Source: Scytonema sp. RU_4_4 (lineage in GTDB: Bacteria; Cyanobacteriota; Cyanobacteriia; Cyanobacteriales; Nostocaceae). Taken from it: a DNA stretch of 47,292 nucleotides. This document shows, piece by piece, positions 1 to 47,292 of the stretch. The notes below the pieces were generated by a model that was given only the letters and a program-made list of their open reading frames with translations, was not told where the DNA came from and made no database searches. The translations under genes were made by a program, and so were the position numbers. Location of the stretch: positions 1 through 47,292 of the forward strand of contig JAAUSC010000030.1 of the NCBI GenBank assembly GCA_012031965.1. The letters run 5' to 3'. Within the stretch, counting starts at the first letter, position 1; every line of letters begins with the position of its first letter.

Positions 1-371
1 AACCATGTAGTTGCGAATTGGGCAACATTGAAAGCCAATGGCAAGGCGGCAATAAATCCTAAAATACCAAAGGAAAAACGACCAACATACATGACCCCAA
101 CGAAAAAGCGATATTAGACGGAATCAAAAAAAGTTTGAAAGCAGGTGGTCATTCATTAGAAAGAGTCAAGAGAATACCGAATGATTATCGGATCTCGTAT
201 GCCCCTACAAGTAAGAAGTCAGGACGGAAATTCGAGTTAAACCAAGAAAATTTACCAACAGTTGAGTTCAACAAAAGTGCAGACATCAATACACTATTTC
301 AAGTAGCAAAACCTCCAAAGGCTACAGCAATACCAATAGATAAATGGTTTTTATACTCACCAACACCGTAA
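1..371 (+). pseudogene. C-terminal fragment of an unrecognised protein, apparently frameshifted
   Basis: Frame 1 is open from the left edge to a stop at 115-117. A second frame is open from 63 to the stop at 369-371. The two read naturally as one chain if a shift occurs around position 80, joining a KEKRPT-like end to a NIHDPNEKAILDGI-like start. Within the second frame the only early start is TTG at 135, which has no ribosome binding site, so a separate 78-aa gene is unlikely. The composition is basic and soluble, ending WFLYSPTP. I do not recognise the family; a toxin-domain C-terminus or a nuclease fragment is possible but unsupported. The 5' part lies outside the window. Confidence 0.3.
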
Positions 372-384
372 TCGAGTGATCGCC

Positions 385-518
385 CGTAGGTTGGGTTGAA
401 GCATGAAACCCAACAACTCAAGATTCAAACATTCCCGAGATATTACGGTTTACTTTGACTAAATGCCAACATAGCTGTAGGAAAAGTTAGGTGTCGCTGT
501 CGCTCTACCCAACCTACG
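385..518. repeat. MITE-like inverted repeat with GTAGGTTGGGT ends
   Basis: CGTAGGTTGGGT at 385-396 is mirrored by ACCCAACCTACG at 507-518. The same core occurs in the elements at 14477-14630 and 29459-29640, so this is a dispersed family with three members in the window. It has no coding capacity. Confidence 0.65.
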
Positions 519-887
519 AGATCGGATGCAGTATCGTCGGGCAAAAACACCTGGGGGAACTTACTTTTTTACTGTCGTCACTTACTAACGATGCAACTTG
601 CCATTTGGCAGCGTCGATTTTGGAAACACGTAATCCGGTATGAACGAGATTAAACTTGCGCACGTTGAGTATATTCATTACAACCCCGTAAAACATGGTA
701 AGCGTGCGATCGCCCAAGGATTCGGAATTTTCCAGTTTTCATCGTTATGTGCGTAAGGGTTTGGCTGATGTCAATTGGGGTGAAGGGAAGGAGATTTGCT
801 TCGTTGAAGGGATTGGAAATGAATGAAATTATGTGATTGGTATGATGAGGAGGGTGATTGCTTGGCAATGGCTTTGGTGATGAAGAA

Positions 888-1107
888 GGCGAACCGCTTT
901 TTGATTGGGTTTTGGGAACATAGGAGCGATCGCTTAACACTCAAACAACATGAAAAAACTGCCATAGGGTGGCGATCGCCCAAAAGGCACTGCACTCCGC
1001 GCAAAGGCGAACCGCTTTTTGACTGGGGTTTGGGAACATAGCAGTGATCGCCTAACTCTCAAACAAACTGGGATCAAGTCAAAAAGCTGCCATAGGGTGG
1101 CGATCGC
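888..1107. repeat. Imperfect ~105-bp direct duplication
   Basis: The segment starting GGCGAACCGCTTTTTGA at 888 is repeated from 1006, ending in CTGCCATAGGGTGGCGATCGC in both copies (the second with a short insertion). Each copy carries HIP1 octamers. It lies just upstream of the YkgJ-like gene. Confidence 0.6.
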
Positions 1108-1168
1108 TCTTTTTTATCACAGTTCCCGTCAGCGCTTCTCGATAAATCAATACTTTGTAGAGCAAGCT

Positions 1169-1855
1169 ATGAATAATGAACCAGAAGAATACCAGAAAGC
1201 ATCTGTACCTGAACTGCCAGCCATGTACAGCGAGGTGGCACAAGGACTTGCCTATTTACATAACCGCACTAATGCCACTACAGGACGCACGTTAGAAGCA
1301 GCTTCATTTACCTATGCTCTGATTGAACTGCTGATAGAGAAGGGGTTAATCAGCCTTGATGAAATTGACGAGCGCAAAAAGCAAGTGAGCGAACGACTGC
1401 TGATGCGGTTTCTCAAGCACGATGCTGGAGTGGCAATACAGGAACCGGAACAAGATAAATACACTTTCCAACAGACAGTTAAAATTGATTGCGAAAATCG
1501 GCTGCATCTGTGCCAAGCGGCTTGCTGCAAAATGGTTTTTCCTTTGTCCTATCAGGATATTGCAGAAGGTGTGATTAAATGGGAACTGAGCCGACCTTAC
1601 CGAATTGCCAAGGATGCGGATGGGTATTGTCACCATTTCGACCGCCAATGCAAAGGCTGTAGTGTTCATGACCAACGTCCCATTCCTTGCCGTGCCTACG
1701 ATTGCCGTAATGATCGCCGCATCTGGCTGGATTTTGAAAACAAAATCGTCAATCCCAAAATCAATGATCCCGACTGGCCGCACAACCTAAACATACCAGA
1801 AATGGAGATTCCTGGGAGGGAAAGCGATGTTCCAAGACCTCGACAAGACCCTTGA
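1169..1855 (+). CDS. YkgJ-family cysteine-cluster protein
   Basis: A 228-aa protein. The ATG at 1169 is chosen over upstream starts because the upstream codons translate a repeat (HIP1-containing) sequence and look non-coding. The middle has the Cys pattern of the YkgJ/UPF0153 family: a Cys, then CQAACC about seven residues later, then a YQDIAEG segment, and later CKGCSVHDQRPIPCRAYDC. Such Cys clusters are thought to chelate zinc or an iron-sulfur cluster; the biochemical role is not established. The 3' end overlaps the DUF4255 gene by 29 bases, which suggests translational coupling to the eCIS genes. Whether it is a particle component, a maturation factor or a passenger cannot be told. The family is clear, the function is not. 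Confidence 0.8.
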   Translation: MNNEPEEYQKASVPELPAMYSEVAQGLAYLHNRTNATTGRTLEAASFTYALIELLIEKGLISLDEIDERKKQVSERLLMRFLKHDAGVAIQEPEQDKYTFQQTVKIDCENRLHLCQAACCKMVFPLSYQDIAEGVIKWELSRPYRIAKDADGYCHHFDRQCKGCSVHDQRPIPCRAYDCRNDRRIWLDFENKIVNPKINDPDWPHNLNIPEMEIPGRESDVPRPRQDP

Positions 1856-2414
1856 AGAATTGCTGATTCAGAAAGTACCAGATTATAACAGCAACATAGA
1901 TATTAAAAACATAGATATTAAATTTGAGCTACCAAATCAAGACTGGGAAAGCAAACTACAGAAAGCAGCAACGATTAATCTATTTCTCTACGACATCCGC
2001 GAGAATCTAGAGTTACGGAGTAACGAAAGGTTCCTAACCCGCAATGGAGTTACGGGAACTGAAACCCTAGCACCCGTCCGCATGGATTTGTCGTATATGA
2101 TTACGGTTTGGACAAAAGAAATTGCGGATGAGCATCGGCTGCTGGGAAGTATTTTAAAAACTTTGCTATGCTATCCCACTCTGCCGACTGAAGTCCTGCA
2201 AGGAGAAATGAAACAATCTCTTCCCTTGCGTGCTTGGGTAACTCAACCCGAAAAAACGCCTAATACCTGGGATTTTTGGTCTTCTCTAGATGGGCGACTC
2301 AAAGCTGGTCTCAGTTATATGGTGACAGTTCCCGTTCAACCCTTTGCGCCTGTTGAAGTGCCTCTGGTTACGGAAAAAGTCATCAAATTGAAATATGAGA
2401 GAGAATTTTCATGA
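1827..2414 (+). CDS. DUF4255 (Pvc16_N) family protein, Afp16/Cis16-like tail terminator
   Basis: A 195-aa protein matching the DUF4255/Pvc16 N-terminal family: the N-terminal DLDKTLEELL helix, the INLFLYDIREN segment, the DLSYMITVW strand and the SYMVTVPVQPF strand. In Afp and PVC particles the homologue caps the tube/sheath at the end away from the baseplate and stops assembly at the right length. The length is that of a stand-alone family member. A strong Shine-Dalgarno (GGGAGGG, 1814-1820) precedes the ATG at 1827, inside the end of the YkgJ-like gene. It is the first recognisable structural gene of the cluster, whereas in Afp the terminator is last; placement at the front is common in cyanobacterial clusters. 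Confidence 0.88.
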   Translation: MFQDLDKTLEELLIQKVPDYNSNIDIKNIDIKFELPNQDWESKLQKAATINLFLYDIRENLELRSNERFLTRNGVTGTETLAPVRMDLSYMITVWTKEIADEHRLLGSILKTLLCYPTLPTEVLQGEMKQSLPLRAWVTQPEKTPNTWDFWSSLDGRLKAGLSYMVTVPVQPFAPVEVPLVTEKVIKLKYEREFS

Positions 2415-2428
2415 TGACTTTCAAGGTC

Positions 2429-2540
2429 TCTCGTTCCTATGCTCTGCATGGGAGTGCCTTAAAGTGGGCTGCTGCCTCCCAATAATTATATTGAAAGAGC
2501 TTACCAGTTATGCATCCCTTACCTCTGGCAAGGAACGAGA
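2429..2540. repeat. Small inverted-repeat element (TCTCGTTCC/GGAACGAGA)
   Basis: TCTCGTTCC at 2429-2437 is mirrored by GGAACGAGA at 2532-2540. The inside has short palindromes of the GGCTGCTGCCTCCC kind seen in cyanobacterial intergenic repeats. It begins 15 bases after the DUF4255 stop. A 91-codon open frame crosses it but shows no family resemblance. Confidence 0.5.
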
Positions 2541-2714
2541 AACGACCATCACGCAAGAGTTTGAATCTTACAGCGTTTTTCATCTATTTGAACCACAATC
2601 TTTCGTAGGGGCGCAAGGCATTGCGCCCCGGAGAGTGTGGTCTATTTACCCGAAAATTGCTGTAAATTGACACGTATGCCCCTTGTCCCCTTCTTTTACT
2701 GTTCCACGTGTCTG

Positions 2715-2826
2715 TTCCAAAAGTGCATAAGCTGATTTTGCTGGCACCTATTTATAGATAACGATGATTTCTTCCAAAAGTGCATAAGCTGATTTTGCTG
2801 GCACCTATTTATAGATAACGATGATT
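2715..2826. repeat. Perfect 57-bp tandem duplication
   Basis: The unit beginning TTCCAAAAGTGCATAAGCTG occurs at 2715-2771 and again at 2772-2826 with no mismatch, so the duplication is recent. It lies just upstream of a 58-aa ORF and could duplicate a regulatory segment. Confidence 0.9.
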
Positions 2827-2874
2827 AGTGAGACATCTGCCCTGTTGATCCAACAAGGATTAAAAAAATAAACT

Positions 2875-3051
2875 ATGGATACCTTAAACTTGGGTGCACC
2901 AAAAACAGATTTTTTTCATCTTCAACAAGCTTTGAGTGCGTGGGGCTTCATTCAAACTCCTGTATATAAAGCTTTTGCTCAAATCACTCAATTGCTCATA
3001 AAAAATTTTGTAAACAAGAATAGCAATATTCCGGAAAAAATTCTAAACTAG
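2875..3051 (+). CDS. Small ORF of 58 aa within the eCIS cluster
   Basis: ATG at 2875, stop TAG at 3049-3051. The product starts MDTLNLGAPK and has the amphipathic segment FHLQQALSAWGF followed by a Lys/Asn-rich tail. A weak AAGGAT lies at 2855-2860, about 14 bases upstream, which is far for a ribosome binding site. The amino-acid composition looks protein-like and the gene sits between DUF4255 and the carboxypeptidase-regulatory-like gene on the same strand. I do not recognise a family. It could be a small eCIS accessory peptide, a decayed gene end, or chance. Confidence 0.35.
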   Translation: MDTLNLGAPKTDFFHLQQALSAWGFIQTPVYKAFAQITQLLIKNFVNKNSNIPEKILN

Positions 3052-3110
3052 CGTTAGAAATTTTTCTGACATATTTACTGGAAAACTTTAAGTCAAAGTA
3101 AATATATGTA

Positions 3111-3707
3111 ATGGAAGAAATTGAAATTCGTCACAAAGTAGCGATCGCCGGAACGACTAGTGATGAAATTACTAACCAACCTATTGCGGATGTTGTCGTT
3201 GAACTATCAGGTCAAAATATACACATTAAAATGTGTGAAAATGGATCATTCTATTTGATTAACCAACAAACAGGTCAAGTCAAATTGCCAACATCACTCT
3301 CCAAAATTCAAAATGGTTTCTTCTATTTCATGGACTTGCCTAACGGCGAGTATACGTTAAAAGTTTCAGCCCCAAATTTAAAGAAGCGATATGCAGAAGA
3401 ACCTAAGGTACAGAAGGTTACCGTACCAAATTTGCAAGCGAACGTGCAATTATCTCCAACTCGGCTTGTTGGACAGGTGAAGCGCAGCGATAATAACGAG
3501 CCTATTGTCACAGCCTTAGTTAAACTAGGTGGTAGCGAATACCAAACTTTAACTAACGAGAAGGGTGAATATATTTTATTAGGCATCGTAGCTGGTAAAC
3601 CTACAGTACAGGTTTCGCATCCAAAGTTTGAGCAATCAAGCCAGCAAGTAGAACTGGTTGCAGGAATTGAACACATTCAAGATTTCAGTTTAAAACCATT
3701 AAGTTGA
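3111..3707 (+). CDS. Carboxypeptidase-regulatory-like (transthyretin-fold) domain protein
   Basis: A 198-aa soluble protein with two beta-sandwich repeats. The first, about residues 8-110, begins VAIAGTTSDEITNQPIAD; the second, about 113-197, begins RLVGQVKRSDNNEPIV and ends with the typical GEYILLGIVAGKPTVQV pattern. These match the CarboxypepD_reg-like fold used as surface or adhesive modules; there is no catalytic domain and no signal peptide. Such proteins are often found beside the DUF4255 and sheath genes in cyanobacterial eCIS clusters, so a particle-surface or cap-associated role is inferred. The ATG at 3111 has no clear ribosome binding site. Confidence 0.75.
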   Translation: MEEIEIRHKVAIAGTTSDEITNQPIADVVVELSGQNIHIKMCENGSFYLINQQTGQVKLPTSLSKIQNGFFYFMDLPNGEYTLKVSAPNLKKRYAEEPKVQKVTVPNLQANVQLSPTRLVGQVKRSDNNEPIVTALVKLGGSEYQTLTNEKGEYILLGIVAGKPTVQVSHPKFEQSSQQVELVAGIEHIQDFSLKPLS

Positions 3708-3831
3708 GTTCAATTGTGATGTCAAAAATCTACACGACTACACAATAGCTGTTGTAGTTCATATCAGTTCAAGAATTAACCTCAAGAATTAAGCAACACA
3801 GTGAATACTAATTCTCTTAAAGGAGAGTGTG

Positions 3832-5286
3832 ATGGCTGAATATTTGTCTCCTGGCGTTTATGTTGAGGAAATACCCTCATTAATCAAACCAATTGCTGGT
3901 GTCAGCACTAGCATCGCTGGATTTATTGGTGTTGTACCAAATTTATTACCAGAGCTGCCTGTATCTGTAGTCAATCAAGAGATTCGTAAGGGCGATGGTA
4001 TAAAAAAAGATTTTGAGCTACCAAAAAAGCACTACCCACTAATAATCCCAGAGCAAGATCAAGAGAAAAATTATCAGTTTTATGTAAAAGAAAATAGTGG
4101 TGTAGTCACAAAAATCGACGCTACCCTCAGAAATGACGAAGACAATCAGGTAGCTATAGTAACGCTTAGTCAAGAGCCTCCATTGACACAAGAACAAGTC
4201 CTTATAGGAGATTACAAGCATGTATTTAAACCTGTGCCTGTTGGTGAGGTTAAGCTATGCACTAACTTTACTGAGTTTACAAAATTCTTTGGTGACTTCA
4301 GCACCAATCTCGAACAAAATAGACTAGCTCATGCAGTGTATGGATTTTTTAACAATGGTGGATCTCGCTGCTATGTAGTGCGGGTAAATAAACAAAATGA
4401 CATTAACAACCAATTCCTAGAGCGGACATTTGAGCCGATTGACGAAATTGCAATAGTCGTAGCTCCAGGCATAACAGACGATGCTATTCGCGATGCTATT
4501 ATCACTCACTGCCAGCAGAAAACTCAAGACCGTTTTGCCATCTTTGATAGCCCAGAAGTGGTAGGGGATGATAAATTAGTTGATCTAACCAAGCTTTCCC
4601 TGTCTGATCCTGAAAACGTCCAGCCAAATCATTCAAACTACGCTGCTTTCTATTTTCCCTGGATAGAAGTTTTTGACCCAGCGACTAAAGACGACCCAAA
4701 GACTAAAGGTCGCAAATTTGTTCCGCCCAGCGGTCATATTGCTGGAATATATGCCAGAGTTGATACTAGTGTAGGAGTACATAAAGCCCCTGCAAATGAG
4801 GTTATATTAGGTGCACTAGGACTGAAGTACAACATTAGCAAGGCTCAACAAACATTGCTAAATCCTCAAGGTGTCAACTGTATCCGCAACCTCAACGGTA
4901 ACCTTCTGGTGTGGGGAGCAAGAACTATTGGTGGAGATGCTAACTCCGACTTGAAATATATCAATGTCCGGCGTACGCTGCTGTTCCTTAGGGAATCTAT
5001 TGATGAAGGCACGCAATGGGTTGTTTTTGAACCAAATACCCCAAATTTGTGGAAGAGAATTACTCGTAATGTCTCGGATTTCTTAACTACTGTCTGGCGT
5101 TCCGGGGCATTGTTTGGTGACACTCCTCAACAGGCGTTTTACGTCAAGTGCGATGCTGAAACAAACCCTCCAGAAGAGCGAGAATTGGGTCGAGTGGTTA
5201 CGGAAATTGGGGTTGCGATTGTCCGTCCTGCGGAATTTGTCATCTTCCGCATCAGCCAAGTTACACCTCTAACGAGCGGTTCTTGA
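3832..5286 (+). CDS. Phage tail sheath family protein 1 (Afp2-4-like)
   Basis: A 484-aa contractile sheath subunit. The N-terminal YLSPGVYVEEIPS and IAGVSTSIAGFIG motifs and the C-terminal FYVKCDAETNPPEERELG plus EIGVAIVRPAEFVIFRI block are the sheath family signature: the C-terminal strand donates to the neighbouring subunit. An insertion of roughly 70 residues (about residues 45-115) sits between the N-terminal arm and the NFTEFTKFFG motif and is probably a surface domain. The ATG at 3832 is chosen over the adjacent GTG at 3829 because AAGGAG (3820-3825) gives a spacing of 6. A second sheath gene follows 48 bases later. Confidence 0.95.
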   Translation: MAEYLSPGVYVEEIPSLIKPIAGVSTSIAGFIGVVPNLLPELPVSVVNQEIRKGDGIKKDFELPKKHYPLIIPEQDQEKNYQFYVKENSGVVTKIDATLRNDEDNQVAIVTLSQEPPLTQEQVLIGDYKHVFKPVPVGEVKLCTNFTEFTKFFGDFSTNLEQNRLAHAVYGFFNNGGSRCYVVRVNKQNDINNQFLERTFEPIDEIAIVVAPGITDDAIRDAIITHCQQKTQDRFAIFDSPEVVGDDKLVDLTKLSLSDPENVQPNHSNYAAFYFPWIEVFDPATKDDPKTKGRKFVPPSGHIAGIYARVDTSVGVHKAPANEVILGALGLKYNISKAQQTLLNPQGVNCIRNLNGNLLVWGARTIGGDANSDLKYINVRRTLLFLRESIDEGTQWVVFEPNTPNLWKRITRNVSDFLTTVWRSGALFGDTPQQAFYVKCDAETNPPEERELGRVVTEIGVAIVRPAEFVIFRISQVTPLTSGS

Positions 5287-5334
5287 ACGAACGGTTAACC
5301 CTCTCGCGTCCCTTACAAATCATGGAGGCTTTTC

Positions 5335-6753
5335 ATGCCAACAGTCTATAAGACTCCGGGGGTTTACAGAGAAGAGGTTTTTCTACAACCCCAAGAAGCA
5401 TTGCCTACTGGCATTCCTGCATTTATTGGGTTTGCTTGGGCGATCGCACCTTTAGAACAATTGCCACGAGGAATTGAGTTTCCTAAATCTCTTCCTGACC
5501 GCCTTAAAGGCAAAATCTATTATGATTCAAAGAAAAAGCTCCTGGTTTTTCCAGGCGTCATGAGCGCAGACATCAGGGATGAGTTGTTAAGACTCTCAGA
5601 AGACTTATTATTCGACGAAAAGGAAGACTTATTATTATTCAAAAAGGCAATACAGTCCCTTTTTGAAAATACTCAACAAGTTGTCAGTCTGCACCGCAAA
5701 CGAGACTTTGACAATGAGTTGCTCCCTCTACCTGAGAGCTACTTAGCAGAAGCGGTAAACGGTTTTTTTGAAAATGGCGGTATCCGTTGCTATGTGGCGC
5801 GTGCCGTTCCTGAGTCAGACAAGAGAAAAGAGGCGCTTATTCAAGCTTTGAATGTATTAGAGCCTTTGAACGATATAGACTTGGTTGCAATTCCTGATGC
5901 TATGACATTGCATCCAGACAGGCAAGCTATTATCGACGTGCAGCAAGCAGCCTTACAACACTGTGCAACTTGCGGCGATCGCATTGCCATACTGGATGCA
6001 CTACCCAGCCTAGAGAATGGTCAGCCGAAACTCACACTTAAGGATGAGGTTATATGGCAACATGACCGCCTTGTCAATCAACAAGAAGTTTTTAACGGAG
6101 TCTTATATTTCCCTTGGCTAAAAAATGCTCAAGATTATCCCAAGCAAGATAATCAATTAGAGAAAGGTCGTTTAGTACCGCCTTGCGGACATGTTGCTGG
6201 AATTATTGCTCGTAGCGATCGCAACCGTGGTGTCTTCAAAGCCCCAGCCAACGAAGAAATCTATGATGCCCTCGATTTGGAAGTGCCTGTTGACAACTCA
6301 ATTCAAGACGAGTTGAACCCTTTAGGCATTAATTGCCTGCGGGCTTTTCCAGGTAGAGGAATTCGCGTCTGGGGAGCGCGGACGCTTGCGGGTAACGATC
6401 CCAACTGGCGTTATGTCAACGTTCGGAGGCTGTTTCTTACTCTCACCCGCTGGATTGACCAGAATATGTTCTGGGCAACTTTTGAGCCGAATGGTCCATT
6501 ATTGTGGCTGCGGATTCAACGAGAACTAAGTTTTCACCTAGAGACGTTTTGGCAGGCAGGTGCTTTGCAAGGAGAAACTCGCCAGCAAGCATTTTACGTT
6601 AAATGCGATGAAGAAACAAATCCACTAGAAAACCGCGAAACTGGACAGGTTGTCACTGAAATTGGTCTTGCTCCCAATGCCCCAGCCGAATTCATAATTG
6701 TTCGTATTGTTCACCGCATCAGTGCACCTGAAATCATACAGCCTTACATATAA
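5335..6753 (+). CDS. Phage tail sheath family protein 2 (Afp2-4-like)
   Basis: A 472-aa paralogue of the preceding sheath protein with the same N-terminal YKTPGVYREEV arm, the GFFENGGIRCYV motif, the PPCGHVAGIIARSD motif and the C-terminal FYVKCDEETNPLENRETG block ending in EFIIVRIVHRI. The variable insertion after residue 45 differs completely from that of sheath 1, so the two probably present different outer surfaces. A good ribosome binding site, GGAGG (5324-5328), precedes the ATG. Afp and PVC also use several sheath paralogues, usually one main type plus special rings near the baseplate. Which one is the bulk sheath here cannot be told from sequence. Confidence 0.95.
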   Translation: MPTVYKTPGVYREEVFLQPQEALPTGIPAFIGFAWAIAPLEQLPRGIEFPKSLPDRLKGKIYYDSKKKLLVFPGVMSADIRDELLRLSEDLLFDEKEDLLLFKKAIQSLFENTQQVVSLHRKRDFDNELLPLPESYLAEAVNGFFENGGIRCYVARAVPESDKRKEALIQALNVLEPLNDIDLVAIPDAMTLHPDRQAIIDVQQAALQHCATCGDRIAILDALPSLENGQPKLTLKDEVIWQHDRLVNQQEVFNGVLYFPWLKNAQDYPKQDNQLEKGRLVPPCGHVAGIIARSDRNRGVFKAPANEEIYDALDLEVPVDNSIQDELNPLGINCLRAFPGRGIRVWGARTLAGNDPNWRYVNVRRLFLTLTRWIDQNMFWATFEPNGPLLWLRIQRELSFHLETFWQAGALQGETRQQAFYVKCDEETNPLENRETGQVVTEIGLAPNAPAEFIIVRIVHRISAPEIIQPYI

Positions 6754-6801
6754 GCAGATAAATCAACGAACGAACCAAACTAAAATTTAAGGAGGCTAAT
6801 T

Positions 6802-7230
6802 ATGGCAGCCGATGATCTTCCATACCGTGGCTTTAATTTTAAGGTTGAAATTGATGGTATCAGCGAAGCTGGCTTTCAAGAATGCAGTGGTTTAGATGTG
6901 ACAACCGATCCCGTGGAATACCGGGAAGGAGCTGACCCGAACCATGTACGCCATCTAACAGGACTCAACAAATACGCACCCATTACACTCAAACGCGGTG
7001 TTAGCGACTCCTCCAGCCTCTGGGATTGGCGGCAAAAGGTGATTGATGGCAAGACCGAACGTAAAAACGTATCAATTGTATTACTCAATGAAGCCCGAGA
7101 GGAGAAATTACGCTGGAACCTGAGTAAAGCATGGCCTTCCAAATGGACAGCTCCCACCTTTAACTCTACTAGCAACGAAGTAGCGATTGAATCATTAGAA
7201 ATTGTCTACGACGAAATGAAGAAAGGTTAA
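6802..7230 (+). CDS. Tail tube protein 1 (gp19 family, Afp1/Afp5-like)
   Basis: A 142-aa inner-tube protein of the T4 gp19 family: the N-terminal YRGFNFKVEIDGISEAGFQECSGLD motif, the VEYREGADPNHVRHLTG segment, the LKRGVSDSSSLWDWR motif and the C-terminal SNEVAIESLEIVYDEM strand. Hexameric rings of it form the rigid tube expelled on contraction. The length is normal for the family. It has the strongest ribosome binding site of the region, AAGGAGG (6789-6795), consistent with high copy number. A hairpin follows 23 bases after the stop and may limit read-through. Confidence 0.95.
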   Translation: MAADDLPYRGFNFKVEIDGISEAGFQECSGLDVTTDPVEYREGADPNHVRHLTGLNKYAPITLKRGVSDSSSLWDWRQKVIDGKTERKNVSIVLLNEAREEKLRWNLSKAWPSKWTAPTFNSTSNEVAIESLEIVYDEMKKG

Positions 7231-7253
7231 TAGTTATTGGTTAGTTGTTATGA

Positions 7254-7283
7254 GTTAGTGGTTAGTTGTTAGTAACCACTAAC
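7254..7283 (+). terminator. Hairpin after the tube gene, possible attenuator
   Basis: GTTAGTGGTTA (7254-7264) and TAACCACTAAC (7273-7283) form a perfect 11-bp stem with an 8-base loop. No T-run follows, so it is more likely an mRNA-end stabiliser or partial terminator than a full one. It separates the high-demand sheath/tube genes from the assembly genes. It is built from GTTAGTTGTTAGT heptamer-like repeats, so it may simply be a repeat. Confidence 0.45.
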
Positions 7284-7311
7284 CACCCTCCACTTCCCAT
7301 TTCTTGCTGCT

Positions 7312-7674
7312 ATGCTACAAACTGAATTTACCTTTACTCTACCAATGGGTTACGTTGATGAAGAAGGCAATCTGCATCGAGAAGGCGTTATGCGTTTGGC
7401 AACTGCCCTAGATGAAATTGCCCCTCTCAAAGACCCCCGCGTGCGAAGCAACCAAGCATATCTGCTCATGATTTTGCTCTCAAGAGTCATTACTAAACTC
7501 GGCACCCTGGAGTTTATCACTCCTAAAGTGATTGAAAACTTGTTCGCAGGTGATTTAGGCTATTTGCAAGACCTCTACTGCCGGATTAATAAAAATGGGC
7601 ACGATCGCGTCCGTACAAACTGCCCTCACTGTGAAAAACAGTTTGATGTAGAACTGAGTAGTATGGGGGGATAA
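7312..7674 (+). CDS. Tail-assembly-chaperone-like / T4-baseplate-like eCIS protein
   Basis: A 120-aa protein beginning with the EFTFTLPMGYVDEEGNLHR strand and an acidic MRLATALDEI segment, followed by a helical middle (NQAYLLMILLSRVITKLG) and a C-terminal TNCPHCEKQFDVEL half zinc-ribbon. Short proteins of this type follow the tube gene in many eCIS and phage clusters and are annotated as tail assembly or T4-baseplate-like. The position after the tube gene equals that of lambda G or similar tail-assembly chaperones. The frame ends GGG GGA TAA at 7666-7674, overlapping the DUF6760 frame. No clear Shine-Dalgarno precedes the ATG at 7312. See the frameshift entry at 7665-7712. Confidence 0.75.
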   Translation: MLQTEFTFTLPMGYVDEEGNLHREGVMRLATALDEIAPLKDPRVRSNQAYLLMILLSRVITKLGTLEFITPKVIENLFAGDLGYLQDLYCRINKNGHDRVRTNCPHCEKQFDVELSSMGG

Positions 7675-7712
7675 TTGGCTACCCCTTAGAGCGGCTGTAT
7701 AAGGAGGTAGCC
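7665..7712 (+). promoter_or_regulatory. Candidate programmed -1 ribosomal frameshift site (slippery heptamer plus hairpin)
   Basis: G GGG GGA (7665-7671) is an X XXY YYZ heptamer in the zero frame of the 120-aa gene, directly before its TAA stop. Five bases (7672-7676) separate it from a stem: GGCTACC-CCTTA (7677-7688) pairs with TAAGG-A-GGTAGCC (7700-7712), 12 pairs with one bulged A (7705) and an 11-base loop. Slipping back by one base keeps Gly-Gly pairing and leads into the DUF6760 frame, giving a fusion of about 173 aa. The sequence elements are seen directly; their function is inferred. Confidence 0.6.
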
Positions 7713-7832
7713 TACATTGCCTATCACTTCCATTGGTCGCACGAACATGTTCTAACGCTAGAGCATACAGAGCGCTTGCGTTGGGTTGCAGAGATTGCTG
7801 ACATCAATCAACGCTTTAACGAACAACTTTAA
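7671..7832 (+). CDS. DUF6760 family protein, readable only by -1 frameshift or non-canonical start
   Basis: The frame is open from 7662 to the TAA at 7830-7832 and encodes IIGYPLERLYKEV followed by AYIAYHFHW, the LEHTERLRWVAEI motif and a DINQRFNEQL end. I recognise this as DUF6760, a small family found in eCIS clusters at this place between the two tube genes. No ATG, GTG or TTG codon is in frame except a TTG near the C-terminus, so it cannot start normally; ATT (7674) or ATA (7671) would be the only local choices. Translation as a -1 fusion with the preceding gene explains this best. A single missing G (seven instead of six) would also fuse the two frames. The function is unknown. Confidence 0.7.
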   Translation: MIGYPLERLYKEVAYIAYHFHWSHEHVLTLEHTERLRWVAEIADINQRFNEQL

Positions 7833-7852
7833 TAACTAGGAGTTAACAACCG

Positions 7853-8335
7853 ATGCCTTCTTTGGGTATGAATGCTGCCTATGGTGCTGGCAGCAGTATT
7901 GCAGGTGCTACGCTTGACCCTTACCATGCTTTTAATTTCTTGATTGAAATTGAAGGAATTTTGGTCGGAGGTTTTTCTGAGTGCAGTGGTCTGGAAGTAG
8001 AAACAGAGTACTATGATTACCGTGAAGGAGGTGTCAATGAATATATGCACCGCTTTATCGGTCCAACTAAATATCAACCCCTGGTCTTAAAACACGGGCT
8101 GACCGTAGTTAATGGTTTGTGGACTTGGCATCAAGAAGTTGTTCAAGCAATTGATACAGGCAAGTTTAAACGTCGAAACGGCACGGTTTACTTGTTAAGC
8201 AAGCAAAAAATTCCAGTCAAGTGGTGGAACTTTAAAGACGCTTTTCCTTGTAAGTGGACTGGACCACAACTTAAGGCTGACTCTGGCGATGTTGCTTTCG
8301 AGAGTGTAGAACTTGCCCATCGAGGATTGAGCTAA
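7853..8335 (+). CDS. Tail tube protein 2 (gp19 family, Afp5-like)
   Basis: A 160-aa second member of the gp19 tube family with the conserved YHAFNFLIEIEGILVGGFSECSGL start, the YDYREGGVNEYMHRF segment, LKHGLTVVNGLWTW and the C-terminal SGDVAFESVELAHRGL strand. It is slightly longer at the N-terminus than tube 1. In Afp/PVC a distinct tube paralogue forms the first ring that joins the spike/baseplate to the bulk tube; the position next to the LysM and spike genes fits that role. The ribosome binding site AGGAG (7838-7842) precedes the ATG. Confidence 0.93.
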   Translation: MPSLGMNAAYGAGSSIAGATLDPYHAFNFLIEIEGILVGGFSECSGLEVETEYYDYREGGVNEYMHRFIGPTKYQPLVLKHGLTVVNGLWTWHQEVVQAIDTGKFKRRNGTVYLLSKQKIPVKWWNFKDAFPCKWTGPQLKADSGDVAFESVELAHRGLS

Positions 8336-8461
8336 CCCACATCTACGTTAAGTCATTGAGACACAGAAATGGACGTTACAGTTTGAAATGAAAACTTTCA
8401 ACAATGGTACCAGCGTCTCTTCAAAATTCTTTGAACTTATTTATTTATATCAGGCAGATTT

Positions 8462-11400
8462 ATGACACCTATGGCAGAGTCATATCAACAACCTGCAACA
8501 CAGACAAACGATACGTTACCATCTTCCACGCATATTCAGCGCCTTGAGGATCGCCGCACTGAACCTTCTGGAATAGTTGATGTTCGACCATTCCAATCTC
8601 GGTTTACCCGTGTACCAGAGTGGATAGTGCAGCGTTCGGCTGTGCTAAATGGAATACTAAAACGCTATGGCAGTCAAAACAATACTTCAGCAGAAGAAGC
8701 TGATTTAGTACTTGTTGCTCCGTCACAAGCAGTCCCTAGAGATGAAACTCCTACCTTTGAAACCGCAACTCAAACAACAACACCATCTTCTGTACCAATT
8801 GCCCGTGCTAGTCGCCCAGAGTTAACAATTCAACGCAGTTCCACTCCTACACAACCCTCTCCTACCCCCTCAGTCCCACAACAGTTTCCACAACAGAGGG
8901 AATCCCAACGCCAGTCGCCGTTGACTGTGAAGAACCCTCCCGCAGCGCCGACTTTGCAACGCACTGCTTCCCCCTCCCCCTCATACTCCAGCCTACGGCT
9001 CGCTCCGCTAACATCCCCCTCATCCCCCAGCCTACGGCTCTCTAGCCCCGTAGGGGGCGCTGCGCAAACGCTAACATCCTCCTCATCCCCCAGCCTACGG
9101 CTCGCTCCGCTAACATCCTCCCCTCCTCCCTCTGGTCAATTTCGTGTAAGCCGCAAGGCAATTCCCTTACCCAAACTTCAGGCAAGCACTTCATCCCAAA
9201 CTGAATCAAGTTCATTACTTCCTACAAATACTCCGCCAAATTCCACACTCGTTTCAGCTAAAAAAGACTTGGGAGAGGGAAAAAGCGCAGATGAGGACGA
9301 AGGTTCTACCATAATTTACTCGTCAATTGATGCTTCAAACCATCCTCCTGTGGCTGAGGAAATAACTCCTATATCGCACCAATCCCAAAATCCCGAACCA
9401 TCGCTAATTTTCCCCAAACGCCTTTCACAAAGCTCTACTAATAATTCTGAGAATTCTAGTTTTTCATCCCAGTTAGGGATGGAAAATGTCTCTAGCAATC
9501 AAAACTCTATTAAAACAGATATTTCTCAACCAAGTATAAATCAGCAAACACTAACTAGAGAAATTGCAACCAAGCCAGAAGTTTCTCAAATCTCAACACA
9601 ATCTCTGATATTGCCAAAACGCCTTCAAGAATCTTCACCAACGATTGGTGGTACTCATATTACTTTAGATGGTGATAGAAAATGGCTAGTTGAACGCTCA
9701 TTGAATAAAGATAAATCAACTCATGAACCTCTTTTATTTGCTAATAATAACACTCAGCTTCGACGAATTTATATTGAAAATAAAATACGAAACAATCAGT
9801 TACAAGAATCAAAAAAATCGCTAATTTTACCAAAATACCTTTCACAAAGCTCTACTAATAATTCTGAGAATTCTAGTTTTTCATCCCAGTTAGGGATAGA
9901 AAATGTCTCTAGCAATCAAAACTTTATAAAAACAGATATTTCTCAGCTAACTATAAATCAACCAGTACTCGCTAGAGAAATTGCAACCAAACCAGGAATC
10001 TCTCAAGCATCAGCACAATCTCTGATATTACCAAAACGCCTTCAACAAGAATATTCGCCAACTACTGGTAGCGCCCATATTACCTTACAAGGTACAGTGG
10101 GACACTCGGCTAGTCAGCGAAATTCAACCAAGCAAAATATTGCACAAATCCCTAAAGAGAACACTCAATATCGACGAAATATAATTGAAAAGGAAATACG
10201 AAAATATCAGTCCCAAGAATCAAAAAAATCGCTAATTTTACAAAAAAGACTTTCACAAAGTACTGATTCTTCTGAAGATTCTAGTTCTTTATCCCAGTTA
10301 GGGATAGAAAATGTCTCTGGCAATCAAAACTTTATTAAAACAGATATTTCTCAGCTAACTATAAATCAACCAGTTCTCGCTAGAGAAATGACAACCAAAT
10401 CAGGAATCTCTCAAGCATCAACACAATCTCTGATATTACCAAAACGCCTTCAACAAGAATCTTCACCAACTGCTGATAGCGCTCATGTTACCGTAGAAAG
10501 TAGAGTGGAACGCTCCGCTCTTCAGAGAAACTCAACTCAGCAAAATATTGCACAAACAGCTACAAATAACACTCAACATCTACCACCGATTGTTGGAGAA
10601 ATTACTGCTATCAATCAATTTTCACAGTCAGAACAATTTCTGATATTACCAAAACACTTTTCACATGGAGCTAAAAATGATGAAAATTCTAGTTCTTCAT
10701 CGTCATCAAGGATAGAAAGTGCCTCTAGCAATCAAAATACTAATAAAAAAAATGTTTCTCAAAAAACTATAAATCAATCTACACTAGCTAGAGAAATTGC
10801 AACCAAACCAGAAATTTCTCAGATGCCAACACAATCTTTAATATTACCAAAACGATTTCAACAAGAAACTTCACCAACTTCTGGTAGGAATCATGTCACC
10901 TTACAAGATGGCATAGAACGGTCATCTAAGCAGGATAATTCAACTCAGCAAAATATTGCAAAAGTTTCCACAAACAATGCTCAAAACCAATTACCTATTG
11001 TTGGGGAAATTGCATCCACGTTACATGAATCCTCACAACCAGAACCATCGCTGATTTTACCAAAGCGCTTGAGTGAAGCCTCTACTAGCAATGCTGAAAG
11101 TTCCGGACGATCTCGCAATTTACCCATAAGTACGTTGCAAAGGAAAGTAGGACGTGAGAGTAGTTTAAAGACTTCTGTTGTCGCGAGCGCGCGTAGCGCA
11201 GCGCCCTTACGGGCGATCGCCTCAGAAATTCCTTCGACTGAGAATTCGTTAGAACAACAGAACATGGTCTGGCGTAAAAGTGTGAGTACAGCCTCATCTG
11301 AAAACTTGCTTTCTCATGTCAGCAATAGCAACCATCAGGCTGAGATGCCTCTAGCAATCAATTCAGTAAGAGGAGAACAATATATTGCTCGCAAAATCTC

Positions 11401-11599
11401 AACCACATCCAGCCCTAACTCTATTACAACAGCAGAAGTGAACAACGCAAGACAGACCACAACTCAAACAACACCAGCGCAAACAAACACACAAACCAAT
11501 GAAATCAATGTGGCGCAGATTGCCGAACAGGTGAGCCGTATTCTGCATCGCAACCTATCTATTGAACGCGAGCGTCGGGGGATGAACCTATGGTACTAG
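8462..11599 (+). CDS. Large Ser/Gln/Thr-rich repetitive eCIS protein with conserved C-terminal helix
   Basis: A 1045-aa low-complexity protein. Residues about 1-75 are more ordered and include a PEWIVQRSAVLNGILKRYG segment. Residues 75-310 are Pro/Ser-rich. Residues 314-862 are four tandem units of 136-139 aa plus a partial fifth, each with two SLILPKRL motifs about 68 aa apart. The final ~35 residues (INVAQIAEQVSRILHRNLSI then ERERRGMNLWY) form a charged amphipathic helix of a type seen at the end of proteins encoded at this place in other eCIS clusters. There are no signal peptide and no long hydrophobic helices. It overlaps the LysM gene by 10 bases. A length-ruler, sheath-lumen or cargo-tether role is possible; it does not resemble classical tape measures. 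Confidence 0.8.
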   Translation: MTPMAESYQQPATQTNDTLPSSTHIQRLEDRRTEPSGIVDVRPFQSRFTRVPEWIVQRSAVLNGILKRYGSQNNTSAEEADLVLVAPSQAVPRDETPTFETATQTTTPSSVPIARASRPELTIQRSSTPTQPSPTPSVPQQFPQQRESQRQSPLTVKNPPAAPTLQRTASPSPSYSSLRLAPLTSPSSPSLRLSSPVGGAAQTLTSSSSPSLRLAPLTSSPPPSGQFRVSRKAIPLPKLQASTSSQTESSSLLPTNTPPNSTLVSAKKDLGEGKSADEDEGSTIIYSSIDASNHPPVAEEITPISHQSQNPEPSLIFPKRLSQSSTNNSENSSFSSQLGMENVSSNQNSIKTDISQPSINQQTLTREIATKPEVSQISTQSLILPKRLQESSPTIGGTHITLDGDRKWLVERSLNKDKSTHEPLLFANNNTQLRRIYIENKIRNNQLQESKKSLILPKYLSQSSTNNSENSSFSSQLGIENVSSNQNFIKTDISQLTINQPVLAREIATKPGISQASAQSLILPKRLQQEYSPTTGSAHITLQGTVGHSASQRNSTKQNIAQIPKENTQYRRNIIEKEIRKYQSQESKKSLILQKRLSQSTDSSEDSSSLSQLGIENVSGNQNFIKTDISQLTINQPVLAREMTTKSGISQASTQSLILPKRLQQESSPTADSAHVTVESRVERSALQRNSTQQNIAQTATNNTQHLPPIVGEITAINQFSQSEQFLILPKHFSHGAKNDENSSSSSSSRIESASSNQNTNKKNVSQKTINQSTLAREIATKPEISQMPTQSLILPKRFQQETSPTSGRNHVTLQDGIERSSKQDNSTQQNIAKVSTNNAQNQLPIVGEIASTLHESSQPEPSLILPKRLSEASTSNAESSGRSRNLPISTLQRKVGRESSLKTSVVASARSAAPLRAIASEIPSTENSLEQQNMVWRKSVSTASSENLLSHVSNSNHQAEMPLAINSVRGEQYIARKISTTSSPNSITTAEVNNARQTTTQTTPAQTNTQTNEINVAQIAEQVSRILHRNLSIERERRGMNLWY
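8989..9116. repeat. Intergenic-type palindromic repeats inside the coding region
   Basis: CAGCCTACGGCTCGCTCCGC followed by TAACAT occurs at 8989-9014 and again at 9091-9116, with a diverged copy in between (9028-9076, containing TAGCCCCGTAGGGGGCGC). These are typical intergenic repeats of filamentous cyanobacteria, but here they are translated in frame as SLRLAPLTS-like peptides. Confidence 0.7.
9401..11124. repeat. Four long coding tandem repeats (408-417 bp) plus a partial unit
   Basis: Units start at 9401, 9818, 10229, 10637 and 11048 (partial). Units 1-3 share long nearly identical stretches, for example the segment encoding SSNQNFIKTDISQ; units 4 and 5 are more diverged. The unit number is likely to vary between strains through recombination. 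Confidence 0.85.
11180..11221. repeat. GCGCGTAGCGCAGCGCCC-type repeat translated in frame
   Basis: A GC-rich cyanobacterial repeat ending in a HIP1 octamer is embedded in the 1045-aa gene, where it encodes VVASARSAAPLRAIAS between AT-richer sequence. The reading frame is kept. Confidence 0.55.
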
Positions 11600-12291
11600 C
11601 AGGAGCTGCATCAAAAAGCGTAACCAAGTTAGAAATTCAACCGCTCAATCCTTTAACCATGTCACCAAGCGGGAAACCAATCAAAGTAGCTTTTAATCCC
11701 AATTCCTATTCAATTACAAAGAGTGTAACTTGGAAAACTCCAGACAGCACAACAGGTGACGGGAAAACACAAGAATTACTCAATGCCCCTAAATTAACTT
11801 TTGGTGGTGGCAGCAGTCGTATACTTACCATCAATGAGCTTTTTTTTGATGTCACTGAACCAGGTAGTGGAAAGGATGTTAGAGCAAAAACCAACGAGAT
11901 AGTTGCGCTCACCCGCATTAACAGAACTTTTAAACAGCCTCCAGCCTGTCGCGTAAGTTGGGGGACTGCTCCAAGTGGTTCTGACTTTCCTTTCGATGGG
12001 GTGATCACAGATTTAACACAAACGTTTACGCTTTTTAAAAAAGACGGTACTCCAGTTCGGGCGACGTTGAGTGTTACCTTCACAGAATATCTAAAACCAA
12101 AGGATGACCAACGCAAAACTGACCCAGAATTAACTACCCACACGGTCAAACGCGGCGACAGTCTAAGCAGCATTGCAGGTAAACTCTACGGAGAACCAAC
12201 CCTCTGGCGCTTAATTGCGGAAGCTAACGGTCTGGACGACCCGCGCCTGCTGCAGATTGGCAAGGTTTTAACTATTCCAGAAGTCTACTAG
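11590..12291 (+). CDS. CIS tube-associated LysM protein (Afp7/Cis7-like)
   Basis: A 233-aa protein. Residues about 14-175 form the domain typical of Afp7/Pvc7 and gp53-like baseplate proteins, with the FNPNSYSITKSVTW motif, the LFFDVTEPG segment and the PPACRVSWG motif. Residues about 183-233 are a C-terminal LysM domain (HTVKRGDSLSSIAGKLYG through GKVLTIPEVY). In Afp/PVC this protein forms the inner baseplate ring that clamps the first tube layer to the spike; the LysM there is structural. The ATG lies inside the end of the 1045-aa gene (overlap 11590-11599), which indicates tight coupling. Confidence 0.9.
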   Translation: MVLAGAASKSVTKLEIQPLNPLTMSPSGKPIKVAFNPNSYSITKSVTWKTPDSTTGDGKTQELLNAPKLTFGGGSSRILTINELFFDVTEPGSGKDVRAKTNEIVALTRINRTFKQPPACRVSWGTAPSGSDFPFDGVITDLTQTFTLFKKDGTPVRATLSVTFTEYLKPKDDQRKTDPELTTHTVKRGDSLSSIAGKLYGEPTLWRLIAEANGLDDPRLLQIGKVLTIPEVY

Positions 12292-12472
12292 GGGGTTAAT
12301 CAACACAAATATGACGGTTGTTTCCAGAACTGACTTTTCACGGCATGTGGAAAAGGTGATTGTGTGGGTAACACACGCCCTGATTTTGACCTTCATCATT
12401 TTCATTAATCTAAAATTATTGAGAATGAGGCTGTGGAAAAAGCTACGCTGTTTCGTGGTTTGAGGACTTCCC

Positions 12473-13573
12473 GTGAAAAGTAAGGCTTCTAAAGAACTGT
12501 TTCTACCAGATTTTGATGTTCTCGTTAACAAATCGCCGATACCTCTGAATGCAGAGTTGCAGTTAATTCGCATTACAGTTGATGAGGATGTGAATATACC
12601 TAGTATGTTTACTTTGGAATTTGCTGGACTAGACGAGCGACCATTACCTGATATTCCATTGATTGACAAACCCAATCTCTTTGAGATTGGTGGTGAGATT
12701 ACAGTGAAACTGGGTTATCACCACGGTAAAATAGAACCTGTGATCATAGGCGAGATTACTGCCCTAGAGCCAGAGTTTCATTTCCAATTGCCGCCTAGCT
12801 TAAAAGTGCGGGGTTACGATCGCCGCCATAGACTGCTCAGAGGTCGCAAAACTCGAACATTTCTCAACAAAACAGACAGCCAGATTGCAACTCAAATTGC
12901 TCAGGAGGCAAAGTTAACCCCCCAGGTCATAAATAGTAAAGTGAAGCATGAGTACGTGCTGCAAGCAAACCAAACAGATTGGGAATTTTTGCAAGCCCGT
13001 GCCCGTCAGATTCAGTATGAGGTGGTCGTAGAAGACAAAAAGCTGTTTTTCCGACCTGTGGGTAATAACAAGCCCCAGATTATGACCTTAACCTTTATGG
13101 ATGATTTGCTGGAGTTTTACCCTCGTGTCTCTGCTATGGGTCAGGTTGATGAAATTACCGTGCAAGGATGGGACCCTTTGCTAAAAAAACAAAAAATCGT
13201 CGGGCGCGGGAGAAAGGAAGTCTCCAAGATGGGTGGGAAAAAAAGTGGAGCAGCGCAGAGTCAAAAAGCCTTTAGCAAGGCTACTGGAGTTTCGATCTCT
13301 CACCCGATTAGAACTCAGCAAGAAGCTGATCAACTTGCCAACGCTAATTTTAATGCTGGAGTACTCAGTTTTATTACAGGTGAAGGAGTGTGTCACGGAC
13401 GCACAGATTTAAAAGCAGGCAAAGTTATCAAAATTGATGGCGATCGCATCGGTAAACAGTACCGAGGACAGTACTACGTCACCGCAGTCAATCATCGCCT
13501 CAACGCTAGGACTAGCCACTATGGTCCTGGTGGTTACTACACTCATTTCACTGTTCAGAGAAATGCTTTTTAA
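12473..13573 (+). CDS. Phage late control D / VgrG N-terminal-like spike protein (Afp8 N half)
   Basis: A 366-aa protein of the gpD/gp27-like family. The N-terminal FLPDFDVLVNKSPIPLNAEL strand, the EITVKLGYHHGKIEPVIIGEI beta-barrel motif and the FLNKTDSQIATQIAQEA helix are typical, and the C-terminal YYVTAVNHRLNARTSHYGPGGYYTHFTVQR strand is the hallmark end of gp27-like hub domains. It forms the trimeric hub below the tube. The start is GTG at 12473, supported by TGAGGA at 12461-12466. The OB-fold/spike half is encoded by a separate gene at 13824, so the Afp8/VgrG protein is split here. The gap of 182 bases upstream holds nothing obvious. Confidence 0.9.
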   Translation: MKSKASKELFLPDFDVLVNKSPIPLNAELQLIRITVDEDVNIPSMFTLEFAGLDERPLPDIPLIDKPNLFEIGGEITVKLGYHHGKIEPVIIGEITALEPEFHFQLPPSLKVRGYDRRHRLLRGRKTRTFLNKTDSQIATQIAQEAKLTPQVINSKVKHEYVLQANQTDWEFLQARARQIQYEVVVEDKKLFFRPVGNNKPQIMTLTFMDDLLEFYPRVSAMGQVDEITVQGWDPLLKKQKIVGRGRKEVSKMGGKKSGAAQSQKAFSKATGVSISHPIRTQQEADQLANANFNAGVLSFITGEGVCHGRTDLKAGKVIKIDGDRIGKQYRGQYYVTAVNHRLNARTSHYGPGGYYTHFTVQRNAF

Positions 13574-13585
13574 TGGTTGATGGTT

Positions 13586-13729
13586 ATACCAATTCTCAAT
13601 GAAGATGCACTTAATGTTTATTAAACGATTAGCAACAAGACGCCTTCGCGTAGCGTGCGCCTGCTGCGCATAGCACGCGCCCGAGTGAAAGAGTAAGTAT
13701 TAAGTGCAAGTTTACTCCAGAATTGGTAT
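13586..13729. repeat. MITE-like element with ATACCAATTCT ends
   Basis: ATACCAATTCT at 13586-13596 is mirrored by AGAATTGGTAT at 13719-13729, and the similarity continues inward (TGCACTTAAT and ATTAAGTGCA). The GC-rich centre has GCGTAGCG/GCGC palindromes. It lies between the two spike genes. Confidence 0.65.
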
Positions 13730-13823
13730 TAGTAGTTAGTAGTTAATCGTTCTTTTTGGCAATTAACAACTAGTACCTGCTAATTTCCATTCTTAATAAA
13801 ATTTCAAATGGAGTATAACAATC

Positions 13824-14474
13824 GTGAGTTTATTTGAAGTACTGGTTGACACGCAAACGCAGCAGGAAATGTCCCAGAAGATTTATGGAGTAGTGATTGG
13901 AATTGTTAGCAATATCAATGACCCGAAAAAGCTAGGACGGGTAAAAGTCAAATTTCCCTGGTTAAGTGATAATGATGAAAGCTATTGGGCACGCATCGCT
14001 ACACCAATGGCAGGTTCGCAACGAGGATTTTATTTTATACCAGAAATTAATGATGAGGTGCTTGTTGTCTTTGAACATGGAGACGTGCGTTTTCCTTACA
14101 TTCTTGGTGCTCTGTGGAATGTTAAAGATGTTCCTCCTCCAGAGGCGAAACTTGACGGGAAAAATAACATTCGCCTGATTAAATCCCGTAGCGGTCATGT
14201 GATCTCTTTAGATGATACAAAAGGACAAGAAACTATCGAAATTCTTGATAAGAGTAAAAAGAACAGCATAAAAGTTGATACAAAAGCCAATACTATTACC
14301 ATCACAACAGACAAAGATATTACACTCTCTGCCCCCAAAGGTATCATCAAGTTAGATGCCAAACAAATTGAAATAAATTCCAAAAACACAACCAACATTA
14401 CAGCAAAAACAGGGATGAATATCGAGGCTACCGCCAATATGAATATCAAAGGCAGAATAATAAATCTTAATTAG
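13824..14474 (+). CDS. Phage baseplate assembly protein V / gp5-like spike (Afp8 C half)
   Basis: A 216-aa protein. Residues about 20-100 are the gp5/VgrG OB-fold (IYGVVIGIVSNINDPKKLGR, VKVKFPWLSDNDESYWARIA, GFYFIPEINDEVLVVFEHGD). The remainder is a beta-helix spike with repeating short strands (KVDTKANTITITTDKDITL, INSKNTTNITAKTG). It makes the membrane-piercing needle with the PAAR tip. The start is GTG at 13824, with GGAG at 13810-13813. It is separated from the hub half by a 250-base repeat-containing gap, unlike the single Afp8 gene. Confidence 0.93.
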   Translation: MSLFEVLVDTQTQQEMSQKIYGVVIGIVSNINDPKKLGRVKVKFPWLSDNDESYWARIATPMAGSQRGFYFIPEINDEVLVVFEHGDVRFPYILGALWNVKDVPPPEAKLDGKNNIRLIKSRSGHVISLDDTKGQETIEILDKSKKNSIKVDTKANTITITTDKDITLSAPKGIIKLDAKQIEINSKNTTNITAKTGMNIEATANMNIKGRIINLN

Positions 14475-14476
14475 TT

Positions 14477-14630
14477 AGAGGTCATTTATAAAGTAAATCT
14501 TAAGAGCCTGATTGATGTATTTTGTAGGTTGGGTCGAGGTGACCAGACCCAACTAAGAAGATAAATATTGGGTTTCGCTGCGCTCTACCCAACCTACACA
14601 GACTTAATCTTTACTTTATAAATCAACTCT
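14477..14630. repeat. MITE with ~21-bp imperfect terminal inverted repeats and GTAGGTTGGGT core
   Basis: The left end AGAG-N3-ATTTATAAAGTAAA (from 14477) is mirrored at the right end by TTTACTTTATAAAT-N3-CTCT (to 14630). Inside, GTAGGTTGGGT (14524-14534) pairs with ACCCAACCTAC (14587-14597). The core is shared with the elements at 385 and 29459, but the outer ends differ. Confidence 0.75.
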
Positions 14631-14662
14631 TAGTAGTTAGTAGTTAGTAGTTAGTAGTTAGT
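14631..14662. repeat. Heptamer tandem repeat (TAGTAGT)
   Basis: Four to five copies of the 7-base unit TAGTAGT lead directly into the PAAR gene start. Short tandem heptamers are common in heterocystous cyanobacteria. They occupy the place of the PAAR ribosome binding site. Confidence 0.8.
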
Positions 14663-14666
14663 AATT

Positions 14667-15056
14667 ATGAGAAAACCAGCAGCAAAACAAGGGGATACAA
14701 TAGTAGCAATCGACACACACCTTGTGATTGTTCCACCGGTTGCGGCACCTGTACCTACGCCTTTGCCATTTAAGGGTACCATTACTGCCAATCTCAGCCC
14801 CAATGTCAGAATCATGGGGATGCCAGCCGCGACGGTCGGTAGTATCGCTATTAATATACCACCGCATATTGTTCCACCTCCAGGTTCATTTGTGAAACCA
14901 CCTGCTAACAGAGGCACGATCGTATTTGGTAGTGCCACAGTTAAAATTAACGGCAAAATGGCAGCGAGGCTTGATGACCAGGCTTTAACTTGCAATGACC
15001 CAGTAGACCTGCCAGTAGGACGGGTAATTGCGAAAGGCACAGTCTTTATTGGTTAA
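14667..15056 (+). CDS. PAAR-like spike tip protein (Afp10-like)
   Basis: A 129-aa Gly/Pro/Ile-rich protein of the PAAR/DUF4280-like type: KPAAKQGDTIVAIDTHLV, then repeated short beta segments with PV.P.PLPFKGTI, MPAATVGSIA and GSATVKINGKMAARLDDQA, then the end GRVIAKGTVFIG. It caps the spike as a sharp cone. The ATG at 14667 follows a TAGTAGT heptamer array with no recognisable Shine-Dalgarno, so translation may be weak, fitting one copy per particle. The gp25 gene follows 13 bases later. Confidence 0.9.
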   Translation: MRKPAAKQGDTIVAIDTHLVIVPPVAAPVPTPLPFKGTITANLSPNVRIMGMPAATVGSIAINIPPHIVPPPGSFVKPPANRGTIVFGSATVKINGKMAARLDDQALTCNDPVDLPVGRVIAKGTVFIG

Positions 15057-15069
15057 TAAGGAGAGTAAG

Positions 15070-15470
15070 ATGTCTAAACCGTTTTTGGGAAAGGGTGTAG
15101 GCTTTCCGGTGACCGTGGAAAATAATGGCGCACTTGCCCAAGCCGCGCATGAAGAAAGCATTCGCCAGTCGGTTTGGATTATCCTTGGTACTGCCAAAGG
15201 TGAACGGGTTATGCGCCCAGATTTCGGCTGTGGAATTTACGATTTGGTATTTGAAGTGAATTCGCCTTCCACTGTTGGAAGGTGTCTCAAGCTGTACGAG
15301 AGGCGTTGCTTCTGTTTGAACCACGTATTGACGTACTGGATGTGCAGGTAGGGTCAGTTTCTGACTCTGAGGGAGAGAAACTGTTAATCAACATTGACTA
15401 TCAAGTTCGGGCTACCAATAACGTCTTCAACCTGGTTTATCCCTTTTATCTAGAAAGGAGTGCAGGCTGA
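15070..15470 (+). pseudogene. GPW/gp25 family baseplate protein (Afp9-like), frame broken by one base
   Basis: ATG at 15070 with GGAGAG just upstream. The first frame gives MSKPFLGKGVGFPVTVENNG through GCGIYDLVFEVNSPSTVGR (71 residues). From about 15282 the homology continues in the -1 frame as VSQAVREALLLFEPRIDVLD, through INIDYQVRATNNVFNLVYPF, to the TGA at 15468-15470. One extra G in AAGGTG (15279-15284) would restore a 133-aa protein, the usual gp25 length. gp25 is an essential wedge/baseplate-sheath nucleator, so loss would disable the particle unless a paralogue or frameshifting rescues it. No slippery heptamer is present. A true mutation or a homopolymer sequencing error are the options. 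Confidence 0.85.
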
Positions 15471-18400
15471 TGGCAAAACCGCCACCTATTGACTCTCGCA
15501 CGGCAAAGGATATCGCCGAACAGGTGCAACAACTGTTAAAGGCGTATGATGTACCTGGTTGGACAGGCGATCGCCCGGTTGTAGAAAACAGTTCTGCTAC
15601 TGCACTCGTTAATATCTTTGCCCGTTACGCCGAAATTATTATTCAACGGCTTAACCAGGTGCTGTATAAAAATTTCTTGGCATTTCTGGATCTGTTAGGT
15701 GTATCATTGCTACTGCCTCAACCAGCTAGAGTACCATTATTGTTCACTTTAGCAGAAGGCAGTGACGTTGATGCTTTTGTTCCTGCCGGAACTCAAGTGG
15801 CAGCACAAGTTGCTGAGGGTGAAAATGAACCAGTGATTTTTGAAACAGAACGTAACTTGGTAGTTACGGCAGCACGATTGGAATCTATCTTTGTGCGTCA
15901 ACCTCAGGAAGATTCTTATAATAATTACACTAGTGATGATATTAATATAACTATTTATAAAAGTGATAGTGCTGAAAATAAAGTATTACCTGTTCCAGCT
16001 TTTGAAGGTAAAGACCCAATTGATTATCATTTCGATATTATTAGCAATACTCTACTAAAACATTCTGATTTGCAAACTTTAACCTTGACTTTTTCGCTCA
16101 AGGAAGATTTGCAAAATCCAGATTCTCCCTCTTTAGAATGGAAAATTTGCAATGGACTGCAATGCTCCACCATTTCTAACATGAACGACCAAACATCCAA
16201 TTTAACGAGAAGCGGTACAATTGTTTTTAATAACATTGGCGAAGTTATTAAAAAGATTTCTAATTCAGAGAATTTAGAGAATTTAGAGAATTTAGAGCCA
16301 AAATTTTTGCTGCGTTGCCGATTAAAAACTTTTATTTCTCAACAATCTAAACGACCTTTTATCAACAGTGTCAGTTTGCAAGCAACATTTGGCAATACCG
16401 GACAACCTATAGAAGAAGCATTTGCCAACTTACTACCACTTGATTTGAGCAAACCTTTTTTCCCATTTGGAGAACAGCCCAAATTCGGTGATACACTGTA
16501 TTTAGCAAACCAGGAAGCCTTTTCAAAAAGCGGTGCAATTGTCACTCTTCATATAGACTTAGCGAATCTTGCATCTGCCGGAATACCATTACCCATTACA
16601 AGCAAAGAGCCAAATGCTACATTGGAATGGGAAGTTTGGACGACTCAGGGATGGGTTTCTGTAGGAACTTCTACACAATCTGGTCCTGAAGCAGATTTAT
16701 CGCCACCAGAGGTAAAGTTTCAGGATACGACTAAAGCCTTTACAGATCCTGGAGTTGATAAAGTCGTAAAATTTATCTTACCCGAAAACTTGCAGCCAAC
16801 AACCGTTAATGGAATTGAAAACTTTTGGCTGCGAGTGCGGATTAAATCTGGCAATTATGGCGAAGATGCTCGTTACGAAAAAAATGAGAACACTTTTGGA
16901 GGGTTCAGTTTCGTTCCTGCAAGTTTCAAACCACCCTTGATTAACTCGTTAAAAGTAGACTACACTTTGACGACTCCACAACAGCCACCTGAAGCTATAG
17001 AAACCTATAATGATTTCAGATCTCAACGAATTCCTTCTGGTTCGGGGTTTGAACCATTTAAACCTATTGCTGATGATCAGCCAATCCTCTATCTAGGTTT
17101 CAGTACACCAGAGAACTACAACAGCTTTCCCAATCTCACTCTTAGTATTTACTTTCAGGTGGAAGATGTTGTTTATGATCCAAACTTAAAGACTAACAAT
17201 TCCTCTCCAAATTCCTTATCTTCGCCATCACCACGCCTAAATTGGGAGTATTGGAGTGGCAAAAGTAACCGATGGGAAAGGTTGTTCGTGCAGGATGAGA
17301 CTGAAGCATTTACTCATTCAGGATTGGTGGAATTGTTACCAACGGAAGATTTTGTTGCAAAACAAGATTTTAACTTACAGAAAAAACTTTACTGGCTGCG
17401 CGTGTATAGGGAACCAAGTTCTGGTGAATATTTTGTGAAACCCCAGTTAAAACGAGTTCTGCTAAACACAACGATCGCCATTCAAGCCCTCACTATCAGC
17501 GATGAAATTCTCGGTTCCAGCAATGGCGCAGAAAATCAAAGCTTTCGCACTACACAATCGCCAGTCCTGAAGGGAGAATACCTGGAAGTTAGAGAACTAG
17601 AAATGCCCACAAGTGAGGAACAAGAAAGTATCAAGAAAGTACATGGTGAGAATGCAATTTCCGAAATTCTTGATGAAACCGGACGACCTGAAGAAATTTG
17701 GGTGCGCTGGAGTGAAGTACCGGATTTTTATGGTTCGCAACCGCGCTCGCGCCACTATATCATCGACCGTAACTTAGGAGAAATTCGCTTTGGCGATGGC
17801 TTAAGAGGACTCATTCCGCCACTTGGCATTGCAAATGTGCGGATGAAGAGATATCAAGCGGGAGGTGGGACAAAAGGTAACCAACCCGAAAACACTATTG
17901 TCCAACTTCAAACGACCGTTCCTTTTATTGACACAGTGACTAATCCAGAAGCAGCAACAGGAGGTGCTGATGCCCAAGCATTAGATGAGTTAACAGAACT
18001 CGGACCACGCACCGTTCGCCACGGAGGGCGTGCCGTCACTTTTGAAGACTATGAAGACCTAGCAATGCAAGCGACACCAGAAGTCGCACGGGCAAAAGCC
18101 GTACCCTTGCTCAACTTGTCTGCAAAGCCACTAGATATTCAAACTTTTAACCCACTCGTCGGTGAAAATTTATTGTCGTTCCAGCCACCCAAAGCCCCAG
18201 GCGAAGTAAGCATCATCATCGTGCCTCGTACTTCCAACCTCAAACCTTTGCCTAGCCAAGAACTCATGCAGCGTGTTCAAAACTATTTAGAAAGCCATGC
18301 TATTGGAACTGCAAAAATATGGGTGGTAGGTCCGGTGTATATAGAGGTCAGTATTACTACAACTATTGTTCCAACATCTTTAGAGAGAGCCAGTGCAGTA

Positions 18401-18661
18401 GAACAAGCTGTAAACATTGTCTTGACTGACTTCTTGCATCCACTCACTGGTGGTTTTGATAAGCTAGGTTGGCAATTTGGTCGGCGACCATACCCCTCGG
18501 ATTTGTACGCGTTACTTGAAGCAGTACCGGGCGTTGACCACGTCCATAGTCTAAGCGTTAAACCTGACGACAACCCACCGGAAGAAATTAATCAAATTAT
18601 TAAAACAAAACGCTTTCTAGTCTATTCCGGCAAACATACAATCAAGCTTTTATTTAAATAA
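15470..18661 (+). CDS. Putative baseplate assembly protein, gpJ-like (Afp11/Cis11-like)
   Basis: A 1063-aa baseplate wedge protein. The N-terminal RTAKDIAEQVQQLLKAYDVP and the ATALVNIFARYAEIIIQRLN segments are typical of the eCIS baseplate family. The middle (about 200-750) is beta-rich, with repeated LEWE.W....W domains. The GRPEEIWVRWSEVPDF and FGDGLRGLIPP motifs precede the baseplate-J core at about 795-1040 (YQAGGGTKGN, GGADAQALDE, GPRTVRHGGRAVTFEDYEDL, GEVSIIIVP). The ATG overlaps the gp25 stop by one base and has AAGGAG at 15455-15460. It recruits fibres and forms the baseplate ring. The extended beta-rich middle may carry an anchoring or surface function. Confidence 0.9.
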   Translation: MAKPPPIDSRTAKDIAEQVQQLLKAYDVPGWTGDRPVVENSSATALVNIFARYAEIIIQRLNQVLYKNFLAFLDLLGVSLLLPQPARVPLLFTLAEGSDVDAFVPAGTQVAAQVAEGENEPVIFETERNLVVTAARLESIFVRQPQEDSYNNYTSDDINITIYKSDSAENKVLPVPAFEGKDPIDYHFDIISNTLLKHSDLQTLTLTFSLKEDLQNPDSPSLEWKICNGLQCSTISNMNDQTSNLTRSGTIVFNNIGEVIKKISNSENLENLENLEPKFLLRCRLKTFISQQSKRPFINSVSLQATFGNTGQPIEEAFANLLPLDLSKPFFPFGEQPKFGDTLYLANQEAFSKSGAIVTLHIDLANLASAGIPLPITSKEPNATLEWEVWTTQGWVSVGTSTQSGPEADLSPPEVKFQDTTKAFTDPGVDKVVKFILPENLQPTTVNGIENFWLRVRIKSGNYGEDARYEKNENTFGGFSFVPASFKPPLINSLKVDYTLTTPQQPPEAIETYNDFRSQRIPSGSGFEPFKPIADDQPILYLGFSTPENYNSFPNLTLSIYFQVEDVVYDPNLKTNNSSPNSLSSPSPRLNWEYWSGKSNRWERLFVQDETEAFTHSGLVELLPTEDFVAKQDFNLQKKLYWLRVYREPSSGEYFVKPQLKRVLLNTTIAIQALTISDEILGSSNGAENQSFRTTQSPVLKGEYLEVRELEMPTSEEQESIKKVHGENAISEILDETGRPEEIWVRWSEVPDFYGSQPRSRHYIIDRNLGEIRFGDGLRGLIPPLGIANVRMKRYQAGGGTKGNQPENTIVQLQTTVPFIDTVTNPEAATGGADAQALDELTELGPRTVRHGGRAVTFEDYEDLAMQATPEVARAKAVPLLNLSAKPLDIQTFNPLVGENLLSFQPPKAPGEVSIIIVPRTSNLKPLPSQELMQRVQNYLESHAIGTAKIWVVGPVYIEVSITTTIVPTSLERASAVEQAVNIVLTDFLHPLTGGFDKLGWQFGRRPYPSDLYALLEAVPGVDHVHSLSVKPDDNPPEEINQIIKTKRFLVYSGKHTIKLLFK

Positions 18662-18693
18662 TTTCCCTACTTGCTCTACTGTTTTACAAAACT

Positions 18694-19665
18694 ATGTCTA
18701 TACCACTTCCCCACCTTGATGATCGCACCTACGACGATTTGGTTCAAGAAGCTCTCAGCTTAATTCCCACCTACGCCCCGGAGTGGACAAACCATAACCC
18801 CTCCGATCCTGGCATTACGCTGATTGAATTGTTTGCCTATCTGACCGAAATGCTGAATTATCGGTTAAATCGGGTAACAGATGCTAACAAGCTCACTTTT
18901 TTAAAACTTATTAACGGTCCTGATTGGAAGCCAAACAAACCACTAAACTTAAATAAGGAAATTCGAGATACCGTCCTAAAACTGCGTACGCCTGATCGCT
19001 GCGTTATTGGTGAAGATTTTGAAACCTTAGTGCTGGTGCATTTCCAAGAAGTTGCTCGTGCTCACACTATACGCAACCGCAATCTGGAGAATCTGGAGTC
19101 TGAACTCCTCCTGAGCCTAGAAGAAAGACCAGGATACGTCAGTGTTATTATCGTTCCAAAGCGTGAAGAAAGCAATCAACGTCAGATTATCAATGAACTT
19201 CAACCTACGAGCGAGCTCATTGAACAAGTCCGCGATTACCTCAGAGATCGACGGCTGCTGGCTACAAGAGTGCGCGTAGTTGGTCCCCGTTACGTTTACA
19301 TAGGGATACATCTAAGAATTTTCCTTAAAGCTGATGCTCTGGAAAACGATGTTCGCCCCCGTGCAGAGGATGCGCTCAAGAACTTCCTGGATCCCCTGAA
19401 GGGCGGTACAGATGGTAAAGGCTGGCCATTTAGTCATAATGTTTACGTTTCAGAAATTTATCAATTGCTTGATAAGTTGCCAGGGGTAGATTACGTTGAA
19501 CGAAAAGATGATAGTGATGAGTTGACAGTTAGAGATCGGCGAGATCCTAAACAGGTAGTTCAAAACAGCGATCGCCTGCTCAGAAATGACGATAAGCGCT
19601 TGGTTGCAGTGCAGTTGAAGCCAGAAGAACTTGTGTTTTTAACCGATAATATCGACCTAGTTTAA
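18694..19665 (+). CDS. Short baseplate-J-like protein
   Basis: A 323-aa protein combining a baseplate N-terminal segment (LDDRTYDDLVQEALSLIP, NPSDPGITLIELFAYLTEM, YRLNRVTDANKLTFL) with a baseplate-J C-terminal region (LRTPDRCVIGEDFETLVLV, RPGYVSVIIVPKRE, GGTDGKGWPFSHNVYVSEI, LDKLPGVDYVE). It looks like the large baseplate protein with the long middle deleted. In eCIS the second wedge protein (Afp12-like) pairs with the first to close the ring; this compact form may fill that role. It starts at ATG 18694, 32 bases after the previous stop, without a strong ribosome binding site. Confidence 0.85.
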   Translation: MSIPLPHLDDRTYDDLVQEALSLIPTYAPEWTNHNPSDPGITLIELFAYLTEMLNYRLNRVTDANKLTFLKLINGPDWKPNKPLNLNKEIRDTVLKLRTPDRCVIGEDFETLVLVHFQEVARAHTIRNRNLENLESELLLSLEERPGYVSVIIVPKREESNQRQIINELQPTSELIEQVRDYLRDRRLLATRVRVVGPRYVYIGIHLRIFLKADALENDVRPRAEDALKNFLDPLKGGTDGKGWPFSHNVYVSEIYQLLDKLPGVDYVERKDDSDELTVRDRRDPKQVVQNSDRLLRNDDKRLVAVQLKPEELVFLTDNIDLV

Positions 19666-19682
19666 GTCTTTCATCTAAAACT

Positions 19683-20396
19683 ATGCCTTCCAACCCAATG
19701 CGATCGCCGAGTCGTTTCATGGATTATCTTCCTGATATTTACCAGGAAGACGAGTTCCTTGGTCAGTTTCTCCTAGCCTTTGAAAAAGTATTGCTCGGAA
19801 TTGATGATACTACACCATTTCCACAACCAAGGGATGACATTAAGTTTCAACCCAAAGGACTGGAAAAAATCATTGCTAACGTTGCAGATCTGTTTGAGCC
19901 ACATAAAACACCCAAAGATTTTTTACCGTGGCTGGCTAGTTGGGCTGCTTTTACTTTAAGGGCTGATTTACCTCCATCACAACAACGGGATTTTATTGCC
20001 CAAATTATTCCACTTTATCGACGGCGAGGTACCAAAGAAAATCTGCTGAAACTCTTGAAAATTTTCACCCTTACCGAACCAAAGATTGAGGAAATCGGAG
20101 ACTTAGAATTTCAAATTGGCGTCCACTCAACAGTTGGAAAAGATACCTATGAAAAATATACCTATTTGGGTGGTGGTCCACCACATTTCTTTCAGGTGAC
20201 TGTAACGCTACCACAATTAGACACATCTACACTGCTACGACAGTTAGAAATTGTCAAATCTTTGATCGAATTAGAGAAACCTGCTCATACTTACTATGAA
20301 TTGAAGCCTGAGTTTATCAGTATGCAGATTCGAGTACACTCAACTATCGGTGTTGATACATTACTCGGTATCTGGCCAAAAAATCAGAACTCATAA
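19683..20396 (+). CDS. Phage tail protein (P2 gpI-like domain)
   Basis: A 237-aa protein with the tail-protein-I signature: MDYLPDIYQEDEFLGQFLLA, FEPHKTPKDFLPWLASWAAF and RDFIAQIIPLYRRRGTKENL followed by LLKLLKIFT. The C-terminal part (IEEIGDLEFQIGVHSTVG to the end) contains two IGV.ST.G repeats. P2 gpI-like proteins join the baseplate wedge to the tail fibres. The ATG at 19683 is used; an alternative ATG at 19698 (MRSPSRF) would remove five residues and lies on a HIP1-like octamer. Confidence 0.88.
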   Translation: MPSNPMRSPSRFMDYLPDIYQEDEFLGQFLLAFEKVLLGIDDTTPFPQPRDDIKFQPKGLEKIIANVADLFEPHKTPKDFLPWLASWAAFTLRADLPPSQQRDFIAQIIPLYRRRGTKENLLKLLKIFTLTEPKIEEIGDLEFQIGVHSTVGKDTYEKYTYLGGGPPHFFQVTVTLPQLDTSTLLRQLEIVKSLIELEKPAHTYYELKPEFISMQIRVHSTIGVDTLLGIWPKNQNS

Positions 20397-20412
20397 AAGG
20401 AGATTTCAACTT

Positions 20413-21459
20413 ATGGCTGAAGTTAAGCGTCTTAATTATTTCAACTCTCAATTTTTAGAAGAAAACGATTTTATAGATGAGCAAAAATACCATCGTTATA
20501 TGCGTCATCTACATAATCGGGAACTCCATTCTTGGGGAATTGTCTCAGGGCTGGAGGTCACACAAATAGCTACCCAGAAACTCTCAATCAGTTCTGGCGT
20601 AGCCATTGACAAAAATGGGCATGAAATTGTGTTGCCATCAAATCAAGAACGTGAACTGAGTAACCTTGGCAGAGAAGTTGATGTTTGGATAACTATTCAG
20701 TATGCCGAAACCAAAGATGAGGCAGACCGTCGCCAGGTTGGTGCTGTGGATAATTACATCCGTACAACGGAACGTCCCAACTTAATTGCCACCAAAGACT
20801 TTCCTCCTAATGATGGCTCGGTGATTGTACTTGCACAAATTAGGCTTGATGCTAATGCTAACATCAGTAACATTGATTCATCAAAACGCAAATTCGCCAG
20901 TGCTAAAATTGCCACAGGTGCGGTCAAAGCCGAGCAACTAGCACCTGAAGTTTCTAGTCAAATTACTGCTGCAACTGAGTTTATCAAAAACTATGACCTT
21001 GGCAAGCAAGTTGTAACAAGTTCAATCACATTTAATGAGAGGTCTATCGTCGAAGGCTCTCAATCTAGCGCACCAATAGCAGTACCGGATCTCACTTTTC
21101 AACCAAGACTAATATTAGTCGGAGGACTTTCTAGATGGATTTTAAGCGCTCAAGAATCTTATTCAGGCTCAATCTTTGGTTTTGTTAATAATAAAAAACC
21201 ACCACGAAATCTACAGTGTTTTTGTTCTGGTACCATAAAAACTTCTGCAACTTCTTGGCTACCTATTACCGAGGAGGGACCTTTTCTGTGCAAGGTGACA
21301 TACCAAGATCGACCTGTTAATAAACAATCTACCTTGATAGTTGACATATCTAATATTTCAGCGCAAGGAATGACTGTTGAGTTAAGAAGGAATATAGCTC
21401 CAAACTCCAACCCAATTGATTCTTTCCAAATTCAACTATGGCTGCTTTGTTTGGGGTAA
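20413..21459 (+). CDS. Fibre-region protein of the eCIS, unrecognised family
   Basis: A 348-aa protein. The ATG at 20413 is chosen because AAAGGAG lies 10-16 bases upstream; an upstream in-frame start would overlap the preceding gene by 47 bases. The N-terminal third (KRLNYFNSQFLEENDFIDEQ, YMRHLHNRELHSWGIVSGLE, SSGVAIDKNGHEIVLP) is conserved-looking and is common in proteins located before the fibre gene of cyanobacterial clusters. The IATGAVKAEQLAPEV segment resembles the repeats of the next gene. The C-terminal 150 residues are beta-rich and may be a receptor-binding or collar domain. There is no signal peptide and no transmembrane segment. Confidence 0.75.
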   Translation: MAEVKRLNYFNSQFLEENDFIDEQKYHRYMRHLHNRELHSWGIVSGLEVTQIATQKLSISSGVAIDKNGHEIVLPSNQERELSNLGREVDVWITIQYAETKDEADRRQVGAVDNYIRTTERPNLIATKDFPPNDGSVIVLAQIRLDANANISNIDSSKRKFASAKIATGAVKAEQLAPEVSSQITAATEFIKNYDLGKQVVTSSITFNERSIVEGSQSSAPIAVPDLTFQPRLILVGGLSRWILSAQESYSGSIFGFVNNKKPPRNLQCFCSGTIKTSATSWLPITEEGPFLCKVTYQDRPVNKQSTLIVDISNISAQGMTVELRRNIAPNSNPIDSFQIQLWLLCLG

Positions 21460-21541
21460 TTTTTCGGAAAATATTTCAGTTCTTAGGATGTAACATACTT
21501 TCAAAAAATCAACTGTAATAACCTAAGGAGATTTAGATAAT

Positions 21542-23116
21542 ATGGCTGACCAATTTAACCAATTAGGGCAATACACATTTCAAGGGCCAGTGGGTATTGG
21601 AGTCACCTCACCCTCTGCGCAGTTAGAAGTGTCAGGAGGCAGAGGCGATATCAAAGCTCGAAGGATAGATGCAGATCAAGTAAGCGCATCAAACTTCTTT
21701 GGAGATGGCTCGGCTTTAACAAATATTCGACTGGATTTTGGTAGCGTAAGCACCAATCAACTGCAAGATAATGCCGTCACTGCTGCCAAGATTCTAAATG
21801 GAGCGATTACACGAGAAAAACTAGACCCCTCAATCCCCCTTGGTATTCCAAATAATGGCGTGGGGACACTACAGTTAGCTGATAATGCTGTCACGACTCC
21901 CAAAATTGCTGATAATGCCGTCACTACTATCAAAATTCAAAATGGAGCGATCACACGAGAAAAATTAGACCCCTCCATCCCTATAGGCGGTGGCGGTTTA
22001 CCAGATGGTGCAGTCACTACCCCGAAAATTGCTGATAATGCAGTTACTACTCCGAAAATTGCAGATAGAAATGTCACCACTGCTAAGTTGGCAAATGGTG
22101 CCGTCACGACTAACCAAATTGCAGATAATTCCATCACTGCTGCCAAAATTCAAAATGGAGCTATTACTCGAGATAAATTAGACCCTTCAATCCCCATCGG
22201 TGGCACAGGAAGCAGTCAATGGCAAGGTGCTGATGGCGGTCCCATCTCTTACACAAAAGGTAACGTTGGCATTGGTACAACAACGCCAAAATCACTTTTA
22301 GAAATCCGAAAAGATGTAAGCGGAAAACTAGGACCTGTACTGACGCTACAAAACAGTTTAGGTACATCAGGTGCTGGAGCAGCAATTGATTTTAATGGGT
22401 ATGATGTAGGTCAAAATCCCTCAACAGCCCGAATACAATCTATTGATGACGGCAACTTTTCCAGTCATATAGCTTTTTACACGAAAAATTCAGGGCAACT
22501 TACCAATCAACTAAAAGAAAGGTTAAGAATTCAATCCAACGGCAATGTTGGTATCGGGATACAAAACCCTGAAGCATTGCTACACGTGGTTTCACCAGAC
22601 CAGACGTTTGGAGGAAACATCAAGTTGTTCCCAACCTCTGGAAAAGGACTCGACTTCGCTTACGACGGTGGACAAGACGGCTTATTTGGGTTTACTCATT
22701 TTGGCAAACAAGAGGGAGAGACACGATTTCAATGGCAAGGACCAGATGGGAAGTTCAGAGGGTTGATGACCATTACTAACAAAAGTGAGGTCTATGCAAA
22801 TAAATACCTACAGTGGTCATCTAGAGAACTCAAGGAAAATATTACCGATTTCTCCACTCAAGAAGCAATTGAGGCATTGGCGGATCTTAATCCAGTTAAA
22901 TTCAATTACCGAGAAGATAAGCAGAAAGAACCCATAGTCGGATTTATTGCAGAAGATGTGCCTGAGTTAGTAGCGACTCGTGATAGAAAAGGAGTTTGCG
23001 CTTTAGAAATTGTTGCTGTACTCACTAAGGTCATCAAAGAGCAGCAGCAAGAACTTTCCGTCTTGAGGGAAAGAGTGAACTCTTTAGAGACCAAGTCCAC
23101 TAATACAAAAGAGTAA
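21542..23116 (+). CDS. Tail fibre protein with S74-type intramolecular chaperone
   Basis: A 524-aa protein. Residues about 70-220 contain degenerate repeats of DNAVTTPKIADNAVT and NGAITREKLDPSIPIGG. A middle region with GNVGIGTTTPKSLLEI and GNVGIGIQNPEALLHV motifs is of the type seen in fibres. From about residue 422 the S74 chaperone domain begins with SSRELKENITDFSTQEAIEA, includes FNYREDKQKEPIVGFIAEDV, and ends in a coiled coil. In the family the domain trimerises the fibre and cuts itself off just before the conserved Ser; the Ser and LKENI motif are present. The ribosome binding site AAGGAG is good. It closes the eCIS gene set. Confidence 0.92.
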   Translation: MADQFNQLGQYTFQGPVGIGVTSPSAQLEVSGGRGDIKARRIDADQVSASNFFGDGSALTNIRLDFGSVSTNQLQDNAVTAAKILNGAITREKLDPSIPLGIPNNGVGTLQLADNAVTTPKIADNAVTTIKIQNGAITREKLDPSIPIGGGGLPDGAVTTPKIADNAVTTPKIADRNVTTAKLANGAVTTNQIADNSITAAKIQNGAITRDKLDPSIPIGGTGSSQWQGADGGPISYTKGNVGIGTTTPKSLLEIRKDVSGKLGPVLTLQNSLGTSGAGAAIDFNGYDVGQNPSTARIQSIDDGNFSSHIAFYTKNSGQLTNQLKERLRIQSNGNVGIGIQNPEALLHVVSPDQTFGGNIKLFPTSGKGLDFAYDGGQDGLFGFTHFGKQEGETRFQWQGPDGKFRGLMTITNKSEVYANKYLQWSSRELKENITDFSTQEAIEALADLNPVKFNYREDKQKEPIVGFIAEDVPELVATRDRKGVCALEIVAVLTKVIKEQQQELSVLRERVNSLETKSTNTKE

Positions 23117-23185
23117 TCGGCTTGCGGTTAGTGAGGTAATACAGCATATTTCAGGTAAATGAGGTACAAGTGTAAAACCCAAAAC

Positions 23186-23264
23186 CGTGTAGAGCACGTA
23201 AATGTAACGGAGCCACTCGCGTGCGCGGGTTAAGCGCGTTGAGCGATGTGGCGTTCTCTACACG
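23186..23264. repeat. Small GC-rich inverted repeat
   Basis: CGTGTAGAG (23186-23194) mirrors CTCTACACG (23256-23264), with GCGTGCGCGGGTTAAGCGCG between. It is of the palindromic intergenic type. Confidence 0.55.
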
Positions 23265-23556
23265 TATTCCACGAAGATGCAAACTGCTGTAAATTATTTG
23301 GGTTTCCGAAAAAATTCGGCATTTTTTGAAAATAAAGTCCGAAGTATAACTAATAACACAACCTTAAGAGGAGCTAGCAACGCATACATTAATTTTGCTT
23401 TGAATGATTAAGTTAGGGGCATCTTTTTGAGATGTGTGTATATGGCAGGTACATAACAATATCGGCGATCGCTCCATCTCCCAAATACTTAACTGGAGTT
23501 TAAAGAAGAATGCAGAATTCATAATCAATTAGTAGGGGATTCAGACCGCTACTAAT

Positions 23557-23731
23557 TAGACCTCTTGCAAAAGTCCAAAAGTTAGAGATGTCATTCTGTA
23601 GACGCTTTGCGGCTTCCCGCAGGGTACGAAACGTAGTGCAGTGTTCGCCTTGGCGCGGCGAAGCCTCAGAATCTCGCGAGATGTTTTGCTCCGCTCAACA
23701 TGATATTTTAAGTATTTATGCAAGAGGTCTA
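23557..23731. repeat. MITE with perfect 13-bp terminal inverted repeats
   Basis: TAGACCTCTTGCA (23557-23569) is mirrored by TGCAAGAGGTCTA (23719-23731); the 175-bp element has a GC-rich centre with CGGCTTCCCGCAGG palindromes. This end sequence is familiar from intergenic regions of filamentous cyanobacteria. No transposase is present, so movement would need one in trans. Confidence 0.75.
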
Positions 23732-24006
23732 TTGAAAAGCACGAAATCTTCGATTTAGTGGGAGACTTAAACCCGTTTATTCATCCACCAGTCACGCAGA
23801 ATTCAATTTTGAATTCTGGCTCCTGGCTCCTAAATTCTTTCTTGTTAAAAGACTCCGATACAATATGCCTTTTTCTAAGACAACTAACAACTGCATAAGT
23901 TGATGGCGCTGTCTACTACTAAGCATATAGACAGAGGACAAATGTTCTCTAGTTTGAGCAAATTAGATAGATTTTTCTACCATCAAGGTTCTATCGAGTT
24001 ATTCCT

Positions 24007-25728
24007 ATGACAAACACGACAAATAGACCAAAGAAATTTGAGCGCGAACTGATCGTCGTTATAAAACCTGAAGCTGGAGTGCGGGCAACAAGGGAAGGAA
24101 TTAGATCCATTACCGCTGCAAATATTAATCCTTTAGCTGAATTACTTGCCTCTGAAAATGCCACAATGCGACCATTGTTCGGTTTGAGTGAAGAGCGGAT
24201 GCAAGCCAGAACAGATTCTTTAGCTACCGAGAATAACACAGATGTGCCAGATCTATCCGTTTATTACAAAATAGATGCTCCCGATGAACGATTGGAAGAA
24301 ATAGCTTCCCGTTTGCGCGAACAGGAAATTGTGGAAGCTGCTTACGTGAAGCCAGCACCAGAACTACCCATCGCTCTGGATCTGAGAAATCAAACGCTCA
24401 ATTTCATGCAGGCAAGAGCAGCGGAAGCACCGCCAGTTACTCCTGATTTTAGTACCCGTCAGACTTATCTCAATACTGCTCCAAACGGCATTGATGCCCG
24501 TTATGCATGGACAATACCAGGTGGTAGCGGTGGTGGTGTTCAAATTATCGATATAGAAGGTGCTTGGCGTTTTAGCCACGAAGACCTTATACAAAACCAG
24601 GGGGGTATCGTCGGCGGTTCTCCAGCAGATGACGAGGTTTGGCGAAATCACGGCACTGCTGTTGTTGGGGTATTGGGGTGCGATCGCAACTCCTATGGTT
24701 GTACAGGAATTTGCCCAGATGCGAGTGTCCGTGCCATTTCTATTTTTGGTGAACTAGGCACGGCAGCAGCAATTCGTCAAGCTGCTGATGCTCTGAATCC
24801 GGGGGACATTATTCTCATAGAACTCCACGCACCTGGACCCCGTGCTACCGGAAGTGGACAAGAAGGCTTCATTGCAATGGAGTGGTGGCCCGACAACTTT
24901 GATGCCATACGCTATGCGACCAGAAAGGGTGTCATTGTGATCGAAGCCGCAGGTAACGGCGCAGAAAATTTGGATGACCCAATTTACAACACCCCAAGTC
25001 CTGGATTTCCGCGCAATTGGTCTAACCCATTTAATCGCACCAATCGTGATTCTGGTGCAATTTTAGTGGGAGCTGGTGCCCCGCCTCCAGGAACCCACGG
25101 ACAGAACCACGGTCCTGACAGATCGCGCTTAGGCTTCTCTAATTATGGCTCAGCAGTTGATGCTCAAGGCTGGGGAAGCGAGGTGACAACCTGCGGTTAC
25201 GGCGACTTACAGGGAGGTCCAAGTGAAGACGAATGGTATACCGATCGATTTAGTGGTACTTCCAGCGCTTCACCTGTTGTAGTTGGTGCTATGGCTTGCG
25301 TCCAAGGAGTTTTACATGCCCGTGGTACGAGTCCTCTCACTCCTGCCAAAGCAAGGGATTTACTCCGAAGCACAGGCTCACCTCAACAAGATGCACCCGG
25401 ACGCCCTAGCAACCAACGCATTGGTAACCGTCCCAATGTCCGCGAGATGATTACAAAGCTGCTTGGGCCTAATCGCAAAGTTGTAATTTATTCCGACAGC
25501 GAACATCGAGGTATCAGCCAAGAACTAGAGCCGGGTAGTTACGACCTCAACAAACTTACTATTGGCAACGATTCTTTAAGTTCTTTGCGTATACCCTCAG
25601 GAATGCGAGTCATCCTTTACGAACATACTGGGTTTACAGGTCAAAGCAAGGAGTTTACTTCAGACACTGCTTATGTAGGTGATGACTTCAATGATAAAAC
25701 ATCCTCGCTGGAAGTTTTTTTCACATAA
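24007..25728 (+). CDS. S8 subtilisin-like peptidase with C-terminal beta/gamma-crystallin domain
   Basis: A 573-aa protein. Residues about 160-480 are an S8 protease domain with the catalytic triad Asp182 (IIDIEGAW), His215 (WRNHGTAVVG) and Ser419 (FSGTSSASPVV), plus oxyanion Asn317 (EAAGNG). The N-terminal 150 residues resemble an inhibitor-like propeptide. Residues about 491-573 hold two Greek-key beta/gamma-crystallin motifs (VVIYSDSEHRGISQELEPGS and VILYEHTGFTGQSKEF), which often bind calcium. No signal peptide is apparent, so it is either cytosolic or exported by another route. It is on the same strand as the eCIS but 890 bases downstream; cargo status is an inference only. No strong ribosome binding site precedes the ATG. 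Confidence 0.9.
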   Translation: MTNTTNRPKKFERELIVVIKPEAGVRATREGIRSITAANINPLAELLASENATMRPLFGLSEERMQARTDSLATENNTDVPDLSVYYKIDAPDERLEEIASRLREQEIVEAAYVKPAPELPIALDLRNQTLNFMQARAAEAPPVTPDFSTRQTYLNTAPNGIDARYAWTIPGGSGGGVQIIDIEGAWRFSHEDLIQNQGGIVGGSPADDEVWRNHGTAVVGVLGCDRNSYGCTGICPDASVRAISIFGELGTAAAIRQAADALNPGDIILIELHAPGPRATGSGQEGFIAMEWWPDNFDAIRYATRKGVIVIEAAGNGAENLDDPIYNTPSPGFPRNWSNPFNRTNRDSGAILVGAGAPPPGTHGQNHGPDRSRLGFSNYGSAVDAQGWGSEVTTCGYGDLQGGPSEDEWYTDRFSGTSSASPVVVGAMACVQGVLHARGTSPLTPAKARDLLRSTGSPQQDAPGRPSNQRIGNRPNVREMITKLLGPNRKVVIYSDSEHRGISQELEPGSYDLNKLTIGNDSLSSLRIPSGMRVILYEHTGFTGQSKEFTSDTAYVGDDFNDKTSSLEVFFT

Positions 25729-25951
25729 GTCTTTCCAACATAAAGAATCAAAAACTTTCAATGGTTTCTTGTGCGGAATTTCCTTAAAATGGCGTGATCT
25801 AAGACAAGAGGTTTAGTTTGATTTTAGTCTTTGGAGCAAGTTTACTTCGGTAGTGCGAAGTATGAAGAAAAGACACACTGTAACATATTATACTTTAACG
25901 GGCGGCGAAACTGCGTGAACAAATAACGCTTAACAACCACCACTCATAAAC

Positions 25952-26413
25952 TCATACAAGTTCAGTAAACTCGAAAACATCGTATTCGCTACCGCGCAGT
26001 ACAGATTCGATGTGTTTACCTTGTAAGCGTTTACCAAAAGTGACTTCTAACATGCCCCAAATCGTACCAAGCGTAAAAGTACATGTACGTTTTGATCCTT
26101 GGGGTTCATCTGTAGAACATAAGGTTTCTGATGTGTATACTTTGATGAATTCACCTTCTTTAGTGATTTTTTTAACTATACACAGACGACTACCATTTTT
26201 GCCCAGAGCAAAACTGATTTTGTCAGTTAATTCATCAAAAGATATGGATGAGTCTGTTAGGGCTAATTCTTTGGCTAAGACTTTACCACGATGACGACCT
26301 GCTGATATTAAGGCGATCGCAGTCGCTTTTTCACCTAAAGCCTCTTCCATACCTATAATTGCCGCCTTAAAACAGACAATACTATTAAAATCTCCTAAAT
26401 TAGGACGTAACAT
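25952..26413 (-). CDS. V4R-like (hydrocarbon/small-ligand-binding) domain protein
   Basis: A 153-aa soluble protein. The C-terminal 90 residues have a V4R-like pattern: the YTSETLCSTDEPQGSKRTC segment with paired Cys, then FTLGTIWGMLEVTFGKRLQG, then a YDVFEF end. V4R domains bind small hydrophobic ligands and are often found with signalling or trafficking proteins. The start is supported by AGGAG about 8 bases before the ATG. The next gene upstream on the same strand encodes a Roadblock/LC7 protein 239 bases away; the combination suggests a small signalling module. The family call is by pattern and moderately sure. Confidence 0.6.
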   Translation of the reverse strand: MLRPNLGDFNSIVCFKAAIIGMEEALGEKATAIALISAGRHRGKVLAKELALTDSSISFDELTDKISFALGKNGSRLCIVKKITKEGEFIKVYTSETLCSTDEPQGSKRTCTFTLGTIWGMLEVTFGKRLQGKHIESVLRGSEYDVFEFTELV

Positions 26414-26652
26414 CTATCAAACTCCTGTTAATTCAGTATTTACGCTTGATTATGAATTCAGGCTGACATAAGTTAGGTTTTTGAAATCGACCACAGATGT
26501 ACAAAGATATACACAGATAGACATAGATCAATGATCCGTTTGCGTTCGTATCTATCTTGATGTTCACTTTGCTAAAACATTGAGATGGGAATATTTTAAG
26601 ATATAAAATCAGTAACCTAAAAATCGGTGTAGGGACTGTTTTGTATTCCCAG

Positions 26653-27021
26653 TCAGTTCAACAGGGGTGCAATTCTAGAAACAGCACGTTTTACCTCCAG
26701 AAACAGCAAACCTTGCTTGACTTCAGCACCAGCAAGCACTAACAAAACAGCATCAGTACCACAACTAACCAACACACCATAGCCTTTTTCCCCTTCCACA
26801 ACAATACGCTCTACATTCCCACGAGCCAGCTCGCGACCGATGCGTTCACCCAATGAGAGTATGGATGCAGACATAGCAGCAGTACGTTCTTCATCCATTG
26901 CACTCGGTAAAACAGAGGCTAGAGCTAAACCATCTGGGCTGACCAAAGCTGCACCTTGAACCTCAGAAGTTCCTGAAACAAAGTTTTGCAGTTCGTCTTG
27001 CAGCATCGAGATGTTTATCAT
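26653..27021 (-). CDS. Roadblock/LC7 domain protein
   Basis: A 122-aa protein covering one whole Roadblock/LC7 (longin-like) domain: LQDELQNFVSGTSEVQGAAL, VSPDGLALASVLP, SASILSLGERIGRELARGNV, and VVEGEKGYGVLVSCG before the last helix. Family members such as MglB act as GTPase regulators or scaffolds in polarity and motility. The ribosome binding site GGAGG precedes the ATG by 8 bases. No partner small GTPase gene is in the window. The 230 bases between this gene and the V4R-like gene hold no gene. Confidence 0.85.
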   Translation of the reverse strand: MINISMLQDELQNFVSGTSEVQGAALVSPDGLALASVLPSAMDEERTAAMSASILSLGERIGRELARGNVERIVVEGEKGYGVLVSCGTDAVLLVLAGAEVKQGLLFLEVKRAVSRIAPLLN

Positions 27022-27729
27022 CGGTTTTCCTCCATGAATTTTTGATACAAATATGTTTGAGTGCTTACTGCTACTACTAGTGAAAGCGTGACAGCGATCG
27101 CAACAAACTACTAAATAAGTAACAAGGAAAAATTTGGGGTAACAGGATAAAGATTTAAAGATTATAAAAATATTTATACCTCAATACGGTTCAGTTAAGA
27201 AGAATGCTTGGTTGAGTAGAGTGCAAGCGTTACCCAATAAATGCTTGATATCGTCCAGTTTCTTTCCTTAACGTAACCTACGCCAGTATTAGTTTTTAGC
27301 CTTCTCTTAATCGTACTGACTTTATACATATTTTTATTTTGAAGTCATTGATGCTACTACTTTACTCAACTGAATGTGCTTTTTACTAGTACAATAATGG
27401 CAGTTTTTCGGTTTATACTTATATATATCAGTTTTGCTGGTATTTTTACAGTCAAGAATTGTGAAGATAAGTTATCAGCATCAGAAAATGCCTTACGAAA
27501 GACGGTGAGAAAGCCCATTCCTTGTGCGGATGGGATGAATCGTCGCACGCCGTCAGACAATTTTGGATTTTAGATTTTGGAAAATGATTGCGACAGATGG
27601 ATAGCCAAAAAGCTTAGTCAATAACTCTTTTACAATTCCATTATCTAATATCTAAAATCCAACATGGTATTAGTCGGTTGTCTCCTTTCTTTATTGGCTA
27701 AATTGAAAGAAATGAAGAAGAAATCACTT
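27022..27729. other. Gene-free stretch, includes a solo MITE end
   Basis: About 700 bases with no convincing gene. An 18-base copy of the MITE end CAATACGGTTCAGTTAAG lies at 27182-27199, identical to the left end of the element at 29459. Around 27500-27560 the minus strand reads GVRRFIPSAQGMGFLTVFRK, a peptide I associate with translated ends of decayed transposon-flanking sequence; this is weak. AT-rich sequence before 27730 is the likely promoter region of the dehydrogenase. Confidence 0.5.
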
Positions 27730-28740
27730 ATGCGTGCAATGATTTTGGAGACACCGCGAAAACCCCTGCGGTTAGCTGATTTGCCAGTACCAAAACCTAA
27801 TCCACAACAGGTCTTGATTCACGTTCATGCTTGTGCTGTTTGTCGTACAGATTTGCATATTGTGGATGGGGAATTGACACACCCAAAATGTCCTCTGGTA
27901 CCTGGACATCAAATTGTCGGTACAGTGGAGGCAATTGGAGAAAATGTGAAAAAATTTCATGTGGGTAGTCGCGTTGGTGTTCCCTGGTTAGGTCATACTT
28001 GCAATCGCTGTCGCTACTGTCTTTCTGGGCGTGAAAACCTTTGTGACTATGCCCAATTCACAGGTTATAACCTTGATGGCGGCTATGCAGAGTGGACTGT
28101 CGCTGATGAAAGTTTCTGCTTTCCTATTCCTGACGACTATCCTGACTTGCAGGCTGCACCACTATTATGTGGAGGATTAATTGGCTATCGTGCTTACAGA
28201 ATGACTGGCGATGCCGAAAAAATAGGTTTTTATGGCTTTGGTTCAGCAGCACACATTTTGATTCAACTTGCTCGTTATCAAGGTCGTCAAGTCTTTGCCT
28301 TTACGCGCTCTGGTGACACTCAGGGACAAGAGTTTGCCCGTCAGTTAGGGGCAATTTGGGCAGGTAACTCAGATGCATTACCCCCAGAACCATTGGATGC
28401 AGCGATTATTTTTGCTCCAGTCGGGAAACTTGTCCCAGCGGCTTTGCGTGCAGTAGCCAAAGGCGGTGTGGTGGTTTGTGCTGGTATCCACATGAGTGAG
28501 ATTCCATCTTTTCCTTATGACATTCTTTGGGAGGAAAGGGTTTTGCGGTCTGTTGCAAATCTTACTCGTACAGATGGAGAAGAGTTTCTCGCATTAGCCC
28601 CGAAAATCCCTATCCGTACACAAGTGAATCTGTTTCCACTGAGTCAGGCAAATGATGCTCTAGATGCCCTTCGCAATGGCAAAATTGAAGGAACAGCCGT
28701 GTTAGTTGTTGACCCAGCTAAGGCTTCTCAAAACGCCTAA
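27730..28740 (+). CDS. Zinc-dependent alcohol dehydrogenase family protein
   Basis: A 336-aa medium-chain dehydrogenase. It has the catalytic-zinc Cys and GH segments (CAVCRTDLHIVDGEL, CPLVPGHQIVGTVEAIG), the structural-zinc loop CNRCRYCLSGRENLC, and an NAD(P) Rossmann motif YGFGSAAHILIQLA. The probable reaction is NAD(P)-dependent oxidation of an alcohol or reduction of an aldehyde; the substrate cannot be read. The ATG at 27730 (MRAMILETP) matches the usual family start; upstream in-frame ATGs at 27664 and 27712 would add 6 to 22 Lys/Leu-rich residues. The last 23 bases overlap the convergent acylphosphatase gene. Confidence 0.92.
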   Translation: MRAMILETPRKPLRLADLPVPKPNPQQVLIHVHACAVCRTDLHIVDGELTHPKCPLVPGHQIVGTVEAIGENVKKFHVGSRVGVPWLGHTCNRCRYCLSGRENLCDYAQFTGYNLDGGYAEWTVADESFCFPIPDDYPDLQAAPLLCGGLIGYRAYRMTGDAEKIGFYGFGSAAHILIQLARYQGRQVFAFTRSGDTQGQEFARQLGAIWAGNSDALPPEPLDAAIIFAPVGKLVPAALRAVAKGGVVVCAGIHMSEIPSFPYDILWEERVLRSVANLTRTDGEEFLALAPKIPIRTQVNLFPLSQANDALDALRNGKIEGTAVLVVDPAKASQNA

Positions 28741-29026
28741 CTTCAAATCCCCGTAAACCTTCTGGTTTCTCGTACTCTACCAGTACATCTTTCACCATAG
28801 CAGCGGGTGGTCCTTGGTAACACCAGCGAATCATTTGTTCTACAACCGTCTGGCTACCTTCAAACACTGCTTCCACGCAACCATCAGGGAGATTTCGCAC
28901 CCAACCTGTCAATCCTAGTTGGGTAGCTGTATCCACAGTGGAGTAGCGATAACCCACTCCTTGAACTCTCCCAGAAATGAATACATGAGCGCGGACTTGC
29001 TTTGGGTGCGGTGTGGTATTCTGCAT
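28718..29026 (-). CDS. acyP: Acylphosphatase
   Basis: A 102-aa protein with the full acylphosphatase signature: VFISGRVQGVGYRYS, containing the catalytic Arg, and GWVRNLPDGCVEAVFEG, containing the catalytic Asn. It hydrolyses acyl phosphates such as carbamoyl or acetyl phosphate in the cytosol. The length is normal, with a short N-terminal extension (MQNTTPHPKQ). It is convergent with the alcohol dehydrogenase and divergent from the DUF1823 gene 80 bases away, so a shared promoter region is likely. Confidence 0.95.
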   Translation of the reverse strand: MQNTTPHPKQVRAHVFISGRVQGVGYRYSTVDTATQLGLTGWVRNLPDGCVEAVFEGSQTVVEQMIRWCYQGPPAAMVKDVLVEYEKPEGLRGFEVRRFEKP

Positions 29027-29106
29027 TAACTGGTCAAGTCCTTACTATTTCCAGCCTACCCTGTTTATTATGCACCAGAGAATTCTTAATTCCAACTAAC
29101 TTGTGT

Positions 29107-29475
29107 ATGTCTAACTTACCACCACTCACAACAGAAACTATTTGGGCAATTCTCAATGAGGACATTGATGATGCGACAGTCAATCAATTAGTATGGTCTT
29201 ACTTGGGGTATCACTATGACTCCTTAACAGGACAGTGGGACATTCAGGAAGTCGCACCAGAGTGGCGGGATGAGTACCCAGAACCACCCAATTTTATTGA
29301 CTCTCGCTCCGCAACAGTTAAACTCACTCGTTCCATTCCTCCAGAAAACAAACAGTTATTGAAAGAAAAACTGGGTTTTAAAGGTTATAAAATTGGTGAT
29401 TTTGGACCTCGGCAAACACGTAGGGCAACAGCAGCAAACTGGTTGTTAAGTTATATGCCAATACGGTTCAGTTAA
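29107..29475 (+). CDS. DUF1823 family protein with C-terminus replaced by a MITE
   Basis: A 122-aa cyanobacterial protein of unknown function: LPPLTTETIWAILNEDIDD, LGYHYDSLTGQWD, PPNFIDSRSATVKLTRSIPP, and FKGYKIGDFGPRQTRRATAA. The ATG at 29107 matches the family start. A 182-bp MITE (29459-29640) inserted after SYM near the end. The present end is PIRFS; reading past the element in the duplicated target gives the likely original end QLSNSQLE followed by a stop. Only about eight residues were lost, so the protein may still work. It is conserved in oxygenic phototrophs; no mechanism is known to me. Confidence 0.85.
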   Translation: MSNLPPLTTETIWAILNEDIDDATVNQLVWSYLGYHYDSLTGQWDIQEVAPEWRDEYPEPPNFIDSRSATVKLTRSIPPENKQLLKEKLGFKGYKIGDFGPRQTRRATAANWLLSYMPIRFS

Positions 29476-29640
29476 GGATAAGGTAGGTTGGGTTGACGTA
29501 AGGAAACCCAACACAAAACGTTTATTGTTGGGTTGCGCTACGCTTAAACGCCAGACGCCGTGACAGTGGGAAACCCTCCTGGAGCTTACGCTCCCCAACC
29601 TACGCCGTTTAAGGTTTTTGGCTCTAACTGAACCGTATTG
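29459..29640. mobile_element. MITE with perfect 16-bp TIRs and 10-bp target duplication
   Basis: CAATACGGTTCAGTTA (29459-29474) is mirrored by TAACTGAACCGTATTG (29625-29640). The flanks carry AGTTATATGC on both sides (29449-29458 and 29641-29650). Inside are GTAGGTTGGGT (29482-29492) and CCCAACCTAC (29594-29603). It has no coding capacity. The target duplication and perfect ends show a recent insertion. Confidence 0.88.
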
Positions 29641-29797
29641 AGTTATATGCAACTCAGTAACAGTCAATTGGAGTGAGAAAACGAAAATATTCTTACAAAA
29701 GTGCTTAACCAATATTTAGAACCACAGATAAATCATCCGTGTGCATCTGTGTCCATCTGTGGTTTTATTTTCATGACTCTTGACTTTTACAGGAAGC

Positions 29798-30169
29798 TTA
29801 ATCATCAAGTGATTTACTCGGTACTTCAACTGCTGTTACATCAATTGTGCCTTCTGGAGTCAAGCGCTGAAAATGTCCCTGTTGCACCATCAACTGTTCC
29901 CCACAATTAGGACACTGCAACCCAGAGTGCTTTAAACCCGTAAATTCGTATTCACAAACGGGACATTGGTCGGTAACCAAGTTGTATTGCAGCCACCAGC
30001 GAAACCCAAAAAAAACGAGAATTGGTGCCAACAATAATAGCCCAACAATGATCAGCAAGGAGTTAACCAACCAGCCCAAGCCTAATGACGCTAGCAACCA
30101 TGTTATAGCTAGCAAGGTGAGCCAAGGGCGTAAATTAGACAGATTAAACTGAAAGGTTTTAAGGCTCAT
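29798..30169 (-). CDS. Membrane protein with C-terminal zinc ribbon
   Basis: A 123-aa protein. An N-terminal hydrophobic region (about residues 15-60) can span the membrane twice: LTLLAITWLLASLGLGWLV, then LLIIVGLLLLAPILVFFGF. It is followed by a CPVCEYEFTGLKHSGLQCPNC zinc-ribbon pattern, and the tail is cytosolic and acidic. I do not recognise a named family. The ribbon could bind nucleic acid or another protein at the membrane. It is a lone gene on the minus strand; the 3' neighbour region holds the MITE. Confidence 0.75.
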   Translation of the reverse strand: MSLKTFQFNLSNLRPWLTLLAITWLLASLGLGWLVNSLLIIVGLLLLAPILVFFGFRWWLQYNLVTDQCPVCEYEFTGLKHSGLQCPNCGEQLMVQQGHFQRLTPEGTIDVTAVEVPSKSLDD

Positions 30170-30436
30170 TTTTTAAATGTCTCTTGCTCTCCCTCTAGGA
30201 TAGCGATTTTAGTGACACACTCCCACCAGTCCGCTCCTCCCTTGGGAATTCAAAATATGCCCTCCCTTCCCCGCTACAAAGAACAAAATATAGCGTTTGC
30301 GCAGCTCCTCCCTTAGGAGGTACAAAATATGCCCTAAGCCCTATACCCTATGAGTGCGGGTAGGCTGCACGCAATTCGTAGCTCCTCCGCAAGATGCAAA
30401 AAATTAGTTATAAAACTCAACAAAGTGTACTTTTGA

Positions 30437-31639
30437 CTATGAACTCTTAACGCAAGACAAAAGCTGTTCTTTCAATCTCTTTTCAAAAGCATCTATACCA
30501 AATAGGGCGATCGCCTGTTCTCGCAACCATTGTCCATCGCAACGTTGGTCATCCCCTTTGAGCATTTCTATACACGCTATTGCCACCGCATTTGGATCGC
30601 GGTATGGGACTCGCCATCCCAGTTTACCATCCTGCAATGGATCGGCTGACCCATCCGCATCGCCAGACAGCACGGGGACACCACAAGCCATCGCCTCTAA
30701 GTAGACAATACCAAAACCCTCAGCAGAAGGCATGACGTAAGCATCAGCAAGACGGTAGTGTTCTACCAATTCTTCTGTAGGTACGAACCCAGCAAAAATA
30801 ACGCGATCACCGAAGGTGGCGGCTTCCGCATCGCCAACGCCTAAATCTTGAGCCAGCTTGGCTAATCGAGATTGATCATCACCACGCCCAACAACCAAAT
30901 ATTTGACTTCAGGAAAAACGTGAGCTATTTGCGGTAACGCTTGAATCGTAACATCTACACCTTTATAAATGTCACCTGACCACAGTCGCGCCACGGTCAT
31001 CAGTACCTTTGCTCCTGTCAAACCATAACGCTCTAACAACACAGTTGATTTTGTTCCTGGAGTAAAGATATTACCATTCACAGCACAAGGTAATAGTTTG
31101 ACTTTGCGAGGGTCAAGGTTATTAGCAGTACAGGCAACTTGACAAGTGTAGCGACTTACTGTCCAAATTTGTGCTGCTTTTTGCAAACTAGATTTCATCA
31201 GGGTTGGTAACGCCTCCCAAACTTCTTTACCATGAGTCATCACCGTGTAAGGAATTCCCAAAAGTTGGCACAAAAGACCAACTAGGGGAGCAAGGTTTAC
31301 ATGACCACAGAAAACGTGCTCTGGTCGCCGGCGCAACAGATGGGAGAGTAACGCCATAGTTATTCTGACTCGTCCCAGTTGAGGAGACTGCGATTTAAAG
31401 TAATGAAATTTTAAACGGTCTGACTCAAAAGGATTTGAGCAGCAATGACTATCTCTAAGTAAAAAGACTTCTGCATAGAAAGGTTCATTAAACGCTAAAT
31501 AAGCCTGAAATATATCCTTTATATATGATTGAATTCCGCCTTCTCGTTCAAAAACTTCTAGAAAGACGAAGACTTGATTCACTTTTGGTTTCCAATGTTG
31601 ACTGAAATCTGTACGTTCTACTCTGAGAAACTTATCCAT
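30437..31639 (-). CDS. GT-B glycosyltransferase, family 4 type
   Basis: A 400-aa protein. The N-terminal half is an acceptor domain (VFLEVFEREGGIQSYIKDIF, FCGHVNLAPLVGLLCQLLG, YTVMTHGKEVWEALP). The C-terminal half is a donor-binding domain with VLMTVARLWSGDIYKGVDV, YLVVGRGDDQSRL and the EX7E motif region (AEGFGIVYLEAMACGVPVLS). It transfers a sugar from a nucleotide donor, probably to a polysaccharide or glycolipid; the acceptor is unknown. There is no transmembrane helix. About 200 bases separate it from the RsbW-like gene upstream. Confidence 0.92.
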   Translation of the reverse strand: MDKFLRVERTDFSQHWKPKVNQVFVFLEVFEREGGIQSYIKDIFQAYLAFNEPFYAEVFLLRDSHCCSNPFESDRLKFHYFKSQSPQLGRVRITMALLSHLLRRRPEHVFCGHVNLAPLVGLLCQLLGIPYTVMTHGKEVWEALPTLMKSSLQKAAQIWTVSRYTCQVACTANNLDPRKVKLLPCAVNGNIFTPGTKSTVLLERYGLTGAKVLMTVARLWSGDIYKGVDVTIQALPQIAHVFPEVKYLVVGRGDDQSRLAKLAQDLGVGDAEAATFGDRVIFAGFVPTEELVEHYRLADAYVMPSAEGFGIVYLEAMACGVPVLSGDADGSADPLQDGKLGWRVPYRDPNAVAIACIEMLKGDDQRCDGQWLREQAIALFGIDAFEKRLKEQLLSCVKSS

Positions 31640-31839
31640 AGTTGACGACTTTGGTTAAAGACTAGCTTTCTCAAACCACTGATTTGTAGTCTATCGAACT
31701 GAAAATTGCTGTCACTGTGAAGTCAAAATATGACTTAGTTAGTGGTAAAGCTGGGAAGCATTTTCTTCCAACACTCCCCACTTTCCCGCAACTTTGAAAC
31801 ACCCTGCATATTCTTGCCTATTTTTATTTGCTCTTACAG

Positions 31840-32277
31840 CTACCCCTGTAAACCATACTTGACGATGAGCAGGCAATTCCTGCCATCTGCACCACGTTCA
31901 TAGACAACGTGATCAGCCAAACGCCGCAGGAGAAACCATCCATACCCTCCTACTTGAAGTGTACCTGGCTCTGGTTCTTCAAGTGCATCAGGATTAAAAG
32001 GTTTTCCATGATCCCAAATTCTAATCTCCAAGCGATCAATCCATAAAGAAACATCAATCTCTATAGTTGTTTCTGGAGGTAAAGCATGATGAGCATGACG
32101 CACGGCGTTGGTAAAGCCTTCTGCTAATGCTAGGTTGAGACGATAGAGCTGACTTTCTGACCAACCAAGTTGAGGCAAGTGTTGCAGACAAAATTGTTCA
32201 AACCATTGTTGCACCTGGTTTAGAAGCTTTAGTTCGCTTTTCACCGTCAGATGGTCTTGCTGCACTATGCTTAGCAT
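31840..32277 (-). CDS. RsbW-like ATP-binding anti-sigma/serine kinase protein
   Basis: A 145-aa protein with the HATPase_c_2 fold: RLNLALAEGFTNAVRHAHHA (N-box with Glu and Asn), LEIRIWDHGKPFNPDALEEP (G1 box), and GGYGWFLLRRLADHVVYER (G2 region), then a final strand. Such proteins bind ATP and phosphorylate anti-anti-sigma partners or bind sigma factors; in cyanobacteria they take part in partner-switching signalling. No STAS partner gene is adjacent. The length is typical. Confidence 0.9.
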   Translation of the reverse strand: MLSIVQQDHLTVKSELKLLNQVQQWFEQFCLQHLPQLGWSESQLYRLNLALAEGFTNAVRHAHHALPPETTIEIDVSLWIDRLEIRIWDHGKPFNPDALEEPEPGTLQVGGYGWFLLRRLADHVVYERGADGRNCLLIVKYGLQG

Positions 32278-32487
32278 TGACCTTGACTTAATGATAAATA
32301 AGTGAAAAATGTTTTTACCTTTCGTGTACTACAGATTTGAAATTTTGAAATGACATCTCCATAGAAAATTAAAATCCAAGATTTCACTTGGATAATTATA
32401 AATTAACGCCTGTTTATTTCTCAAGAAAAGCACATCTTGTACTTGCCGAGAAACTCACAGGCGTCAAAGCACTTTATGGTGACTAAT

Positions 32488-32970
32488 TTAGAACAGTCCA
32501 AAAGTGAAGGACTTATCTATTGGGAAAGTAGCACCAATTCCCAACCATATAGTCACTAAGGTGCCAATTAAGAACACCGTAGTTGCAACTGGACGACGGA
32601 ACGGGTTTTGGAATTTATTGACGTTCTCAATAAAGGGAACAAGAATCAGTCCTAGGGGTACAGCAGCCATCAATAACACCCCTAAGAGTTTGTTAGGAAC
32701 TGAACGCAAAATCTGAAAAACAGGATAGAGGTACCATTCGGGTAGAATTTCCAGCGGTGTTGCGAAGGGATTTGCTGGTTCTCCAGCCATGGCGGGATCT
32801 AATACAGATAGAGCTACAATACAAGCAAAAGATCCCATAATAACAACTGGGAAGACATACAGCAGGTCATTAGGCCAAGCTGGTTCGCCGTAGTAGTTAT
32901 GACCCATGCCTTTTGCCAGTTTGGCTCTTAACTTTGGATCGCTCAGATCAGGTTTTTTCTGTGTCGCCAT
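32488..32970 (-). CDS. petD: Cytochrome b6f complex subunit IV
   Basis: A 160-aa thylakoid membrane protein with three transmembrane helices. It starts [20 protein letters not shown] and has the [14 protein letters not shown] motif of the Qo site and the [20 protein letters not shown] segment. With cytochrome b6 it forms the quinol-oxidising core of the b6f complex. It lies 201 bases downstream of petB on the same strand, the usual petBD operon. A possible 8-bp stem (ACGCCTGT at 32406 with ACAGGCGT at 32457) follows the gene. The full length is normal. Confidence 0.98.
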
Positions 32971-33171
32971 TTTTTAATGTGCTCTCCTGCTTAAATTGAT
33001 TTAAAGCTTTTGTCAAAGCCATCACCAAGTGTAGGCATTAGCTTTTAGCTTAAGGATGTGAGCGTTTGTTCTTTTGTCTGTTATGTTTTTGTTTGATTTT
33101 TCATCAGGCTAGAACAAACGATTCCATCTTGGAACTAGCAGCTCACATGCCCAATTGCTCACAACTTGCGG

Positions 33172-33819
33172 TTACAATGGACCGGAAATCCCTTGTTTGC
33201 GAATCATCAAGAAGTGCAGCAGCATGAAGACGGCAATTAGCCAAGGCAGTACAAAAGTGTGTGCGCTGTAGTAACGAGTTAGTGTCGCTTGACCAACGCT
33301 TGAACCGCCGCGCAGTAAGTCAGCCATCAGGGTACCGACCACGGGAATCGCTTCTGGTACACCGCTGACGATTTTCACAGCCCAGTAGCCAACTTGGTCC
33401 CAAGGTAGCGAATAGCCAGTTACGCCAAAGGAAACTGTAATCACAGCTAGAATGACGCCACTGATCCAAGTCAATTCGCGTGGCTTTTTAAAGCCACCCG
33501 TCAGGTAAATCCGGAAAACGTGCAAAATCATCATCAACACCATCATACTGGCAGACCAGCGGTGGATGGAGCGAATGAGCCAGCCGAAGTTCACTTGATT
33601 CATGATGTACTGCACGGAGGAGTACGCTTCAGTGACGGTTGGCTTGTAGTAGAATGTCATGGCAAATCCAGTCGCGAACTGGATAAGAAAGCACGTCAGT
33701 GTAATGCCACCTAAGCAGTAGAAGATATTGACGTGAGGAGGGACGTACTTGCTGGTGACGTCGTCAGCAAGCGCTTGTATCTCCAAGCGCTCCTCAAACC
33801 AGTCGTAGACGTTAGCCAT
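33172..33819 (-). CDS. petB: Cytochrome b6
   Basis: A 215-aa protein with four transmembrane helices and bis-His heme ligands in the second and fourth helices ([39 protein letters not shown]). The Cys in NIFYCLGG is the site for the covalently bound heme c(n). The start [20 protein letters not shown] is conserved, including the length of 215. It is the first gene of petBD and divergent from ctpA, with about 380 bases between. Confidence 0.98.
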
Positions 33820-34201
33820 ACAATCTCAAGTTCCTAGAAATCGATTCGCGGTTGATAAATTTCCCAAATTATTTCAGCTTTGGGATCTTGCTAAAGAAGC
33901 ATTTGCTCATTTACTTTTGAGGAGTCAGAGTGTTAATAGTTAAAAAAAACTCCACACTCACCAAAAGAGGGTATGTATTGCACTCCTTTCACATCCACAC
34001 ACACGGCGGTGGTGGATACAAAGTAGATTTTATCTTTATTGGAAGTAGAATGCGCACTCTTTGATGTTGATCGAACAACTTCTTGATGAGAGCAATGCAC
34101 CACTTCTATAAAAAAAGTAACATAGTCGAGAGACAGATTTCATTAAAAAGCAAGCTAGCTCGGGCAAACTCTGGCAATTCGGGTTGAAAGTGGAAGTAAA
34201 A
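33820..34201. other. Divergent petB/ctpA regulatory region
   Basis: No gene is seen. Promoters for petBD (leftward) and ctpA (rightward) must lie here. There are a GAGT...ACTC inverted pair near 33924-33953, a T-rich tract, and a CACACACACGGCGGTGG stretch near 34000. I could not assign -35/-10 elements with confidence. Confidence 0.5.
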
Positions 34202-35446
34202 ATGGGGTTCATGCAGAAGAAAGTTTTTCAGGCGGGATTATCCCTGCTATTAGCGTTTTGGGCAGTTTTTTGCGGCTTTTGCCAACCTGCGTTGGCTTTA
34301 ACAGACGAACAAAAGCTGGTCTCAGAAGTGTGGAGAATTGTTAATCGGACATATCTGGATGAAACATTTAATCATCAAAACTGGGCGTCGGTAAGGCAGA
34401 AGGCTCTGGCAAAGCCATTCAAAGACCATCAATCTGCTTATTGGGTCATCCAAAACATGCTCCAGAGCCTTGACGACCCTTTTACCCGTTTTTTAAACCC
34501 GGAACAGTACCGCAGTCTGCAGGTCAATACTTCTGGGGAACTTATGGGAGTTGGATTGCAAATTGCTCTCAATGCTGAGACTGGTAAATTAGAGGTTGTG
34601 GCTCCTATTGCAGGTTCACCAGCAGAAAAAGCTGGAATTCGACCACGTGATTGCATCTTAAAAATTGAGGGTATTCCTACAGAAAAACTGACCCTTGACG
34701 AAGCAGCAGCCAAAATGCGGGGACCGATTGGTAGTCCTGTGACATTGTTCATTGAACGACAAGGAGAAGTAGAATGGCAAGTTCAACTGGTGCGCGATCG
34801 CATTGCGTTGAACCCAGTCGTGGCAGAATTACGCTCTTTCCCTCAAGGAAAGTCTATTGGCTATCTTCGCCTCACACAATTTAATGCCAATGCTCCTATG
34901 GAGTTGGCACACGCCATTTCTAGTTTAGAAAAAAAAGGGGCTGATGCCTACATCCTCGATTTGCGAAATAACCCAGGCGGACTCTTGCAGGCAGGAATTG
35001 AGATTGCCCGTTTATGGTTAGAATCTGGTACTATTGTCTACACTGTGAATCGGCAAGGTCTTCAAGGGAACTTTGAAGCGTTTGGTTCCGCCATAACTCA
35101 TGACCCCTTGGTGGTTTTGGTTAATCAAGGAACTGCCAGCGCAAGCGAGATTCTTGCTGGTGCATTACAAGATAACAAGCGTGCTGTTTTAGTAGGAGAA
35201 ACCACCTTTGGCAAGGGCTTAATCCAGTCCTTATTTGAATTATCTGATGGTTCCGGCTTAGCTGTCACTATTGCTAAGTATGAAACCCCCAACCACCACG
35301 ATATCAATAAACAAGGTATAAAACCAGACAAATTGATTTCCTCTGAACCAATCACTCGCGAACAGATTGGCACAGAAACTGATGCTCAATATCAAGCCGC
35401 CGTAGAACTTTTAGCGAAAAACTCTGTCGTGGCGGGAGCCTCATAG
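34202..35446 (+). CDS. ctpA: Carboxyl-terminal processing peptidase (D1 maturation), S41A family
   Basis: A 414-aa protein. The N-terminal 33 residues are a signal peptide for the thylakoid lumen (QAGLSLLLAFWAVFCGFCQP, then ALA). The PDZ domain is about residues 105-190 (LMGVGLQIAL, AGIRPRDCILKIEG). The S41 protease domain follows, with catalytic Ser313 (GTASASEILAGAL) and Lys338 (TTFGKGLIQS) 25 residues apart, as in plant and algal D1 protease. It removes the C-terminal extension of the precursor PsbA/D1 so that the Mn cluster can assemble. The ATG at 34202 is preferred over the TTG at 34184; an ATG at 34211 is also possible. Confidence 0.95.
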   Translation: MGFMQKKVFQAGLSLLLAFWAVFCGFCQPALALTDEQKLVSEVWRIVNRTYLDETFNHQNWASVRQKALAKPFKDHQSAYWVIQNMLQSLDDPFTRFLNPEQYRSLQVNTSGELMGVGLQIALNAETGKLEVVAPIAGSPAEKAGIRPRDCILKIEGIPTEKLTLDEAAAKMRGPIGSPVTLFIERQGEVEWQVQLVRDRIALNPVVAELRSFPQGKSIGYLRLTQFNANAPMELAHAISSLEKKGADAYILDLRNNPGGLLQAGIEIARLWLESGTIVYTVNRQGLQGNFEAFGSAITHDPLVVLVNQGTASASEILAGALQDNKRAVLVGETTFGKGLIQSLFELSDGSGLAVTIAKYETPNHHDINKQGIKPDKLISSEPITREQIGTETDAQYQAAVELLAKNSVVAGAS

Positions 35447-35502
35447 TGTGGGTTATGGGAGGAGAGAAGGAGGGGGGGATGGGGAGACAAGGAGAAGCTC
35501 TT

Positions 35503-35557
35503 TCCCCTTGTCCCCTTGTCCCCTTGTCCCCTCATCCCCTCATCCCCTCATCCCCTC
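35503..35557. repeat. Octamer tandem repeats (CCCCTTGT / CCCCTCAT)
   Basis: Three CCCCTTGT units followed by three CCCCTCAT units between ctpA and the convergent MBL-fold gene. It is preceded by a purine-rich strand that could pair with it in part (GGGGAGACAAGGAG). Confidence 0.8.
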
Positions 35558-35565
35558 CATCCTCC

Positions 35566-36342
35566 TCAAAGCAAAGGTTGTGCTTGTTGTAAAGCCGTTA
35601 AATCCAGAGACGCGAGGCGCTCATAAGCATTATCGATAACACGCTTTCGACGGAGAAATCCTGTGTTGGCACCAGGACAAATGTACTGGAGTGTTTCTGG
35701 TGTGAATCGTTCTAGTAGCAACTTGACACTCTTGATTTGTCGGAACCAGTGAAAAGTTTTGGCTGTTCGTAGGGGCATAGGTTCACTGTATTGGTTAGGG
35801 AGAATATGACGCCCAGAAAATAGCACACCTCCTCGCTGTTGGTAGTAAAGGCAAGATGAGCCAGGAGAATGACCAGGTGTCCAAATCAATTGCGCTGTTG
35901 AATTTAAAGAAAACTCTATACTAAAGGTAGTTACAGTTAGTCCAGGTAATAGGTAAGCTTCTTGCTCTTGAATCAAAACCTCACAACTGAAGGTTTTCTG
36001 AATTTCTGCTGTTTTCCCAATAGCGCCCCGATGAGTCAGAAATAAATGGCGCACACCCCCATGCGATCGCAAAAAATCTTGATTAATTTGATCACTCGCT
36101 GGACAATCTATCAGAATATTGCCTTCGTTTCCTACAATAAAATAAGCAGTCCCTCCTAGCGTGTCCCTGTTTGGTGGAAATGCAAAAATTGTATTTGGTG
36201 CGAAGTCCGATCCAAGAGTTGTCCGAGTAGAGGGTTTCTCCGTTTCGAGCTTCGGGGGGTTTCCTTCAATCAGAACTTCGTCACAGAAGACTAAGTGTGG
36301 TAGCTTTGCTCTATAACTTGACTCTTGAGGCAAGGGATACAT
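35566..36342 (-). CDS. MBL-fold hydrolase-like protein with degenerate metal-binding motif
   Basis: A 258-aa protein. The fold is recognisable by TAYFIVGNEGNILIDCPAS, VRHLFLTHRGAIGKTAEIQ, LIWTPGHSPGSSCLYYQQRG and VLFSGRHILPNQ. The usual THxHxDH motif reads THRGAIGK, and the later SGD reads SGR, so most metal ligands are lost while the TPGHSPGS His remains. It may be a non-catalytic or altered-metal relative. It is convergent with ctpA. Close relatives in cyanobacteria are annotated simply as MBL-fold hydrolases; the substrate is unknown. Confidence 0.82.
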   Translation of the reverse strand: MYPLPQESSYRAKLPHLVFCDEVLIEGNPPKLETEKPSTRTTLGSDFAPNTIFAFPPNRDTLGGTAYFIVGNEGNILIDCPASDQINQDFLRSHGGVRHLFLTHRGAIGKTAEIQKTFSCEVLIQEQEAYLLPGLTVTTFSIEFSLNSTAQLIWTPGHSPGSSCLYYQQRGGVLFSGRHILPNQYSEPMPLRTAKTFHWFRQIKSVKLLLERFTPETLQYICPGANTGFLRRKRVIDNAYERLASLDLTALQQAQPLL

Positions 36343-36536
36343 GAGGGAAACTGTTAGGTGAAGAGTTGTAATAAATCAGGTTACAGTGTTGGACTTTTGA
36401 AGTTGAAACGAAAAAATGACCAGGACTGTTGACTGTTGTCAAAAAAATTGAATATTGGGGGTAGATACTTGTGGCAAGTGCTACACAGCACTTAACAACA
36501 AGTAAAACTTAACATCTTAAAACAACTGAAAATCAC

Positions 36537-38015
36537 ATGAATTTTTGGTTTCTTCTTCTACTGGGATTATTAACTTACCTAATGGTGCAGCGCAGTGTTG
36601 CTCAAATGACCAGAACACCCGTGTGGCTGTTGTGGCTAGTACTCATGACACCAGCACTGCTATGGACAACTTGGACAGTGATGTACGGGGGAAAACAACC
36701 TCCGCCAAGAGCGTTGATGATTTGGCCATTAATTGTTTGTCCTCTGTTATACTGGGTATTGTTTCAGTGGGGTCGTCCCTCACTAAAAGGGACTCAGACT
36801 GAACCACAAAAATTACCAGAATCACAACCGGATATACATAATATCGCAGAATCAGCACCAGTGCGTCCCATTGAGCCAACAGAAGAAACCCAGCTAAGAA
36901 ATTGTTTTCCCTGGTCTACATACTATATTCAAGACATTGAGTATCGACCACAGGCAGTTATCTGCCGAGGTCAGTTGAGAACGGCACCAAGCAGCGCCTA
37001 CCAGCGGATTAAGGCAAATGTTGAAGCCCAATTTGGCGATCGCTTTTTAGTTATCTTTCAAGAAGGTTTTAATGGTAAACCTTTCTTTGTGCTTGTTCCA
37101 AATCCTCAAGTGGCAAAAGCTAACAATCGCGCTCAGGAAAAGATAACGCGACCGGGATTTGCGCTCATGCTACTAGTAGTGACGTTAATAACGACGACCT
37201 TAGTAGGTATACGAGTTGCTGATGTCAATCCTACAACACTTGCATCCAACCCATCTGAACTTTTGAAGGGATTGCCCTATGCCTTGGGTCTAATAACGAT
37301 TCTGGGTACGCACGAACTTGGTCACTACTTAACGGCGCAATACTACAAAATTCGCTCAACGCTCCCTTACTTTATCCCAATGCCTTTCTTTTTGGGAACC
37401 TTCGGTGCATTTATTCAAATGCGTAGTCCAATTCCCAACCGCAAAGCTTTATTTGACGTCAGTATCGCTGGACCAATTGCTGGCTTTATAATCAGCTTGC
37501 CACTTCTGTTATGGGGTTTAGCTCATTCCCAGATAGTTCCCCAGCCGGAGAAAACAGGATTGCTTAACACAGATGCACTCAATCCCAAATATTCAATCCT
37601 CATGGCGCTACTTTCAAAGCTAGCTTTGGGAAGTCAGCTAACGTTAAACTCAGCGATTGATATGCATCCAATCGCAGTAGCTGGTTTTCTAGGACTGATT
37701 GTAACAGCACTGAATTTAATGCCAGTCGGACAACTGGATGGAGGTCACATAGTCCATGCAATGTTTGGGCAAAGAACAGCAGTCGTGATTGGTCAAATTT
37801 CTCGCTTGTTACTGCTACTACTTTCTTTGATACAGCCAGAATTTTTTCCGTGGGCGATTATCTTATTGTTCTTACCATTGATTGATGAACCCGCGTTGAA
37901 TGATGTCACAGAACTTGATAATAAACGTGACATAGGAGGGTTGCTAGCGATGGCTTTGTTGGTCATAATTGTACTGCCGCTGCCGCAAGCACTTGCTCAG
38001 TTGTTACAGATTTAA
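36537..38015 (+). CDS. Site-2 protease family (M50) membrane peptidase
   Basis: A 492-aa integral membrane protease. Two or three helices lie at the N-terminus (MNFWFLLLLGLLTYLMVQRS), followed by a soluble domain (about residues 95-200). The M50 core has the zinc motif H259-E-L-G-H263 in ILGTHELGHYLTAQYY and the second-ligand motif LMPVGQLDGGHIVHAMFG with Asp401. The C-terminal helices are conserved. The layout resembles plant chloroplast EGY proteases. It cleaves transmembrane substrates such as anti-sigma factors; the target is unknown. A good rho-independent terminator follows at 38082. Confidence 0.93.
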   Translation: MNFWFLLLLGLLTYLMVQRSVAQMTRTPVWLLWLVLMTPALLWTTWTVMYGGKQPPPRALMIWPLIVCPLLYWVLFQWGRPSLKGTQTEPQKLPESQPDIHNIAESAPVRPIEPTEETQLRNCFPWSTYYIQDIEYRPQAVICRGQLRTAPSSAYQRIKANVEAQFGDRFLVIFQEGFNGKPFFVLVPNPQVAKANNRAQEKITRPGFALMLLVVTLITTTLVGIRVADVNPTTLASNPSELLKGLPYALGLITILGTHELGHYLTAQYYKIRSTLPYFIPMPFFLGTFGAFIQMRSPIPNRKALFDVSIAGPIAGFIISLPLLLWGLAHSQIVPQPEKTGLLNTDALNPKYSILMALLSKLALGSQLTLNSAIDMHPIAVAGFLGLIVTALNLMPVGQLDGGHIVHAMFGQRTAVVIGQISRLLLLLLSLIQPEFFPWAIILLFLPLIDEPALNDVTELDNKRDIGGLLAMALLVIIVLPLPQALAQLLQI

Positions 38016-38081
38016 CTTGAAAAGAATACAGAACGGGCTACGCCCCGCTGCGCTAACAGAAATCAGAAATCAGAATGCAAT

Positions 38082-38106
38082 AAGTTGGGGTGTGAATCCC
38101 CAACTT
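38082..38106 (+). terminator. Rho-independent terminator of the site-2 protease gene
   Basis: AAGTTGGGG (38082-38090) pairs with CCCCAACTT (38098-38106), a perfect 9-bp stem with a 7-base loop, directly followed by TTT. It lies 67 bases after the stop codon and before the convergent HlyD gene end. Confidence 0.85.
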
Positions 38107-38177
38107 TTTACCTAATCGTACAGAATTCTTCCTAATACCAAATCAGTTCTGCCAATTACGCGCCTATCGAACAGACG

Positions 38178-39725
38178 TTACCTTACTGACTTGAGGCTAT
38201 CAATCTGCTTGGTAAATAAATCGCTGAAAATGCTCATGACAGTGCGGTTACGTACCTTAATATTTGCAGTGATTGACATCCCTGATTGTAGAGGTAATTC
38301 CTGATTATTAACAACCAAAGATTGTCGGTCTAAGCGTATTTTGGCAGGGAAACTGTCATATGGACGAATTTGCTCAGGCGGTAAAGCATCAGAACCAATC
38401 CAAACTAACTCACCCTTAATATCGCCAAACTCACTAAAGGGAAAAGAGTCAATTCTAATATTGACTTTCATTCCCTGTCTCACAAAACCAATGTCTTTAT
38501 TGGTAATAAAAACTTTAGCAGTGAGAGCTTCATCCGGTACAATTTTGAGAACTGGTTGACTAGGGTTAGCAACAAATCCAGGAGACTTGGCTTTCAGGTC
38601 GAAAACAATACCGTCAGATGGAGAACGCACTTCTTGATATTGCAAAGTTACCTGAGATTGGCTTATCTGACTATCAATTTCAGCAATCCGCTTTTCATTT
38701 TCTATGATGACTTTGTTCAAATCTCTATCAAGGGTCGCAATTTGTTTCTCATTGTCAGCAATTTTTGTGAATAAATCCTTTTTCGCTGCAGCCATTGTAT
38801 TTCGGAGCTTTTCTTTTGATTGTGCGATCGCCAATCGTAAACGTAGTTGCTCTTGAGCCAACTGTTCCACTTCAGCTTGGCGCGTGCTAACTTCCTGTTG
38901 TTGCTGAAGGTATTGCAGGCGAGAAACCCCTCCTTCTTTGGCAAGTTTCTCGATATTCTTAAGAATAGTCTGATTAACAGACTTAATTTCTCTAGCAGAG
39001 GATAGCTTAATTTGTGCTTGATTGAGTTGTCTTGCTAATTTTTCTGTTTCCAATTCAGCATCTACAAGTCGAGAGTTTAATTCTGCTTCGCTAAATTCTA
39101 GACGTGCTGCTTCCTCTGGTACTAATTGAATGTTTTTAGAGTTTCCACTCAATTGAGCGCGGTACAATCGATTTTCTGCCAGTAGTGCCATTCGGTTTTT
39201 CGTCAGAGAAGCTATTCCTGGAGGCAGATTGATTTGCTCAATTGAGAGTTGTGGCTTTGATAAAGCATTTTTCGCAACAAGTTGTGTACGGTAGAATAAA
39301 ACTTCCTGCTTTAATGCGTTGCGAATTTTCTGTAGAGAAAGCAGTTGCGATCGCGCTGCTGTTGGATCTAGCCTTAACAGCACATCACCACGGCGTACCT
39401 TTTGCCCATCCTTAACATAAACAGCTTTAACAACCCCATTCACAGGTGTCTGTACTTCCTTTACAGTATCTTGCGGTTCTAGTTTCCCCTGAGCTGGAAC
39501 TGCTTCGTCAATTCTGGCTAAATTTGCCCAAAGTACCACCAAAGTTGTCATTCCCAGCAGTCCCCAAAGAATCGCTCGTGACAATAAAGGCGACTGTTTC
39601 AGCACAACAGATGGTGTAGATTCGCTATGTTTAGCAAATTTTACGGGTACTTTGATCTCACTGTTTAGTATTTTTCGAGAAAGTGCAGATTGTTGCTCAA
39701 GTTTCATTCCGTTCAATTCACGCAT
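38178..39725 (-). CDS. HlyD-family membrane fusion protein (type I secretion)
   Basis: A 515-aa adaptor. It has one N-terminal transmembrane helix (ILWGLLGMTTLVVLWANLA, about residues 52-70), a lipoyl half-motif (GVVKAVYVKDGQKVRRGDVL), long coiled coils (about residues 110-370, Gln/Glu/Lys-rich), the second lipoyl half (VRSPSDGIVFDLKAKSPGFV) and a C-terminal beta-barrel. It bridges the inner-membrane ABC exporter and an outer-membrane TolC-type channel. It follows the ABC transporter gene by 138 bases on the same strand, separated by heptamer repeats. No TolC or substrate gene is in the window. Confidence 0.93.
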   Translation of the reverse strand: MRELNGMKLEQQSALSRKILNSEIKVPVKFAKHSESTPSVVLKQSPLLSRAILWGLLGMTTLVVLWANLARIDEAVPAQGKLEPQDTVKEVQTPVNGVVKAVYVKDGQKVRRGDVLLRLDPTAARSQLLSLQKIRNALKQEVLFYRTQLVAKNALSKPQLSIEQINLPPGIASLTKNRMALLAENRLYRAQLSGNSKNIQLVPEEAARLEFSEAELNSRLVDAELETEKLARQLNQAQIKLSSAREIKSVNQTILKNIEKLAKEGGVSRLQYLQQQQEVSTRQAEVEQLAQEQLRLRLAIAQSKEKLRNTMAAAKKDLFTKIADNEKQIATLDRDLNKVIIENEKRIAEIDSQISQSQVTLQYQEVRSPSDGIVFDLKAKSPGFVANPSQPVLKIVPDEALTAKVFITNKDIGFVRQGMKVNIRIDSFPFSEFGDIKGELVWIGSDALPPEQIRPYDSFPAKIRLDRQSLVVNNQELPLQSGMSITANIKVRNRTVMSIFSDLFTKQIDSLKSVR

Positions 39726-39745
39726 AGCCGTAGTTATTAAAGTTG

Positions 39746-39859
39746 TCAGTTATTAGTTATCAGTTATCAGTTATCAGTTATCAGTTATCAGTTATCAGTT
39801 ATCAGTTCATGCTCACTGTGTACTGTGTACTGCTCACTGCTCACTGTTTACTGTGTACT
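39746..39859. repeat. Two adjacent heptamer tandem arrays
   Basis: About eight copies of AGTTATC at 39746-39807, followed by a degenerate 7-base array (TACTGTG, CACTGCT) at about 39815-39859. They fill most of the spacer between the ABC exporter and HlyD genes. They are a hallmark of short tandemly repeated repetitive sequences in heterocystous cyanobacteria. Confidence 0.9.
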
Positions 39860-39863
39860 GATT

Positions 39864-42848
39864 TTAAAGCTGTGCTTCCTGTTGTTGATAAAGGCAGTAG
39901 TAACGCCCTTTTTGCGCCATCAGTTCATTGTGGGTTCCCTGTTCTGCAACTAATCCTCGCTCTAGTAGCAAAATGATGTCAGCATTCTTGATTGTACTTA
40001 AACGATGGGTAATAAAAAAGACTGTTTGTCCTCGGAATGCTTCTGCCAAGTTCTCACAGACTTGCCGTTCAGATTGATAATCTAGAGCACTGGTTGCTTC
40101 ATCAAGAATCAACAAGCGGGGGTTTTGTAAAACTGTACGAGCAATAGCAATACGCTGTCGCTGTCCTCCAGATAAAGCTGAGCCTCTCTCTCCGACTCTG
40201 GAGTTATAGCCATTGGGCAAAGACATAATAAAGTCATGGGCTGCTGCAACTTTGGCTGCTGCAATAATTTCATCGGTTGTGGCGTCGGGATTTGTTAGCG
40301 CAATATTTTCCTGTATGGTACCGTCAAACAAAAGGGAGTCTTGCAGCACCATGCCAATCTGACGGCGCAGGGAATAAAGTTCTATTTTGGCAATGTCGTA
40401 GCCATCAATGAAAATTCTGCCAGACTCTAAGTCATACAGTCGTGGTAAAAGTTTCATCAAAGTGCTTTTACCAGAACCACTCTGTCCGACAATACCGACA
40501 AATTTTCCGCTTGGAAACTCCAGGTTAATATTATTCAACTGAAGTGGAGCACTCGGTGTGAAGCGGAACGAGACGTTTTCATACTTGACAGCGCCATCAA
40601 TGGCTGGTAAAGGAATGTTTTGACTGTCTTCATCAACTTCTGACGGAGTATCCAAGATGTCTGCAAGACGTTCCAGAGAAAGAGCCGTCTGTTGGAAGTT
40701 CTGCCACAACTGGGTTAATCGTAGTAAAGGAGCGGTGACATAGCCAGAAATAATGCGAAAAGCAATGAGTTGTCCTAAGCTGAGTTTTCCTTGCAGTACC
40801 AAGAAGGCTCCTACCCATAACACCAGTAAGGAAGAGACTTGGTTAAGAAAATTACTGGTGACACTAGCAGCCGTGGAAGTGACAACAGTTTGGAAACCTG
40901 CAGTGACATAATTACTGTAATATTCTTGCCACCGCCAGCGCGATCGCAATTCAATATTTTGCGCTTTCACTGTTTGAATACCAGACAGCGCCTCGACTAA
41001 ATAAGATTGTGTTTGGGAGTAACGTTCAGCTTTGAAACGCAGTTGACGACGCATGATTGAGGAAAAAACGATCGTGAGAAAAGCAAACAAAGGTATAGTC
41101 GCCAAAGCCACAAGAGTCAAGAGCCAACTATAGACCATCATGACCACGATGTAGATGGTCGAAAAAACTGCGTCCAACACCACCGTTAAAGCAGTTCCTG
41201 TCATAAAGGAGCGAATATTTTCCAGTTCACTGGCGCGAGTGGCTAGCTCCCCGACAGGACGTCGTTCAAAATAGCGCAAGGGTAAACGGAACAAACGGTC
41301 AATAATTTCTGAGCCTAGAGTCAGGTCAATCCGGTTAGTCGTATCAACAAATAGATAAGTGCGGACACTCGTTAAAAGTCCTTCAAAAACAGCCATGATT
41401 AAGAGCAAAATACCCAATACATTCAGGGTTTCATAGCCGTTTTGAATAATCACTTTGTCAATAATGATCTGGATGACTAAAGGATTAGCCAGACCGAAGA
41501 CTTGGACAAAAAAGGAAGCAATGAGAACTTCCAACAAAACTTTGCGGTATTTCAGCAGAGAAGGAACAAACCAGCGTAAACTAAACCGCTGTCTGGGGGT
41601 ATACTTGGCAATTTTGAGGAGCAATACCTGACCTTCTTGCCCCCAATTCTCAACAAAATAGTCAGGCTCTTGCTGAACAATGCCAACTTCCGGTATACCC
41701 AGCACGAGTTTTTTCTCGCTAATTTCATAAAGGATAGCGAAAGTATCTTGCCAGCGAATCATAGCTGGAGCTTGCAGTTTTGTGATTGCTCCTGCTGATA
41801 TGTTTATCATTTGAGTATTTAACCCGATGAGTTCAGCAACAGCACCGCAAAGCTGTAGTGAAAGGGTTTGAGTGCGCTGAATCTGATTGTTCAGGATTTG
41901 ATCAATGACATCCCGGCGAAAGGGCATATTTAAATGCTGGCTCAGCATTTGGAAGCAAGCCAAAGTTGCGTTGATAGGACCTCTACCATGAACATGAGGA
42001 TACTTTGGCTGTGATTGACTCTGTGATGGTTTTTCTAACCCAGGAGGATGGTCAGGTGCATAGGGTATTCGTTCTAGTAAGGAGTCTATGCTTGAGGAAT
42101 TTCTGGTTGGAGACACAGATGCAGACATAGAAAAGGTTGCCCGAGGCAAACCTAGTAAGCGAACATAACCAAAAGTTTGTACCTCTAGATGTGTCATGAA
42201 ATCGTCTAGTTGTAAGCGACTTCCTACAGGAAAATCTTTCAGTATCCCACCGCTGACAAACCATGTCAGTTCTGGGTCAAGCTGCTCCAAAGGTATTTTC
42301 TCTTCTAGGAATGTGCAAACGACAGCCTTATCTAAAACTTTCAGAGTCAGTTCTTTGATATCTACTGCACCATATGAAGCCAGCACAGCTTCACTATCAG
42401 CTCGCTTTCCCAATTCATGACTCAGTAGCTCAAAAACTTCAACAGCACTACAGCGATTTTCAAAGCAAAGAGCAATAGCAGGAAAATTTCTCAGTAATGC
42501 GAGAAACTCTGTAGCGTTTAGAGTCAGACAAACGGTTTCTGTAGAGGCTATGACTGTTTCGCATGGAATCCCTCTAAGTAAACTCGTCCAACCCAGGATT
42601 TCTCCTTTTTTAACTAATTGCAGTGTTTCTGGTATCTGAGCATTAGGGTCATAACTCAGTAAGCGAGCCTGTCCTTCATATAGGATTGATATTTGAGCAG
42701 GCATTTGTTCCCGCACCAAAACGCTTTGACCCATACGGTAGCGCAACATCTCAAACTTTGGAACTAATTTTGCCAGTTCTCGTGCTGGCAGTTGATTGAA
42801 GGGAAATAATTCAGAGATAAACTCTTGTATAGAAGCAGTATAAGTCAT
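39864..42848 (-). CDS. Type I secretion ABC transporter with cNMP-binding and inactive C39-like domains
   Basis: A 994-aa exporter. A cyclic-nucleotide-binding-type domain at about residues 13-135 (MGQSVLVREQMPAQISILYEGQARLL, written here as its FELL-flanked start) precedes a linker and a C39-like domain (about 290-410). In this domain the usual DCG motif is NAT in INATLACFQML, so the catalytic Cys is gone; it resembles the docking domain of HlyB rather than a peptidase. The transmembrane domain follows (about 425-705). The ATPase domain has Walker A GQSGSGKST, the signature LSGGQRQR, Walker B LLILDEATSALD and the H-loop ITHRL. The architecture recalls HetC-like and bacteriocin-type exporters of cyanobacteria. 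The substrate is unknown. Confidence 0.92.
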   Translation of the reverse strand: MTYTASIQEFISELFPFNQLPARELAKLVPKFEMLRYRMGQSVLVREQMPAQISILYEGQARLLSYDPNAQIPETLQLVKKGEILGWTSLLRGIPCETVIASTETVCLTLNATEFLALLRNFPAIALCFENRCSAVEVFELLSHELGKRADSEAVLASYGAVDIKELTLKVLDKAVVCTFLEEKIPLEQLDPELTWFVSGGILKDFPVGSRLQLDDFMTHLEVQTFGYVRLLGLPRATFSMSASVSPTRNSSSIDSLLERIPYAPDHPPGLEKPSQSQSQPKYPHVHGRGPINATLACFQMLSQHLNMPFRRDVIDQILNNQIQRTQTLSLQLCGAVAELIGLNTQMINISAGAITKLQAPAMIRWQDTFAILYEISEKKLVLGIPEVGIVQQEPDYFVENWGQEGQVLLLKIAKYTPRQRFSLRWFVPSLLKYRKVLLEVLIASFFVQVFGLANPLVIQIIIDKVIIQNGYETLNVLGILLLIMAVFEGLLTSVRTYLFVDTTNRIDLTLGSEIIDRLFRLPLRYFERRPVGELATRASELENIRSFMTGTALTVVLDAVFSTIYIVVMMVYSWLLTLVALATIPLFAFLTIVFSSIMRRQLRFKAERYSQTQSYLVEALSGIQTVKAQNIELRSRWRWQEYYSNYVTAGFQTVVTSTAASVTSNFLNQVSSLLVLWVGAFLVLQGKLSLGQLIAFRIISGYVTAPLLRLTQLWQNFQQTALSLERLADILDTPSEVDEDSQNIPLPAIDGAVKYENVSFRFTPSAPLQLNNINLEFPSGKFVGIVGQSGSGKSTLMKLLPRLYDLESGRIFIDGYDIAKIELYSLRRQIGMVLQDSLLFDGTIQENIALTNPDATTDEIIAAAKVAAAHDFIMSLPNGYNSRVGERGSALSGGQRQRIAIARTVLQNPRLLILDEATSALDYQSERQVCENLAEAFRGQTVFFITHRLSTIKNADIILLLERGLVAEQGTHNELMAQKGRYYCLYQQQEAQL

Positions 42849-42930
42849 GCAATTTTGGATGAGTTACGAGTCCGAATGAGGCAGAGTGCGTTGCGCGGGT
42901 CCCCCCGTTGAGTGCATCTGCTGTTCATGA

Positions 42931-42967
42931 GTCAACAATCAAAAGTCTTGGACTTTTGATTGTTGAC
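42931..42967. repeat. Perfect 17-bp inverted repeat with 3-base loop
   Basis: GTCAACAATCAAAAGTC (42931-42947), loop TTG, GACTTTTGATTGTTGAC (42951-42967). It lies 83 bases upstream of the ABC exporter start codon, within its probable leader or promoter region. Confidence 0.9.
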
Positions 42968-43516
42968 TTTCACCCCAATACTTTCACCCCAATATCTTTT
43001 ATCCACTACGCGATGGTACGAAGTGTAATTCGTGGCGCGTGGCGCACAGTGTCCGTCCCACAGGGGCAGACGCTAGCACATCAATCGATCCAATTGTGCA
43101 AAGATAAATCTTTCTAGCCGTATAAGCACAAATTAATCTCCCATGTGAGTAGAACGTCAAAGTTGACATGGTTTACTAAATGGAAGGTATATGCACCAAC
43201 AGCAATTGAGAGCTTTGAGTAGTTTTCTTTCCTGTTGTGTTACTTGCTCTCGTAATTGGTATGTGGCAGATTGTAACGACCCTGGCTACTTCTTGGTAGG
43301 CACTTCTTCTGTAAACTTTACTCTTACTTTGTCAGGAATGAAAACTTTTTACAAAATCTTTACTATCTTACAGTGTGCTTTCAAGCAGATTGTACCGTAT
43401 AAATACTATTCATTTTTCAAGAATTTCATATCAGTCCCAGTACTTTTACTGTGATCTGATATATTTTTTACTAGCTAGAGAATATTCATCATTCTGTTAA
43501 AACTTGACAAATATTA

Positions 43517-43538
43517 TAGCCCCTGTTACAAGGGGCTA
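43517..43538 (-). terminator. Hairpin downstream of the lyase gene
   Basis: TAGCCCCT (43517-43524) pairs with AGGGGCTA (43531-43538), loop 6 bases, 49 bases after the lyase stop. The minus-strand 3' flank is TAATATTTG, without a good T-run, so the terminator call is tentative. Confidence 0.5.
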
Positions 43539-43586
43539 GTTTGATCAACACTTTAATCACCTAATGGTGCTTGTTACTTCAAAGAC

Positions 43587-44153
43587 CTAACTTGATGCTG
43601 AGTTAGTCGCCTCAGAAGCTTTTTTTGTCGGTTGACCTCCACCCATACGAATTTCAGAAATAAACGAAGCCATACTAAAACCACCAAAACGTTTCAGCAC
43701 ACTCTCCCGCATCCGCAAATTGGGACTAGCAAACCAAATGCGCTCCTCAGACCACATGGTTTCGTACTCTGTTGTTAGGGTCAAGATGTCATCAGTGTCT
43801 ATCTTGTAGTGTCCAGCGATTGGGACTTTCTCGGCATAACCCATTTCCCGCAGTAATTCGCCTTCATTGGGATTATCTTTGTCTGGAACAACAACTAATA
43901 CTGTAGAACCAGTCTGTTTTTCTTTATCCCATTCCATTGTGCCATTCCAAGTCACTTTGGCTCCACAGGAAGCACCTTTGGGGTCAATATTATACTGTTG
44001 GCATAATTTGACCACTTCTGGGTGATCAGTACTCAGCGTTTCTATGATGATGTCTGATTTGCCGTGTTCTGATTGTTTACAAGCAAAATGGTGACTACTA
44101 CGATGGGAAAACCATTTACCAGCACTCAGTTGAAAAAATTCTTCAATATTCAT
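43587..44153 (-). CDS. CpcS/CpeS-type phycobiliprotein lyase
   Basis: A 188-aa lipocalin-fold protein: [60 protein letters not shown], and the C-terminal [20 protein letters not shown] with FISEIRMG. CpcS/CpeS lyases attach phycocyanobilin or a related bilin to a cysteine of phycobiliprotein subunits. The ATG at 44153 gives the usual family start; the TTG two codons upstream is not needed. The HEAT-repeat gene lies upstream on the same strand, 188 bases away, which fits a phycobilisome-assembly pair. The C-terminal 15 residues (Ser/Thr/Ala-rich) are an extension. Confidence 0.93.
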
Positions 44154-44341
44154 CAACAAAATTACCTTGCTTCAAAATCCTTTTCATTTCACTTATTCCA
44201 AGGTAGCAGGAGGCATAAGCAATTCAAAATTTGCTGCCTGCGGCACGCTAAACTAACATTCAAAGTTCACGCCTAGTATCACTACAAGTTGGCGGATGAT
44301 TTCTCCCTTTCACCGCAGACTCTTTTGTGTATACAAAGTCT

Positions 44342-45022
44342 TCAAGCTTGATAACCTGCTTCCTCCAAGCGTTTCAGGGAAATTCTCGCTGATTCAGCAA
44401 CGTGTTCGTGGCTATCTTTTTCCAAGTATTTTAAAGCCGAAATACTTTTGGGAGTGGGAAGATGACCTAAGGCTTCTGCAAGACGCTGACGCACTAACCA
44501 ATCGTCTGATTGAGCAAAGCGCAAAATGAAATGCACAGACTCGATATCTTTGATTTCTCCGATTGCTGCGATCGCCGCTTGTTGGAGAACCACTTCCTCA
44601 CTATCTAAAGCCTTAATGAGGGTTTCACGAGCACGTAGGTCTTTTAGATTACCAAGAGCAACGGCTGCACTAAAGCGGACTAGCCAATCTGTATCTTCAT
44701 AAAATGCTCGTATGAGGGGTTCAACAGCCCGATTATCTTCTAAGTATCCTAAAGCACCTGCTGCATCAGCTCGAATGCCATAATCTGGATCAGTTTCCAG
44801 GATACGCACTAAAATTGGGTAACATTCTTCTGTTTGCTTGACTCCCAAGGCAAAAATTGCCATTGATCTGAGCTGAAGAGACTCATCATCTAAGACTTTT
44901 TTTATCAAAGGAACTGCATCATCTGCAGGAAAACCCCTTAATGAGACAAGGGCTACCATGCGATCGCGCAAATTTGAACTTTCTAGCTGAGTGGAAATTT
45001 CCTGTAAGCTTGGGGCTGTCAT
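44342..45022 (-). CDS. HEAT-repeat protein (NblB/CpcE-like)
   Basis: A 226-aa all-helical protein with about six HEAT-like repeats: LRDRMVALVSLRGFPADDAV, LRSMAIFALGVKQTEECYPI, IRADAAGALGYLEDNRAVEP, VRFSAAVALGNLKDLRARET, then two more, ending SARISLKRLEEAG. Such proteins in cyanobacteria act in phycobilisome assembly or breakdown (CpcE/F-type lyase subunits, NblB) or as general scaffolds. The position next to a CpcS/CpeS lyase gene supports a phycobiliprotein link, by inference. Confidence 0.87.
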   Translation of the reverse strand: MTAPSLQEISTQLESSNLRDRMVALVSLRGFPADDAVPLIKKVLDDESLQLRSMAIFALGVKQTEECYPILVRILETDPDYGIRADAAGALGYLEDNRAVEPLIRAFYEDTDWLVRFSAAVALGNLKDLRARETLIKALDSEEVVLQQAAIAAIGEIKDIESVHFILRFAQSDDWLVRQRLAEALGHLPTPKSISALKYLEKDSHEHVAESARISLKRLEEAGYQA

Positions 45023-45289
45023 GTCGTTTCAATCACTTTTTATCTTATGTTTCTATTAAGTATCATTACAAATTCTCAGATATCTTAGCTAAGATACAAC
45101 AGTGAGTAAATCCGTACCGAGTTTATTTAGATATACAACCATTTTCAGAGGGTTAAATTATGTTAATCTATGTTAAGATTTTGAGCAAAAATCTGAATAA
45201 TTCAAAAACCGTAGAGGCGCTCCAGAACGCAGAGGAAGAGAAATCTGAAGTTCCTCTATCTTTCATCAATCAATTTAGTAAAATCCTTC

Positions 45290-46108
45290 ATGCGTCGAGA
45301 TTCGATATTTTACAAGCTGTTTCAACAATCCCCCAGTTTGTTATTTGAACTACTGACAAATCCGCCAGAAAATGCAGATTCTTATCGATTTGACTCGGTA
45401 GCAGTCAAAGAACCTAAATTTGAGATTGACGGTGTATTTCTGCCACCGGAAAACGAAAATCCTGGTATTATGTATTTCTGTGAGGTACAGTTTCAGAAAG
45501 ATGAACAGCTTTACGAACGCGTATTTGCGGAATCTTCATTATATTTCTACCGCAACCGTGCCAGGTTTAGCGATTGGCAAGCTGTGATAATTTACCCATC
45601 CCGCAGCATCGAACAAAGTGATATTTATCCCCATCGAAATCAACTCCATGGAGACCAAGTACATCGGATATTTTTGGATGAATTAGGAGATATTCGTCAA
45701 TTACCTGTATGGGTAGGGCTCATGGTACTAACTACAGTAGATGATGAACTTGCACTACAGGAAGCGAGGTATTTACTTGAGCGTTCTGTTGTTGAGCGGA
45801 ATGAAACTGTAAGTCGCGCCATAATGGAGTTAGTAACGACGATAATGGTGTACAAATTTGAACAATTAAGTCGAATGGAGGTAGAACAGATGTTAGGAAT
45901 TACACTTCAGGAAACGCAAGTTTACAGGGAAATTAAGGAAGAAGGACGGGAAGAGGGTCTGCAAGAAGGAGAACAAAGGGGACGGGAAACGGAGGGAAGA
46001 TCGCTCATTCTCCGACTGCTAACTCGACGGGTGGGGGAATTACCCCAACAGATGCGTAGACGCAAAGCGGCTTGTCGAAGACATCGCGCATTGAAGCTCT
46101 ATCTTTAG
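45290..46108 (+). CDS. DUF2887/Rpn-like PD-(D/E)XK nuclease family protein, C-terminus shifted by a repeat
   Basis: A 272-aa frame. The start MRRDSIFYKLFQQSPSLLFE and the motifs RFDSVAVKEPKFEIDGVFLP and MYFCEVQFQKDEQLYERVF are those of the DUF2887/Rpn group; the D...EVQ pattern replaces the usual ExK. It is related to recombination-promoting nucleases/transposases. Near the end, a palindromic repeat (46053-46088) follows ELPQQMR and changes the frame. The conserved tail IEALSLEQLENLGEALLDF followed by TSMTDLQLWFNQQS continues in the -1 frame to a stop at 46189-46191. The present 272-aa product ends in repeat-encoded residues (RRKAACRRHRALKLYL). No clear ribosome binding site precedes the ATG. 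Confidence 0.8.
   Translation: MRRDSIFYKLFQQSPSLLFELLTNPPENADSYRFDSVAVKEPKFEIDGVFLPPENENPGIMYFCEVQFQKDEQLYERVFAESSLYFYRNRARFSDWQAVIIYPSRSIEQSDIYPHRNQLHGDQVHRIFLDELGDIRQLPVWVGLMVLTTVDDELALQEARYLLERSVVERNETVSRAIMELVTTIMVYKFEQLSRMEVEQMLGITLQETQVYREIKEEGREEGLQEGEQRGRETEGRSLILRLLTRRVGELPQQMRRRKAACRRHRALKLYL
46053..46088. repeat. Palindromic repeat inserted in the DUF2887 gene
   Basis: GATGCGTAGACGCAAAGCGG continues with CTTGTCGAAGACATCGC, a familiar cyanobacterial dispersed repeat. It sits between codons of conserved residues and shifts the frame of the last 34 codons. Confidence 0.7.
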
Positions 46109-46406
46109 AACAACTAGAAAATCTCGGCGAAGCACTGCTTGATTTTACCAGTATGACTGATTTACAGCTTTGGTTTAATCAGCAAAGCTAAGGGGTGTTG
46201 ACCAAAAAAAGAACGGGCTGCGCCCCGCTACGCGCTCCAGAACACAGAACTCAGTAGTCAGAATCACAAACGGTAAAAAGGGTACAAGCCGACGCATTGT
46301 CGAGCCAGTACTGCGGACGGGTTTCCCGCCGCGCTTCCCTGGCGTCCCCGCCAGAGTCAGCCAGCCCCTATTATCTCGTGTACCCGTCTTGCGGGGTTTC
46401 GACTGG

Positions 46407-46453
46407 GGAAATGTTAGCGGAGCGGACCGTAGGTCCGCTCCGCTAACATTTCC
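46407..46453. repeat. Perfect 22-bp inverted repeat with 3-base loop
   Basis: GGAAATGTTAGCGGAGCGG plus ACC (46407-46428), loop GTA, and the exact mirror at 46432-46453. It contains the GCTCCGCTAACA motif also found in the repeats at 8989-9116. Confidence 0.9.
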
Positions 46454-46764
46454 TTTGCCCAAGTGCGACGGAAGATAGATCAATAAAACAAGGGAAGCGA
46501 GCAAGGGGAGCCGCTACGCTAAGGCTGACTCTGGTACGTGTAAGACCCCCGTACCCTGTTTTTAAACATGGAGTAAAGTTAAAGATGTATTTCGAGATAC
46601 GTAGTACGAGAAATACGGCGTCCTTGTTCAAATCCCCTAAATTTATTTATGGGGATGTATTCTGGAGCGCGTTTGCGCAGCGCCCCTGGAGGGGCTAGCG
46701 CTCCGCAGTCCGTTCTGTACGCTCCGGGGACGCAGTCCGTTCTGACTACTGAGTTCTTCTTAAA

Positions 46765-46930
46765 AGATATTTGAAAATGTATGTTGATCAAGGATAGTTT
46801 TTGTTTCTGGTAGCGATCGCCCAAATCTATTTTCAAGTGTTCAATTTTTTTAGCTTCTTTTTCTTTGCCTAAAACCTGAGCTACAAAATTAAAGTGCTTT
46901 GACCAATCGAGAGGTTCTTCCCACTTAGTA
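46765..46930 (-). pseudogene. Fragment of a FecB-like iron-siderophore substrate-binding protein
   Basis: Within a minus-strand frame the segment CTKWEEPLDWSKHFNFVAQV, then LGKEKEAKKI, then LKIDLGDRYQKQKLSLINIHF resembles the middle of FecB/FhuD-type substrate-binding proteins, which carry an ALGKE.EA....Y..R pattern. It is flanked on both sides by repeat-derived sequence and lacks the rest of the domain, including the signal peptide. The family call is by memory of the pattern and not certain. Confidence 0.4.
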
Positions 46931-47169
46931 CAGCTTTGCGTAAAATCATAGCGCTTTGAAACGCATAGGCGCTGAGTCGCAAAGCGACACGCTACGCGAA
47001 CGCCTTCCCGCAGTCTTTGGGGCGCAGAGTTCAGGTACAAAAATTTCGCGCTTGAACTTACGCAATATTGTACTTAGTAGTTAGCGGTTCTTTTTCAGAA
47101 TTTTAGGCTTTGGATGCTTCCTAAGCTTACTCTGTCTGCAAAATCTGAGTGTCTTTAGATCTGAGAGTG

Positions 47170-47292
47170 TCAACTCTCCATGCTCTTGTGACGTTCCTTA
47201 AGCTGTAGTAAAATTTGCGTATGCATCTCGCGAGTAATTGGGTAAAAATACGTTAAAACTAAGCCACAAATTAAAGCGATCGCTGGTATGGG
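47170..47292 (-). CDS. MFS transporter, C-terminal end only (partial)
   Basis: Forty codons from the right edge to a TGA (complement at 47170-47172): PIPAIALICGLVLTYFYPIT, then REMHTQILLQLKERHKSMES. The hydrophobic last helix followed by a TREMHTQILLQL cytosolic tail matches the C-terminus of glycoside-pentoside-hexuronide/MelB-type MFS carriers of cyanobacteria. The gene continues beyond the window. A short GAGAGT/ACTCTC hairpin overlaps the stop region (47163-47178). Confidence 0.7.
   Translation of the reverse strand, partial: PIPAIALICGLVLTYFYPITREMHTQILLQLKERHKSMES

What the first reader, a model, noticed from the sequence alone, without database searches (positions are those of the whole stretch)
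7662..7832. Candidate programmed -1 frameshift fusing a tail-assembly-chaperone-like protein to DUF6760 in an eCIS
The DUF6760 frame has no ATG/GTG/TTG near its start and lies in the -1 frame of the 120-aa gene. The last codons of that gene form G GGG GGA, an X XXY YYZ heptamer in the correct phase, immediately before its stop. A 5-nt spacer is followed by a 12-bp stem (7677-7688 with 7700-7712) with one bulged A. Long-tailed phages make tail-assembly chaperones (lambda G/GT) by just such a -1 shift, right after the tube gene; here the gene sits in the same place. A programmed frameshift in an injection-system gene would link eCIS assembly to the phage chaperone mechanism. The caveat is that one missing G in the run would also explain the break, and would fuse the two frames outright. 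In either case the real product appears to be a fusion.
Basis: partly seen in the sequence, partly recalled or inferred. Interest (0 to 1): 0.92.

Follow-up and report, generated by a model that had tools for sequence, protein, structure and literature searches.

The report
Ribosomal frameshift in bacterial injection machines
Bacteria and archaea that build phage-tail-like injection machines appear to make one assembly protein in two lengths by having the ribosome slip back one base at a conserved signal, a trick known from phage tails and, in the literature we could search, not reported for these machines.

Summary
At 7665-7671 the 120-aa gene (7312-7674) ends on an in-phase G GGG GGA, followed by a 5-nt spacer and a 12-bp hairpin (7677-7712). 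DUF6760 lies in the -1 frame with no ordinary start codon. It is not a lost G: of 222 distinct DUF6760 junctions from bacteria and archaea, 213 have the upstream gene in the -1 frame, and 194 of those carry GGGGGA/G there. The hairpin is selected at RNA level: it folds far better than synonymous recodings (mean z -3.7 against about -0.6 in control segments, 90 loci), its codons are nearly fixed, and the pattern alone finds only this locus (36 of 36 hits, 99 genomes). The 0-frame protein resembles phage tail assembly chaperones; DUF6760 resembles the E' part of phage P2 E+E', itself made by a -1 frameshift. Best explanation: a programmed -1 frameshift yields a 120-aa chaperone and a ~173-aa chaperone-DUF6760 fusion for building the injection tube. 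A few lineages instead have an overlapping ATG, and one a duplicated chaperone fused in frame. Nothing was measured at the bench; efficiency, ratio and function are inferred.

The parts
7312..7674 (+). 0-frame gene, 120 aa: tail-assembly-chaperone-like protein (TAC; the E / gpG analogue), with a C-terminal CPxC zinc-ribbon-like motif
   Evidence: phrog_508 tail assembly chaperone E 3e-8; all 48 aligned sequences (window plus 47 relatives) hit phrog_508; 10 of 48 hit Phage_TAC_7 and 11 of 48 Gp41_Mu weakly; predicted fold mean pLDDT 85.7
7665..7671 (+). slippery heptamer G GGG GGA, in phase
   Evidence: GGGGGR at or beside this column in 194 of 213 -1 junctions
7672..7676 (+). 5-nt spacer between heptamer and hairpin; contains the 0-frame stop TAA (7672-7674)
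7677..7712 (+). stimulatory hairpin: 7677-7688 paired with 7700-7712, A7705 bulged
7662..7832 (+). -1 frame: DUF6760 domain, 56 open codons plus stop; analogue of the E' (T) domain
   Evidence: PF20546 E 7e-20; profile match of the family to the P2 E' family
7312..7832 (+). inferred fusion product, about 173 aa: TAC through the slip site, then DUF6760
   Evidence: arithmetic from the two frames; not observed
6802..7230 (+). tail tube protein (gp19-like) just upstream
   Evidence: PF06841 E 1e-50
7853..8335 (+). second gp19-like tube protein just downstream
   Evidence: PF06841 E 2e-38
3829..6753 (+). two tail sheath genes (3829-5286, 5335-6753)
   Evidence: PF04984 and PF17482
1827..2414 (+). 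Pvc16_N tail terminator, an eCIS hallmark
   Evidence: PF14065 E 2e-30
11590..15056 (+). CIS_tube/LysM protein, GPD hub, baseplate V, PAAR genes of the same eCIS cluster

Best explanation
This is a programmed -1 ribosomal frameshift signal at the end of a tail-assembly-chaperone gene of an extracellular contractile injection system (eCIS). Most ribosomes stop at 7672-7674 and make the 120-aa chaperone. A fraction pause at the hairpin, the glycyl-tRNA on GGG slips back one base on the G run, and translation continues in the -1 frame to give a ~173-aa chaperone-DUF6760 fusion. Shown here by comparison: the frames, the conserved signal, its RNA-level selection, and the resemblance of the two halves to phage P2 E-type chaperones and E'. 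Inferred: that slippage happens on the ribosome, how often, and that the short form coats a tape-measure-like protein while the DUF6760 form recruits the tube protein, as gpG/gpGT do in lambda.
For: Frame: 213 of 222 distinct junctions have the chaperone in the -1 frame relative to DUF6760; 5 of the 213 have the upstream stop before the junction column. Thinned to 76 representatives below 75% identity, 70 are -1 and 56 of those 70 have GGGGGR. Record titles include Cyanobacteria, Chloroflexi, Streptomyces, Myxococcota, Deltaproteobacteria, KSB1, Clostridia, Nitrospirota, ANME-1 and Methanoperedens. Start codons: 135 of 186 GGGGGR loci have no ATG/GTG/TTG in DUF6760 codons 1-5, and ATG occurs there in 16 of 186. 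RNA selection: hairpin z below -1.64 in 174 of 186 GGGGGR loci against 13 of 27 others (Fisher p 3e-8); in 90 of the 186 loci, drawn at random, the junction averages z -3.69 and four control segments -0.56 to -0.68. Nearly fixed codons: Tyr6 TAC 180/184 against Tyr20 75/164; Glu14 GAG 180/185 against Glu43 80/156; Val15 GTA 153/172 against Val41 42/162. On 59 chosen junctions the helix pairs in 97.7% of cells against 26-70% when slid, with C-G to U-A swaps in three sequences at one pair and two at another. Two Streptomycetaceae loci shown (L100, L109) form a hairpin from other bases. Four archaeal loci (L218-L221, of 8) have in-phase G GGA AAU instead, and Haloferax larsenii G GGA AAC. Homology: DUF6760 against the P2 E' family, hhalign P 2e-7, prob 93.7, against at most 0.9 in 20 column shuffles; the P2 record annotates E and E+E' by -1 frameshift between FII and the tape measure T. 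In-frame fusion: L039 has a free chaperone gene followed by a second copy fused in frame to DUF6760.
Against: No frameshift product has been measured. The common slip form, G GGG GAA/GAG, is not a canonical X XXY YYZ: the A-site tRNA can re-pair only with a G:U in the middle, or the P-site tRNA must slip alone; PMC10885494 (passages) gives the G:U argument for GGGGGAA in actinophage chaperones. 51 of 186 GGGGGR loci have an ATG or GTG within the first five DUF6760 codons, and if the range is widened to 90 nt upstream through codon 13, only 70 of 186 have no possible start. Of the 19 -1 loci without GGGGGR, ten show no convincing slip site: L191, L193, L196, L197 (ATGA overlap), L222 (overlapping start, only a far-upstream GGGAAAC), L177-L180 (separate genes), L252. 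Two of the four ATGA loci still have some hairpin (z -2.0 and -1.7), and two of the four archaeal G GGA AAU loci have none that stands out (L218 -1.2, L220 +0.5); L213 and L181, with G GGA AAG, also lack one (-0.1, -1.1). Pair covariation is modest: the number of pairs changed on both sides (2) was reached in 67 of 500 shuffles and the number of pair types in 318 of 500, though the covariation score and cells paired were not. A Shine-Dalgarno-like stimulator upstream is enriched in 110 loci but not in Actinomycetota and hardly in the window (z -0.25). The junctions are related sequences, and the sets were capped (80 of 577; at most 30 loci per search).
Confidence: 0.9

Rival explanations
1. 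Translational coupling: ribosomes that finish the chaperone re-initiate on an overlapping or non-canonical start and make DUF6760 as a separate protein.
For: Four loci from the Streptomyces-phylum search have an ATGA overlap and no slip run (L191, L193, L196, L197). Haloferax larsenii is annotated with an ATG at the overlap. 51 of 186 GGGGGR loci have ATG or GTG within five codons; 116 of 186 have some possible start between 90 nt upstream and codon 13.
Against: The window has none, and 135 of 186 GGGGGR loci have none in codons 1-5; codon 3 is ATG in only 11 of 186. The 0-frame stop lies beyond the 5' arm (25-46 nt past the site) in 12 of 213 loci. Re-initiation does not need an in-phase G run just before a selected hairpin; the four ATGA loci lack the run and have weaker hairpins (z -0.1 to -2.0). 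Synonymous variation at DUF6760 position 11 (Leu/Ile) shows that the part before any later start is translated.
Confidence: 0.06
2. A missing G: the break is a sequencing or assembly error, and the real gene is one continuous frame.
For: The window does contain an error-like break elsewhere, in its gp25-like gene.
Against: Independent genomes keep the same frame with the same or a shorter G run (L004, L005, and L050 from a nearly complete genome), as do 213 of 222 junctions overall.
Confidence: 0.01
3. Transcriptional slippage on the G run makes a mixture of mRNAs.
For: A G run is present in 194 of 213 loci.
Against: The run is five Gs in 155 of 186 loci, short for bacterial RNA polymerase slippage (established knowledge, recalled). 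A selected downstream hairpin at ribosomal spacing is not expected. Some archaeal and other loci have GGGAAAN instead.
Confidence: 0.03

Closest known systems
Phage P2 genes E and E+E' (Peduovirus)
   Same: Sheath FI, then FII (the tube protein by established knowledge; the record's product field says head closure), then E and E+E' by -1 frameshift; E' resembles DUF6760; Pfam names E in Phage_TAC_7, which 10 of 48 eCIS chaperones match weakly
   Different: P2 slips at a T run and is followed by the tape measure gene; here a G run plus a strong hairpin, followed by a second tube gene, in a non-phage machine of bacteria and archaea
Phage lambda gpG / gpGT
   Same: Two products from one gene by -1 frameshift; the roles of G and T are described in PMC5009743 (passages). 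G GGA AAG, lambda's heptamer (recalled), occurs in phase in L181 and L213
   Different: No homology to lambda G or T was tested; DUF6760 is much shorter than a typical T domain (recalled)
Actinobacteriophage chaperone frameshifts at GGGGGAA
   Same: Same slip sequence, named in PMC10885494 (passages)
   Different: Different genes and hosts; the word 'contractile' has 0 occurrences in that paper
Phage Mu gp41 / FS-gp41
   Same: The window chaperone model matches the predicted FS-gp41 structure, rank 15, E 6e-3; Gp41_Mu weakly in 11 of 48
   Different: 17% identity in the structural alignment
YqbN (3klu) and HK97 tail assembly chaperone (2ob9)
   Same: PDB fold matches ranked 1 and 7, TM 0.43-0.53
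   Different: E-values 0.33 and 0.73, so suggestive only; no PDB match at E 0.001 or better

Membership tests
Programmed -1 ribosomal frameshift | Slippery site in phase just before the 0-frame stop | tested here: met
Programmed -1 ribosomal frameshift | 3' stimulatory structure a few nt downstream, selected at RNA level | tested here: met
   5 nt here
Programmed -1 ribosomal frameshift | Both products made | not testable with these tools
   needs reporter, mass spectrometry or ribosome profiling
Phage tail assembly chaperone G/GT type | 0-frame protein similar to phage chaperones | tested here: met
   phrog_508 in 48 of 48 aligned sequences; Pfam matches weak; fold
Phage tail assembly chaperone G/GT type | Lies just after the tube gene | tested here: met
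Phage tail assembly chaperone G/GT type | Tape measure gene downstream | tested here: inconclusive
   8462-11599 is long, repetitive and without a Pfam match
Phage tail assembly chaperone G/GT type | Absent from the finished particle; short form in excess | not testable with these tools
   needs proteomics
P2 GpE / E' (PF06528) | Sequence homology of the -1 domain | tested here: met
   6 of 14 members hit the Pfam model, best E 0.0045; the window's own sequence does not; family profile hhalign P 2e-7 with controls
eCIS | Pvc16_N terminator with sheath, tube and baseplate genes | tested here: met
eCIS | AAA+ ATPase in the cluster | not tested
   no family search was made for it

The most novel reading that the evidence does not exclude
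A recoding signal (slip site, near-fixed spacer, hairpin) has been kept across contractile injection systems of many bacterial phyla and of archaea. It sets the ratio of a chaperone to a chaperone-DUF6760 fusion that governs how the injection tube is built and how long it is. Lineages that lost the signal kept the two functions by other means: an overlapping start, or a duplicated chaperone gene with one copy fused in frame.
Probability: 0.6. Interest if true: 0.87.

Novelty: new variant of a known kind. Interest (0 to 1): 0.78.

Why it matters
Injection systems are studied and engineered from gene lists. In the two annotated bacterial records quoted here (Rhodococcus and Streptomyces plasmids) this pair is two separate genes, a 'phage tail assembly protein' or 'hypothetical protein' and a 'DUF6760 family protein' with its own start. 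If the pair is one recoded gene, part of the assembly machinery has been missed, clones made from annotated starts would lack the fusion, and how these tubes get their length becomes testable by changing one slip site. It would also be a frameshift signal found outside phages in both bacteria and archaea.

Tried and rejected
Missing-G error: rejected on relatives. Pseudogene decay: rejected, since the -1 frame is conserved as protein across phyla. Rfam: no match in 7400-8000 up to E 1. PDB sequence search: no relative for the chaperone; one match for DUF6760 at E 0.8, taken as chance. Phage collection: no tblastn match to the window DUF6760 at E 0.01. The upstream Shine-Dalgarno-like stimulator is left as a minor, lineage-dependent feature. 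Strict covariation is modest, because four of eight helix pairs never vary in the 59 sequences; the argument rests on synonymous constraint instead. Dropped before counts: of 258 loci held, 256 had DUF6760 by my profile; removing identical 210-nt junctions left 222. The 59 rows were chosen by me, nearly all. I left out the Streptomyces-type loci (L100, L109, L115, L117), whose hairpin uses other pairs, loci with an offset site (L055, L104), L073, and others, mostly near-duplicates. (Shine-Dalgarno part) used 90 and 110 of the 186 GGGGGR loci.

Full report
What is there. Window 7312-7674 encodes 120 aa and ends ATG GGG GGA TAA. The -1 frame is open from 7662 to 7829 and encodes DUF6760 with no ordinary start codon. 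The heptamer G GGG GGA is at 7665-7671, and the hairpin 7677-7688/7700-7712 starts after 5 nt with A7705 bulged. The coordinates in the finding check out. The surrounding genes are those of an eCIS: Pvc16_N, two sheaths, two gp19-like tubes, CIS_tube/LysM, GPD, baseplate V and PAAR.

Is it an error? Relatives say no. L004 has the same six Gs and the same frame. L005 and L050 have GGGGGAA in the same frame with no length change. A one-base break does exist elsewhere in this window, in the gp25-like gene near 15060-15475, where two relatives are intact. That shows what an error-like break looks like, and this junction is not like it.

How general is it? DUF6760 was found in 40 of 99 genomes of the window's relatives, the window's own included; in 33 of 386 genomes of its phylum; and, for the phyla of genomes reached through named loci, in 16 of 246 (Streptomyces), 16 of 201 (Chloroflexi), 6 of 349, 3 over the cut-off (Nitrosomonas), 10 of 196 (Methanoperedens), 3 of 149 (a Firmicutes MAG) and 60 of 140 (Myxococcota). 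At most 30 loci per search were taken (for example 30 of 67 places). A GTDB scan gave 577 relatives, of which the best 80 were kept. Of 222 distinct junctions, 213 are -1, 2 are in-frame fusions (one, L215, with a match below the Pfam cut-off), 1 is +1, 1 is separate in the same frame and 5 have no chaperone found. In the 213 the heptamer column reads G GGG GAA 96, G GGG GAG 62, G GGG GGG 17, G GGG GGA 11, others 27. Allowing small offsets, 194 of 213 carry GGGGGR; thinned to 76 representatives, 70 are -1 and 56 of these carry GGGGGR. Of the 19 others, six have a canonical GGGAAAN in phase (L181, L213, L218-L221), three have another possible site (L034, L226, L227) and ten have none that convinces.

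Is the RNA itself selected? Yes. In each of the 213 loci the 54 nt from DUF6760 codon 3 on were compared with 100 recodings that keep the -1 protein and use the locus's own codon usage. z was below -1.64 in 174 of 186 GGGGGR loci and 13 of 27 others. In 90 loci drawn from the 186 the junction averaged -3.69, and four other segments of the same two genes -0.56 to -0.68. Codons in the stem are nearly fixed while the same amino acids elsewhere in the domain vary (the same on the thinned set). On 59 chosen junctions the helix pairs in 97.7% of cells, against 26-70% when slid, with three C-G to U-A swaps at one pair and two at another; the shuffle controls are mixed (covariation score 0 of 500, pairs with double changes 67 of 500, pair types 318 of 500). 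L100 and L109 (Streptomyces, Kitasatospora) form a hairpin from other bases. Searching for the signal alone returns 36 hits in 34 of 99 genomes, all at DUF6760 places, and none for the reversed pattern; it returns 8 contigs in the viral collection.

Start codons. 135 of 186 GGGGGR loci have no ATG, GTG or TTG in codons 1-5 of DUF6760. Taking in everything from 90 nt upstream to codon 13, only 70 of 186 have none, so the argument rests on the absence of any favoured start rather than of every possible one: codon 3 is ATC 53, GTA 36, GTC 28, ATA 27, ATT 15, ATG 11 of 186. Re-initiation is a real alternative in a minority: four loci have ATGA and no slip run, and viral contigs L177-L180 have separate genes. 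Four archaeal loci keep an in-phase GGGAAAT (L218-L221, of 8 junctions), with a hairpin that stands out in two of the four.

What are the proteins? All 48 aligned chaperones (window and 47 relatives) match phrog_508 'tail assembly chaperone'; 10 and 11 of 48 match Phage_TAC_7 and Gp41_Mu weakly, best E 3e-4 and 5e-3. The predicted fold matches viral proteins named baseplate or baseplate hub assembly and, at rank 15, Mu FS-gp41, and in the PDB, weakly, YqbN and the HK97 chaperone. DUF6760 resembles the E' domain of P2: 6 of 14 members hit Phage_P2_GpE, best E 0.0045, and profile comparison gives P 2e-7 with prob 93.7 over 29 columns, against at most 0.9 in 20 column shuffles. In P2 the record gives FI (sheath), FII, E, E+E' by -1 frameshift, then T, the tape measure; FII is the tube protein by established knowledge, though the record's product field reads head closure. 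So the eCIS pair looks like the E/E' module, recoding included, with a second tube gene following it here in place of the tape measure.

Two products. In L039 the chaperone gene is doubled and the second copy is fused in frame to DUF6760, which would make both products without a frameshift. 44 of 86 cyanobacterial junctions have two or three chaperone genes in a row.

Literature. Nine searches were made: DUF6760, 0 papers; contractile injection with programmed frameshift, 0; contractile injection system with ribosomal frameshifting, 1; with frameshift and tail assembly chaperone, 2; chaperone slip sites; eCIS and chaperone terms, 168 held two terms, 20 listed; tailocin, frameshift and tail assembly, 1; CIS in Streptomyces and cyanobacteria, 57, 15 listed; ribosomal frameshift, injection system, tail-like, 142 held two terms, 25 listed. 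Keyword passages were looked at in eleven papers on eCIS, phage tails or phages and none of those passages reports recoding in an injection system. The lists were capped and the library lacks most subscription journals, so this is not proof of absence. PMC5009743 (passages) describes lambda G/GT and likely archaeal virus cases; PMC3711429 (passages) reports a phage chaperone cluster with 7% frameshifting. A reference list in PMC13222765 names a 2022 study on T4-like chaperones arguing for a mechanism other than frameshifting (not read).

Limits. Everything here is comparative. The slip efficiency, the ratio, and the assignment of roles to tape measure and tube are inferred from the phage systems.

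Noticed in passing
window 15060-15475: The gp25-like baseplate gene is split between two frames by a single-base difference; two related genomes have it intact. Either an assembly error or a broken gene.
   Followed up: partly
window 8462-11599: A 1045-aa Ser/Thr/Gln-rich protein without Pfam match carries nine copies of a motif like SLILPKRL, about 65-75 aa apart; a candidate tape measure or chaperone-binding protein.
   Followed up: no
44 of 86 cyanobacterial junctions, e.g. L010, L011, L014: Two or three chaperone-like genes lie in a row before DUF6760, suggesting duplicated or specialised chaperones.
   Followed up: partly
L039, about 1159-1650: Natural in-frame chaperone-DUF6760 fusion beside a free chaperone copy, with the stem still recognisable and the G run gone.
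   Followed up: partly
L259 (Rhodococcus plasmid), L261 (Streptomyces plasmid): Public annotation gives DUF6760 as a separate gene with a start of its own.
   Followed up: no
L169-L176, L274-L281: Contigs from a viral collection carry the same signal; they may be eCIS pieces mistaken for viruses. L171 of these has no exact pattern match.
   Followed up: no
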